Virus record (IMG/VR): IMGVR_UViG_3300050132_000509 | Coordinates: 1-37,506 of that record | From: a virus | Reading direction: 5' to 3' (one strand) | Length of the DNA: 37,506 nucleotides | In this document: positions 1-37,506 of the stretch, piece after piece | Numbering within the stretch: the first letter of the stretch is position 1 | How the letters are laid out: every line of letters begins with the position of its first letter | The notes under the pieces: model-generated | What the model was told of the DNA's origin: nothing | The model's input: only the letters and a program-made list of their open reading frames with translations | The model's database searches: none | Made by a program: the position numbers and the translations under genes

Positions 1-1938
1 TCACAATTCGAATGTCAGGCGAGCCGGTTCGAGTCTTTCCGCAAACTCCGCACCCTCAGTCAGATTCTTTTCCTCCATGTATCGCCAAAGCGAAATGAGG
101 GGAGCCATGAGGTGCGTGCCGCCATTTCCGAAAGCAACCGGCGAGGTCGTCTGGTCACTGATGTCCGCGCCCGTTTTCGTTCCGGTCATCAATAGCGAGG
201 TCACTCCGGTAGAGGCATCCGAGATGGCAGCGATTGCATGTGTGCTGCTGCCAATCCCAGATACGCCGAAACCTATACCAACCGCTGCCGAACTATCAAT
301 CTCTATGTCCGCGAGTGAGGCGAGCTTCGCACCATTAAGACGAATGCCCCACAAGACACCGGATTTCGCGCCGGCGTTGCTGCTGGAAAGATGAATTCCC
401 GTCGTTGACGTGTTCGAGCCACCCACCGCGACTTCGAGGTTGTTGCAGTTCGCCACGCCGATGGCGCAGTCGGTTCCGCTGTTGTTATTGAAATCAAACT
501 CGGTGTTGATGTTGAACGTCGGGATGACACCGGATTGCATTTGGAAATTGTTGGCCTGCGCCCAGGAGGCGCCAGCGCCGGGGATCACGCTTACCTCGTT
601 ATATAGCCCGACCTTTGCATCAATCGCGGAGTCATTGATCCAGGCCCAGACAACGGTGCCGTCAACGATGCCCGAACCCTTGCCAGTCGGCCCGGTGCCG
701 CTGCTTGCCGAAGTTCCCGCAGTAGTTGCCCGATAAACGGTGTTCGCCGCGCCAAAGTTCACGTTAGCACCGAGCGCATAGGCGGTGCTGGTGGCCCATG
801 CCTTCGTATAACCGGTGCCGATGACAGTTTCTATCGCAACCGTCTGTTCCTCGGAATGCCCGTCATCCGACGTGGTGGACCAGAACAGTGAACCCGCGCG
901 CTGGTGGTCGGCGCTCGGCGAAGTGACACATGATAATAGCGGGCAATAGGAGATGACGTTGCCGCCGGACCCGATCAACACGCCGTTTGTTAGGCCGCCT
1001 GCGGCATAAGTGAGATTTTGCGTAGGCGCTGGATTGAGGAAGTTTCCGTTGCCGGTGCTGGTGACGCCAGTGCTGGTGATCGCGCCGAATCCCTGCGCCG
1101 CGCTCCACGTATTCACACCGTTCAGCAGCGGGATCGTCGCTCCGGACGTGCCGGTGTTGACCGTGGCGGCGGTGCCGAGGCCGGAAATATCTCCTGCCGC
1201 CGGTTGCGACAGCGACGGCGCGCCTGACAGGGAGATCGAATTAACCCACTGATGCGCGGCGCCGGCTACCGACTGCACGCCGCCCGGCGTGCTGGCCGTC
1301 GGCGCCGGTAGCCGCGCGGCCGAGAGCGTGCCAGAGCTGATGTTGGCGGCGTTCGTGGTGTCGGTGGTGGCCGAGGACGCCAGCCCGGAGATGTCGGCGG
1401 CCGCCGGCTGCGACTGATGCGGAACGCCCAACAGGTCGATGTAGGACAGCCACTGGTGGGCCGTCGCGCCCAGGCTCTGCACCCCGCCCAGCGTGCTGGC
1501 CGTCGGCGCCGGCAGCCGCGCGGCCGAGAGCGTGCCAGAGCTGATGTTGGCGGCGTTCGTGGTGTCGGTGGTGGCCGAGGACGCCAGGCCGGAGATGTCG
1601 GCGGCAGCCGGCTGGGACTGATGCGGCACACCCGATGGGTCGATGTAGGACAGCCACTGGTGGGCCGTCGCGCCCAGGCTCTGCACCCCGCCCAGCGTGC
1701 CCCCCGTCGGCGCTGGCAGCCGTGCCGCCGGCAGGATGCCGGAGGTGATGTTGCCCGCGTTGGTGGTGTCGGTGGTGGCCGAGGGCGGCAGCCCGAGGTT
1801 CTGCAGGAAGATCGAGGGGTTGTTGATGTCGGCGCCATTGAGCTGCGATTGCATCGGCCCGACCTTAGGCGTCTGGGCGAAGGCATTTGCCGCCGCCAAC
1901 AGCGCCGCGGCGGCGAAGAGGAGGCGATACGCTCTCAC
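1..1938 (-). CDS. Repeat-containing tail fibre-like protein with an N-terminal signal peptide
   Basis: The protein has 645 residues and its stop codon is the first three bases of the window. It starts at a GTG that overlaps the stop of the previous gene (GTGA). Residues 1-21 look like a Sec signal peptide: a positive start (MRAYR), an Ala/Leu core, and AFA before Gln22 as a possible cleavage site. Residues 54-257 are three tandem copies of a 68-residue unit containing TTDTTNA, SAARLPAP, GGVQS, HQW and ADISGL motifs. Such units are typical of phage fibre shafts. The C-terminal 350 residues are Gly/Ser/Thr-rich and resemble a fibre tip. Its place at the end of the tail operon supports a receptor-binding fibre. 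A signal peptide is unexpected on a cytoplasmically assembled fibre, so a secreted role remains possible. The 3' half looks less GC-rich than its neighbours, which would fit module exchange. Confidence 0.72.
   Translation of the reverse strand: MRAYRLLFAAAALLAAANAFAQTPKVGPMQSQLNGADINNPSIFLQNLGLPPSATTDTTNAGNITSGILPAARLPAPTGGTLGGVQSLGATAHQWLSYIDPSGVPHQSQPAAADISGLASSATTDTTNAANISSGTLSAARLPAPTASTLGGVQSLGATAHQWLSYIDLLGVPHQSQPAAADISGLASSATTDTTNAANISSGTLSAARLPAPTASTPGGVQSVAGAAHQWVNSISLSGAPSLSQPAAGDISGLGTAATVNTGTSGATIPLLNGVNTWSAAQGFGAITSTGVTSTGNGNFLNPAPTQNLTYAAGGLTNGVLIGSGGNVISYCPLLSCVTSPSADHQRAGSLFWSTTSDDGHSEEQTVAIETVIGTGYTKAWATSTAYALGANVNFGAANTVYRATTAGTSASSGTGPTGKGSGIVDGTVVWAWINDSAIDAKVGLYNEVSVIPGAGASWAQANNFQMQSGVIPTFNINTEFDFNNNSGTDCAIGVANCNNLEVAVGGSNTSTTGIHLSSSNAGAKSGVLWGIRLNGAKLASLADIEIDSSAAVGIGFGVSGIGSSTHAIAAISDASTGVTSLLMTGTKTGADISDQTTSPVAFGNGGTHLMAPLISLWRYMEEKNLTEGAEFAERLEPARLTFEL
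1168..1779 (-). repeat. Three tandem 204-bp repeats inside the fibre gene
   Basis: Three in-frame copies of a 204-bp unit occupy about 1576-1779, 1372-1575 and 1168-1371. The second and third copies are nearly identical over long stretches: the string around GAGAGCGTGCCAGAGCTGAT recurs exactly 204 bp apart, near 1323 and 1527. The first copy and the end of the third copy are more diverged. They encode the 68-residue shaft repeats. Confidence 0.9.
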
Positions 1939-2270
1939 GTCACATACCAGGTAATGTTATTGTCATAGGTGAACGTCGCGTTGCCGCCGACGACGAGCTG
2001 CGCCGGTTGATTGAGGCCGTAGCCCTCGATCTGCGTGCCGGGCTCCGGATACGCCGTCAGGCTGAAGGCTCCCCGGTTCAACAAGGTCTGCTGGTTGCCG
2101 AGGATGTTCTTCAGCCGCACCGCCGTTCCGGCGGCGGCATTGGTGACGATATTCACCCGCGCCGTCAGCACGGTCGCGCTGTTCTGGTCACCTGGCGCGG
2201 CGACGATGCCGCCAGCCGCGCCGGCGGGGATCGGCGGCGGAATATCCCGCTGCGTGATTAGGACCTTCAT
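1935..2270 (-). CDS. Small distal tail protein of unknown function
   Basis: This 111-residue protein begins with an ATG that overlaps the stop of the gene before it (ATGA) and ends in a GTGA overlap with the fibre gene, so translation is probably coupled on both sides. It starts MKVLITQRDIPPPIP and is rich in beta-prone residues (Val, Thr, Asn, Gly), with a C-terminal stretch ending NNITWYVT. There is no signal peptide or membrane segment. I do not recognise a named family. Its place between a tail protein and the fibre suggests an adaptor or accessory fibre component, which is inference from position only. Confidence 0.75.
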   Translation of the reverse strand: MKVLITQRDIPPPIPAGAAGGIVAAPGDQNSATVLTARVNIVTNAAAGTAVRLKNILGNQQTLLNRGAFSLTAYPEPGTQIEGYGLNQPAQLVVGGNATFTYDNNITWYVT

Positions 2271-2572
2271 TGTGTCACCGCCCTGTTCACCCGGATGCCG
2301 AAGGTTTCGGACATATCCCTAAAGCCCGCGGACACGGCCCTGATGTCACAGCGCAGCAGGCCGCCCGGCCATCCAGTGGTGTCCACATCGACGGTCGCCA
2401 CATTCAGCACCGAGGTCTTCGTGATCGGCAGGACGGCGATCAGGTTGCCCACTGGGTCGCGCACCTGGGACAGCAAGGTCACGTTCGTCAGATCGGCACC
2501 GCTGCCGTCGTCGTTCTGGAACGTCATCTGCAACAGCAGCGTGTCGCCCGGTTTGACTGAAATCTCGCTCAT
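2267..2572 (-). CDS. Small tail protein, probably beta-sandwich
   Basis: The 101-residue protein starts MSEISVKPGDTLLLQM and continues with alternating hydrophobic residues and motifs such as DLTNVTLLSQVRDP and WPGGLLRCDIR. This pattern resembles the small Ig-like or baseplate-upper-protein-like beta domains found beside phage fibres. The ATG overlaps the upstream stop (ATGA), and its own stop overlaps the next ATG. Function is inferred from fold-like appearance and location only; no catalytic motif is seen. Confidence 0.75.
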   Translation of the reverse strand: MSEISVKPGDTLLLQMTFQNDDGSGADLTNVTLLSQVRDPVGNLIAVLPITKTSVLNVATVDVDTTGWPGGLLRCDIRAVSAGFRDMSETFGIRVNRAVTQ

Positions 2573-3078
2573 GCGATCGTCGCCGTCGCGGTGGGCAGCG
2601 TGGTGGATGAGCCGTTCATCACTTTGAACCCCGCCGCGACGAAACCGGCGACAGCGACGGCGAACGCCTTGAACGCCGCCACGGACTGGAAAGTATGGAG
2701 GGCGCCCGTCACGTCGGGCCATGCGACGGAGGCGGTGCCATCGGCGAATGCGGCCGTTACCAGGATCGCGACCATCTCCGCCTGGATATGGTCGGTGGTG
2801 GCGCTGTCGCACGCATAGGTGCCGTCGAGCGCCGGCGTGCCGGTGCTGGCGATCGTCAGACCCGACGCAATCAACCCGGCGGCCTGCTGAGCCAGCGTGG
2901 GGGCGGCCGGCGCGGGCGGCGCGATGATCGCGTCGTTGACCACGGTGCTGCCCTGCCATGCGGCAACCTGCGCAGCAGTGCCGGCAATCGCGTTGTCCGG
3001 CAGCGTCCCATCCGGCGTGAAGCCGGTTCCGAACACCGCACCCGATGTGTCGTGGAGAAGGTATGCCTGTGCGGTCAT
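2569..3078 (-). CDS. DUF4376-like tail fibre accessory protein
   Basis: The protein has 169 residues. The N-terminal 60 residues are short and Ala/Pro-rich. The C-terminal part (about 65-160) has the pattern of the DUF4376 domain often found at the end of phage fibre or fibre-assembly proteins: a Cys-Asp pair after a Tyr (YACDSAT), a helix with HIQAEM, a WPDVTG turn, then HTFQSVAAFKAFA. It follows the main fibre gene, the usual place of such proteins in Mu-like phages. DUF4376 is recalled by pattern and not searched. It could be a fibre chaperone or a minor virion part. Confidence 0.7.
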   Translation of the reverse strand: MTAQAYLLHDTSGAVFGTGFTPDGTLPDNAIAGTAAQVAAWQGSTVVNDAIIAPPAPAAPTLAQQAAGLIASGLTIASTGTPALDGTYACDSATTDHIQAEMVAILVTAAFADGTASVAWPDVTGALHTFQSVAAFKAFAVAVAGFVAAGFKVMNGSSTTLPTATATIA

Positions 3079-3088
3079 TTGCGCTGGC

Positions 3089-4027
3089 CTATAGGTTCGG
3101 GATGAAGATCAGCATGACGCGCGTGCTGAATTGCACTGTCGCCGCGGCGGTAAATGATGCCGATACACCGCCCCCGGCTGTCGTCGCGTAGCCCATGTTC
3201 GTGACAGGCACCTCAGTGTTGTCGGAGTCCACGAGCGAGCCGTTTATGTACAGGCTCGTTGAGCTAGCCGAGGCCGCCTGCCACTCGTTGTTGCGTGAGG
3301 CGATCGCAATCAGAGCACCCGGCACCGGAGCGGTGAACGAAACGCTCACCGTGAGGGTGGTGTTGGTCCCGTTATTCGCAGCCATAGCTGACATCGGGGC
3401 GTTGATCTGTCCCAGCGCCACCGCTTCGGTCGCGGTTACGGCATCTGCGACATTAAATGCCTGCGAGGACGAGCCGGCGAGCAGCGCGTAGCCGAGGCTC
3501 GGGGTCAAACTCGCCCAATGGTTGCCGTAGCCGTCGCCCACGACCGTCAGGATGCCCGGGGCTGCTCCGGCCGGCGGCACGACGAATGGCGTCGTGCCAC
3601 CGAGGATATTTGTGTCACCGCCCTGGAATGTGACGGTCACCGCGTTCGCGGTGTTGTCAACGCGAACGAAAATGAACTTCAGCGGCGTCCAACCTGCGCT
3701 CCCGGCGAGCGGCAGCTCCAGCGCGATCGCGCCAGCCGCCGCGCTGACGATCACCAGGCCGGCGTTATCCGGGGTCAGAGCGCGGGACGCTACGATGACG
3801 GCGAGATTGCCGCCAGCCAGCCGCTTGATCGCCTTGAACAGCTGCGTGTTGTCGGCGTCGGTGGGTACCTGGCCGGTGCCTTCGACCGACGCCAGGATGC
3901 TTTCCTGGGCGCCGGTGTGCCACAACGCATTCAGGCCGGTGCCTTCGGTGTTGGCGCCCAAATTTGGGTCCTGGAACATCCGAAGACCCCCAACCGTCGC
4001 ATAATTGGCAGCGCTGATGCGGTCCAT
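3089..4027 (-). CDS. Tail fibre protein (Mu S / gp49 position)
   Basis: This 312-residue protein lies directly after the gp48-like baseplate gene, the place of fibre gene S in Mu. Its N-terminal 80 residues (DRISAANYAT, MFQDPNLGAN, and TQLFKAIKRLAGG) match the baseplate-attachment style of phage fibres. The central and C-terminal parts are Ala/Gly/Thr/Val-rich with repeated TVSVSFTAPV-like strands, fitting a trimeric fibre. The stop of the previous gene is only 6 bp upstream of the ATG. It is shorter than a classical Mu S fibre, and the distal region may be completed by the following genes. Confidence 0.8.
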   Translation of the reverse strand: MDRISAANYATVGGLRMFQDPNLGANTEGTGLNALWHTGAQESILASVEGTGQVPTDADNTQLFKAIKRLAGGNLAVIVASRALTPDNAGLVIVSAAAGAIALELPLAGSAGWTPLKFIFVRVDNTANAVTVTFQGGDTNILGGTTPFVVPPAGAAPGILTVVGDGYGNHWASLTPSLGYALLAGSSSQAFNVADAVTATEAVALGQINAPMSAMAANNGTNTTLTVSVSFTAPVPGALIAIASRNNEWQAASASSTSLYINGSLVDSDNTEVPVTNMGYATTAGGGVSASFTAAATVQFSTRVMLIFIPNL

Positions 4028-4033
4028 TGGCCT

Positions 4034-4639
4034 CTAACCCGTGTAAGAGAAATAGGGAGTGACGAAGAGCGGCACGCCCTCGCGAATGACGCACTCTATG
4101 ACGGAATGATCGAACGTGCCGAGGCTGTCGCCGCAGGTACTGACCCCGCAGATCGCCTTTGCGACCACGGTCGTCGGCAGCGTCACCAGGATGTTGCACT
4201 GGCCCGGCGGCGGGTTAAGCGCGTCGCCGCACCTAGACATCCCGCAGATCGACGCCGGGAACTCTGTGATCGTGATCGTCTCGCCGACCGACAGCGCCAG
4301 ACGCTCGAAATAGCCGGCGCAGATGGTGCCGGCATTGGTCAGCTTGGCATAGGCCAGATTACCGCGCGTCGCGGTGTCGGTGATTGGGTTCGACGCCATG
4401 CACGGGTCGGGGCCGAGCATGCGTTCCCAGTCCGGCAACAGGTTCGGCGCGTGGCGCGGGTCGATCTGCGGCAGCATGGAGAAGGCGGACGCCTCGATCG
4501 TGGCGAACTCGGCCGCGAGCGGGCGGAACAGCGCAGCCTCATAGTCGTCGGGATCGCGCGTGGCCGCCCATCCGTCGGGCAGCAGCGCCAGCAGCCCGCG
4601 CTGCGCCTGGTCGGTGGAACGGGGCGGCTGGAGCGTCAT
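4034..4639 (-). CDS. Baseplate protein gp48 (DUF2313/YmfQ family)
   Basis: The 201-residue protein starts with an ATG overlapping the gp47 stop (ATGA). The N-terminal half has the hallmarks of Mu gp48-type proteins: a start such as QRGLLALLPDGWAATRD, then FATIEASAFSMLPQIDPRHA and LLPDWERMLG. The C-terminal half carries paired Cys motifs (ICGMSRCGDAL and ICGVSTCGDSL), a feature of this family. It is thought to sit at the baseplate rim and join fibres to the wedge. Order gp46-gp47-gp48-fibre matches Mu exactly. Confidence 0.9.
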   Translation of the reverse strand: MTLQPPRSTDQAQRGLLALLPDGWAATRDPDDYEAALFRPLAAEFATIEASAFSMLPQIDPRHAPNLLPDWERMLGPDPCMASNPITDTATRGNLAYAKLTNAGTICAGYFERLALSVGETITITEFPASICGMSRCGDALNPPPGQCNILVTLPTTVVAKAICGVSTCGDSLGTFDHSVIECVIREGVPLFVTPYFSYTG

Positions 4640-5742
4640 GTGAAGCTCACCGTGCCGATGATGGAAAGGGTCGTGGCGGCGGCGGTGACGTCGGCCGACG
4701 GGGTGGCGCGTTCATGGCTGAACTCGCCGTCGGCGTTCTCCAGCGCGGCATCCATCCGGCTCATGTAGAGCGTGGCGGCGATCGTCGCGTCGGCGAGGAT
4801 CTGCAACGTCAGCGCATTGATGGCGGCGGCGCGCTTGGCGGTGGTGTCGGGGTTCAGATGCAGGCTGAAGGCCACCGGCTGCAGCGTCGCGCCGACCACG
4901 ACGATGACCGGCGCGCCGAGCGGCTTGCGGTTCTGCGCATCGTTCAGATAGGCCGTGACGGTGGCGATCTCCGGCCCCGTCGGCACGCGCCAGGTCTGGC
5001 CGGCCGGCATCGCGAAGGCGACGGTGATCAGGCCGGTGCCCGGCGACATCGCCTTGACAAGCGCGCCCGGCATCACTGCCTTCGTCCAGCGTTCGAAGTC
5101 GTTGGCGTTGCCGCCGGAGCCGCGGTTGCGAATGGCATCCAGGATGCGGCCGCGCCATGCGTCGATGGTTTCCGCGTCCTCTCCCGTCAACCCATTGGAG
5201 TCGACGGTGGCCGTCTGCGTGGTCAGGCCGCCAAGCGGGGAGACGACGTTCAGCACGGTGTTCGCCGGCAGGCTGCCGGCCGATCCCGCCGTGGTGCAGG
5301 CGACGGGGATGGAGGCGGTGCTGGTCGGTGCGATCGTCACGGCGGCGGTGGTGACATAGGTCAGGCCACCCGGCATCGATAGCGCCAGGCCGGATGGCAC
5401 CGCGACACCGGAGACGCTGGCGAAGATGAGGTTTCCCACTGAGGGCGACGCCAGTATCCGCGGCGTATTCCAGATCGCGGCATGGCGGGGTAGCCAATCG
5501 ACGGCGCGGTCCGCCATCAGCTCGTCGGCCAGCCGCGCCTGATAGAACCACAGATCCTGCACGGACAGGTCCGTCACGCGGCCGTAGATCGCGAGCTGCG
5601 AGTAGGCCGAACGCGCATCGACCCGCACGTCCGACGGCGACGCGTTCGGGTTCTTCAGCAGATAGACCCGGGCGAACTCGGCCTCGAAGGTCGACGCGGC
5701 GCGGTCGAACACCTCGCCCGGCTGTGGGATCGGCCACGGCAT
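4636..5742 (-). CDS. Baseplate J-like protein (Mu gp47)
   Basis: The 368-residue protein belongs to the baseplate J/gp47 family, the main wedge component of the contractile tail baseplate. The start is the ATG at 5742, which shares a base with the gp46 stop (TGATG); an upstream in-frame ATG would lie inside gp46. N-terminal residues 1-90 are helical, the middle (about 95-190) is a Thr/Val/Ala-rich beta domain with the AGSAGSLPANTV signature seen in J proteins, and residues 195-260 contain GEDAETIDAWRGRI and RGSGGNANDFERW, the most conserved J segment. Confidence 0.93.
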   Translation of the reverse strand: MPWPIPQPGEVFDRAASTFEAEFARVYLLKNPNASPSDVRVDARSAYSQLAIYGRVTDLSVQDLWFYQARLADELMADRAVDWLPRHAAIWNTPRILASPSVGNLIFASVSGVAVPSGLALSMPGGLTYVTTAAVTIAPTSTASIPVACTTAGSAGSLPANTVLNVVSPLGGLTTQTATVDSNGLTGEDAETIDAWRGRILDAIRNRGSGGNANDFERWTKAVMPGALVKAMSPGTGLITVAFAMPAGQTWRVPTGPEIATVTAYLNDAQNRKPLGAPVIVVVGATLQPVAFSLHLNPDTTAKRAAAINALTLQILADATIAATLYMSRMDAALENADGEFSHERATPSADVTAAATTLSIIGTVSFT

Positions 5743-6200
5743 CAGGCGATCGCCTGATTGATGGCGATGGTCGTGCGCTGGACCGTGGCCTGCCACCCGA
5801 GGACGCCAGGGGCGACCCAGCGGGCCATGGCGGAAATCGGCCAGCCGCGATCGTTGGCGAGCTGCTCCAGCGGCTCCCGCAGCGCGTTCTCCGCCAGCAG
5901 GCGCGTCGGTTCATCCTGCTTGCGGCGCTTCAGCAGCCACAGGCGGCTGCCGGCGAGACGGCCGAGCTTGTCGAGGCAGTCGCCGCACCAGCCGCGCCGC
6001 GCGTTCAGCGTGGCGGGCGCGTAGCCCTGCGCCGTGGTGTCGGGCAGTTCATCGTCGCTGTGCGCCCGGCGATCCAGGCCGACACAGAGCAGCACCGGCG
6101 TGACGGGCGTGTCGTCCAGCACCAGGTCCGTGCCGTCGAACAGCAGGTCACAGCGGCGTCGCACCGGGTCGTAGGACAGGGCGGTGTCGATGAAGGCCAT
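5742..6200 (-). CDS. Baseplate protein gp46 (GP46 family), first gene of a late unit
   Basis: This 152-residue protein matches the Mu gp46 family: FIDTALSYDP, CDLLFDG near the N-terminus, a conserved RRGWCGDCLDKLGR-type turn (about 68-82), and LRLLAENALREPLE-like helices. In contractile tails it is the gp25-like wedge protein. It is the first gene after a 51-bp gap that holds one of the three repeated palindromes. No Shine-Dalgarno sequence is visible before the ATG (it is preceded by CTGCGCGTC), while most other late genes are coupled to an upstream stop. This fits a leaderless transcript starting at or near the ATG. Confidence 0.9.
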   Translation of the reverse strand: MAFIDTALSYDPVRRRCDLLFDGTDLVLDDTPVTPVLLCVGLDRRAHSDDELPDTTAQGYAPATLNARRGWCGDCLDKLGRLAGSRLWLLKRRKQDEPTRLLAENALREPLEQLANDRGWPISAMARWVAPGVLGWQATVQRTTIAINQAIA

Positions 6201-6207
6201 GACGCGC

Positions 6208-6254
6208 AGGCTACGCGCGCGCGCAAACCCGTAGTCACCGACGCGTGTCGGTCA
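6208..6254 (-). promoter_or_regulatory. Putative activator-dependent late promoter C (upstream of gp46)
   Basis: On the minus strand a 20-bp element TGACCGACACGCGTCGGTGA (6254-6235) overlaps the stop codon of the spike gene. After exactly 21 nt comes TAGCCT (6213-6208), a plausible -10 hexamer, and the ATG of gp46 begins 7 nt later. The palindrome centre is about 44 bp from the ATG. The same element and spacing occur near 18080, and a weaker version near 27660. In Mu, as I recall it, the Mor site at the middle promoter is centred about 43.5 bp before the transcript start, so the expected start here is at the ATG. Confidence 0.62.
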
Positions 6255-6785
6255 GGGGGTGATTATGCCGGTGGCGTGGATATTGCCGTTGACGGTCAGG
6301 TTGCCGTCGATCGTCGTGGCCACGCCCAGCGTGATGCCCGAAGCGGTGACCGTCACGCCGTTGATGATGACCGAAGGCGCGGCGACCGTCACCGTGCCGG
6401 TGGCGGTGATGTTGGCATCGGGCGCGGCGATCGTCACCTGGTTGCCGCCGAGGATCTCGATCGTGCCGCCCTGGCGGATGGCGACGCGCGAGCCGTCGGC
6501 GCCATACATCACCTGTTCGCCGGGCGCCAGGCCACCGAACCGCGCGGACGGATTCGCCAACAGCGCCACCATGTTCGCCGGGTCGCCGGCGACGCAGAAC
6601 AGATAGGCGATCGCCCCGTCGGTCGGCGGCAGGTTCGCCGATCCGAATAGCTGGATGACCTCGATGCCGCTGTAGGTCGCGCCGGTGCTGGTCTGCACCG
6701 TCACGGTCTGCACTTCGCCGGTGTCGTCGATGCTCTGCACCACGCCTTTGCGCAGCATCGCACGGGCATCGAATGCGTCTTCCAT
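6252..6785 (-). CDS. Tail spike / baseplate assembly protein V (Mu gp45)
   Basis: The 177-residue protein is the membrane-piercing central spike of the baseplate. N-terminal residues 8-75 form the OB-like domain (MLRKGVVQSID, VTVQTSTG, GSANLPPTDG), followed by the conserved AYLFCVAGDPANMVAL segment. The C-terminal half is a run of short beta repeats (TVTVAAP, VIINGVTVTASG, GNLTVNGNI) typical of a trimeric beta-helical needle. Mu gp45 has 197 residues; this one ends GNIHATGIITP and has only one His near its tip, so I cannot confirm the metal-binding HxH tip of the Mu spike. A strong ribosome site (AGGAGGCAGC) precedes the ATG. Confidence 0.93.
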   Translation of the reverse strand: MEDAFDARAMLRKGVVQSIDDTGEVQTVTVQTSTGATYSGIEVIQLFGSANLPPTDGAIAYLFCVAGDPANMVALLANPSARFGGLAPGEQVMYGADGSRVAIRQGGTIEILGGNQVTIAAPDANITATGTVTVAAPSVIINGVTVTASGITLGVATTIDGNLTVNGNIHATGIITP

Positions 6786-6793
6786 GCTGCCTC

Positions 6794-8002
6794 CTATGGC
6801 GCGTTCAGCGGCGTCGCCGTGGTATCCAGATTAGGCTTCGACTTCCTGGCTTTGCCGCTGCGCCTCCGATCGGCCTCGTTGATGCGGTCGAGAGCGGTGA
6901 CGCCGACGACGTGCAGCTGCGTCCGCTGGCCGCCTTCGTCGTTCAGGAATTCGACCCCGGCAATCAGCATGTCGCGGTCGATGTCGGAATATGGGTCCCA
7001 GACGGCGCAGACCTGGTTCGGTCGCCACAGCATGTTGCGTGGCCCGGCGCGATGGCCCAGCACGGTCATCCGCACGCCCTGGGCATCGCCCTTGGCAACG
7101 CGGCACATCCATTCCGCCTGCTCCTGCACCGTGCTCATGCCGGACTGGCTGCGCGTCAGGCGCACGGTCGGGCGCCAGCGGGTGATTTCCGGGTCGGTGG
7201 CATGGCCGACGGTGCCGATCGCCGTTGCCTCGGCCGCGCTGTTGGCGGCCGGCGTGGGCGACGGCGTTGGCGCACTGGAAAGCGGGGTCGCGGTATGGTC
7301 CATCGCCGGACCGCCGGCGCGTTTCTTTGCCGTGTCCTGCATGACGAAATAATCGGAAAAGCGCCTGGTCCAGTCGTCCTCGGCTTCGACGACCTGGACG
7401 TTGTCGCCGATCCGCAGCGGCGCCGGCGCGCGCGTGGCGCCGCCCCGGGTCAGCACCAGGCCACCGACGCCATCGCTGGTCAGCAGGATGGCGCGCTGCC
7501 GCGCCGCGCTTTCCAGGAACGCCATCGCCGTCATGTGCTTGTGCAGGCTCAGCCGATCGAACGGCGCGCCGATATCGACGTCAGCGCGGGGAATGATGCC
7601 GAACGGGGCACAGACCAGACTGGCGACGTGCAACAGATCGACGCCGCGGAACTCGGTCGGCCCTCTCGGCAGCGCCGCGCACTCCACCAGGTCGCCGGTC
7701 TTGTCGCGGCCGGAGATGTGGCATTCCAGCCGGTCGGCCGCCCAGGTGAAATGCGGCTGCTCGATCCAGCCGACCAGGATCACCTCGTTGTCGATCGCGA
7801 TGCTGATCGGATCTCCGGCCTTGATCGGGGCATTCCGCGTCGGCTGGCCGATCTGGGCGATCAGCGCGTTGCGGATGCGCGCCTCGTCCACGATCGTGAG
7901 CTGAAACGTCCCGGCGACGTTGCGCACGTCTCGGGGGATGACGTGGCGGGTGACCTCGGTGAAGACCTGGTTGGCGATCTTGACCGTGACGACGCTGGTC
8001 AC
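6794..8002 (-). CDS. P: Baseplate hub protein (Mu P / gp44)
   Basis: The 402-residue protein lies between N and the spike as in Mu. It begins TSVVTVKIANQVF and contains FQLTIVDEARIR, GDPISIAIDN and VILVGWIEQPH, the pattern of the gp27-like hub that clamps the spike to the tube. The middle region (MTAMAFLESAARQRAILLTSDG, about residues 187-208) matches hub domain 3. The C-terminus is basic and low-complexity. Start overlaps the N stop (ATGA). It acts at the centre of the baseplate, joining tail tube and spike. Confidence 0.9.
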   Translation of the reverse strand: MTSVVTVKIANQVFTEVTRHVIPRDVRNVAGTFQLTIVDEARIRNALIAQIGQPTRNAPIKAGDPISIAIDNEVILVGWIEQPHFTWAADRLECHISGRDKTGDLVECAALPRGPTEFRGVDLLHVASLVCAPFGIIPRADVDIGAPFDRLSLHKHMTAMAFLESAARQRAILLTSDGVGGLVLTRGGATRAPAPLRIGDNVQVVEAEDDWTRRFSDYFVMQDTAKKRAGGPAMDHTATPLSSAPTPSPTPAANSAAEATAIGTVGHATDPEITRWRPTVRLTRSQSGMSTVQEQAEWMCRVAKGDAQGVRMTVLGHRAGPRNMLWRPNQVCAVWDPYSDIDRDMLIAGVEFLNDEGGQRTQLHVVGVTALDRINEADRRRSGKARKSKPNLDTTATPLNAP

Positions 8003-9297
8003 GCCAGCACTTCCAGCGGGCCGGGCGGTGGGACGGCGGGATGGCAGATACCGTTCCGCTGCACCAGGTCGCGCCAGGTGGCGACGATCGCGCTGGGATC
8101 GTCACCGGCGAGATACTGCGCGTAGAGCCAGGCCGACGCCGCCACGGGCGGCGTGAACATCTCCACCGGCGGCAGTCGGCCGACGGCGGCGTTCATGTCG
8201 GCGATCCAGGCCGATTTCGCGGCGATCAGCGCGCGCCATAGCGCGGCGGCGGGGGTCGGCGACGACGGCACCAGCGCGGCGGCGGCCAGCACGGCGGCAT
8301 CGTAGGCGCCGCCAACCTGGTCGCGCCAGGTCATGGCTTCCTGCTGGCTGTCGAAGCCGATCGCGCTGGCGGCGCTGGCGGCGTCGGCCAGCAGGAACAT
8401 CTGCGCCGACAGGATCAGCGCCGGTCCCGGCGGGATCTGGATCGGCGCGGCGGACAGCGTCGCGGTGCCGATCTGGCTGGAGGCGGACAGCAGCATCGCC
8501 GCGGTGATGCGCCCGTCCACCGGCACCGGCGTCGCCGTCGATCCGCCCGGCGCCATCGCGCTCGGCATCGAGGGCGTCGTGGTGCCGCCGATCGCAGCAC
8601 TCGGCCCCGACAGCAGGTTGCCGACGGTGCCGGCATAGGTGGCGTCGAACGGCGCGCTGCCGATGCTGGACAGCAGCCCGATCGGCAGGCTGCCGGCGAT
8701 GCCGACCGAGGGGTTCACGCAGGACGAGACCAGCGAGCCGAGGACGGTGGCGACCTCGCCCACCAGGCTTTCGACCTGGCTAACGGCGGACAGGGTCAGC
8801 GCGATCGGCGCCAGCAGGCTGGCCAGCATGGCGTAGGCGGCGGTGCGCATGTCCGCCAGACTGTCCAGCAACCCCTGGAGCGTATCCGGCGGCGTCTTCA
8901 GCTTCGGCGTGTAGCGGCGGAACGTCGCGGTGAACGTCGCGATGCGCAGCTGCTCCGCCTTGAAGACGAACTTCGGCGTTTTGCCCGGCGACAGCACGAC
9001 CTGCAGCGTGCCGTGCCACGGGCTGACCAACGTCGCCGGGCCCGGCGTCTGGAGCGCGGCGCGTAGGCGGTCGACCTGATGCACATAGTCGTCGCCGGAG
9101 ACGATGCCGGCGACGACAATGTCGCCGTCGAGCTGGCCGAGGTCCTGGAAGACGGTGATGTCCTGGCCGGGGAACAGGAACGCCAGGACGCGCCGGCTGG
9201 GTTCGTCGTCGCCTGACACATGGGAAAACCCGATGCCGCGATAGCTGCCTTCCAGCAGCATCTCCTCATACAGGCCGATGATGCTGAACAGGCTCAT
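7999..9297 (-). CDS. N: DNA circularization / tail protein N (Mu gp43)
   Basis: The 432-residue protein is the homologue of Mu N, a baseplate/tail-end protein that was named for phage DNA circularization after injection. Residues 15-110 hold the conserved N-terminal signature (GSYRGIGFSHVSGDDEPSRR, FPGQDITVFQDLG, VVAGIVSGDDY, LVSPWHGTLQVV). The rest is Ala-rich and poorly conserved, ending in a short domain with SAWLYAQYLAGDDPS. The ATG follows the tape-measure stop after two bases, so the genes are translationally coupled. Confidence 0.9.
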   Translation of the reverse strand: MSLFSIIGLYEEMLLEGSYRGIGFSHVSGDDEPSRRVLAFLFPGQDITVFQDLGQLDGDIVVAGIVSGDDYVHQVDRLRAALQTPGPATLVSPWHGTLQVVLSPGKTPKFVFKAEQLRIATFTATFRRYTPKLKTPPDTLQGLLDSLADMRTAAYAMLASLLAPIALTLSAVSQVESLVGEVATVLGSLVSSCVNPSVGIAGSLPIGLLSSIGSAPFDATYAGTVGNLLSGPSAAIGGTTTPSMPSAMAPGGSTATPVPVDGRITAAMLLSASSQIGTATLSAAPIQIPPGPALILSAQMFLLADAASAASAIGFDSQQEAMTWRDQVGGAYDAAVLAAAALVPSSPTPAAALWRALIAAKSAWIADMNAAVGRLPPVEMFTPPVAASAWLYAQYLAGDDPSAIVATWRDLVQRNGICHPAVPPPGPLEVLA

Positions 9298-9299
9298 CG

Positions 9300-11417
9300 T
9301 CAGTGCCGGTTGGTCGTTGGGCCGGGGTTGGGAGCTGTCGTCACCCTGACGCCAGGAGGCGTCGCCCCAGCCTTGCCCGTGACGCCGTCCGGCATGTGGA
9401 AGATGAAGTCAATGACCGACGTATGGCCAAGCGCCAGGTTCGAGCCACCCGGTCCGTCGCCGCCCGTTGGATTGAGCAGGGTCTCGGTCATGTCCTTCGG
9501 AGCGAAGTAGTCGCCGATGGCTTTGAGCGCATCGGCGATCTCTTTGACGATGTCGCGGATACCGCCAAAAACCTGGGAAATCCTGCCGCCTTCAAAGCCA
9601 TCCATGGCATTGAACGCAGTTTGCGCGGCGGTCTTCACGCCATCCCAGGCGGTGGACAGCAACCCAAGCGCGGCTTTCACCGTGTCGTTGGACGTGACCT
9701 TGGTGACCATGTCGTCCCAGGCGTTCCCCGCCGCCTGCAGGCCATTCATCATCCAGTCGTGTATTGTGTCCATCGCGCCGTAAAACACCGAGCCGACTGC
9801 GTCGCCGAACTCCTTGAGCACGGGCACGACCTCATCCCAGTTGTCGTAGATCTCGTAGCCAGCCACGGCCAACGCGGCGATCGCCCCCGCCATCAGGCCG
9901 ATCGGCGTGAGAAGCACCCCCACCAGGCCGGCGATCAGTTCGAACCCGGCAATGACGGCCGGGGCGACGAAGCCGATCGCGCCGATCGCGGCCAGCACCA
10001 CCAGCAACCCGCCGCCGAAGGCGAGCACGCCATTGCCCAGGCCGGGCATCTTCTTGTCGAGCCAATCCATTCCATGGATCAGGCCCAGCAGGCCCTTGTT
10101 GACCAGGTGCAGCACCGGCTCGAAGCCGGAGCCCAGGCGATCGACAAGCTGCGTCGTTTCCTCATGGAACAGCTTCATCTGGCTGTTCACGTCGCGCATC
10201 GCCTCGTGGAAATCCTTGTCGATCATGTCGGTGGTGACGTCGTGCGCGATCTCCTTCAGGTGCTGGTATTCCTCCAGGTTGTGCAGCATCGCCGACGCGA
10301 ACGTCACGGCCTCCGACGACCGGAACAGATGGTTGAGGATGGCGGTGTCGCTCTGCGCACGCTGACCCGGATCAGTGATGTGATGGGCCTTCGCCTCACG
10401 ATCCTGGATCTGCCTGATCTTGCTGAGGATCGCCTCCATCGGGCTGATCCCCTTGCCGGCGGCGGTCATCAGCACGCCGTCGATATCGACGCCATATTTC
10501 TCGAACACCTTGTCTTCCCGCGCCTGCTGGATCTGGCGCAGGAATGTCTCCAGGTTCGTCGCCGCCATATTTGGCTGCGCCGGGTCGACCACCTTCATGC
10601 TGATCTGCATCGCCGCGCCGATCTCTTCCAGCGATCCCATGCCGGTCATGTGGCTCAACTGCGCCGCCGCCGTGATGCCGGGCATCGACTTCGCCTGGTC
10701 GGCGAACAGGAAATGGCCATGCTTGCCCAGCAGCGCCAGCATCCCGAGGGCGCGCTCCATATCCGGGGCGCCGATGCCCATGGAGTAATTCAGGCCGAAG
10801 GCGGTCTTCGCCGCGTCGCCGACCTGCGTATTGTAGGCGGTGGCGATCTTCGCGCTCAGCGGGACCAGCTTCTCGACCAGTTGCGTACTCATGCCGGTCA
10901 GCGCCATCCAGAAGCCGGCCTCGGCGATCGCGTGACTGCCCTGTGCGGTGTTGATCGCGGTGCCGGTATAGAGCGCGCGTTGCGACGCCATCATCCGGTC
11001 GGCGTCCGGTCCATACTGGTGCGCCGTGATCGCGCTATGGCGCAGCGTGTTGCTGAGTTCGGAGACCGATTCCAATGGTCCATAGACCGAATAGCCGGCG
11101 GCGGCGGCCTGCATCGCGCCGATGTTGCTACTCTTGCCGAAGGTATTTCGTCCCCAGTTCGCGGTCGCCGAACCCATCCGCTTGACCGACGCCCAGGCGC
11201 GGTCGGCGGTCGCCGATACAGTGCGCAGGCTGGACGTGAGGCCACGCACTTCCTGGGTCAGCGTACGCAGCAAATCACCGCCCCGCTCCAGCTTGCCCAG
11301 GGTCAGCTGGTTGCCCTTGCCGCGCAGTTCGTCAAACTGCTTTTTGATGCGGTCCAGCCCAGCCGACAGCTTGTCTTCCAGCGTCAGCGTGAAGGCCGCT
11401 TTCATGCTGGTGCTCAT
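9300..11417 (-). CDS. Tail tape measure protein (Mu gp42)
   Basis: This is the longest protein in the window (705 residues), as expected for a tape measure that sets tail length. The chosen ATG at 11417 overlaps the stop of the frameshifted chaperone product (ATGA); a start 14 codons earlier would lie deeper in that gene. The N-terminal 100 residues are helical and charged (LDRIKKQFDELRGKGNQL). A strongly hydrophobic region about 455-525, with several Gly/Ala/Leu/Val-rich stretches, is typical of tape measures that insert in the membrane during DNA entry. It is placed between the chaperone and N genes as in Mu. Confidence 0.93.
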   Translation of the reverse strand: MSTSMKAAFTLTLEDKLSAGLDRIKKQFDELRGKGNQLTLGKLERGGDLLRTLTQEVRGLTSSLRTVSATADRAWASVKRMGSATANWGRNTFGKSSNIGAMQAAAAGYSVYGPLESVSELSNTLRHSAITAHQYGPDADRMMASQRALYTGTAINTAQGSHAIAEAGFWMALTGMSTQLVEKLVPLSAKIATAYNTQVGDAAKTAFGLNYSMGIGAPDMERALGMLALLGKHGHFLFADQAKSMPGITAAAQLSHMTGMGSLEEIGAAMQISMKVVDPAQPNMAATNLETFLRQIQQAREDKVFEKYGVDIDGVLMTAAGKGISPMEAILSKIRQIQDREAKAHHITDPGQRAQSDTAILNHLFRSSEAVTFASAMLHNLEEYQHLKEIAHDVTTDMIDKDFHEAMRDVNSQMKLFHEETTQLVDRLGSGFEPVLHLVNKGLLGLIHGMDWLDKKMPGLGNGVLAFGGGLLVVLAAIGAIGFVAPAVIAGFELIAGLVGVLLTPIGLMAGAIAALAVAGYEIYDNWDEVVPVLKEFGDAVGSVFYGAMDTIHDWMMNGLQAAGNAWDDMVTKVTSNDTVKAALGLLSTAWDGVKTAAQTAFNAMDGFEGGRISQVFGGIRDIVKEIADALKAIGDYFAPKDMTETLLNPTGGDGPGGSNLALGHTSVIDFIFHMPDGVTGKAGATPPGVRVTTAPNPGPTTNRH

Positions 11418-12234
11418 TGCCGCGCTGCCTTCACCTTCTTTAGATATTCCGACATGCACGCGAGCCAGAAGCCCGTCTCGCGCAGCGTCAGGCTATCCAG
11501 TTCGGCCTTCGAGAAGCTGAAGTGGCCGCCGATCGCGCCCAGGGTTACCTGGAACTCCGCCGGCCACTCCCGCACAAAAAAAGGATCACCTGGTTGACCG
11601 CCATCGCATCGGCGCCATCCATCGCATCCACCAGGAATTTTGCCGATTTCGGCGTGATGCCGGTGGCGAGCGCGACACCCCAGTCCAGCAGGTTCGGCGC
11701 CTCGGCCGCCTGGCGGCGCTGCGCGGCGGTCAGGCGCTTGAACTGCACATCGGTGTGGATGGTGCCTTCCTCGTCCGCCACCGGCTGCCATAGCGGCAGC
11801 GTGACGCCGTCCGGCGTTTCCGTGGCGTGTTCCGGCAGGCCCATCTTCATGCCGCCGAGCAGCTCGCCCACCACCTCGTTGGCGGCGGAATCGTCCCGGG
11901 CGTCCATGATCTGCTGCAACAGGTGCAGCTTGGCGGCGCCGAGGCCCGAGGCCAGTGCCAGCGCCATCGCGGTCGGGTTCTTCGCGCCAATCATCTTGCG
12001 CACGTCGACGCCGCTCAGGCGGCGCAGCGTCAGGCTGTCGACCGGCTCCTCGCGCACCACCTGGTCGGAACCAGGCTGGCGGAATTTCAGCGTCTTCGGA
12101 TACTCCAGCGTCAGCGTGACGCTGCCGTCCGCGTTCAGCACGGCGTTCGGCGGCAGATCCATCGCCGGGCCGTCGCTCAGCATCGGAACCGAGATATCCG
12201 GCGCGATGTCGCCGATACGGATTGGGGTCTCCAT
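11414..12234 (-). CDS. Tail assembly chaperone, frameshifted long form (gp41-like fusion)
   Basis: A -1 shift at the run of seven T residues joins the first 220 residues of the gp41-like protein to a 53-residue tail read in the other frame (starting VREWPAEFQ and ending KKVKAARQ), giving about 273 residues. The extension has an ordinary protein-like composition (GGHFSFSKAELDSLTLRET), ends exactly at the tape-measure start (ATGA), and has no plausible start of its own. Tail chaperone genes before the tape measure commonly use this kind of frameshift to make a short and a long form in a fixed ratio. The coordinates span both frames; the join is at 11575-11581. Confidence 0.8.
11545..12234 (-). 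CDS. Tail assembly chaperone, short form (Mu gp41-like)
   Basis: The zero-frame product has 229 residues and belongs to the phage tail assembly chaperone group (Mu gp41). It has an N-terminal region with SVTLTLEYPKTLKF, a VDSLTLRRLSGVDVRKM segment, and a helical C-terminus. It is encoded directly after the tube gene (TGA GCC ATG). Its last nine residues (CGSGRRSSR), after the slippery site, look like out-of-frame noise, which supports the view that the biologically conserved reading continues in the -1 frame. It coats the tape measure during tail assembly and is not in the virion in related phages. Confidence 0.88.
   Translation of the reverse strand: METPIRIGDIAPDISVPMLSDGPAMDLPPNAVLNADGSVTLTLEYPKTLKFRQPGSDQVVREEPVDSLTLRRLSGVDVRKMIGAKNPTAMALALASGLGAAKLHLLQQIMDARDDSAANEVVGELLGGMKMGLPEHATETPDGVTLPLWQPVADEEGTIHTDVQFKRLTAAQRRQAAEAPNLLDWGVALATGITPKSAKFLVDAMDGADAMAVNQVILFLCGSGRRSSR
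11575..11581 (-). other. Programmed -1 ribosomal frameshift site T TTT TTG
   Basis: On the minus strand, seven T residues follow ATCC and are followed by G. In the zero frame the codons are CTT TTT TTG, so the heptamer fits the X XXY YYZ rule for -1 slippage. Slipping gives ...ILFF or ...ILFL followed by VREWPAEF. It lies 10 codons before the zero-frame stop at 11545. I did not model a downstream RNA structure. A homopolymer sequencing error is an alternative, but the position and arrangement match known tail-chaperone frameshifts. Confidence 0.8.
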
Positions 12235-12237
12235 GGC

Positions 12238-12591
12238 TCAGGTCTCCAGCGGCGTGCCGCCGCCAAAGGTGATTTCCATCTCGCTGCTGTCGCCGGAGGT
12301 GACCGGGATGACGCCGGTGATGAAGGCGTTCTCCCAGGTGAAGGTCTGGCCGCTGTCGCACCGCACCTGCAGCTCGCCGGCGACGCCGCGGACATAGGTG
12401 GTGGTGATCGGCACACCCTTCTGCACGGGGACCTTCAGCTTGACCTCGGACGCCTCCATGGCGTTGGAGAAATCCACGGTGCCCCCGACTACCTGCGGCT
12501 TGCTGGACATCCCGCCCAGGGTGAAGGTGGACCCCGGCTTCAGCGGAACGTCATTCCCCAGCCAGGATGACTCCATAACGCCAAACAACAT
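12238..12591 (-). CDS. M: Tail tube protein (Mu M / gp40)
   Basis: The 117-residue protein is close to the Mu tube protein in size and lies directly after the sheath gene. It contains NDVPLKPGSTFTLGGMSS, VDFSNAMEASEVKLKVPV, and a QVRCDSGQTFTWENAFITG stretch, all typical of Mu-type tube subunits, and is rich in beta strands. Six-fold rings of this protein make the channel for DNA. A GGAG ribosome site lies 9 nt before the ATG, overlapping the sheath stop region. Confidence 0.92.
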   Translation of the reverse strand: MLFGVMESSWLGNDVPLKPGSTFTLGGMSSKPQVVGGTVDFSNAMEASEVKLKVPVQKGVPITTTYVRGVAGELQVRCDSGQTFTWENAFITGVIPVTSGDSSEMEITFGGGTPLET

Positions 12592-12597
12592 GGTGGC

Positions 12598-14100
12598 TTA
12601 CTCCCCGCCGACGTTGAAGCTGAGCACGCCGGCATCGACGATATTGTTGCCGATGCGCGTGTAGAAAAGCTGCTGGTCCATCCGGTTCGGGTCGTTGGCG
12701 TTGATCATGAACATAGATCGCTTCGCCTGGTTCACCTCGTCCACGACCCAGGCGTTCTTGGCGTAGACCATCATCCGCGCCGCCCAGCTGCCCTTGAGGA
12801 TTCTCGCGGTAAGGACGTTCGTGTTGGCCGCCGCCGCCAGGCTGCCGTCCGGCGCCTGCTTCATGTTCGGGTACAGCAGATAGACATAGGTCTGCCAATC
12901 ATAGCGGATGGCGGTGGCGACGGCGGCGATCATGATGTCGCCGGTCCAGCCGGGATCGGCGATGCCCTGCGCGTTGGTGAGATAGGTGGAATAGTAGCGC
13001 TTGATCGACATCGTGCCGTTGTGCGCGACGTTGAACACCGAGCAGCCGCCGGTCAGCAGCATCTCCTGCTGCGCCTCGGTCGGCACGTTCGCCGGCACCG
13101 GGCCGAGCATGCCGGGCAACGCGATCTGATTGAGTTGGCGCGAGGGGTCGTTGATCAGCGCCTGCGCCACCGCACCCATGACGGACCCAACGATCGCCCA
13201 GGGCGGCGACTGCGGCGCGGTCAGCGGCGACGAATAGATGAACCGCGCGTTCGCCGCTGCCGCCTTGGTAAGCTGCTGGCCCTGCGTGCCGGTGAACGGC
13301 ACATGGCCGCGCATGTCCAGCCGGACCATGGCGTTGTAGCGGCGCTCGCATTCGGCCGCCAGTTCGGCGACGTTGGTGGTGTCCTGCCAGGCGATGCCGA
13401 CGTCGGTGTACCAACGCGTCGGCACCAGGGCCAACGCGGCGGTGGTGTCGGGGTTGGTGGCGCCCTGCACCGTCTGCACGACGTTGATCGTCAGGCCGGC
13501 CGGCATCACGTCGCCGTCGGCCGGGTTCTGCACGAACTGGATATCGTTGGCGGCGAGGCCGGCGTTCTTCGCTGTCGCGGTGACGACGGCACCCGTGACG
13601 GTCGCGACCAGCGGCAGCGTGGGGAGAGCGTTCATCGCCGCGGCCCATTCGGTGGCGGCCACCGATGCTATGTCGCCGGCGATGGTGCCGATGGTGACGC
13701 GCTGCCCCGCGATATTCATCGGCGGCGTGCCGTTGCCGGTAGCCGGCCCGGCGAACGTCAGCGTCCACACCGCCTTGGCCGATCCCGAGCCATCGACGAC
13801 GCAGATGATGTCCAGCGGCACGGTCTGGTTGGTCGCCAGATGCGCGGCGACCATGCCGTCGACGATGCTGCCCGGGCCGCCCAGCGCGCGCGCGGCCGAG
13901 GCGGTGGTGATGTTCGGATACACGGTCAGCGGGATCGCGGTGCCGGACGGCGTCATCTGGGCGATGATCAGACAGCGCGCCGGCATCGCCAGGATGCCGA
14001 CCTGCTGGTAGCTCGGGCGGATCTCGACCTTGGAGCCGGGGACTTGCCAGTTCGCCGGGATTTCGTTGAACGTGATGTTCGGCTGCACGGTTCCGGACAT
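12598..14100 (-). CDS. L: Contractile tail sheath protein (Mu L / gp39)
   Basis: The 500-residue protein is the contractile sheath; Mu L has 495. Its N-terminus (ITFNEIPANWQVPGSKVEI) is the classic start of Mu-type sheath proteins. The body has the protruding beta domain (about 90-230, with DGSGSAKAVWTLTF and AKNAGLAANDIQ) and the C-terminal sheath core (SIKRYYSTYLTNAQG, LDWQTYVYLLYPN-like segments, and a terminal TRIGNNIVDAGVLSFNVGGE) that links neighbouring subunits. A GGGGGAA ribosome site precedes the ATG. The presence of sheath and tube identifies the particle as a myovirus. Confidence 0.96.
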   Translation of the reverse strand: MSGTVQPNITFNEIPANWQVPGSKVEIRPSYQQVGILAMPARCLIIAQMTPSGTAIPLTVYPNITTASAARALGGPGSIVDGMVAAHLATNQTVPLDIICVVDGSGSAKAVWTLTFAGPATGNGTPPMNIAGQRVTIGTIAGDIASVAATEWAAAMNALPTLPLVATVTGAVVTATAKNAGLAANDIQFVQNPADGDVMPAGLTINVVQTVQGATNPDTTAALALVPTRWYTDVGIAWQDTTNVAELAAECERRYNAMVRLDMRGHVPFTGTQGQQLTKAAAANARFIYSSPLTAPQSPPWAIVGSVMGAVAQALINDPSRQLNQIALPGMLGPVPANVPTEAQQEMLLTGGCSVFNVAHNGTMSIKRYYSTYLTNAQGIADPGWTGDIMIAAVATAIRYDWQTYVYLLYPNMKQAPDGSLAAAANTNVLTARILKGSWAARMMVYAKNAWVVDEVNQAKRSMFMINANDPNRMDQQLFYTRIGNNIVDAGVLSFNVGGE

Positions 14101-14103
14101 GGA

Positions 14104-14322
14104 CTATTCCCCCTTCGTCGCGGCGGCGGCGGATGCGACCGGGGTCGCCGGCCGCGCGGTGGCGGCCGGCACTTCGACCAGGTCGCCGCATGCCAGGCAC
14201 TTCCGGATATAGGGCGTGTCGTAGACCTCGCGCGGCACTCCCTGCTCGAAATAGGTGCCCTTCAGGTTCTCGACCGCGACACGGCGATCGGCGCCGCCGG
14301 GCTGGACGGTGATGCGGTTCAT
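14104..14322 (-). CDS. DUF2635 family protein (Mu gp38)
   Basis: The 72-residue protein starts at an ATG overlapping the gp37 stop (ATGA). It has the short family pattern ITVQPGGADRRVAVEN, then Y(F)EQGVPREVYDTPYIRKCLACGDLVEV, ending in an Ala/Thr-rich tail. DUF2635 proteins sit between gp37 and the sheath in Mu-like phages, and the function is unknown. A CLACGD pair could bind a metal or be fortuitous. Confidence 0.88.
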   Translation of the reverse strand: MNRITVQPGGADRRVAVENLKGTYFEQGVPREVYDTPYIRKCLACGDLVEVPAATARPATPVASAAAATKGE

Positions 14323-14918
14323 GATGTCCCCGTGTTGGTGATGGTGTCGGTCAGGTCGGCGCCGGTGTCGGCGCCGAAGGTCCATTGGATCTGCTGCATC
14401 GCCAGCGTGGCCGGCGTCAGGTCATCGCCGGTCAGCAGGTTCGCCAGCGACAGGTCGGCCTTCACGGTCAGCTCGATCGCGCCGACGCCGAGGTTCGGGT
14501 CCTGGCCTTCCTCGATAAACGCCGAGGCAGCATCGTTGACCTGGATCGATCCCAGGCCCGGCAGCGTGAACCCGTGCAATATGGCGGCGGCGACCTGGAT
14601 CAGGCTGAGCTGGCCCGGCGCGAAGTCGTCGCCGAACAGCAGGCCTTCCTGGCCGCGTTCGTTCTTCGTGGCCACATAGACCGACCAGTCCGACAGGACG
14701 TTCAGTGCGCCGGTCGTCTGCGCCCGATGGAACCGGTTGAAGCCGATGGCGACCAGCGGCAGCCGCTCGGTCAGCCGGCGCCACACCTCGCGATCGACGC
14801 GGGCCGGCATCCAGCGATGGGTGAACACCTTGGGCGGGAACGCTAGCTCCAGCCGGGCTTTGATGGCTTTCGCGATCTGCTCCAGCGGCCCCTGGCGGGT
14901 GATGCTGACGCCCGCCAT
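14319..14918 (-). CDS. DUF1834 family tail protein (Mu gp37)
   Basis: The 199-residue protein shows the DUF1834 pattern: LEQIAKAIKARLELAF near the start, a MVAIGFNRF-like strand (LPLVAIGFNRFHRAQTTG), WSVYVATKNERGQEGLL, and IQVAAAILHGFTLPGLG. Mu gp37 lies between gp36 and the sheath and is thought to act at the head-tail joint or tail terminator. Its ATG sits at the gp36 stop. The final residues (TFGADTGADLTDTITNTGTS) form a Thr/Asp-rich tail. Confidence 0.88.
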   Translation of the reverse strand: MAGVSITRQGPLEQIAKAIKARLELAFPPKVFTHRWMPARVDREVWRRLTERLPLVAIGFNRFHRAQTTGALNVLSDWSVYVATKNERGQEGLLFGDDFAPGQLSLIQVAAAILHGFTLPGLGSIQVNDAASAFIEEGQDPNLGVGAIELTVKADLSLANLLTGDDLTPATLAMQQIQWTFGADTGADLTDTITNTGTS

Positions 14919-15334
14919 CAGAAGCCGCCGTACATGGGCGGGCGCCCGGTGGAGACCTGGGCGTGGCTCTCGTCGCCGGCGGCGACCTCATCCAGTTCCA
15001 GCACCACCTTGCCCACCGAGACATCGCGCAGCCAGTCCATCGCATCCTTGTGGCGGACGCGCACTTCCTCCGAGCAGGTCTTCTGGTCGCCGCTGGACAG
15101 CTTGAAGCGGGCGATGTCGCAGCAGGTGTCGGTCACCACGGCCGGCGGCACGTCCATCGGCACGCGGTAGCGGCGGCCGATATAGCTATCCATGATCGCG
15201 CCGGCGCTGTTCAGCGCGGTCTCCGCGACGGTCGCGACGACGCCATCCATCTCCTGGTCGGACGGAGTGGTCAGCCGGACCATCTCCGTCGCGCCGAAGC
15301 GGTTGATCATGTCATTGACCGTCGCGTAGGCCAT
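14918..15334 (-). CDS. DUF1320 head completion protein (Mu gp36)
   Basis: The 138-residue protein has the typical DUF1320 start (AYATVNDMINRFGATEMVRLT) and conserved ALNSAGAIMDSYIGRRYRVPM and DIARFKLSS segments. It is a mainly helical head-tail connector protein related in role to gp6/gp15 adaptors. It lies immediately after the gp35-like gene with one base between stop and ATG. The C-terminus is Gly/Pro-rich (STGRPPMYGGF). Confidence 0.92.
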   Translation of the reverse strand: MAYATVNDMINRFGATEMVRLTTPSDQEMDGVVATVAETALNSAGAIMDSYIGRRYRVPMDVPPAVVTDTCCDIARFKLSSGDQKTCSEEVRVRHKDAMDWLRDVSVGKVVLELDEVAAGDESHAQVSTGRPPMYGGF

Positions 15335-15335
15335 G

Positions 15336-15587
15336 TCAGGCTTTCGCGGCCTTGGCCGGAGCGGCCTTGGCCTTCTCGGGCTCAGCCTTCGCCGCCTCGT
15401 GCTCCAGCGCGACGATGTGCTCCTCGGTCAGCTTGTGGCCGACGACGACGCTGATGTGCGGATCGGCGATCAGATCGCGTAGTTGCGCGGGCGTGTGGGC
15501 GCCCGGCTCGTAGGCCGCATGGGCCGGATTGGAACGGCCGCCCCGGTTCATGCCGGGACGAGCGCACATCACGTGATACTGCTGCAA
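15336..15587 (-). CDS. Mu gp35-like small head protein with TTG start
   Basis: The 83-residue protein starts with TTG, supported by an AAGGAG ribosome site 7 nt upstream, so the unusual start is real rather than a later internal ATG. Its middle (RDLIADPHISVVVGHKLTEEHIVALEHE) resembles the small HI1506/gp35 family found after the major head gene. The last 20 residues are Lys/Ala/Glu-rich and flexible. Role is unknown; in Mu this protein lies next to the major capsid gene and may help head-tail joining. Confidence 0.82.
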   Translation of the reverse strand: MQQYHVMCARPGMNRGGRSNPAHAAYEPGAHTPAQLRDLIADPHISVVVGHKLTEEHIVALEHEAAKAEPEKAKAAPAKAAKA

Positions 15588-15614
15588 CGGAACACTCCTT
15601 TGGTTCAGGCGATA

Positions 15615-15655
15615 CGCCGCACAGGCGGCGCACCCAGATGCCGTCAGTCAGACGG
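15615..15655 (-). other. Two GC-rich hairpins just after the major head gene
   Basis: Immediately after the major head stop codon, the RNA can form CCGTC-TGACT-GACGG (15655-15641) and then CGCCGC-CTGT-GCGGCG (15630-15615). Neither is followed by a U-run, so a Rho-independent terminator is not supported. They may stabilise or process the capsid mRNA, or partly dampen downstream expression. The remaining bases up to the TTG hold a strong ribosome site. Confidence 0.55.
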
Positions 15656-16588
15656 TCAGTTCAGCCACTCGTTTTCCAGCGTCGTGAACATCCCGCGCGC
15701 CGGGTTCGGATACAGCCCGACCGTGGTGCCCGCGACGAAGGTGCTGGAATAGGTGTTGGGAATTTGCGCATCCTCGGCGAGCGCCTTGGCGATCGGGTAG
15801 TTGCCGCTGCCGGTGACCAGCAGCGTCCCGCGGATGCCCATCGGCGCGCCGTCCGGACGGCGATAGGTGGCCATCGCCGCGCGAGCCGCCAGAAGGTTTT
15901 CCACCGTCAGCGGCGCCTGCGACATATAGCCGAGCTGCCAGATGCCGAAGCCGGCGTTGCAGCGCCCATCCACGCCCCACTCGAATTCCTTGTTCCAGAA
16001 CACCTGTTGGTCCGTCATCGAGAATTTCGGGATGACCGCGAACGGCCGGCGGCGCTGGAAAATCGTCGGCCGCAGGATTTGACTGACGTCGAACAGGTAC
16101 CAGACCGGGCTGCCGCCGGCGACGTAATTCAGGCTCGACGCGGAGCCACCTATGGGGGTGTAGTCCGGGTGCGCGGTGTCGAAGAAGTTCTGCCCGTCAT
16201 AGCAGGGCGTCGTATGGCCGTTCTTCAGCAGGCCGGCCATCAGAAGGTCCGGCAGCCGCCCGGCATTCAGGCCCATCTGCCCGGCGACGGGTGCCAGCAT
16301 GCTGAACTTGTCGTCCTCGATGTCGGTGCGCGCGATGGAGATCGTCTGCTCGAACAGGCGGTTCGTGATCGTAAAACTCACCTGCGACAGGCTCTGCACC
16401 ACCCGATCGCCGAGCCATTCGCGCAGCCCGGCGAGTTCGGCGAGGCGCGGGTAGATTTCCGCCGCGCCGGAGGAACTCGACTGGAAGGTGAAGGCGTCGT
16501 AGCGCGTGCCAGTCGCGTAGAGCTGGCTGTTGAACGACATCGAGATGCCGTCGTTGATACTCGCGAGCGCCGGGAATGTGATTTCCAT
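15656..16588 (-). CDS. T: Major head (capsid) protein T (Mu gp34)
   Basis: The 310-residue protein is the major capsid subunit; Mu T is about 305 residues. It begins with SINDGISMSFNSQLYATGTRYDAF-like sequence and includes WLGDRVVQSLS, FEQTISIARTDIEDD (a segment strongly conserved in Mu-type capsids) and DGQNFFDTAHPDYT. It has the HK97-like fold expected of this family. A weak ribosome site (GGGAG, 10 nt) precedes the ATG. The protein would be cut or guided by the I/Z protease-scaffold encoded two genes upstream. Confidence 0.96.
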   Translation of the reverse strand: MEITFPALASINDGISMSFNSQLYATGTRYDAFTFQSSSSGAAEIYPRLAELAGLREWLGDRVVQSLSQVSFTITNRLFEQTISIARTDIEDDKFSMLAPVAGQMGLNAGRLPDLLMAGLLKNGHTTPCYDGQNFFDTAHPDYTPIGGSASSLNYVAGGSPVWYLFDVSQILRPTIFQRRRPFAVIPKFSMTDQQVFWNKEFEWGVDGRCNAGFGIWQLGYMSQAPLTVENLLAARAAMATYRRPDGAPMGIRGTLLVTGSGNYPIAKALAEDAQIPNTYSSTFVAGTTVGLYPNPARGMFTTLENEWLN

Positions 16589-16594
16589 GAAGTG

Positions 16595-17008
16595 TTAGCT
16601 CCCGAGGAGTTTGACGTAGGTCTGGCCGTTCTCGATCCCGGCCAGGGTGCCGACCTGCAGGTTGCTGCCGACCGTCAGGGTGAGGGTATTGTCGTCGGTG
16701 GCGTAGACCGCGGCGCCGATGTTGCTGACCGTCGCGGCGGGCACCGTCAGGGCATAGCTGCCCTTCAGACCCTCCACGGCGCCGATCGGACTGACGGCGG
16801 AGCTGGCGCTGTTGTCGTAGTCCTTGCTCGCCAGGCCGTGGAACACGACAGACCCGCTGGTCTGGATGCGCTGGCAGCTGCCGGCGGCATTCAGCGCCAG
16901 CAGGCCACCGCGCCAGATCCGTTCACCCGCCGCCACCGGGTAACCGAAGATGCCGGCGGTCGGCGGCGCGCCGCGGCGCGATGGGCCATAGCCCGCTGTC
17001 AGTGCCAC
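16595..17008 (-). CDS. Small head protein, probable capsid decoration
   Basis: The 137-residue protein lies between the protease-scaffold and major head genes; the two genes on the 5' side are separated by no bases. It has a beta-rich pattern (GIFGYPVAAGERIWRGGLLALN, TVSNIGAAVYATDDNTLTLTV, VGTLAGIENGQTYVKLLG) like decoration proteins with a DUF2190 or gpD-style fold. Related structural proteins occur here in other Mu-like phages. The decoration role is inferred from position and composition. Confidence 0.8.
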   Translation of the reverse strand: MALTAGYGPSRRGAPPTAGIFGYPVAAGERIWRGGLLALNAAGSCQRIQTSGSVVFHGLASKDYDNSASSAVSPIGAVEGLKGSYALTVPAATVSNIGAAVYATDDNTLTLTVGSNLQVGTLAGIENGQTYVKLLGS

Positions 17009-17593
17009 TTATGCGGCCCTCCCGTCTGTGGTTGTGGAGTGCGTCTTCTTGAACTCGGCGAACTTCTTCGGGTCGAGACCCATCTTGGTCGCGACCGCCT
17101 TGTCCGTCGGGGTCAGCCCGTCGCCGCCGCCATCCGGGTTCTGCGCGTTCAGGACGACGGCGTTGCCGGCGGTGTTGATCGAGACCATGGCGGCGATCTC
17201 GGTTTCCACCGGCTTCGGATCGGCGATGTGCCGGGCGATGTAGTGATCGCGCAGCGCGACGATCGGCTTGCCGGCCTTGATCGAGGCATCGACGAACGTC
17301 TCGGCGGCGTGCCGGGCGGTGTCGTTGCGCATCGTCGCGACCTGGGTTTCCAGGCTGGTGATCGTCGCCGCCATCCGCTCCACGCTGGTGGCGTTGGCGC
17401 GCTGGGTTTGCAGCGCGGTCACCACGTCCGTGACTGGCGCGGTGGGCGCCAGGCCGACGGCGGTGGCGATGGTGCCGATCTGCTGGGCGTGCGCGGTGAT
17501 TGCCTGGTGGTTGGCCGTGACGGCCGCCAGGATCGCCGCTTCGTCCGCTGTCTCGGGCAAGCCGAGTGCGGCACGAAGTTTGACCAGGTCCAT
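17009..17593 (-). CDS. Z: Scaffold Z from an internal in-frame start
   Basis: Within the I gene, Met149 (bases 17591-17593) is preceded by GGGAGACAGGA, a strong ribosome site with GGAG 6 nt before the ATG. Starting there gives a 194-residue protein beginning MDLVKLRAALGLPE that contains only the scaffold half. This mirrors Mu, where scaffold protein Z is made from an internal start in gene I. The strong internal site, compared with the absent one at the full-length start, predicts more free scaffold than protease, as prohead assembly needs. Confidence 0.8.
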   Translation of the reverse strand: MDLVKLRAALGLPETADEAAILAAVTANHQAITAHAQQIGTIATAVGLAPTAPVTDVVTALQTQRANATSVERMAATITSLETQVATMRNDTARHAAETFVDASIKAGKPIVALRDHYIARHIADPKPVETEIAAMVSINTAGNAVVLNAQNPDGGGDGLTPTDKAVATKMGLDPKKFAEFKKTHSTTTDGRAA

Positions 17594-18037
17594 TCCTGTC
17601 TCCCGATGATGAAGCTTGTGAAGGTCTGCGAGGTTGGGGGCGTTCGTCAGCGCCGCGCGCAGGATGCGCAGGACGGCGCCGTCCTTGGTGGCTTCGAAGA
17701 CGGGGCTGATGCCGCGATAGGCGCGCTCGGTCATCAGCTGGACGCCGGGCGGGGTCCAATCGACCTTGCCCCAGATGCCGTCGGCGCGGGCTTCCATCGC
17801 CACGATCCAGCCACGGGCCGGACTGGGCTGGCCGGAAGCGCCGGCAAGATCGATGGAATGGTTTTCGTCGATCGCCGGCTTTTCGCCGTTCGCCATGCTG
17901 GCGGCGATGACCGCCTGGGCGTCGGTCAGCTTATAGGGGCCGCGCCCGTCCACACCCTTGAAGGTGCCAGCGGGCACCAGGTGCACCCACTCGGGCACAC
18001 CTTCAGGCAGCAGGACGTGGTGACGGGCGATCAGCAT
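17009..18037 (-). CDS. I: Prohead protease and scaffold I (Mu gp32)
   Basis: The 342-residue protein is the Mu-type protease-scaffold. Residues 1-145 form the protease half: a start of ARHHVLLPEGVPEWVHLVP, DENHSIDLAGASG at about 57-69 (a His and Ser in the right setting for the serine protease), GWIVAMEARADGIWGKVDWT, and AYRGISPVF. Residues 150-342 are the scaffold half, with an alpha-helical ERMAATITSLETQVATMRND segment of coiled-coil type. The ATG at 18037 is chosen over one 11 codons upstream, which would start inside the palindrome region. It begins an operon with no visible Shine-Dalgarno sequence. Confidence 0.92.
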   Translation of the reverse strand: MLIARHHVLLPEGVPEWVHLVPAGTFKGVDGRGPYKLTDAQAVIAASMANGEKPAIDENHSIDLAGASGQPSPARGWIVAMEARADGIWGKVDWTPPGVQLMTERAYRGISPVFEATKDGAVLRILRAALTNAPNLADLHKLHHRETGMDLVKLRAALGLPETADEAAILAAVTANHQAITAHAQQIGTIATAVGLAPTAPVTDVVTALQTQRANATSVERMAATITSLETQVATMRNDTARHAAETFVDASIKAGKPIVALRDHYIARHIADPKPVETEIAAMVSINTAGNAVVLNAQNPDGGGDGLTPTDKAVATKMGLDPKKFAEFKKTHSTTTDGRAA

Positions 18038-18295
18038 GACGGGAAGGTAGGCAGCCCCCCGGCGGCACATTCACCGACGCGCGTCGGTCAGCCGGCTTTT
18101 CTTCCTCGCGCGGGCGGCGCGCACATGAACGCATAGGGGCGCGCACGGCAGCGTGAGGATAGGGTGGCTGCCGACATACCGGGTGCACCGTGGAGGTTCT
18201 CTTAACCCCATTCTTAGCTCTCTTATCCGTCCATTATCCAGCGGGGCGACTCGGCGTGTCGTGCCGCGATGATTGATCGCCCTCAATGCGCCCCG
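18038..18295. other. 258-bp non-coding gap between G and I
   Basis: After the G stop codon this stretch holds no convincing gene. A 71-residue frame (18071-18286) is Arg-rich and unlike any neighbour. The 5' part of the gap, read on the minus strand, is less GC-rich than flanking DNA (TGGATAATGGACGG, GGGGTTAAGAGAACC). Its downstream end contains palindrome B and the predicted promoter for the capsid operon. No U-tract terminator was found. Confidence 0.7.
18044..18090 (-). promoter_or_regulatory. Putative activator-dependent late promoter B (upstream of I)
   Basis: The minus strand reads TGACCGACGCGCGTCGGTGA (18090-18071), with a perfect 16-bp palindrome at its core. TACCTT (18049-18044) begins exactly 21 nt later and the ATG of gene I lies 6 nt after it. 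The palindrome centre is 43.5 bp from the first base of the ATG. A perfect palindrome with no loop is a poor hairpin, so a dimeric activator site is more likely than a terminator. This is the position of the late promoter for I in Mu. Confidence 0.66.
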
Positions 18296-18838
18296 TCAAC
18301 TGCCGAAAGTGGCGCTGATCTCCTTGGCGATGACGTCCATGACCGCGCGCTGATCGTTCGGGCCAAACCCGAGATACGGCCGCTGCGGCACGGTGACCGA
18401 CTGGACATGCACCCGCACGATCCCGGTCTTGCTCTTGCCGCCCTTCGGTCCGACCGGCCCGGCGACGCCGAGGTTAAATGCCAGGCCCTTCGGGGTCTTC
18501 GCCTTGATCGTCGCGCCGAACTGGTGAACGGCGGCATAGATCCGGTTGCTGCCGACGGTGACCTGGTTCCCCGAGGTGGCGAAGGTGATCGAGCGTTGCA
18601 GCATGCCGCTCGCGCGCAGGATACCGGGGCCTTTCTTGATCAGCGCATAGGCCGGCAGCAGCCCCACCCATTTCTGCCCGAACGGGTCCTTGGCGGATTC
18701 GAAGCGCTGGTTCACCGTCTCCACCAGCGCCACGCCGATCGCGCGGATCGTGCCGGTGCGCAGCACGCCGCCGAGCTTCTGCACGCCGGCGTCGAACGCC
18801 TTGTCGTCGAGGGTGAAGCTGATGCGCGCGCCCGTCAT
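18296..18838 (-). CDS. G: Virion morphogenesis protein G (Mu gp31)
   Basis: The 180-residue protein belongs to the phage virion morphogenesis family (Phage_tail_S, Mu G), involved in head-tail joining and tail completion. It starts ISFTLDDKAFDAGVQKLGG, continues with RAIGVALVETVNQRFESAKDPFGQKW and a conserved ILRASGMLQRSITF segment, and has VTVGSNRIYAAVHQFG, a highly typical motif of this family. The ATG overlaps the F stop (ATGA). It is the last gene of the head operon before the 258-bp gap. Confidence 0.9.
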   Translation of the reverse strand: MTGARISFTLDDKAFDAGVQKLGGVLRTGTIRAIGVALVETVNQRFESAKDPFGQKWVGLLPAYALIKKGPGILRASGMLQRSITFATSGNQVTVGSNRIYAAVHQFGATIKAKTPKGLAFNLGVAGPVGPKGGKSKTGIVRVHVQSVTVPQRPYLGFGPNDQRAVMDVIAKEISATFGS

Positions 18839-19623
18839 TCGTTGTCGGGTCCGCCGTCGCCACCGCCGGGCAGCTCCACCTCGGGTTCCGGCCCGACCGA
18901 GCGCCAGTTCGGCGCCTTCACCGGCAGCGCCTTCGGCCCTTCCTTCCACGCCTGCCCGACATTGTAGTCGAAGCCCGGATCGATCCCGACCGGCACCTGG
19001 TGCTCCACGCCCGAGCGGCTGCGCCACGCGCGTGTTTCGATCGGGGGCGCGGTGTCGGGGGCGCTCTTGCCCATGCGGCCGAGCCCGGCATCGCTGGTGG
19101 CGCTGACCCGGCAGCCGCAGCGCCAGCCGTTCGGCGGGTAGTGGCTCGCCCAGAATGGATCGTCCGCCTTCAGCGTCAGGCCGTTCCACGCCAGATGCTG
19201 CAAGCGCGGATGGCTGCTGCCGGAGTGGATATACGTCCAGAAGGGGAAATGCTTCAGCGTCTCCGGCTCGGTGAGCTGGGCGTAGCGGCCGGCCGAATAG
19301 GCGGCCGAGAGGTTGGTCTCGTAGATGATGCGGCTGCGCCAGCCGGGCGTGCCGTTGTAGTCCCAGCCATGCTTCTCGACGATGGAATCGAACACCTTGC
19401 GGAAGGTGGCAAGCGTGGTGCCATCCTTCAGCGCCCCGGCGATAGCGGTCTGGAAATCCTCCAGCAGCGCGTCGGTGGCGGCGCCGGCGACCATGAAGCT
19501 GTGCGCGTGCGCGGTGCGCCAGACGTCGTCCCAGTGCGCGGTCGGCACGCGGGCCTTGCCACGGAAGAAGTCGATCGCCTCCTCGAACGGGAGGCTGATG
19601 CCTTCGAGGATCGGATCAGCCAT
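18835..19623 (-). CDS. F: Head morphogenesis protein F (Mu gp30, SPP1 gp7 family)
   Basis: The 262-residue protein has the SPP1 gp7/Mu F head morphogenesis signature: PFEEAIDFFRGKARVPT at the start, a helical middle, IIYETNLSAAYSAGRYAQL (about 95-116), and WRCGCRVSA with two close Cys residues near 165-175. The family is a minor head protein contacting the portal. It is clearly shorter than Mu F (over 400 residues) and lacks a long C-terminal extension. The methyltransferase gene ends 3 bp upstream. Confidence 0.88.
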   Translation of the reverse strand: MADPILEGISLPFEEAIDFFRGKARVPTAHWDDVWRTAHAHSFMVAGAATDALLEDFQTAIAGALKDGTTLATFRKVFDSIVEKHGWDYNGTPGWRSRIIYETNLSAAYSAGRYAQLTEPETLKHFPFWTYIHSGSSHPRLQHLAWNGLTLKADDPFWASHYPPNGWRCGCRVSATSDAGLGRMGKSAPDTAPPIETRAWRSRSGVEHQVPVGIDPGFDYNVGQAWKEGPKALPVKAPNWRSVGPEPEVELPGGGDGGPDNE

Positions 19624-19626
19624 CGG

Positions 19627-20253
19627 TCAGGCGGCGAGCGGCAGGCGCTCGGCCTGGCGTTGCGGTGGGCGCAGGAAGCCGACGCGGGCTTCGCCGGCGT
19701 GGGCATGGTCCCAGATGAACCAGGCGTAGGCCTTGGAGGTGCCCTTGTCCCAGGCTTCAATCGGCGCATCGAAGTCGGGCGCAAGTTCGCCGGACGGACA
19801 GTTCACCCGCCAACTGAACACCAGCACGCGGGACAACGGCGTCGTCGGGAACCAGGCCCCGCGCTTGATGCCTTCCAGGAACGTCAGCGGCGCGAAGATC
19901 GCGACCTTCCTGGTGGTGAGCTTCAACGCGCGATCGATCCAGGCGTTGATGATCTTGTAGGGCGGGTTGCAGATGATGTTGTCCATCAACGGTGGACTGT
20001 GGCGCATGAAGTCGATACCGCCGCCGCCGAACCCGCGATCGACCAGGTCAGTGCCGAAGCCGTCGATCCCGCGTTCCTCGATCACACGCGGGATGGTGCC
20101 TCGGCCGCAGGCCGGGTCCCACACGCGGCCCTCGATCGGCTCGGCGTCCAGCAGCGCGCGCACGGCGTGCGGCGGCTCGACGTACCAGTCGTGGGCATTG
20201 CGGGCATAGCCGCTGCCCCGCGCGTTGCCGCGCGGCTTGCCCTTTGTGGTCAC
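19627..20253 (-). CDS. Adenine-specific DNA methyltransferase-like protein
   Basis: The 208-residue protein starts at a GTG overlapping the preceding stop (GTGA). Residues 46-53 (DPACGRGT) form the SAM-binding motif I, and residues 96-99 (NPPY) are the catalytic motif IV of N6-adenine or related amino methyltransferases. The C-terminal KAYAWFIWDHAH is common in small phage methyltransferases. No separate target-recognition domain is visible. It probably modifies phage DNA against host restriction; in Mu that job is done by the unrelated mom gene. Placement between the portal and F genes is unusual. Confidence 0.85.
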   Translation of the reverse strand: MTTKGKPRGNARGSGYARNAHDWYVEPPHAVRALLDAEPIEGRVWDPACGRGTIPRVIEERGIDGFGTDLVDRGFGGGGIDFMRHSPPLMDNIICNPPYKIINAWIDRALKLTTRKVAIFAPLTFLEGIKRGAWFPTTPLSRVLVFSWRVNCPSGELAPDFDAPIEAWDKGTSKAYAWFIWDHAHAGEARVGFLRPPQRQAERLPLAA

Positions 20254-20810
20254 CGGGTGACCAGGGCGCGGCAGTGGCGATCCTCGGCCAGCAGGAAGCC
20301 GAACAGCGGCCAGAGCTTGTTGAGCGCGTTGCCGTAGGCCAGCCCCTCGCCGATCTCCCGGTCGTAGTTCGCGGGGTCCACGCACGCCGACTCGCCGCGC
20401 ACCGAATAGCCGTTGTCCAGCGTGATGCTGCACAAGGTCACCGTCTCGTTCAGCCGCAGATAGGTGACGTCGCGGATCCGGCTCTCGATCGCTGCCTTTG
20501 TCACCTTCTCGCCCGGCTTGGCGGCGATCGCCGCGTCCAGGTCGCTCGGCAGGGCCCCCGGGGTCAAATTCTCCCGCTCCGGCCAGCGCCAGCCCGCGCA
20601 GACGTTCCGGACGCCTTTACCCAGGATGGCCCAGCCTAGAACCGAGGTCCGGACGCCGGGTCCTTCCCCATCAAAGAAGACAACAAGGTTGACGCAATCG
20701 TCAGTCCAGACGCGCGTGATGATCGCGGGATGGAACCGCGAGCCGTTCACCGCTCCCGCGACATCTGTGACATATACGACGATCCGCCCGATCGCCGGCT
20801 CCGTGCTCAT
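20250..20810 (-). CDS. Gp49-family phage protein with an extra N-terminal domain
   Basis: The 186-residue protein starts at an ATG overlapping the endolysin stop (ATGA). Residues about 98-178 match the Gp49/gp66 phage family (VTYLRLNETVTLCSITLDNG, then ACVDPANYDREIGEGLAYGNA and LWPLFGFLLAED). The N-terminal 85 residues (IGRIVVYV, SRFHPAIITRVWTDD, VNLVVFFDGEG) form a small beta-barrel-like module often found alone in phages. The two units look fused. The role is unknown; Gp49 proteins usually accompany phage lysis or accessory genes. Confidence 0.82.
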   Translation of the reverse strand: MSTEPAIGRIVVYVTDVAGAVNGSRFHPAIITRVWTDDCVNLVVFFDGEGPGVRTSVLGWAILGKGVRNVCAGWRWPERENLTPGALPSDLDAAIAAKPGEKVTKAAIESRIRDVTYLRLNETVTLCSITLDNGYSVRGESACVDPANYDREIGEGLAYGNALNKLWPLFGFLLAEDRHCRALVTR

Positions 20811-21295
20811 GTCGGCACCTTCGTCGCTTGCGCGATCCCCAGCGCGAGCTGAATGCCCGCCAGCTTCTCCGCCGCCGGCCACTGGATGCGCGCGCTGCCC
20901 TCGGCCAGCGCGATCGCGCCGACCATTGCCAGCATCGTCGGCGGCGAGTGCGGATTGACCGGGCCATTCGGCTGCACGCCGATCTGTCCGCACACCAGGG
21001 CGACGTAGCCCGGCGTGTTGTTGTTGTCCCCCGGCGGCGCATAGCGGTCGATGATGCGCTCGACCGTGTAGCATCCGTCCTTCTCGAAATATGTCAGCAG
21101 GCAGACGGCCAGCGCGCGCCAGCCCATCGTGCGGCTGTCGAAGATCGCGAAAGGGCCACCAGGTGCGTTATCGATGCCGGTCTGGCCGTTCCATTTCTGG
21201 CCGGCGGCCAGACAGCGCAGGTCGCCAGGGTTGTTGTTCCGCCACGGGCGCTCGAGCGTCCATGCGGGCGGCGGTGCAGCGGCAGGCGTGTTCAT
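20807..21295 (-). CDS. Endolysin-like / virion lysozyme-like protein (NNPGxLR family)
   Basis: The 162-residue protein starts RPWRNNNPGDLR (about 17-27) and carries the pattern GPFAIFDSRTMGWRALAVCLLTYF, TVERIIDRYAPPGDNNNT. This is the signature of a widespread phage protein family annotated as structural protein or peptidoglycan hydrolase. No signal peptide or transmembrane segment is seen, so a holin would be needed if it acts in lysis. The ATG overlaps the portal stop. It is separated from the membrane/holin cassette by the packaging genes, unlike in Mu, where lysis genes are grouped. Confidence 0.75.
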   Translation of the reverse strand: MNTPAAAPPPAWTLERPWRNNNPGDLRCLAAGQKWNGQTGIDNAPGGPFAIFDSRTMGWRALAVCLLTYFEKDGCYTVERIIDRYAPPGDNNNTPGYVALVCGQIGVQPNGPVNPHSPPTMLAMVGAIALAEGSARIQWPAAEKLAGIQLALGIAQATKVPT

Positions 21296-22905
21296 TTCTG
21301 TCCCCTCAGTTCTTCAACCAGGCTGGCCTGTCCGACCATCTCGGCCAGGGCCATGCCGCGCGCCATCGCCTCGGTGAATTCGGCGCGCGGCAGTTTCAGA
21401 TCGTGCAACCGGCTCGCCAGGTCGCGCATGTCGGTGGCGGCGTGGAGCGCGACGCGCACATGTTCGGTCAGCCCGTGCATCGCGCCGGCCGCATCGTCCG
21501 CAAGGCGCGTGGTCAGCGCGTCCAGCACGTCGTCCGGTGCCTCGCTGTGCCGGCTGATCAGGGCGCCGAGCCATGCCGGACGCTGGCTGAAGCCATCCAT
21601 CGGGAGTGCCTTCGCGGGCGTCGGGATCACCGGCTTCTCCACTGGAGCCGCCGCGCCGCCGACCACTTCGTCGCCGTCTTCCGGTTTGCTCAATCCCAAC
21701 CGCTCGCGGATCTCCGACGCCTTCACCTTCAGGCCCATGCTGCCCAGGTCGGCGACGGCCTCGACCACATCCTTGATCGGGATCTCGTTCGGACGCCCGA
21801 TCGTGATCGTCGGGTATTCTTTCTGCGGCCCGAACGTGAACGCGATCATCGGCGCGACGAGCTGCCGGTTGATCGTGACGTTCAGCAGGAAGGCGTCGAA
21901 CTTCTCGACGTCGTCTTCGCCGGCCCGGTGTTCGCGGCCGACCGCGTGGCCGCCGGCGATCGCTTCGGTGCCGGCCGTGCCGCCCAGGACGAGCTTCGAG
22001 ACCTCGCGGTTCAGCCAGTCCATGCGCTTTTCGTACAGCACGGCGCCGGCGGCCTTGTCCGAGTGCGTGACGAATTCCATCGTCATGCTTTCGGGGATGA
22101 TCGCCGCCACGTCGCCGGCGATCGACGACACCGCGCGCCACAGCACCCGCTTGTCGTCGTCGGACGCGCCCGGCCCGTACTTGCCCACGCGGATCGGCAG
22201 CCCATACGCCTGCACGAACAGCGCCCAATCCTTCAGCGTGAAGCTGGCGTAGCACCACAGGAACGCCACCGGCATCGTCAGGCCGGCGCGGACGGTGTTG
22301 CCGCTCTTGTAGGGATGCCGGTGCACCAGGAACTTGTGATCTTGTAGCGGCTCCAATCCCTTCTCGCTGCGCAGCCAGAGCGTGTTTCCGTCCTCGTAGG
22401 AGAACTCGAAGAACCGCTGCGGACGATATGCCAGCCGCGCCGGCCGGCTGATCCCGGGTTCCTGCTCCCAGATGATTTCCTGGACGGAGAAGCCTTTGCC
22501 GATCGCGTCGACCATGTCGAACAGAGCCAGCTGCAGCACGCCGGTCTTGATCCAGTCCCGCACGAATTCGGCGTGCTTGCGATATTCCGGGTTCTTCTCG
22601 TCGGCCGCCGCGACGGTGATCGGCATCTGCACCACCTGGCGCTTCCGCTTGCCCAGCACGGTGGCGTAATGGGGGAAGTGCTCCTCGATCTCCTCGGCCA
22701 GGACGAACCACTCGTAGCTGCTGCCGTTCTTCGCCGCCTTGACGATGGCGCCCAGGCGCTGCGGGTTGATGCCCCAGGCGATGTCGCCGGTGTATGGCGG
22801 CCGGGCGTATTGACCGCCGACGGGACTGATTTCCTGTTTCAGCGCGGCGATCTGCTCGCGCGGGATCGGTTTCCCGAACTGGTCTAAGAGGCCGCTAATC
22901 GCCAT
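21292..22905 (-). CDS. Portal protein (Mu gp29, DUF935 family)
   Basis: The 537-residue protein is the portal, through which DNA enters the head. Family features: the start ISGLLDQFGKPI, VGGQYARPPYTGDIAWGINPQRL, EHFPHYATVLGKRKRQV, a QEIIWEQE motif, PQRFFEFS, HPYKSGNTVRAGL, and LVLGGTAGTEA. The ATG at 22905 was preferred over a GTG six codons upstream because it creates a smaller overlap with the preceding gene; neither has a strong ribosome site. The C-terminal 120 residues (after about 430) are less conserved. Confidence 0.94.
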   Translation of the reverse strand: MAISGLLDQFGKPIPREQIAALKQEISPVGGQYARPPYTGDIAWGINPQRLGAIVKAAKNGSSYEWFVLAEEIEEHFPHYATVLGKRKRQVVQMPITVAAADEKNPEYRKHAEFVRDWIKTGVLQLALFDMVDAIGKGFSVQEIIWEQEPGISRPARLAYRPQRFFEFSYEDGNTLWLRSEKGLEPLQDHKFLVHRHPYKSGNTVRAGLTMPVAFLWCYASFTLKDWALFVQAYGLPIRVGKYGPGASDDDKRVLWRAVSSIAGDVAAIIPESMTMEFVTHSDKAAGAVLYEKRMDWLNREVSKLVLGGTAGTEAIAGGHAVGREHRAGEDDVEKFDAFLLNVTINRQLVAPMIAFTFGPQKEYPTITIGRPNEIPIKDVVEAVADLGSMGLKVKASEIRERLGLSKPEDGDEVVGGAAAPVEKPVIPTPAKALPMDGFSQRPAWLGALISRHSEAPDDVLDALTTRLADDAAGAMHGLTEHVRVALHAATDMRDLASRLHDLKLPRAEFTEAMARGMALAEMVGQASLVEELRGQK

Positions 22906-23182
22906 CTTGAAACTCGCTTTCACGCACGATCGGATCGTCGGGGTTTGTCGTCGGCCGCAGATGCGACGGCAGGCGGCGGCGGTAGTGCCAGGCCATGCGC
23001 GTCAGCATCAGCCGATCGGCGGTATCGAAGGTCGCGGGATCGCGGCGCAGGAAGACGAACTCATAGGAGCGTGGCGCGGCGGCCGAGCGAAGCCGCTCGC
23101 AGGTCACGCGGTCGCCGGCGACCAGCGCGGCGTGGACGCGCATGCCTTCCTCGGGGTCGGGTTCCGGTGCGGCGAAGGTCAT
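22895..23182 (-). CDS. Small protein between terminase and portal
   Basis: The 95-residue protein overlaps the terminase stop (ATGA) and its end overlaps the portal start. It is rich in Arg and acidic residues (GMRVHAALVAGDRVTCERLR, DRLMLTRMAWHYRRRLPSHLRP). I do not recognise the family, and Mu has no gene here. The close coupling to packaging genes and phage-like codon pattern suggest a real gene, perhaps a packaging accessory. Low confidence in function, higher in existence. Confidence 0.72.
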   Translation of the reverse strand: MTFAAPEPDPEEGMRVHAALVAGDRVTCERLRSAAAPRSYEFVFLRRDPATFDTADRLMLTRMAWHYRRRLPSHLRPTTNPDDPIVRESEFQDGD

Positions 23183-24735
23183 CGCGCCCAGTTCCCCCGA
23201 AGATCGGGCATCATGCCCGAGGTTGTTCCGCGTTCGTCTTCCCACTCGTCGGGCCGGTCGCGCCACGCGTGTTCGGCTTCCACCTGGCGCGGGCCGGCGG
23301 CCTGATAGCCGTATTCCTCCGGGTCGGCACAGCTCGCGCAATAGGCCAGCGCCAGCGCGATCGCGGCGTCTCCGTGGCGGCTCGCCTTCTCGTCCACGCG
23401 GGTGCGATCGGCGACCCGCGCCACGCCACGGATCAGCTTCAGGCTGCGCAGATCGGTGTGGATGTCGCGGTCCATCGGCAGCGTGGCCATCGCGTCTTCC
23501 AGCGCGGCCTTCATCGGCGGCATGTTCTGGCGATACCAGTCCTCGGTGAACCGCACCTCTTCGACGCGGGCGCCGTAGCGCTGCATCGTCACCTCGGCGA
23601 GGTAGGCGCCGTTGCCGCCCGCATCCAGCTTCACCGCGCGGAACCGGACGCGGTCCAGCAGGTAGTGCAGGATCTGTTTCTGCTGCTCGAACGGGACATT
23701 CCGCAGCTCGATCACCAGGCGCGTGTCGCGCACCATGCTGGTGGTGATCGCCAGCAGCCAGAACACCGTCAGGTCGCGGATGCGGCCGAAGTCGCCGCCC
23801 AGTGCGTGCAGCGCCTTCGGGTCGATCCGATCAGCGACGGGACGGAGGTTTTCCTCGATCCAGTCCTGCACCGTGGCGCGGCGCAGATGCTCCGGCCAGG
23901 TGCCCATGCCATCCGGCGCCGTGTAGCGCAGCACCGGGATGCCCTGGACGCTGCGCGCCTCGATCAGCACGCCGGTCAGATAGGCGCCGGTGGAAGGGTT
24001 GGGGATGACGTCCAGTTCCTCGGCGGCGCTGTCGCCGTATTTCGAGTAGATGTCGGCCATCCAGGCGGCTTCGCCTTCCTGGGTCCACTCGATCCCCATC
24101 TTCAGGCAGATGCGGCGATACAGTCCCTCGGCTACCGCTTCCTTGAACGTCAGCCGCTGCACGACGCCCGAACGCCGGCCGGCGCGGATCTCGTTGATCA
24201 GTTGGTTGAACGGGTTGGTTTCGCCATTGTGGGTGGAGACGACAACGACGCGCCCGCCCCACATCAGCAGCGCCATCGCCGCCTTCAGCACTTCCTCCAG
24301 ATCGTCCATGAATGCGGCCTCGTCCAGGATGACCAGCCCCTGCTTGCCGCGCAGCGCGCGGGCGACGGACGGCAGGGCGATCACCTCGAAGCCGGACGCG
24401 AACTTGATCCGGAAGGCGTTGATGTCTTTCTCGGGCCGTTCCGGATCGGTGAAGATGAACTCCTGCACCTCCGACGCCGCGACCTGCAGCGACTTGGCCC
24501 ACTCCGCGACGTAGTCGATGAACTCGCGGGTCATCTCCTTGTCGTAGCCCATATACAGGACATCCTGGCCGTGATCGGCGCGGCTCTTGGATGCCTCGGT
24601 CGCGGAAATCCCAGCCAGCGCCCAGGAGAACCCGGTGCGGCGGCTTTTCTCATCGACCACCAGGCGATTGGCCTCGATCGCGTGCCACAGGCGCTGCTGA
24701 TAGGGCAGGAAGACCGGAGGCAGAGCGGCTGTCAT
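23179..24735 (-). CDS. Large terminase subunit (Mu gp28)
   Basis: The 518-residue protein is the DNA packaging ATPase/nuclease. Near the N-terminus, residues 27-38 (VDEKSRRTGFSW) hold the variant Walker A seen in Mu-type terminases. GLVILDEAAFMDD (about 133-145, acidic pair 138/139) is Walker B, and VVVVSTHNGETN (173-184) is the coupling motif. GGDFGRIRDLTVFW (D315) starts the RNase H-like nuclease domain, with acidic residues later (KLDAGGNGAYLAE). The ATG overlaps the lipase stop (ATGA); an upstream ATG would lie inside that gene. Confidence 0.95.
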   Translation of the reverse strand: MTAALPPVFLPYQQRLWHAIEANRLVVDEKSRRTGFSWALAGISATEASKSRADHGQDVLYMGYDKEMTREFIDYVAEWAKSLQVAASEVQEFIFTDPERPEKDINAFRIKFASGFEVIALPSVARALRGKQGLVILDEAAFMDDLEEVLKAAMALLMWGGRVVVVSTHNGETNPFNQLINEIRAGRRSGVVQRLTFKEAVAEGLYRRICLKMGIEWTQEGEAAWMADIYSKYGDSAAEELDVIPNPSTGAYLTGVLIEARSVQGIPVLRYTAPDGMGTWPEHLRRATVQDWIEENLRPVADRIDPKALHALGGDFGRIRDLTVFWLLAITTSMVRDTRLVIELRNVPFEQQKQILHYLLDRVRFRAVKLDAGGNGAYLAEVTMQRYGARVEEVRFTEDWYRQNMPPMKAALEDAMATLPMDRDIHTDLRSLKLIRGVARVADRTRVDEKASRHGDAAIALALAYCASCADPEEYGYQAAGPRQVEAEHAWRDRPDEWEDERGTTSGMMPDLRGNWAR

Positions 24736-25355
24736 GCCGGCACCAGGGCGGCCGACAGCGCGGCCTGGTAGCCGGCGATGGCGTGATCGTCGATCGGGTT
24801 CCATGCCGGCTTGCCGATCCGCGTCCAGGCGCGGTCGTTCAGGAACGGCCAGCATGGCGCCTCCGGCACCGGATCGTCGCCGTTGCGGTAGCGGCGCCCC
24901 TCGATCGGCGCCAGCAGCGCGGCGAACGGCGCCATCCCCACGCGCAGCGCGCCGAAGGTGGTCAGCCGCGCCGGCACGATTCCGCGCGACTTCCCCAGCG
25001 CGCCGACGCCGAGCGCGAAGCCGCCGCCCAGGCTATGACCGCCCATCATGAAGCGGGGTGCACGGACCATGGCGTCGAAGAACTGCTGGAAGATCGCCTC
25101 AGCGCCGGTGATGACGCCGTCGTGGCAGCGTCCGACCTCGGGATGGTCCACCAGGTGCGACGGCCACGCGGAGAAATCCGTGAACCAGTCTTCCCAATGA
25201 TCGGGTCGCGTGCCGGGGAAAGCGGCGAATGTGATGCCGTTCTTCTCGGTCAGCACCACGCGCACGTCGCCGGCGACCAGGGTCGGCGTCAGGTCATAGC
25301 TGGCGGTCACGAACGAGCACAGGTCGGCGTCGAAGGCGAGGGATTGGTCAGGCAT
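24732..25355 (-). CDS. Class 3 lipase-like alpha/beta hydrolase
   Basis: The 207-residue protein has a complete lipase_3-like triad: GGHSLGGG with Ser108 in the nucleophile elbow, NGDDPVPEAP with Asp161 (the NxxDPVP motif of this family), and DDHAIAGYQ with His191. VLTEKNGITFAAFPGT (about 35-50) is the usual strand and oxyanion region. There is no signal peptide, so it acts in the cytoplasm or after lysis. It is inserted between the DUF3486 and terminase genes, overlapping both by 8 and 4 bp, so it is expressed with packaging genes. A role in lysis or envelope disruption is inference. Confidence 0.85.
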   Translation of the reverse strand: MPDQSLAFDADLCSFVTASYDLTPTLVAGDVRVVLTEKNGITFAAFPGTRPDHWEDWFTDFSAWPSHLVDHPEVGRCHDGVITGAEAIFQQFFDAMVRAPRFMMGGHSLGGGFALGVGALGKSRGIVPARLTTFGALRVGMAPFAALLAPIEGRRYRNGDDPVPEAPCWPFLNDRAWTRIGKPAWNPIDDHAIAGYQAALSAALVPA

Positions 25356-25941
25356 GGGCCGGCGCCTCCGCCTTCACGCCGAAGATCGCGGCCTTGATTG
25401 CGTCGGCCGTCTCGGCGCTGATCCCGCGTGCCTTCGTCACCGTCTCGACGGCGGCGACCGCGGCCTTCTTGGTCCGGTCCTCCGCCCGCTTTTCCACCTG
25501 CGCGGCGAAATCCGCGTTCGCCTTCTGCGCCTTCGACAGATGGTCGATCGCCTTCGACAGCAGCATGATCCCCTCGGGGTTCCCCGCCAGCGCCGCCGCG
25601 CCGTCCTTGTCCACGTCCTCGCCGTCGGCCGAGCGCATCTTCAGGTCCAGGATGGCGCTGTGCATGATCTCGATGTTCAGCCGCGCCGTTTCGGACTCGG
25701 GCGCATCGCCGAGCTGCTGCACCAGCGCCGTGGCGACCTCCCGCGAGCGGCGGATTTGCTCGGCCACGCGCTCCAGCCCCTTCACGTGCCGGCCCATGGC
25801 GGAGCGGCTGACCGTCGTCACCCCGTGCATCGTGGCAAGGTGCGCGACGATCTGGTCGATGGTGCAGCCCTGCATGCGCAGCCGGCCGATCTCGGACTGT
25901 ATCCGGGGCTCGAGCGTGTCGATCGACGACGGGCGGGTCAT
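25348..25941 (-). CDS. DUF3486 protein (Mu gp27), probable small terminase
   Basis: The 197-residue protein begins MTRPSSIDTLEPRIQSEIGRL and carries IDQIVAHLATMHGVTTVSRSAMGRHVKG, a helix-turn-helix of the DUF3486 family (about 20-50). It lies directly before the packaging genes as in Mu, and small-terminase function is assumed. The C-terminal third is Ala/Lys-rich and coiled-coil-like (ADFAAQVEKRAEDRTKKAAV). The ATG at 25941 was chosen because the longer frame would overlap the preceding gene by 56 bp. It is followed by an 8-bp overlap with the lipase gene. Confidence 0.88.
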   Translation of the reverse strand: MTRPSSIDTLEPRIQSEIGRLRMQGCTIDQIVAHLATMHGVTTVSRSAMGRHVKGLERVAEQIRRSREVATALVQQLGDAPESETARLNIEIMHSAILDLKMRSADGEDVDKDGAAALAGNPEGIMLLSKAIDHLSKAQKANADFAAQVEKRAEDRTKKAAVAAVETVTKARGISAETADAIKAAIFGVKAEAPAHA

Positions 25942-25945
25942 CGGA

Positions 25946-26257
25946 TCAGTCGTCGGGCTGAAGCTGCGCGATGCCGGCGTGCGGACGTCCGTTCGCGACA
26001 TCCTGCCCGGCGAGGAGCAGATGCGCGATCCACAGATCGCCCGTGGCCTTCGGCATCTTTTCGACGCGGATCAGGCCGTGCTGCTCCAGGAATTGCAGGT
26101 CGGCGCGGATCAGGTCCTTCGTGGCGCCGGGACTGCCGAGCCGCTCCAGCACCTGACGGACGATGTCCTCGTTCAGGTTGTAGCCCGGGACCTCCGCCAG
26201 CGTGCGCAGCATCGCCAGGCGCCGGTCCTCGGCGAGGACTTTCGTCAGGTTCATCAT
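25946..26257 (-). CDS. Winged-helix phage protein (Mu gp26, VpaChn25_0724-like)
   Basis: The 103-residue protein has a clear winged-helix layout: LAMLRTLAEVPGYNLNEDIVRQVLERLG, TKDLIRADLQFLEQHGLIRVEKM. It lies between DUF2730 and DUF3486 proteins, the same order as gp25-gp26-gp27 in Mu. It starts in an ATGA overlap with the DUF2730 stop. Role unknown; it could be a packaging regulator or DNA-binding adaptor. No N-terminal signal is present. Confidence 0.87.
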   Translation of the reverse strand: MMNLTKVLAEDRRLAMLRTLAEVPGYNLNEDIVRQVLERLGSPGATKDLIRADLQFLEQHGLIRVEKMPKATGDLWIAHLLLAGQDVANGRPHAGIAQLQPDD

Positions 26258-26592
26258 TGTTGTTTTTCCCAGTCGAGCCGTGCGTTGACGAACAGGGTCA
26301 ACTGCCTTTCGATGCGGATCAGGCTTTCTTTTAGCCCCTGCGTGTGGGCGTTCCCCACCGCGACATCGCGCGCGACATTGGCGACCTTGTCGCTGAGCCC
26401 GTTGAAATCGTCGTGGCTGGGAATAAGCTGCAAGCGGGTCTCGACAACGCCCAGGCGCTCCACCGCGTCGTCATGCGCCGCCTTGGTGACGAAATCGTTC
26501 GCCAGCCTGCCGCGCAGCGTCCAGAACAGGATGCCCATAACGAAACCGCCGACCACCGTCATCGCGGCGAAATCCGACCACGTCATGTTCAT
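26254..26592 (-). CDS. DUF2730 membrane protein (Mu gp25)
   Basis: The 112-residue protein has one transmembrane segment (residues about 7-27, FAAMTVVGGFVMGILFWTL) followed by a long helical coiled-coil region (DDAVERLGVVETRLQLIPSHDDFNGLSDKV...), the layout of DUF2730. The start ATG overlaps the TraR-like gene stop (ATGA). In Mu-like phages it lies beside lysis and packaging genes; a spanin- or Rz-like role has been suggested for such layouts but is not proven. Confidence 0.85.
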   Translation of the reverse strand: MNMTWSDFAAMTVVGGFVMGILFWTLRGRLANDFVTKAAHDDAVERLGVVETRLQLIPSHDDFNGLSDKVANVARDVAVGNAHTQGLKESLIRIERQLTLFVNARLDWEKQQ

Positions 26593-26801
26593 TGGCCCAT
26601 GGTCCTTTCGGCATCTTCCTGGCAGGCCACGCACAGGCACGCATTCGGCAGAACCGCGAGCCGCTGGGCGGGGATTTCCTTGCCGCACGCCAGACAGTCG
26701 TTGCCGGACACCTGGCGCCGCGGCGGGCGTGGGCGATGGAGCAGCAGGGCATTTTCGATAACGCCCTGCTGCTCCGCCGCGCGGTCGGCGTTGTCGGCCA
26801 C
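26589..26801 (-). CDS. TraR/DksA-type C4 zinc finger protein
   Basis: The 70-residue protein has a CxxC...CxxC zinc finger (Cys36, Cys39, Cys57, Cys60) with GNDCLACGKEIPAQRLAVLP, the exact pattern of the phage TraR/DksA family. In other phages, and in the Mu tail-end region, such proteins bind RNA polymerase and can change promoter choice. Its ATG is one base from the previous stop. It could help late transcription in this phage. Confidence 0.9.
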   Translation of the reverse strand: MADNADRAAEQQGVIENALLLHRPRPPRRQVSGNDCLACGKEIPAQRLAVLPNACLCVACQEDAERTMGQ

Positions 26802-26802
26802 G

Positions 26803-27567
26803 TCAGTTCGGTGCGGCCAGCGTGGCTGCGGTGGCCGGCGTCGGTATCGGCGTCACGGATACGGCTGACGGCATCGGTGGAACCGGCAGCGCGGCCGGGG
26901 TCGCGGGCACCACCGGCGCGGCGGTGGCTGTCTCCGCCACGGGCGTGCCGCCCAGGTTGGCGCAGAACTTCACCACGTTTGGATGCACCAGCGCATTGTC
27001 GATGCTGACGGCAATGGATGCCTGTGGCACCAGCGTGGCCAGCACCGGCGCGGCGATCGGCTGCACCACCCCATCGACCAGGCATGCCGCCTGCTCGACG
27101 GTCTGGATGTCCGTCTGCATCTGCGCCTTCTGCGCTGGGGTCATGCTGCATGCCGACAGACCGAGAGCGACCATCAGGAGAAGCGCGCCAAGCGTCGATG
27201 CAATGGCGCCCGTGCCCGTCCCCAGCTGCGCTACCGCAGGATCAGGCGCCGGCTTCGCAGGCTTCAGGTCGGTGAGAAACCGCAGAGCATCGCGCAGGAT
27301 CTGCGGCAGCGCCGTGGTCAGCGCGTGGTTCGCGGTGTCCTTCACCACTTCCATCGCCAGCGCCTGGGCATCCGCCGCGGCCTGGCTGTTGTCCGGCAGC
27401 ACCAGATGCACGACGCCGAACACCACGCCGCCGAAGGCGATGATCGCCGAGACGCTGCCGCCCTCATAGGCCGCGAGCGCCGAGGCGATCAGGCCCAGGA
27501 TCGTGCCGATACCGAGGATTGTGCTTGGCTGGCGCACCCAGCCACGAAAATCGACGTCCATGTCCAC
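26803..27567 (-). CDS. Holin-like membrane protein fused to a lipobox-like domain
   Basis: The 254-residue protein (GTG start at 27567, or ATG two codons later at 27561) is the first gene after palindrome A. Two hydrophobic segments near the N-terminus (about 15-33, TILGIGTILGLIASALAA; and 37-56) resemble a small holin. After a hydrophilic linker, a third segment (about 120-138) ends LGLSACS at Cys140, a lipobox-like LSAC. The last 100 residues are Ala/Pro/Val-rich. This looks like a holin-like part joined to a lipoprotein-like part in one frame. A GGAG sits 4 nt before the GTG and 10 nt before the ATG. The start is uncertain. Confidence 0.7.
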   Translation of the reverse strand: MDMDVDFRGWVRQPSTILGIGTILGLIASALAAYEGGSVSAIIAFGGVVFGVVHLVLPDNSQAAADAQALAMEVVKDTANHALTTALPQILRDALRFLTDLKPAKPAPDPAVAQLGTGTGAIASTLGALLLMVALGLSACSMTPAQKAQMQTDIQTVEQAACLVDGVVQPIAAPVLATLVPQASIAVSIDNALVHPNVVKFCANLGGTPVAETATAAPVVPATPAALPVPPMPSAVSVTPIPTPATAATLAAPN

Positions 27568-27693
27568 ATCGCTCCATGTGTGATGCCGCGGGCCGGTGGC
27601 CTCGCGGTGGTCAGTGCGGAGCGGAGTGTGAGGCGTCGAAACGACGCATATTCGCCGACGCGTGTCGGTCGGTGATCGGAACAGGGGCGATGA
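27568..27693. other. 126-bp gap between mor and the lysis cassette
   Basis: This gap follows the Mor stop codon and contains palindrome A at 27652-27671 plus a predicted -10 at 27625-27630. The first start codon of the lysis cassette lies about 60 nt after the hexamer, giving a short leader with a GGAG ribosome site. No U-tract terminator was found. Confidence 0.7.
27625..27671 (-). promoter_or_regulatory. Putative activator-dependent late promoter A (upstream of lysis genes)
   Basis: The minus strand reads CGACCGACACGCGTCGGCGA (27671-27652), matching 18 of 20 consensus positions of the repeated element. CACACT (27630-27625) begins exactly 21 nt later and keeps the A and T of a TAnnnT -10 hexamer. 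This is the expected position of Mu Plys. It is the weakest of the three copies at both the palindrome ends and the hexamer. Predicted start is near 27618, about 50 nt before the first gene. Confidence 0.55.
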
Positions 27694-28074
27694 TCAGAAG
27701 CGGAAGGCGACCTGCCTGTTCGATTGCGCGTCGCGCTTCAGGCGGCGCCAGACGGTATCGGCATGCAGCCCGACCTTGCGCGCGATCTCGGCGTGCGTCA
27801 GGCCGCGACTCGCATATAGCGCGGTTCGCCAGTCCTTGCACAAGGGGACGCTGATATAGCCGCCGCCGAAGCCCCTGATAAGCGCCTTGGCCATCGCCTC
27901 GCCGAATTCGGCTTCCAGGTCGGCGCGCAGCTTTTCGCTGGAATTGTTGACGCCCAGCGCAACCCACAGTTTGGTGCCGCCCCGCGCCTCGATCAGCCGC
28001 AGTGTGTCGTCGAGGCCGAGGACCTCGATCAGCAGGCTGAGACTCTCGGGCGGCGGGGGCGGTTGATTGGTCAC
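27694..28074 (-). CDS. mor: Mor/C-family transcription activator
   Basis: The 126-residue protein, started by a GTG overlapping the previous stop (GTGA), matches Mu Mor (129 residues) in size and layout. An N-terminal helical dimerisation part is followed by the beta strand and linker GGGYISVP (about 70-77), then a C-terminal helix-turn-helix (LTHAEIARKVGLHADTVWRRLKRD, about 93-116). It is the last gene of the early operon, as in Mu. No second Mor/C protein is seen in the window, so it may activate all late promoters directly. Confidence 0.93.
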   Translation of the reverse strand: MTNQPPPPPESLSLLIEVLGLDDTLRLIEARGGTKLWVALGVNNSSEKLRADLEAEFGEAMAKALIRGFGGGYISVPLCKDWRTALYASRGLTHAEIARKVGLHADTVWRRLKRDAQSNRQVAFRF

Positions 28075-28328
28075 AGCGCGGCTATCTGCCCGGTCTGCTC
28101 GTCGAACCGCAGCAGGCATGTGCGCTTCAGCGTCACCACCAGTTCGATCGAGCGGCGGGACCGCCAGACGAGGCGCAAGGGAAACACTCCGTCCCGCCGC
28201 CGCCGCGATATCCGGATCGGCTGCAGCACGAACCCGGCGGCCTGCAGCGTCGCATGCAGATCGACCAGGCCGGAGAGCGACAGTAGCTGGTGCAGCTGCA
28301 CCGTGGCCGTCTTGCCGAGGGCGCTCAT
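28071..28328 (-). CDS. Small early protein, basic
   Basis: This 85-residue protein overlaps both neighbours (ATGA start; GTGA with mor). It has a central basic block (ISRRRRDG) between two hydrophobic stretches and ends DEQTGQIAAL. I do not recognise a family. Its first eight codons (MSALGKTAT) repeat those of the preceding gene at the DNA level, as if one gene start had been copied to the other. Function unknown. Confidence 0.7.
   Translation of the reverse strand: MSALGKTATVQLHQLLSLSGLVDLHATLQAAGFVLQPIRISRRRRDGVFPLRLVWRSRRSIELVVTLKRTCLLRFDEQTGQIAAL
28303..28328 (-). repeat. 26-bp direct repeat at a gene start, copy 1
   Basis: These 26 bases cover the ATG and first codons of the 85-residue gene. 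They match 28554-28579, the start of the preceding gene, at 24 of 26 positions; 15 bases are identical in a row (GTGGCCGTCTTGCCG on the plus strand). The copies lie 251 bp apart. Confidence 0.85.
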
Positions 28329-28579
28329 ACATCAAACTCCCCGTTGTCGATCCGGGCGAGCATCTGATCGCCCAGCCGCTTCATCGCGTCGAAAAACCCA
28401 GGAGTTTCTCCGGCAGCCGTCTCGCTGGTCCGATGAGCCTTTGCGTCGAACGCGATCAGCACGCATCCAATCAGTCCGTGCTTGGCCCGGAGCGCTTCAA
28501 GATCAGCGATCAGAGGATGGCGGCTCGATATCTTGAGACCGGGGCGTCCGTCGGTGGCCGTCTTGCCGGGGGGGCTCAT
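28325..28579 (-). CDS. Small early protein
   Basis: The 84-residue protein starts in an ATGA overlap and ends with DNGEFDV. A helical middle (HPLIADLEALRAKHGLIGCVLIAFDAKAH) and a second helix (FFDAMKRLGDQMLARID) suggest a small globular domain. Genes of this kind fill the early region between the GemA-like gene and mor in Mu-like phages, and are often host-takeover or anti-defence factors. No family recognised. Confidence 0.72.
   Translation of the reverse strand: MSPPGKTATDGRPGLKISSRHPLIADLEALRAKHGLIGCVLIAFDAKAHRTSETAAGETPGFFDAMKRLGDQMLARIDNGEFDV
28554..28579 (-). repeat. 26-bp direct repeat at a gene start, copy 2
   Basis: This copy covers the ATG and first codons (MSPPGKTAT) of the 84-residue gene and pairs with 28303-28328. 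Confidence 0.85.
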
Positions 28580-28821
28580 GGCCGCACGCGCTTCAGCAAC
28601 TCGATCCCGACCATCGTCAGATCGATTTCCTGCTGGATCGGCTCGCCGTGCTTCACCTCCTTGAACCGCGACGTGATCAGGGTCCTGTCGCGCAGCCGCT
28701 TCAGCAGCGCGGCGACGCGCAGATCCCCGGGGGTCGCCTTGATGTTGCGCGAGACGGACACCACGCATGGCAGGCCGCGCATGAACTCGATCTCCTGGGA
28801 CGTGAGCGCGGGATCAGCCAT
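28576..28821 (-). CDS. Small early protein
   Basis: The 81-residue protein starts MADPALTSQEIEFMRGLPC and has charged, helical sequence (DLRVAALLKRLRDRTLITSRFKEV). The ATG at 28821 overlaps the preceding gene by 8 bp; the next in-frame upstream ATG is 9 codons further inside it and is less likely. Its own stop overlaps the next ATG. The LRVAALLKRLRDR segment could be a small winged-helix-like element, but this is weak. Family not recognised. Confidence 0.72.
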   Translation of the reverse strand: MADPALTSQEIEFMRGLPCVVSVSRNIKATPGDLRVAALLKRLRDRTLITSRFKEVKHGEPIQQEIDLTMVGIELLKRVRP

Positions 28822-29089
28822 GCTTCGCCCCCGTCGCGCGCCAGCCATCCATCTCGTTGTACAACACGCGCGAAATCAGCCGTTGGCGCATTACCGGGGT
28901 TTCCTGCGCATAGATGATCGCCAGCGCCGCGCGCGACGACCGCGCGCCGAGCAGGTCGGGGTCCGTATCGGCGTCCAGCCCCAGCTTCTCGGTCAGCACG
29001 CGGATCGCCTCGTCCATCGCCACCAAGGCTCGTGCCAGGGTGAGCGAGTCCGCCAGATGGAGCGGCGGCAGTTGTTCGGTCGTCCTCAT
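28814..29089 (-). CDS. Small early protein with a strong ribosome site
   Basis: The 91-residue protein begins MRTTEQLPPLHLADSLTLARALVAMDEAIRV. The ATG at 29089 is chosen over one eight codons upstream because GGAGG lies 4 nt before it and the longer form would overlap the preceding gene by 14 bp. It is all-helical with a C-terminal region (ALAIIYAQETPVMRQRLISRVLYNEMDGW). Family not recognised; it is probably early and phage-specific. Confidence 0.75.
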   Translation of the reverse strand: MRTTEQLPPLHLADSLTLARALVAMDEAIRVLTEKLGLDADTDPDLLGARSSRAALAIIYAQETPVMRQRLISRVLYNEMDGWRATGAKHG

Positions 29090-29099
29090 TGGACCTCCG

Positions 29100-29303
29100 T
29101 TATTGACGGACATGGAGTTCCCCTTCCTCGGTAATGACGACGGGGGGCAGCCCGCGCACTGCCCGGCTGGCGTTCCCTCGCTCCAGAGCGTGCTGGTAGC
29201 AGGCGCGGCGGCCGCCGACGCCTATCGCTGCCGCCGCATGGCAGCCGGGTTCATCACAGAGCCATCCCGGCGCCTCGGTCGTCTTCGTCGGGGTTTCGCT
29301 CAT
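29100..29303 (-). CDS. Small Cys/His protein, possible metal binding
   Basis: The 67-residue protein overlaps the preceding stop (ATGA). A CDEPGCHAAAAIGVGGRRACYQH segment (about 16-38) places three Cys and two His at zinc-binding spacing. The rest is charged, ending GELHVRQ. Such small zinc proteins are frequent in phage early operons. Function unknown. Confidence 0.7.
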   Translation of the reverse strand: MSETPTKTTEAPGWLCDEPGCHAAAAIGVGGRRACYQHALERGNASRAVRGLPPVVITEEGELHVRQ

Positions 29304-29497
29304 GACCCGTCCATTTGGTTGAGATGAGGTTGGTGGAACACCTCGTCTGCGGAAATGAACCCCATGCCGTGGCACTTCGGGCACGGCGGCTGCCATAGGC
29401 CGCCGTAGCCCATGCACCAGTCGCACTGGACCGGCGGTAGCCGGGGCTTGGTGTAAATCGAGTCGGTCGTCTGCGGGAGGTCGGCGCTCTTGCTCAT
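29300..29497 (-). CDS. DnaJ-type zinc finger small protein
   Basis: The 65-residue protein has two CxxCxGxG units: CDWCMGYG (about 25-32) and CPKCHGMG (about 39-46), the repeat unit of the DnaJ central zinc domain. It lacks any J domain, so it is not a full co-chaperone but may bind zinc and protein partners. The ATG overlaps the preceding stop (ATGA), as does its end with the next gene. Confidence 0.85.
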   Translation of the reverse strand: MSKSADLPQTTDSIYTKPRLPPVQCDWCMGYGGLWQPPCPKCHGMGFISADEVFHQPHLNQMDGS

Positions 29498-29676
29498 GTG
29501 AGATTTCCCCGCGTCCGATCGAGCAATGCGTTTGCCGTATCGACCGCCGCCTGCACTCGGCCGGGCAGCGCCGTGGGTAGTCCACGGATCGCCAAATTTC
29601 CGACAGTCCGCAGGATGGCCACGGCTTCCCATTCCACTTTTGACAGCGCGGTCATCTGTGTCAGGTCGTTGCTCAT
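29494..29676 (-). CDS. Small helical early protein
   Basis: The 60-residue protein starts MSNDLTQMTALSKVEWEAVA and is predicted to be two helices joined by a loop (GLPTALPGRVQAAVDTANALLD). Both ends are 4-bp overlaps with neighbours. No family recognised. Confidence 0.68.
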   Translation of the reverse strand: MSNDLTQMTALSKVEWEAVAILRTVGNLAIRGLPTALPGRVQAAVDTANALLDRTRGNLT

Positions 29677-30017
29677 GATAGTGCCTCGTCGATTTTGGCT
29701 ATAAGGCGCTCTACTGGAGCGACGAAGTTCTCACGATCATCGGCGCTCAGCGTCTCAATGCGCGGACCGTCTGGACCGAGGATGCAGAAGCTCTCCAGTA
29801 GCTGCATGCGTTCGCCGCCGATGTACGTCCGCGACCTCGCCAGCACCGCTCGCAGCCGTTCGATCTCGGCGTCTTGTTCGATCATCACCCGGTATGCAGC
29901 TCCCGGGTCTGCCAAAACCTTCGCTATGCAATCCGCCTCAGTAGGCCGCATGATGGAAGTGCAATCACCGCACGTCTTGCCCAGCGGCAGGCTTTTCTCA
30001 GCGGTGGTTTCACTCAT
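29673..30017 (-). CDS. Early protein with Cys pair and coiled coil
   Basis: The 114-residue protein has KTCGDCTSI near the N-terminus (Cys at about 16 and 19, plus a later Cys), then a coiled-coil-like stretch (MIEQDAEIERLRAVLARS). An excellent AAGGAG ribosome site lies 7 nt before the ATG, while its start overlaps the GemA stop by 8 bp. Its coding sequence looks less GC-rich than its neighbours, as if acquired separately. Function unknown. Confidence 0.75.
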   Translation of the reverse strand: MSETTAEKSLPLGKTCGDCTSIMRPTEADCIAKVLADPGAAYRVMIEQDAEIERLRAVLARSRTYIGGERMQLLESFCILGPDGPRIETLSADDRENFVAPVERLIAKIDEALS

Positions 30018-30474
30018 TGCACTTCTCCTTCGCTTGCGCCTGCATCAACCGCGAGCGCCACGCCTTCAGGCCCTCGATCACCTTGTTGGCCTCCGCGCCT
30101 TTCAGCCATTCCGGACTGCCGACGCCAGCCGGGTTCTTCGGGGATTTCGTCTGGCGCGCGACGAAGCCGCGCAGCGCCTGGTCGGACCCATCCTTCAGCA
30201 GCGGCCGCATGTCGGCCCAGATCGCGTGGATCATCCGTACGTTGGGCAGATGGCTGTGTCGCTTGCCGGTGCGCGGCGTCCAGCCCAGCCGCTTCATCTC
30301 CGCCAGCAGCGCGCCCAGCTCCGCGTTGGTGGCGCTGGCCGTGCTCTCCCGGCTGGTGATGCGCAGCACCAGGGCGCGATAGGTGCCCTCGTCCAGCGCC
30401 ATTTCTTTCCGCGCGATGTGGACCTTCGCCTGCATCGCGCGCCGATCGTCCCAGGGACGGGGCTGGGCGCCCAT
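30010..30474 (-). CDS. gemA: GemA-like regulatory protein (Mu gp16, DUF1018)
   Basis: The 154-residue protein matches the gp16/GemA family: KVHIARKEMALDEGTYRALVLRIT, SATNAELGALLAEMKRLGW, then a basic linker and ALRGFVARQTKS and ANKVIEGLKAW. GemA changes host gene expression and DNA supercoiling early in Mu infection. The ATG at 30474 shares a base with the stop of the small membrane gene (TGATG). It lies between the MuB/DUF3164 genes and the small early genes. Confidence 0.92.
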   Translation of the reverse strand: MGAQPRPWDDRRAMQAKVHIARKEMALDEGTYRALVLRITSRESTASATNAELGALLAEMKRLGWTPRTGKRHSHLPNVRMIHAIWADMRPLLKDGSDQALRGFVARQTKSPKNPAGVGSPEWLKGAEANKVIEGLKAWRSRLMQAQAKEKCNE

Positions 30475-30644
30475 CACCCGAGCCCCGCCAGCCGCACCAT
30501 GGCGTGGCCGCCCAGGAACAGCAGGTAGCCGGCGCCGATCGCGCAGCCGGTCACCAGACCAAACCCCACCAGCAGCATGAACGCGTCGCGCCCCTGCCGC
30601 CGCGCGCGGCGCATCCGCGCCCGCCTGGTCGTTCCGCTGGCCAT
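30474..30644 (-). CDS. 56-residue single-pass membrane protein
   Basis: This small gene links DUF3164 (TGATG at 30644-30646) to GemA (TGATG at 30474-30476), so it is translationally coupled on both sides. The first 20 residues are Arg-rich (TRRARMRRARRQGRD), followed by one hydrophobic segment (FMLLVGFGLVTGCAIGAGYLLFLGG, about 22-46). The positive-inside rule predicts the N-terminus in the cytoplasm. Mu has a lethal early gene kil in this region, but no similarity is claimed. Existence is supported by coupling and composition. Confidence 0.75.
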   Translation of the reverse strand: MASGTTRRARMRRARRQGRDAFMLLVGFGLVTGCAIGAGYLLFLGGHAMVRLAGLG

Positions 30645-31270
30645 CACACCCTCGCCAGATCGAGCGGCAACTGCGCGAAGTCCTGATCGGCGCCAGCGCG
30701 GCGGTAGAAGCGCAGATATCGCTTCGACGAGACCACCCGCACCGCGTTGCCGATCGCTTCCATCGCCTGCTTCCAGGTCTGATCGGCGATATCAAGCCGC
30801 CGCAGACCCAGGATACGATCCACGTTCAGCTTGCCTTCCTTGTCCACCGCGAAGGCGTCGTTGACGATCGCGCGCAGGTTGGCGTTCGCCCCCTCGCTCC
30901 AGGCCACGATGCATTTGTCCACCAGCTGTTTCGCCACCTGCAGCTCCGGCCCGAAGGTCAGGCTGTCGCCGATCGCCACCTGCAGGCGCAGGTTCCCGTC
31001 GTAGCTCGACAGCGTGATGTTGCCCTTCGCACCGCCCTTCTCCAGACCGTGGCTCTGCGCCAGCAGGTCCAGCAGCGCCTGCACCTGGCCGAAGGATTTC
31101 TCCCGGAACATGCGCAGCGCGATCGACAGCAGCTGCGCCTCGCGGAACGCCTCGCGCACCAGCTCGTCCTCCAGCAGGTCCGCCGGCTTCACATTCGCCA
31201 TCGGCACCAGACGGCCGCTGCTGTCCTGCAGATAGCCGCCGGGCACCGTTCCCATGCTCTGATCGTCCAT
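30644..31270 (-). CDS. DUF3164 family protein (Mu-like early protein)
   Basis: The 208-residue protein has the DUF3164 pattern: GYLQDSSGRLVPMANVKPADLLEDELVREAF at the start, then a helical core, KGNITLSSYDGNLRLQVAIGD, and VAKQLVDKCIVAWSEGANANLRAIVNDAF. The ATG at 31270 is favoured by a GGAG 10 nt upstream; another ATG ten codons earlier has no clear site. Members are common in Mu-like early operons and have no known function. A zinc-ribbon frame upstream runs into this gene in another frame. Confidence 0.88.
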   Translation of the reverse strand: MDDQSMGTVPGGYLQDSSGRLVPMANVKPADLLEDELVREAFREAQLLSIALRMFREKSFGQVQALLDLLAQSHGLEKGGAKGNITLSSYDGNLRLQVAIGDSLTFGPELQVAKQLVDKCIVAWSEGANANLRAIVNDAFAVDKEGKLNVDRILGLRRLDIADQTWKQAMEAIGNAVRVVSSKRYLRFYRRAGADQDFAQLPLDLARV

Positions 31271-31460
31271 CGTCGTTTTGCTCCGTATGAATGGTTGCAT
31301 CGGTCATCAGGTGCGCACCGATCCAGCGCAGCTCGGCGTTGCGCACGCAGTCCGGGCAGGCGTCGAGGTGCCTGTGCTGGCGCCGGCCAGGATTGCCCGT
31401 GGACAGGCACACCGCGCCGGTGTCGTGGCAGGTCGGGCAGAGGAACCGGCGCGGGATCAC
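30792..31460 (-). CDS. Zinc-ribbon early gene whose frame lacks a stop before DUF3164
   Basis: A GTG overlapping the preceding stop (GTGA at 31460-31457) opens a frame that starts VIPRRFLCPTCHDTGAVC and includes HLDACPDCVRNAELRW. The CxxC pairs (Cys8/Cys11 and Cys38/Cys41) and codon pattern are convincing for about 55 residues. The frame then continues without a stop over DUF3164 to 30792, where it reads as noise. Either the gene truly ends by a +1 frameshift into DUF3164, or an indel has removed its stop, or it is a long overlap. The first 160 bp are the credible part. Confidence 0.5.
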   Translation of the reverse strand: MIPRRFLCPTCHDTGAVCLSTGNPGRRQHRHLDACPDCVRNAELRWIGAHLMTDATIHTEQNDDGRSEHGNGARRLSAGQQRPSGADGECEAGGPAGGRAGARGVPRGAAAVDRAAHVPGEILRPGAGAAGPAGAEPRSGEGRCEGQHHAVELRREPAPAGGDRRQPDLRAGAAGGETAGGQMHRGLERGGERQPARDRQRRLRGGQGRQAERGSYPGSAAA

Positions 31461-31660
31461 GTGCGCCCCCTGGGGACCATGGTCGAAATCGGGATCGGCA
31501 GAACGACCAACGGCCGGATCGGTCGGCCATGCACCAGGTCGGAGATCTGTCCATCGCTCATCGTCGACGGATCGAGCTGCGTCACCTCGGCGCGCCACCG
31601 GCGCTGCTGAGCCCGGGCGATACAATGCAGGATCGCCCTGCCGATCAGTGCGCGGATCAT
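31457..31660 (-). CDS. Small early protein after MuB
   Basis: The 67-residue protein starts in an ATGA overlap with the MuB stop and is followed by a GTGA overlap. It is basic (MIRALIGRAILHCIARAQQRRWRAEV) with a C-terminal PLVVLPIPISTMVPRGRT. An amphipathic N-terminal helix could bind membrane or nucleic acid. I do not recognise the family. Its place after MuB is where Mu has kil and gam, but I see no Gam-like sequence. Confidence 0.72.
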   Translation of the reverse strand: MIRALIGRAILHCIARAQQRRWRAEVTQLDPSTMSDGQISDLVHGRPIRPLVVLPIPISTMVPRGRT

Positions 31661-32634
31661 CGTGGCGCCGCCACCGAGGCGTCGTTGCCCAGCCGCTGCC
31701 ACGCATCCAGGATGATCTGCTCGCTGACCGGTTCGCCGTCGGCGCCGGCCATCATGTGCGCCAGCCGCAGGCACTTGGTCAGGCCGCGCAGCGCGCCCGG
31801 CTTCTTCGCGATCGTGGTCAGCAGCTTGCGCTCGGTGGCACCCGCGATGCCCCAGGCTTCCAGCAGCGCCCGGATGTCCGCCATCAGCGGCGCCGGACGC
31901 TTCACCTGCACGCCGACGCGGCTATACAGCTGCGCGAACTCCGCCGAGCGGGTGCCTCCGTTCAGCCGCGCGTAGATGGCTTCGTTGCCCAGCAGCGCGA
32001 CGCCGATTTCCGCCTTGTCATGGATGGTGCGCAGCTGATCCAGCGCGCAGCTCGGCAGGTGCTGCGCCTCGTCGATGATCACCAGCCCGCCGCTGCCATA
32101 AAGCTTGGTCACGATGGCGCGGGAGATGCTCTGCGCCGAATAGCGCTCGCCGATGCCCAGCAGGTTCGCCAGCGCGTCCAGCAGCGACCGCGGCGAGGTG
32201 AGGCAGGGCTCTGCGGTCAGCAGCCAGACATTCGACGCCTGCGCGCGATAGGCGTGTGCCGCCGACGTCTTGCCGACGCCGGCGCCGCCGGTTGCCACCG
32301 CCAGGTCCGGCAGATGCTGCGCATATTCCATCACGCCGAACAAATCCTGCGCCGTCTGCGTCATGATGAACGACGGCGCCGGGCGCAGCAGGTCGCGGGT
32401 CCGCGCGCGCACCGTCTTCGAGTCCAGCCAGCGCTGCATCTTCTCGGCCTGGCGCTGGTTGTTGCCGCTGTACTTGCCGTCCAGCCACGCATGCACGGTG
32501 GAATAGGGCACGCCGGACAGCCGGGCGACGTCCGTCAGGCTCAATTTGTCGGCCTCCATCGCCGCGCGCACCGCTGCCCGGATCGGCTCCTGGGCATCGG
32601 CGGCGATGGGGGTTTCTGTCGTGGTCTGGTTCAT
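31657..32634 (-). CDS. B: DNA transposition ATPase (MuB)
   Basis: The 325-residue protein is the AAA+ target-selection ATPase that brings target DNA to the transposase; Mu B has 312 residues. Residues about 30-55 form a helix-turn-helix (SLTDVARLSGVPYSTVHAWLDGKY). Walker A is GGAGVGKT at 116-123 and Walker B is LVIIDEA at 184-190, followed by QHLP. The C-terminal helical domain (GALRGLTKCLRLAHMMA) matches the MuB C-terminal DNA-binding part. A GGAAG ribosome site lies upstream after a 67-bp gap from the transposase stop. Confidence 0.96.
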   Translation of the reverse strand: MNQTTTETPIAADAQEPIRAAVRAAMEADKLSLTDVARLSGVPYSTVHAWLDGKYSGNNQRQAEKMQRWLDSKTVRARTRDLLRPAPSFIMTQTAQDLFGVMEYAQHLPDLAVATGGAGVGKTSAAHAYRAQASNVWLLTAEPCLTSPRSLLDALANLLGIGERYSAQSISRAIVTKLYGSGGLVIIDEAQHLPSCALDQLRTIHDKAEIGVALLGNEAIYARLNGGTRSAEFAQLYSRVGVQVKRPAPLMADIRALLEAWGIAGATERKLLTTIAKKPGALRGLTKCLRLAHMMAGADGEPVSEQIILDAWQRLGNDASVAAPR

Positions 32635-32701
32635 GGTATTTCTTCCTGGTCTGTGACTACTGAAGCCAGGGCCGGGCGTGTTCAGACGTCCGGCCCACCT
32701 T

Positions 32702-34699
32702 TCACGCGTCGACGTCCTCTTCGGCGTCCTCTTCCTCCACCAGCCGCAGTCCGCCGCCGCGTCGCGCGGCGCTGACCTGGGCCAACGCGGACAGCATCCG
32801 CCGCTGTCCTTCCGGCTGTTCCTCGTCCTCCTCCAGTTGTTCGGGTTGCAGCGCGGCGTTTCCGCGCGTGACCAGACGCAGCACCTTGGTGTCGATCGGT
32901 GGCGCCGGTTCCTCGACCGGCGCGCGCAGCGCAGCCAGATCGGATAGCGATAGCGACATCTCGTGCTCGATCAGCACCTTGCCTGCGCGCTTGAACGCCG
33001 ACTTCGCCCGTGCGTGCGCCTTGGCGCCGGGGACATCGTTGAAGCCGACTTTCTCGACACACGCCGCGATGCCAAGGAACCGGGTTTCCGTATCGAAGAC
33101 ATGCAGCCCGGCCTGGATGTTGTCGGGGTCGAACCGGATCGTCAGGTTCCGGCCCGCGTGCGGCACCATGAACTCCGCCCAGAAACGGTTGCCATAGAAC
33201 CGCAGCGATCCATCGGTGGCGTGCGCCTTGATACCCTCGGTCGCCAGCCACCAGATGCTGCGATGCGTCTCCGGCAGTTTCGGCAGGGTCGAGTGGGCCA
33301 GCGACTGGTCGAATGCCTGCCGAAAGGACAGCTTGCCCTGACAGGCATCGGTGTCGCGGGCGGGCCGCTCGTTATGCTCGATGATGCCTTCGTGCACGAT
33401 CTTGAAGAACTCGGCGATCGGCACCGCCTTGCTGGCATAGTCTTCCGGTTTTGCCAGCGGGTTGTTGCCTGTCCAGGCGCCGGCGCAACGGATGTCTTTC
33501 GCGATATTCTCGGAAAGGTCGCGCCACGCCCGCTCGATCGGCTTCGCCTGACCGCGATATGGGGTGATCCAGATCACCCGCGTGCCGCAGGCCATTAGCA
33601 CGCCTTCGGGGTCTTCCGGCTTGATCTTGCCGCGAAAGCGGTTCGGCGTGCCGCCGGTGTTTTCCTTCGCCGCGAACGCCCGGCCATTGTCGAAATAGGC
33701 CACGTTTGGGATGCGGATATTCTCCGCCATGTCGCCATAGGCCAGCCGCACCAGCTCGCTGGTTTCCGCGCGGCCCATGCGCCACGACACGATCATGCCG
33801 GAAAACAGGTCCTGGAAGCCAACCAGTATCGGCCGGCCGATCTTGCCGTCCGGCCATCGCACGAACACGTCGAACTTGTGCCCGTCCGCGTTGACCGCTT
33901 CCATCGCCTGGAACACCGAGCGGTCGCGTTCTTGCGCCGGATACAGCTTGTCCAGCGCCTCCTCGCCATAACGCATCCGGGTCACCACGCGCGGGTCCAG
34001 CTTCTCGATCCGCCGCTGCAGTGTCCGTAGGCTTGGGATCGTCCAACCGTGGTGCTTCGCATCGCGCTTCAGGTCGCGGTAGCACAGCTCGGCGGTCGGC
34101 CGGGCGAGGGTCAGATACCGAGCCTTGAAATACTCCCAGGCTTCGTCGGAGAAGTTGGCGAGCTTCTGGCGCCCCTTGTGCTTCGGCGCCAGGAAGGCAA
34201 GCCAGTCGTAACGCGGCACCGCGCCAACGAGGTTTGCCCAGATGTAGTATGTCGATTGCTGGATTTTGTAGTCGTCGCAGATTTTCAGAACGGCATCGGT
34301 CTTCAACCGTCCGTCCAAAACCATCCGCCGGACGCTATCCAATGCCTTTCCGCGCCGCTCGGCCTCCTCCTTGACCGTCTTCGGCCGCTCCATGAACCAA
34401 GCCCAACGCGCGGCGTTGCGACTTCCGGCTGCGATGGCAGCGGCGTGCTCCTCGCCGGCCTGAATGTCGTTGTAGAGATGCAGCCACGTTGCCTGGGCGG
34501 ACAGCGGCAGTACCGAGTAGTGGTATTCATAGCCGCCGCCCCGACCCTCGCGAATTCGCCACCAGCGATTGATCTGATCGGGGCGGCGCCATAGCAGGCG
34601 GTCGGCCATGGCGATGACGTTCGCCTTCGTCGTGGGCACGTCCGGTAGGTTCATATTGGCCACTTCGGCCGCGCTGAACCATTCCCGCTTCAGCGTCAT
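32702..34699 (-). CDS. A: Transposase (MuA, DDE family)
   Basis: The 665-residue protein closely fits Mu A (663 residues). Residues 5-75 form the Mu-type DNA-binding winged helix (WFSAAEVANMNLP). The catalytic triad is Asp272 (NADGHKFDVFV), Asp337 (AYFDNGRAF) and Glu389 (GQAKPIERAWRDL); Mu uses D269, D336 and E392. FYGNRFWAEF (501-510) belongs to the beta-barrel domain. The C-terminal 110 residues are acidic and would contact MuB and ClpX. Its start overlaps the stop of the preceding gene by 4 bp. This gene defines the element as a replicative transposing phage. Confidence 0.97.
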   Translation of the reverse strand: MTLKREWFSAAEVANMNLPDVPTTKANVIAMADRLLWRRPDQINRWWRIREGRGGGYEYHYSVLPLSAQATWLHLYNDIQAGEEHAAAIAAGSRNAARWAWFMERPKTVKEEAERRGKALDSVRRMVLDGRLKTDAVLKICDDYKIQQSTYYIWANLVGAVPRYDWLAFLAPKHKGRQKLANFSDEAWEYFKARYLTLARPTAELCYRDLKRDAKHHGWTIPSLRTLQRRIEKLDPRVVTRMRYGEEALDKLYPAQERDRSVFQAMEAVNADGHKFDVFVRWPDGKIGRPILVGFQDLFSGMIVSWRMGRAETSELVRLAYGDMAENIRIPNVAYFDNGRAFAAKENTGGTPNRFRGKIKPEDPEGVLMACGTRVIWITPYRGQAKPIERAWRDLSENIAKDIRCAGAWTGNNPLAKPEDYASKAVPIAEFFKIVHEGIIEHNERPARDTDACQGKLSFRQAFDQSLAHSTLPKLPETHRSIWWLATEGIKAHATDGSLRFYGNRFWAEFMVPHAGRNLTIRFDPDNIQAGLHVFDTETRFLGIAACVEKVGFNDVPGAKAHARAKSAFKRAGKVLIEHEMSLSLSDLAALRAPVEEPAPPIDTKVLRLVTRGNAALQPEQLEEDEEQPEGQRRMLSALAQVSAARRGGGLRLVEEEDAEEDVDA

Positions 34700-35184
34700 C
34701 GCCGGCTCCAGTCGAAGGTAATGCTGGTCTCTCGGTCTTCCCTGATCCGGGACTCCAGAAATTCCAGGTTCCCCTTCAAACGATGGATATCGACTGCCAG
34801 AACCGGCCGGCCGCTCAGGAGGTCGGTCAAAGTCGGACGAAGCAGATCAACCACCACGTCAACCGCCGGACGAAGCCGCGTCAGCATCAGGAGCTTCCGC
34901 GTCAGCGCCAGTTGGTTCCGCTGGTCGCGTTTGTCGATTTCCGTCTGCGTCGGACCGATCCCGGCCACCAGCCATTCGATTGATACATGGAACGAGTCCA
35001 CGAGGACCAGCAACGCGCCCCGCGTGGGGTCTTTCCTGCCACGGAACCAACCCAGGGTTTCCTTCGGATCGAACCCCATTTCCTCGGCGAAGTGCCGGTA
35101 GGACCGGCAGCCGGACTTTTTGAACAGCGTCTTAAGCCGCTCTGAAAAGGCAATCTGTTCCGCTGATGGAGGGATTGTTTTCAT
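34696..35184 (-). CDS. XRE-like regulator before the transposase
   Basis: The 162-residue protein starts at the ATG of an ATGA overlap (35184-35181); a longer frame upstream lies within the preceding gene. Residues 10-60 form a Cro/XRE-like helix-turn-helix (FSERLKTLFKKSGCRSYRHFAEEMGFD, then SFHVSIEWLVAGIGP, a motif shared with the repressor's SIEWLATGRG). The C-terminal half is helical (LTRKLLMLTRLRPAVDVVVDLLRP). It is probably a second transcription regulator of the early operon. Family position is recognised, exact role not. Confidence 0.82.
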   Translation of the reverse strand: MKTIPPSAEQIAFSERLKTLFKKSGCRSYRHFAEEMGFDPKETLGWFRGRKDPTRGALLVLVDSFHVSIEWLVAGIGPTQTEIDKRDQRNQLALTRKLLMLTRLRPAVDVVVDLLRPTLTDLLSGRPVLAVDIHRLKGNLEFLESRIREDRETSITFDWSRR

Positions 35185-35639
35185 AGCGCTCCCCGACCTT
35201 TTGCCTGCCGCCGCAGGCTGTCCGCGAGACGGCTCAACTCGCCCTGGCGCTCCTGGACCGCCGCGAGTTCGATCATCGGCAGATGTCGGCGTTCGATCAC
35301 CGACCATCCGAACTGTTCCGCGACCAGTTCCAGCAGCCGTCGGTCCCGCGTGGCGTGCAGCAGCGCCATGAAGCGAACCAGGCTGATCGTGTGGTCTTCG
35401 CGCGCCTGGCTGGCGTAGGCGTCCAGCATGTTCTTGCTGACATCCTGGCCGCTGAACTCTGACATCAGCCGGGCGATCTCCGGCCGTCCCACCTTGCTGT
35501 CGCGCAGCGTCGTGGCGACGGCCCGGCAGACGCGGCCGGTCGCCGTTCCGGCGCGGACCTTGTCCTCGTCGAACCGCACCGTCGCCGCCGGCGGCGACCA
35601 GTCGCGCAACAGGTCGAGTTGGGCGCCGCTACGCGACAT
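35181..35639 (-). CDS. Conserved early phage protein of unknown function
   Basis: The 152-residue protein starts MSRSGAQLDLLRDWSPP, three bases after the ParB-like stop. The middle (KVGRPEIARLMSEFSGQDVSKNMLDAYASQARE, about 50-82) is typical of a protein family found next to transposase genes in other Mu-like phages, and may be helix-turn-helix based. The C-terminal half is helical with an ERQGELSRLADSLRRQ coiled stretch. No enzymatic motif is seen. It probably helps early gene control or replication. Confidence 0.78.
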   Translation of the reverse strand: MSRSGAQLDLLRDWSPPAATVRFDEDKVRAGTATGRVCRAVATTLRDSKVGRPEIARLMSEFSGQDVSKNMLDAYASQAREDHTISLVRFMALLHATRDRRLLELVAEQFGWSVIERRHLPMIELAAVQERQGELSRLADSLRRQAKGRGAL

Positions 35640-35642
35640 CGG

Positions 35643-36467
35643 TCAGCGGCCCTTGTCGTCCGAGGTCACGTATTCCAGCTCGAACTCGGCCATGATCAGC
35701 TCGACGATTCGCTGCTTCGTCTGGGGGCTGTATTTCCCCCAGCGGCGGCGGAACGCCTGATAATCCGCCTTGTTCTGATCGACTGACGCAGGTTGCTTGT
35801 TGCTGACGACAAGCCACGCCGCCGCGACGTTCTTCGCGGTGCCTTTCAGCACCATGGCGGCGGCCGAGAATTGCGCGCGGGGGTCTTCGATCTTCGCCAG
35901 CGCGTCGAGTTCGACGCCCTTGTTCGCCATCCAGGTTCCCGACAGCATCCGCCGGACTTTTGGCGTGATCCTGTTGAAGCGCCGAATGGCCCGGTCGATC
36001 GTCCCATCCGACACGCCCAGGCGTTTGGCTGTCGCCTCGCTGAACTTCTCTTTCAGAAACACAAATCTGTGTTTCTGATCGGATCGGCGGTCTCCGCCTG
36101 TGGCCGTCTCGGGGTAAATCTTGAGGTAGAGCTCCTTCCGCTTCGCCAGAAAGGTGGCCCGATCCAGCGCCGTCAGGTCATGCCGGATCAGGTTCTCGTC
36201 GATCTCCAGCAGCGCCGCTTCGTCGTTGGTGACCGTCTTCACGATCGCCAGGACCGTCATCAGACCGGCGATTTGCGCGGCCCGTATGCGGTGCGCGCCG
36301 GCGATCAGGCGGTATTTCCCGTCCTCCGAACGCTCGCGCACCTCGATCGGTGTCCGCTGGCCGTCCGCCTTGAACGACTCCGCCAGCATGGTGGCGTAAT
36401 CCTCATCGATCTCCCGCAACCGCTCACCGACGTCGATCTGGTCGAGCGGGATCGCTACTACCTTCAT
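35643..36467 (-). CDS. ParB/Srx-like nuclease-fold regulator
   Basis: The 274-residue protein has ParB N-domain motifs: a start KVVAIPLDQIDVGERLREID, GAHRIRAA (57-64) and ENLIRHDLT (91-99). A helix-turn-helix follows (EATAKRLGVSDGTIDRAIRRF, about 144-164). The ATG at 36467 is chosen because AGGAG lies 7 nt upstream, whereas an ATG two codons earlier overlaps Ner by 4 bp but has only one base between. Similar ParB-like proteins occur in the early region of several alphaproteobacterial Mu-like phages. Function is not known; it could bind the phage DNA centre or ends. Confidence 0.85.
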   Translation of the reverse strand: MKVVAIPLDQIDVGERLREIDEDYATMLAESFKADGQRTPIEVRERSEDGKYRLIAGAHRIRAAQIAGLMTVLAIVKTVTNDEAALLEIDENLIRHDLTALDRATFLAKRKELYLKIYPETATGGDRRSDQKHRFVFLKEKFSEATAKRLGVSDGTIDRAIRRFNRITPKVRRMLSGTWMANKGVELDALAKIEDPRAQFSAAAMVLKGTAKNVAAAWLVVSNKQPASVDQNKADYQAFRRRWGKYSPQTKQRIVELIMAEFELEYVTSDDKGR

Positions 36468-36469
36468 GT

Positions 36470-36802
36470 TCATGCTCCTGCTTTCTTTTGACGTTTCACG
36501 GCGCTCACGCCGCCCTTAGGGTTCATGTCGATGGAGCGAGGCAAAGGAGAGCCATCGGTGCGCCAACGATCCGGCCAGAGTTCATGCGGAGACCTGCCCA
36601 AAGCCGCCGCGATCCGCCTCTCGACCCGCATGGAGTTGAACGGGCGGCGCAACGTGTTGCTGATCGCGGTGTGGTGAAGGCCCCAGCTTTCAGACAGGGC
36701 ACAGAGACCGCCGAACCGCTTCCGGAGGGCAGCCTTGATATCCTCCGCGTGCCATCCGGTTGGTTTCCGTGCCACTCTTCCTCTCAGGCGGGGCGGCGGC
36801 AT
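36470..36802 (-). CDS. ner: Ner-like early regulator
   Basis: The 110-residue protein matches the Ner/Nlp family (Mu Ner has 75 residues): residues 16-82 read GWHAEDIKAALRKRFGGLCA, GLHHTAISNTLRRP and IAAALGRSPHELWPDRW. The ATG at 36802 has AAGGA 10 nt upstream; a TTG start 21 codons earlier (36865) would place the 22-bp palindrome inside the gene and is rejected. Ner turns down early and repressor transcription in Mu. The C-terminal 28 residues are extra and basic (KRQKKAGA). Confidence 0.93.
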   Translation of the reverse strand: MPPPRLRGRVARKPTGWHAEDIKAALRKRFGGLCALSESWGLHHTAISNTLRRPFNSMRVERRIAAALGRSPHELWPDRWRTDGSPLPRSIDMNPKGGVSAVKRQKKAGA

Positions 36803-36838
36803 GATTTCTACGTCCTTAAAGTCACTGTGTTCAGTGAA

Positions 36839-36860
36839 CGTAGGCACGTTCGTGCCTACG
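36839..36860. promoter_or_regulatory. 22-bp inverted repeat, likely operator in the switch region
   Basis: CGTAGGCACG-TT-CGTGCCTACG is a perfect inverted repeat with 10-bp arms and 2-bp centre. It lies 37 bp upstream of the Ner start in the early transcript leader or promoter region. A half-site CGTGCC recurs at 36874-36879. Ner or the repressor could bind it. Confidence 0.75.
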
Positions 36861-36874
36861 CGCAAGTCCTAAAC

Positions 36875-36991
36875 GTGCCGATACAGTTCGGATTGGCATC
36901 AACTTGGCTTGAATGGGCTATAATAGGTTGATAAAATTGACGAAAACAGAAAACAACGGGGCGCATGATATGCCCATTGGTGCCGATACAG
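36875..36991. repeat. 12-bp direct repeat pair spaced 105 bp
   Basis: GTGCCGATACAG occurs at 36875-36886 and again at 36980-36991, inside the first codons of the repressor. The start-to-start distance is 105 bp, about ten helical turns, so proteins bound at both could face each other across a loop spanning the divergent promoters. The pair is a candidate operator set for repressor autoregulation. Confidence 0.6.
36893..36924 (+). promoter_or_regulatory. Repressor promoter candidate
   Basis: A perfect -10 hexamer TATAAT lies at 36919-36924. A TTGGCA at 36893-36898 is 20 nt upstream, longer than ideal, so the -35 is weak. On the other strand the same AT-rich block gives TATTAT, so divergent early transcription may use the same place. 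This also shows the repressor ATG at 36913 lies upstream of the -10 and cannot be the start. Confidence 0.45.
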
Positions 36992-37506
36992 ATCCAGCCG
37001 ATAACCGTATTGCTCCGGAGGTGGGGGAACGGCTTCGTCAAGCCATCGAGTTGGCTGGCGGCCCATCGCAGATATCGGCCCGTTCAGGCGTGCCTCTTAG
37101 GTCTCTGAACAACTATCTTAGGGGGCGAGAGATGCGCCGGGACGTGCTGGTCGCCCTGGCCGACGCCTGCGGCGTGTCGATCGAGTGGCTCGCCACCGGC
37201 CGTGGGCAGTTTCTTTCCGAGCTGAACCGCCAGATGCTGGCCGCGCCTTCGACCGAATTCTCCAAGGAACCAGGGCGCCTCAAGCTCACCCCTGAATATA
37301 CCCGCTTCGTAGAGTCCCAACGCCAATCCGCCATTCGGGAGGATCACCCGGAACCAATCGCCCCGCCGTCCCCGATCGACGTCCCCCGCTTGCAACAAGC
37401 CATCGATATCGTGAAAACCCTTGACGGCATCGGCGCCTTCGAGAAAGACAACATCGCCGACCGCGTCGCCGCCGCCTACAACGTCCTCGCCGGAGCTAAA
37501 CCATGA
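36970..37506 (+). CDS. Lysogeny repressor (XRE family)
   Basis: The only plus-strand gene; 178 residues from the ATG at 36970. An earlier in-frame ATG at 36913 lies before the predicted -10, so it is rejected. Residues 18-76 form a Cro/C1-type helix-turn-helix (GERLRQAIELAGGPSQISARSGVPLRSLNNYLRG, ...GVSIEWLATGRGQ). The C-terminal 100 residues hold no LexA-type peptidase motif, so induction by RecA-stimulated self-cleavage is unlikely. It lies opposite Ner, as Mu c does, and is predicted to repress the early operon and itself. The window ends at its stop codon. Confidence 0.9.
   Translation: MPIGADTDPADNRIAPEVGERLRQAIELAGGPSQISARSGVPLRSLNNYLRGREMRRDVLVALADACGVSIEWLATGRGQFLSELNRQMLAAPSTEFSKEPGRLKLTPEYTRFVESQRQSAIREDHPEPIAPPSPIDVPRLQQAIDIVKTLDGIGAFEKDNIADRVAAAYNVLAGAKP

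Follow-up and report, generated by a model that had tools for sequence, protein, structure and literature searches.

What role could a lipase gene play among the packaging genes of a Mu-like phage? The question is raised by the stretch of DNA analyzed here, called the window, which comprises the 37,506 nucleotides of IMG/VR virus record IMGVR_UViG_3300050132_000509. The carrier is a Mu-type transposable phage: homologues of Mu gp27, the terminase large subunit (TerL) and the portal protein lie in Mu order in this record, accompanied by a Mor/C-type late activator. A DNA-identical lipase gene was found in an Acetobacteraceae MAG (isolate palsa_911), the contig of which equals the window at 100% from position 1362 to the right end in the stretches compared, and then runs on for about 22 kb with genes read as chromosomal, such as one for a PtsI-like protein (recognized by eye). 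The host is an acid-soil bacterium of the Acetobacteraceae. The late genes that concern the question are the following:

27694..28140, minus strand: Mor/C-type activator of late transcription, immediately upstream of the genes for lysis and packaging
26803..27567, minus strand: holin-like N-terminus (two transmembrane segments), resembling its holin-like counterpart in Acetobacteraceae lysis cassettes and fused to a lipobox-like (LSAC) segment
26589-26801, late operon: DksA/TraR zinc-finger protein (Pfam 1e-9, PHROG 54)
26254..26592, minus strand: Mu gp25-like protein (PHROG 736), one transmembrane segment and then a long polar region
25946..26257, minus strand: Mu gp26-like gene (PHROG 436, VpaChn25_0724 family)
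25348..26001, minus strand: Mu gp27-like gene (Pfam Phage_Mu_Gp27, formerly DUF3486; PHROG terminase small subunit)
24732..25355, minus strand: predicted class 3 lipase gene, 207 aa, ATG start, without export signal
25032-25034, 24873-24875 and 24783-24785, minus strand: codons of the predicted lipase triad Ser108, Asp161 and His191, respectively
23179..24735, minus strand: TerL, Mu gp28-like
21292..22923, minus strand: Mu-type portal protein
20807..21295, minus strand: probable endolysin (PHROG 873), relocated to the junction of portal and gpF
20250-20813: N4 gp49/Sf6 gene-66 type gene, after the portal

An ORF with a methyltransferase-like NPPY motif (CNPPY) also lies at 19627-20433, between the cargo genes and gpF. 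The lysis genes of the window are scattered over the late operon, with the holin-like gene at 26803-27567, the lipase between gp27 and TerL, and the endolysin after the portal. The lipase belongs to the same late unit as the holin-like and endolysin genes; its direct neighbors are packaging genes, and no lysis gene adjoins it. The product of 26803-27567 had no match in Pfam or PHROG.

The lipase is tightly embedded in this operon. The original prediction held that its reading frame overlaps both the gp27-like (DUF3486) and the terminase genes, and this is accurate: the lipase ATG sits 8 bp within the gp27-like gene, and the lipase TGA (24732-24734) forms a 4-bp ATGA overlap with the TerL ATG (24733-24735). 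No promoter-like site was found at the lipase in a scan for sites of the sigma-70 type. The statement that Mu has nothing at this place is right for the Mu-group phage D108, in which only 7 nt separate the end of gene 27 (12940) from the start of gene 28 (12948), leaving no room for a gene. A hydrophobic N-terminus, a transmembrane segment and a lipobox were all looked for in the lipase protein, and none was found, as expected from the claim that a secretion signal is absent. Lipobox detection, like gene calling near lipases, was performed with simple scripts.

The best reading of the product is a predicted class 3 serine lipase, which could be a lipase, an esterase or a phospholipase. The matches lie far above chance level: the protein is recognized by Pfam Lipase_3 (PF01764) with an E-value of 5e-10 (39.8 bits, against a cut-off of 22) and PHROG 21992 'esterase/lipase' at 1e-17; solved class 3 lipases were matched at 1e-4 with the single sequence and at 3e-24 with a 53-row profile. 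The three residues first proposed as the triad were correctly numbered and occupy the class 3 lipase positions. Ser108 is found in GHSLGG, Asp161 in NGDDPVP and His191 in DDHAIAGY, and all three are invariant across alignments of 5, 19 and 53 homologues. The catalytic residues of solved lipases align with Ser108 and Asp161 in both sequence and profile alignments; the assignment of His191 is made by position and full-length structural alignment only. Structure prediction followed by comparison with class 3 lipases, a check proposed along with the original prediction, gave a favorable if indirect answer: the condition set for refutation, triad residues that do not come together in the model, is countered by a confident predicted fold and by the invariance of the three residues in the alignment. 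The AlphaFold model built from the 53-sequence alignment reached a pLDDT of 92.8 and a pTM of 0.91, remedying an earlier model that was based on only four distinct homologues and was poor (pLDDT 66). Fungal class 3 lipases ranked at the top of the Foldseek results, and VIA-align of the model gave a Z of 21.7 with Thermomyces lanuginosus lipase (191 residues, 2.4 A) and a Z near 18 with phospholipase A1 structures. The sole stretch of lower confidence, residues 51-70, may correspond to the lid, which is expected at this place in class 3 lipases.

Between the window and the Mu-like relative L004, the lipase shows a dN of 0.45 and a dS of 0.91, and this lower dN implies purifying selection on the gene. 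Selection appears weaker on the lipase than on its neighbors, since gp27 and TerL have a dN of about 0.25. Such faster change of the protein, together with some residues that deviate from the consensus of the family (FPGT in the window lipase instead of FRGT), could be taken as signs of an inactive or decaying piece of cargo; however, with dN below dS, an open frame, an intact triad and a confident fold, decay is a most improbable explanation.

The predicted enzyme shares the GxSxG elbow, the Ser-Asp-His positions and the alpha/beta-hydrolase fold with PF01764 enzymes such as the lipases of Thermomyces lanuginosus and Rhizomucor miehei, feruloyl esterase A and plant phospholipase A1. It differs from them in its size (about 200 aa, compared with 260-300 or more), in the lack of a secretion signal, and in its location in a phage late operon or lysis cassette. 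Its own compact family is PHROG 21992, in which the triad is conserved and which includes gp42 of Burkholderia phage BgManors32 and gp14 of Shewanella phage vB_Sb_QDWS. Most class 3 lipases across Pseudomonadota turned out to be longer chromosomal proteins outside this compact phage group.

A lipase is present in 6 of 31 TerL-related viral records, one of which is a near-identical twin of the window. Searching for homologues in other transposable phages had been advised at the outset, and Mu-like relatives L004, L006-L009, L153 and L154 do carry the gene. These relatives were reached only via the terminase, family alignments and intermediate homologues; a direct tblastn search with the window lipase gave no match in INPHARED phages or PLSDB plasmids, and a gp27 scan of viral contigs returned the twin record only. 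The lipase lies between gp27 and TerL in L004 and between the portal and gpF in L006-L009. In L153 and L154, the genes GH108, 26803-27567 homologue, gp25, gp27, lipase and TerL follow one another in one direction.

The gap between gp27 and TerL measures between 9 bp and 2.2 kb and is filled with unrelated cargo in different phages. This slot is also variable in L005, L010, L013, L014, L015, L024 and L028, with DUF1643 in L005 and DUF6527 in L014. The gp49/Sf6 gene-66 type gene, which lies after the portal in the window, fills the gp27/TerL slot in L007-L009, suggesting that cargo has been exchanged between these two junctions. In L013, a homologue of the window endolysin directly precedes a homologue of the holin-like gene 26803-27567. 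Since lipase, endolysin and gp49/Sf6-type genes are found at differing junctions, lysis and cargo genes appear to move among them.

In relatives, the slot of the lipase varies and contains other cargo, as might be expected for a moron, or lysogenic-conversion gene. The lipase would then alter the lipids or surface of the lysogen, for example to block superinfection, and phage lipases have been suggested to modify O-antigen (PMC10975011). The 8- and 4-bp overlaps with late genes and the lack of a promoter-like site in the sigma-70 type scan argue against this explanation, as do the lack of an export signal with which to reach the surface and the lysis genes that neighbor the lipase in relatives. 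Such a role is therefore unlikely, and alteration of lysogen membranes, one of two functions originally offered for the gene, is disfavored. The other function, a role in release, is supported by the lysis-gene neighborhoods of related lipases, in which lipoprotein-like, endolysin, holin-like and spanin genes are found upstream.

These neighborhoods are seen first in the family of the host. In a sample of 299 Acetobacteraceae genomes, 14 contained a lipase match at 1e-10, the window's host MAG included. Five of the loci (L087-L091) have the same order: transmembrane protein, holin-like protein, lipoprotein, GH108 endolysin, lipase and a conserved downstream gene. The lipase overlaps the endolysin stop in these loci, and the holin-like protein is related to the N-terminus of 26803-27567. 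In L092 the lipase adjoins GH108; L086 is without GH108. Lipases of Mu-like phages and of the Acetobacteraceae cassettes fall into one supported clade of the tree (97/88). In L155, GH108, a 67-aa lipoprotein-like gene, the lipase and a 26803-27567 homologue lie side by side. In BgManors32 and vB_Sb_QDWS, a small transmembrane gene, a lipoprotein gene and the lipase gene (4-bp overlap) lie downstream of the endolysin. The lipase is thus coupled directly to a lipoprotein gene in these two phages, whereas the window lipase is placed between gp27 and TerL, apart from the holin-like and endolysin genes.

Compact class 3 lipases of this kind form a large family, with more than 500 related viral-contig stretches in one scan (the best 80 of 535 stretches were kept) and 63 loci from a further scan. 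The 159 loci of the neighborhood set were reduced to 64 clusters at 80% identity, although even then the viral loci do not count as independent samples. In 56 of the 64 clusters a gene on the same strand lay no more than 200 bp upstream of the lipase, and this gene was lipoprotein-like in 27 of the 56, compared with 19 of 485 (3.9%) other nearby same-strand genes (Fisher P 4e-18). Among chromosomal class 3 lipases, the upstream gene was lipoprotein-like in 0 of 27. The paired loci occur in at least four parts of the tree, namely the BgManors32-like clade, a marine clade, L155 and the Acetobacteraceae; many of them belong to one clade and are therefore not independent. When the C-terminus of 26803-27567 was compared with the lipoproteins of the BgManors32-like clade, no relation was detectable. 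When 113 upstream proteins were tallied by PHROG and Pfam family, endolysins led (GH24, GH108, GH19 and others) and Rz-like spanins were also present; holin-like proteins cluster upstream of related lipases as well. The lipases of P-SSM2 and Cr-LKS4 are located away from annotated lysis genes.

Two further explanations can be weighed against these neighborhoods. The position of the window lipase among the TerL, portal and gpF genes, and that of its homologues between the portal and gpF in L006-L009, would suit a virion-associated enzyme, carried as head or tail cargo and used at entry or DNA delivery. In most other lineages, however, the lipase is surrounded not by virion genes but by endolysin, holin-like and lipoprotein genes, which renders virion cargo decidedly unlikely. 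Phospholipase-like effectors occur in anti-phage systems, and a protein without an export signal might similarly serve defense or host takeover as a cytoplasmic effector, hitting inner-membrane phospholipids from inside. A very low probability is given to this role, because no sensor, cyclase or antitoxin partner was found beside the lipase and related lipases are recurrently paired with lysis genes.

Because related lipase genes stand beside lysis genes in many phages, the window lipase most likely serves as an additional enzyme in breaking the envelope and releasing the virus. More generally, the compact, signal-less class 3 serine lipase is probably a part of the phage lysis program and attacks envelope lipids. 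Judging from its gene position, the lipase would be a late product of the lysis-packaging transcript, synthesized in the cytoplasm. With no export signal, it could gain access to the envelope only through the holin opening, once the inner membrane has been breached, as for an endolysin of the lambda type. Ester-linked envelope lipids would then be hydrolyzed and, together with the breakdown of peptidoglycan by the endolysin, this would weaken the membranes, open the cell and free the virions. The small lipoprotein that is co-encoded in many relatives might, speculatively, place or activate the lipase at the outer membrane.

Mycobacteriophage Lysin B, a mycolylarabinogalactan esterase, offers a parallel as a phage serine esterase of the alpha/beta-hydrolase type directed against an outer lipid layer at lysis; the two are likened by function, not by sequence. 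Lysin B acts on mycolic acids, whereas the host of the window belongs to the Acetobacteraceae, which are not known to have mycolic acids. The step proposed for the lipase, disruption of the outer membrane once the peptidoglycan has been broken down, is that of spanins (Rz/Rz1) and other outer-membrane disruption proteins. Spanins, however, are membrane-anchored and are not enzymes, while the window lipase has neither a transmembrane segment nor a lipobox. Replacement of spanins by the lipase was considered and found no support in its simple form, since some loci carry both. The lipase and small lipoprotein of the lysis cassette might even represent a dedicated step for breaking envelope phospholipids that is widespread in Gram-negative phages, a counterpart of Lysin B that could supplement spanins or serve in their place; this broader proposal is put forward only tentatively. 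The Photorhabdus lipase Pdl1, cited in PMC10847048, has been proposed to aid the release of large protein cargo through the envelope. It resembles the window lipase in its proposed link to envelope release and differs in not being described as phage-encoded. In Yersinia entomophaga, release required a lysis cassette, and the lipase-like genes that were removed were not needed for it (PMC10847048).

A 2024 review describes lipases as rare in phage genomes and their role as yet to be elucidated (PMC10975011). The open-access papers searched did not describe any class 3 lipase within a lysis cassette of a Gram-negative phage, and they assigned no role to phage lipases. The window protein is a new member of the already known PF01764 enzyme family; what is new is its probable place in the lysis program and, in many lineages, the accompanying lipoprotein. 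This pairing with the lysis module and a lipoprotein is the interesting part of the finding. The compact family occurs in hundreds of viral-contig stretches, and its neighbors provide a concrete, testable role. If the proposed role is true, enzymes that attack membrane lipids can take part when phages lyse Gram-negative cells, in many cases alongside a lipoprotein; this would bear on the understanding of lysis and on the search for envelope-active enzymes.

Several minor observations were made on the related loci. Phage-like clusters with capsid-, contractile-tail- and baseplate-like genes and a lysis cassette are present in Acetobacteraceae chromosomes (L090, L102, L103; L086, L106; L088, L104). 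Their host flanks differ, with an hrcA-like gene in L086 and a penicillin-binding-protein-like gene in L088. No integrase was recognized by eye in these clusters, which are possibly domesticated or gene-transfer-agent-like elements. In Acetobacteraceae cassettes, the lipase is followed by a PHROG 19005 gene that encodes about 250 aa (for example, L086 7359-8120), and homologues of this gene are found between TerL and the portal in the Mu-like L012 (6572-7816) and after the lipase in L182 (5468-6328). A single Rhizobiales MAG (G033) contains three different lipases of the compact family, on contigs C123, C654 and C462 (L095-L097).
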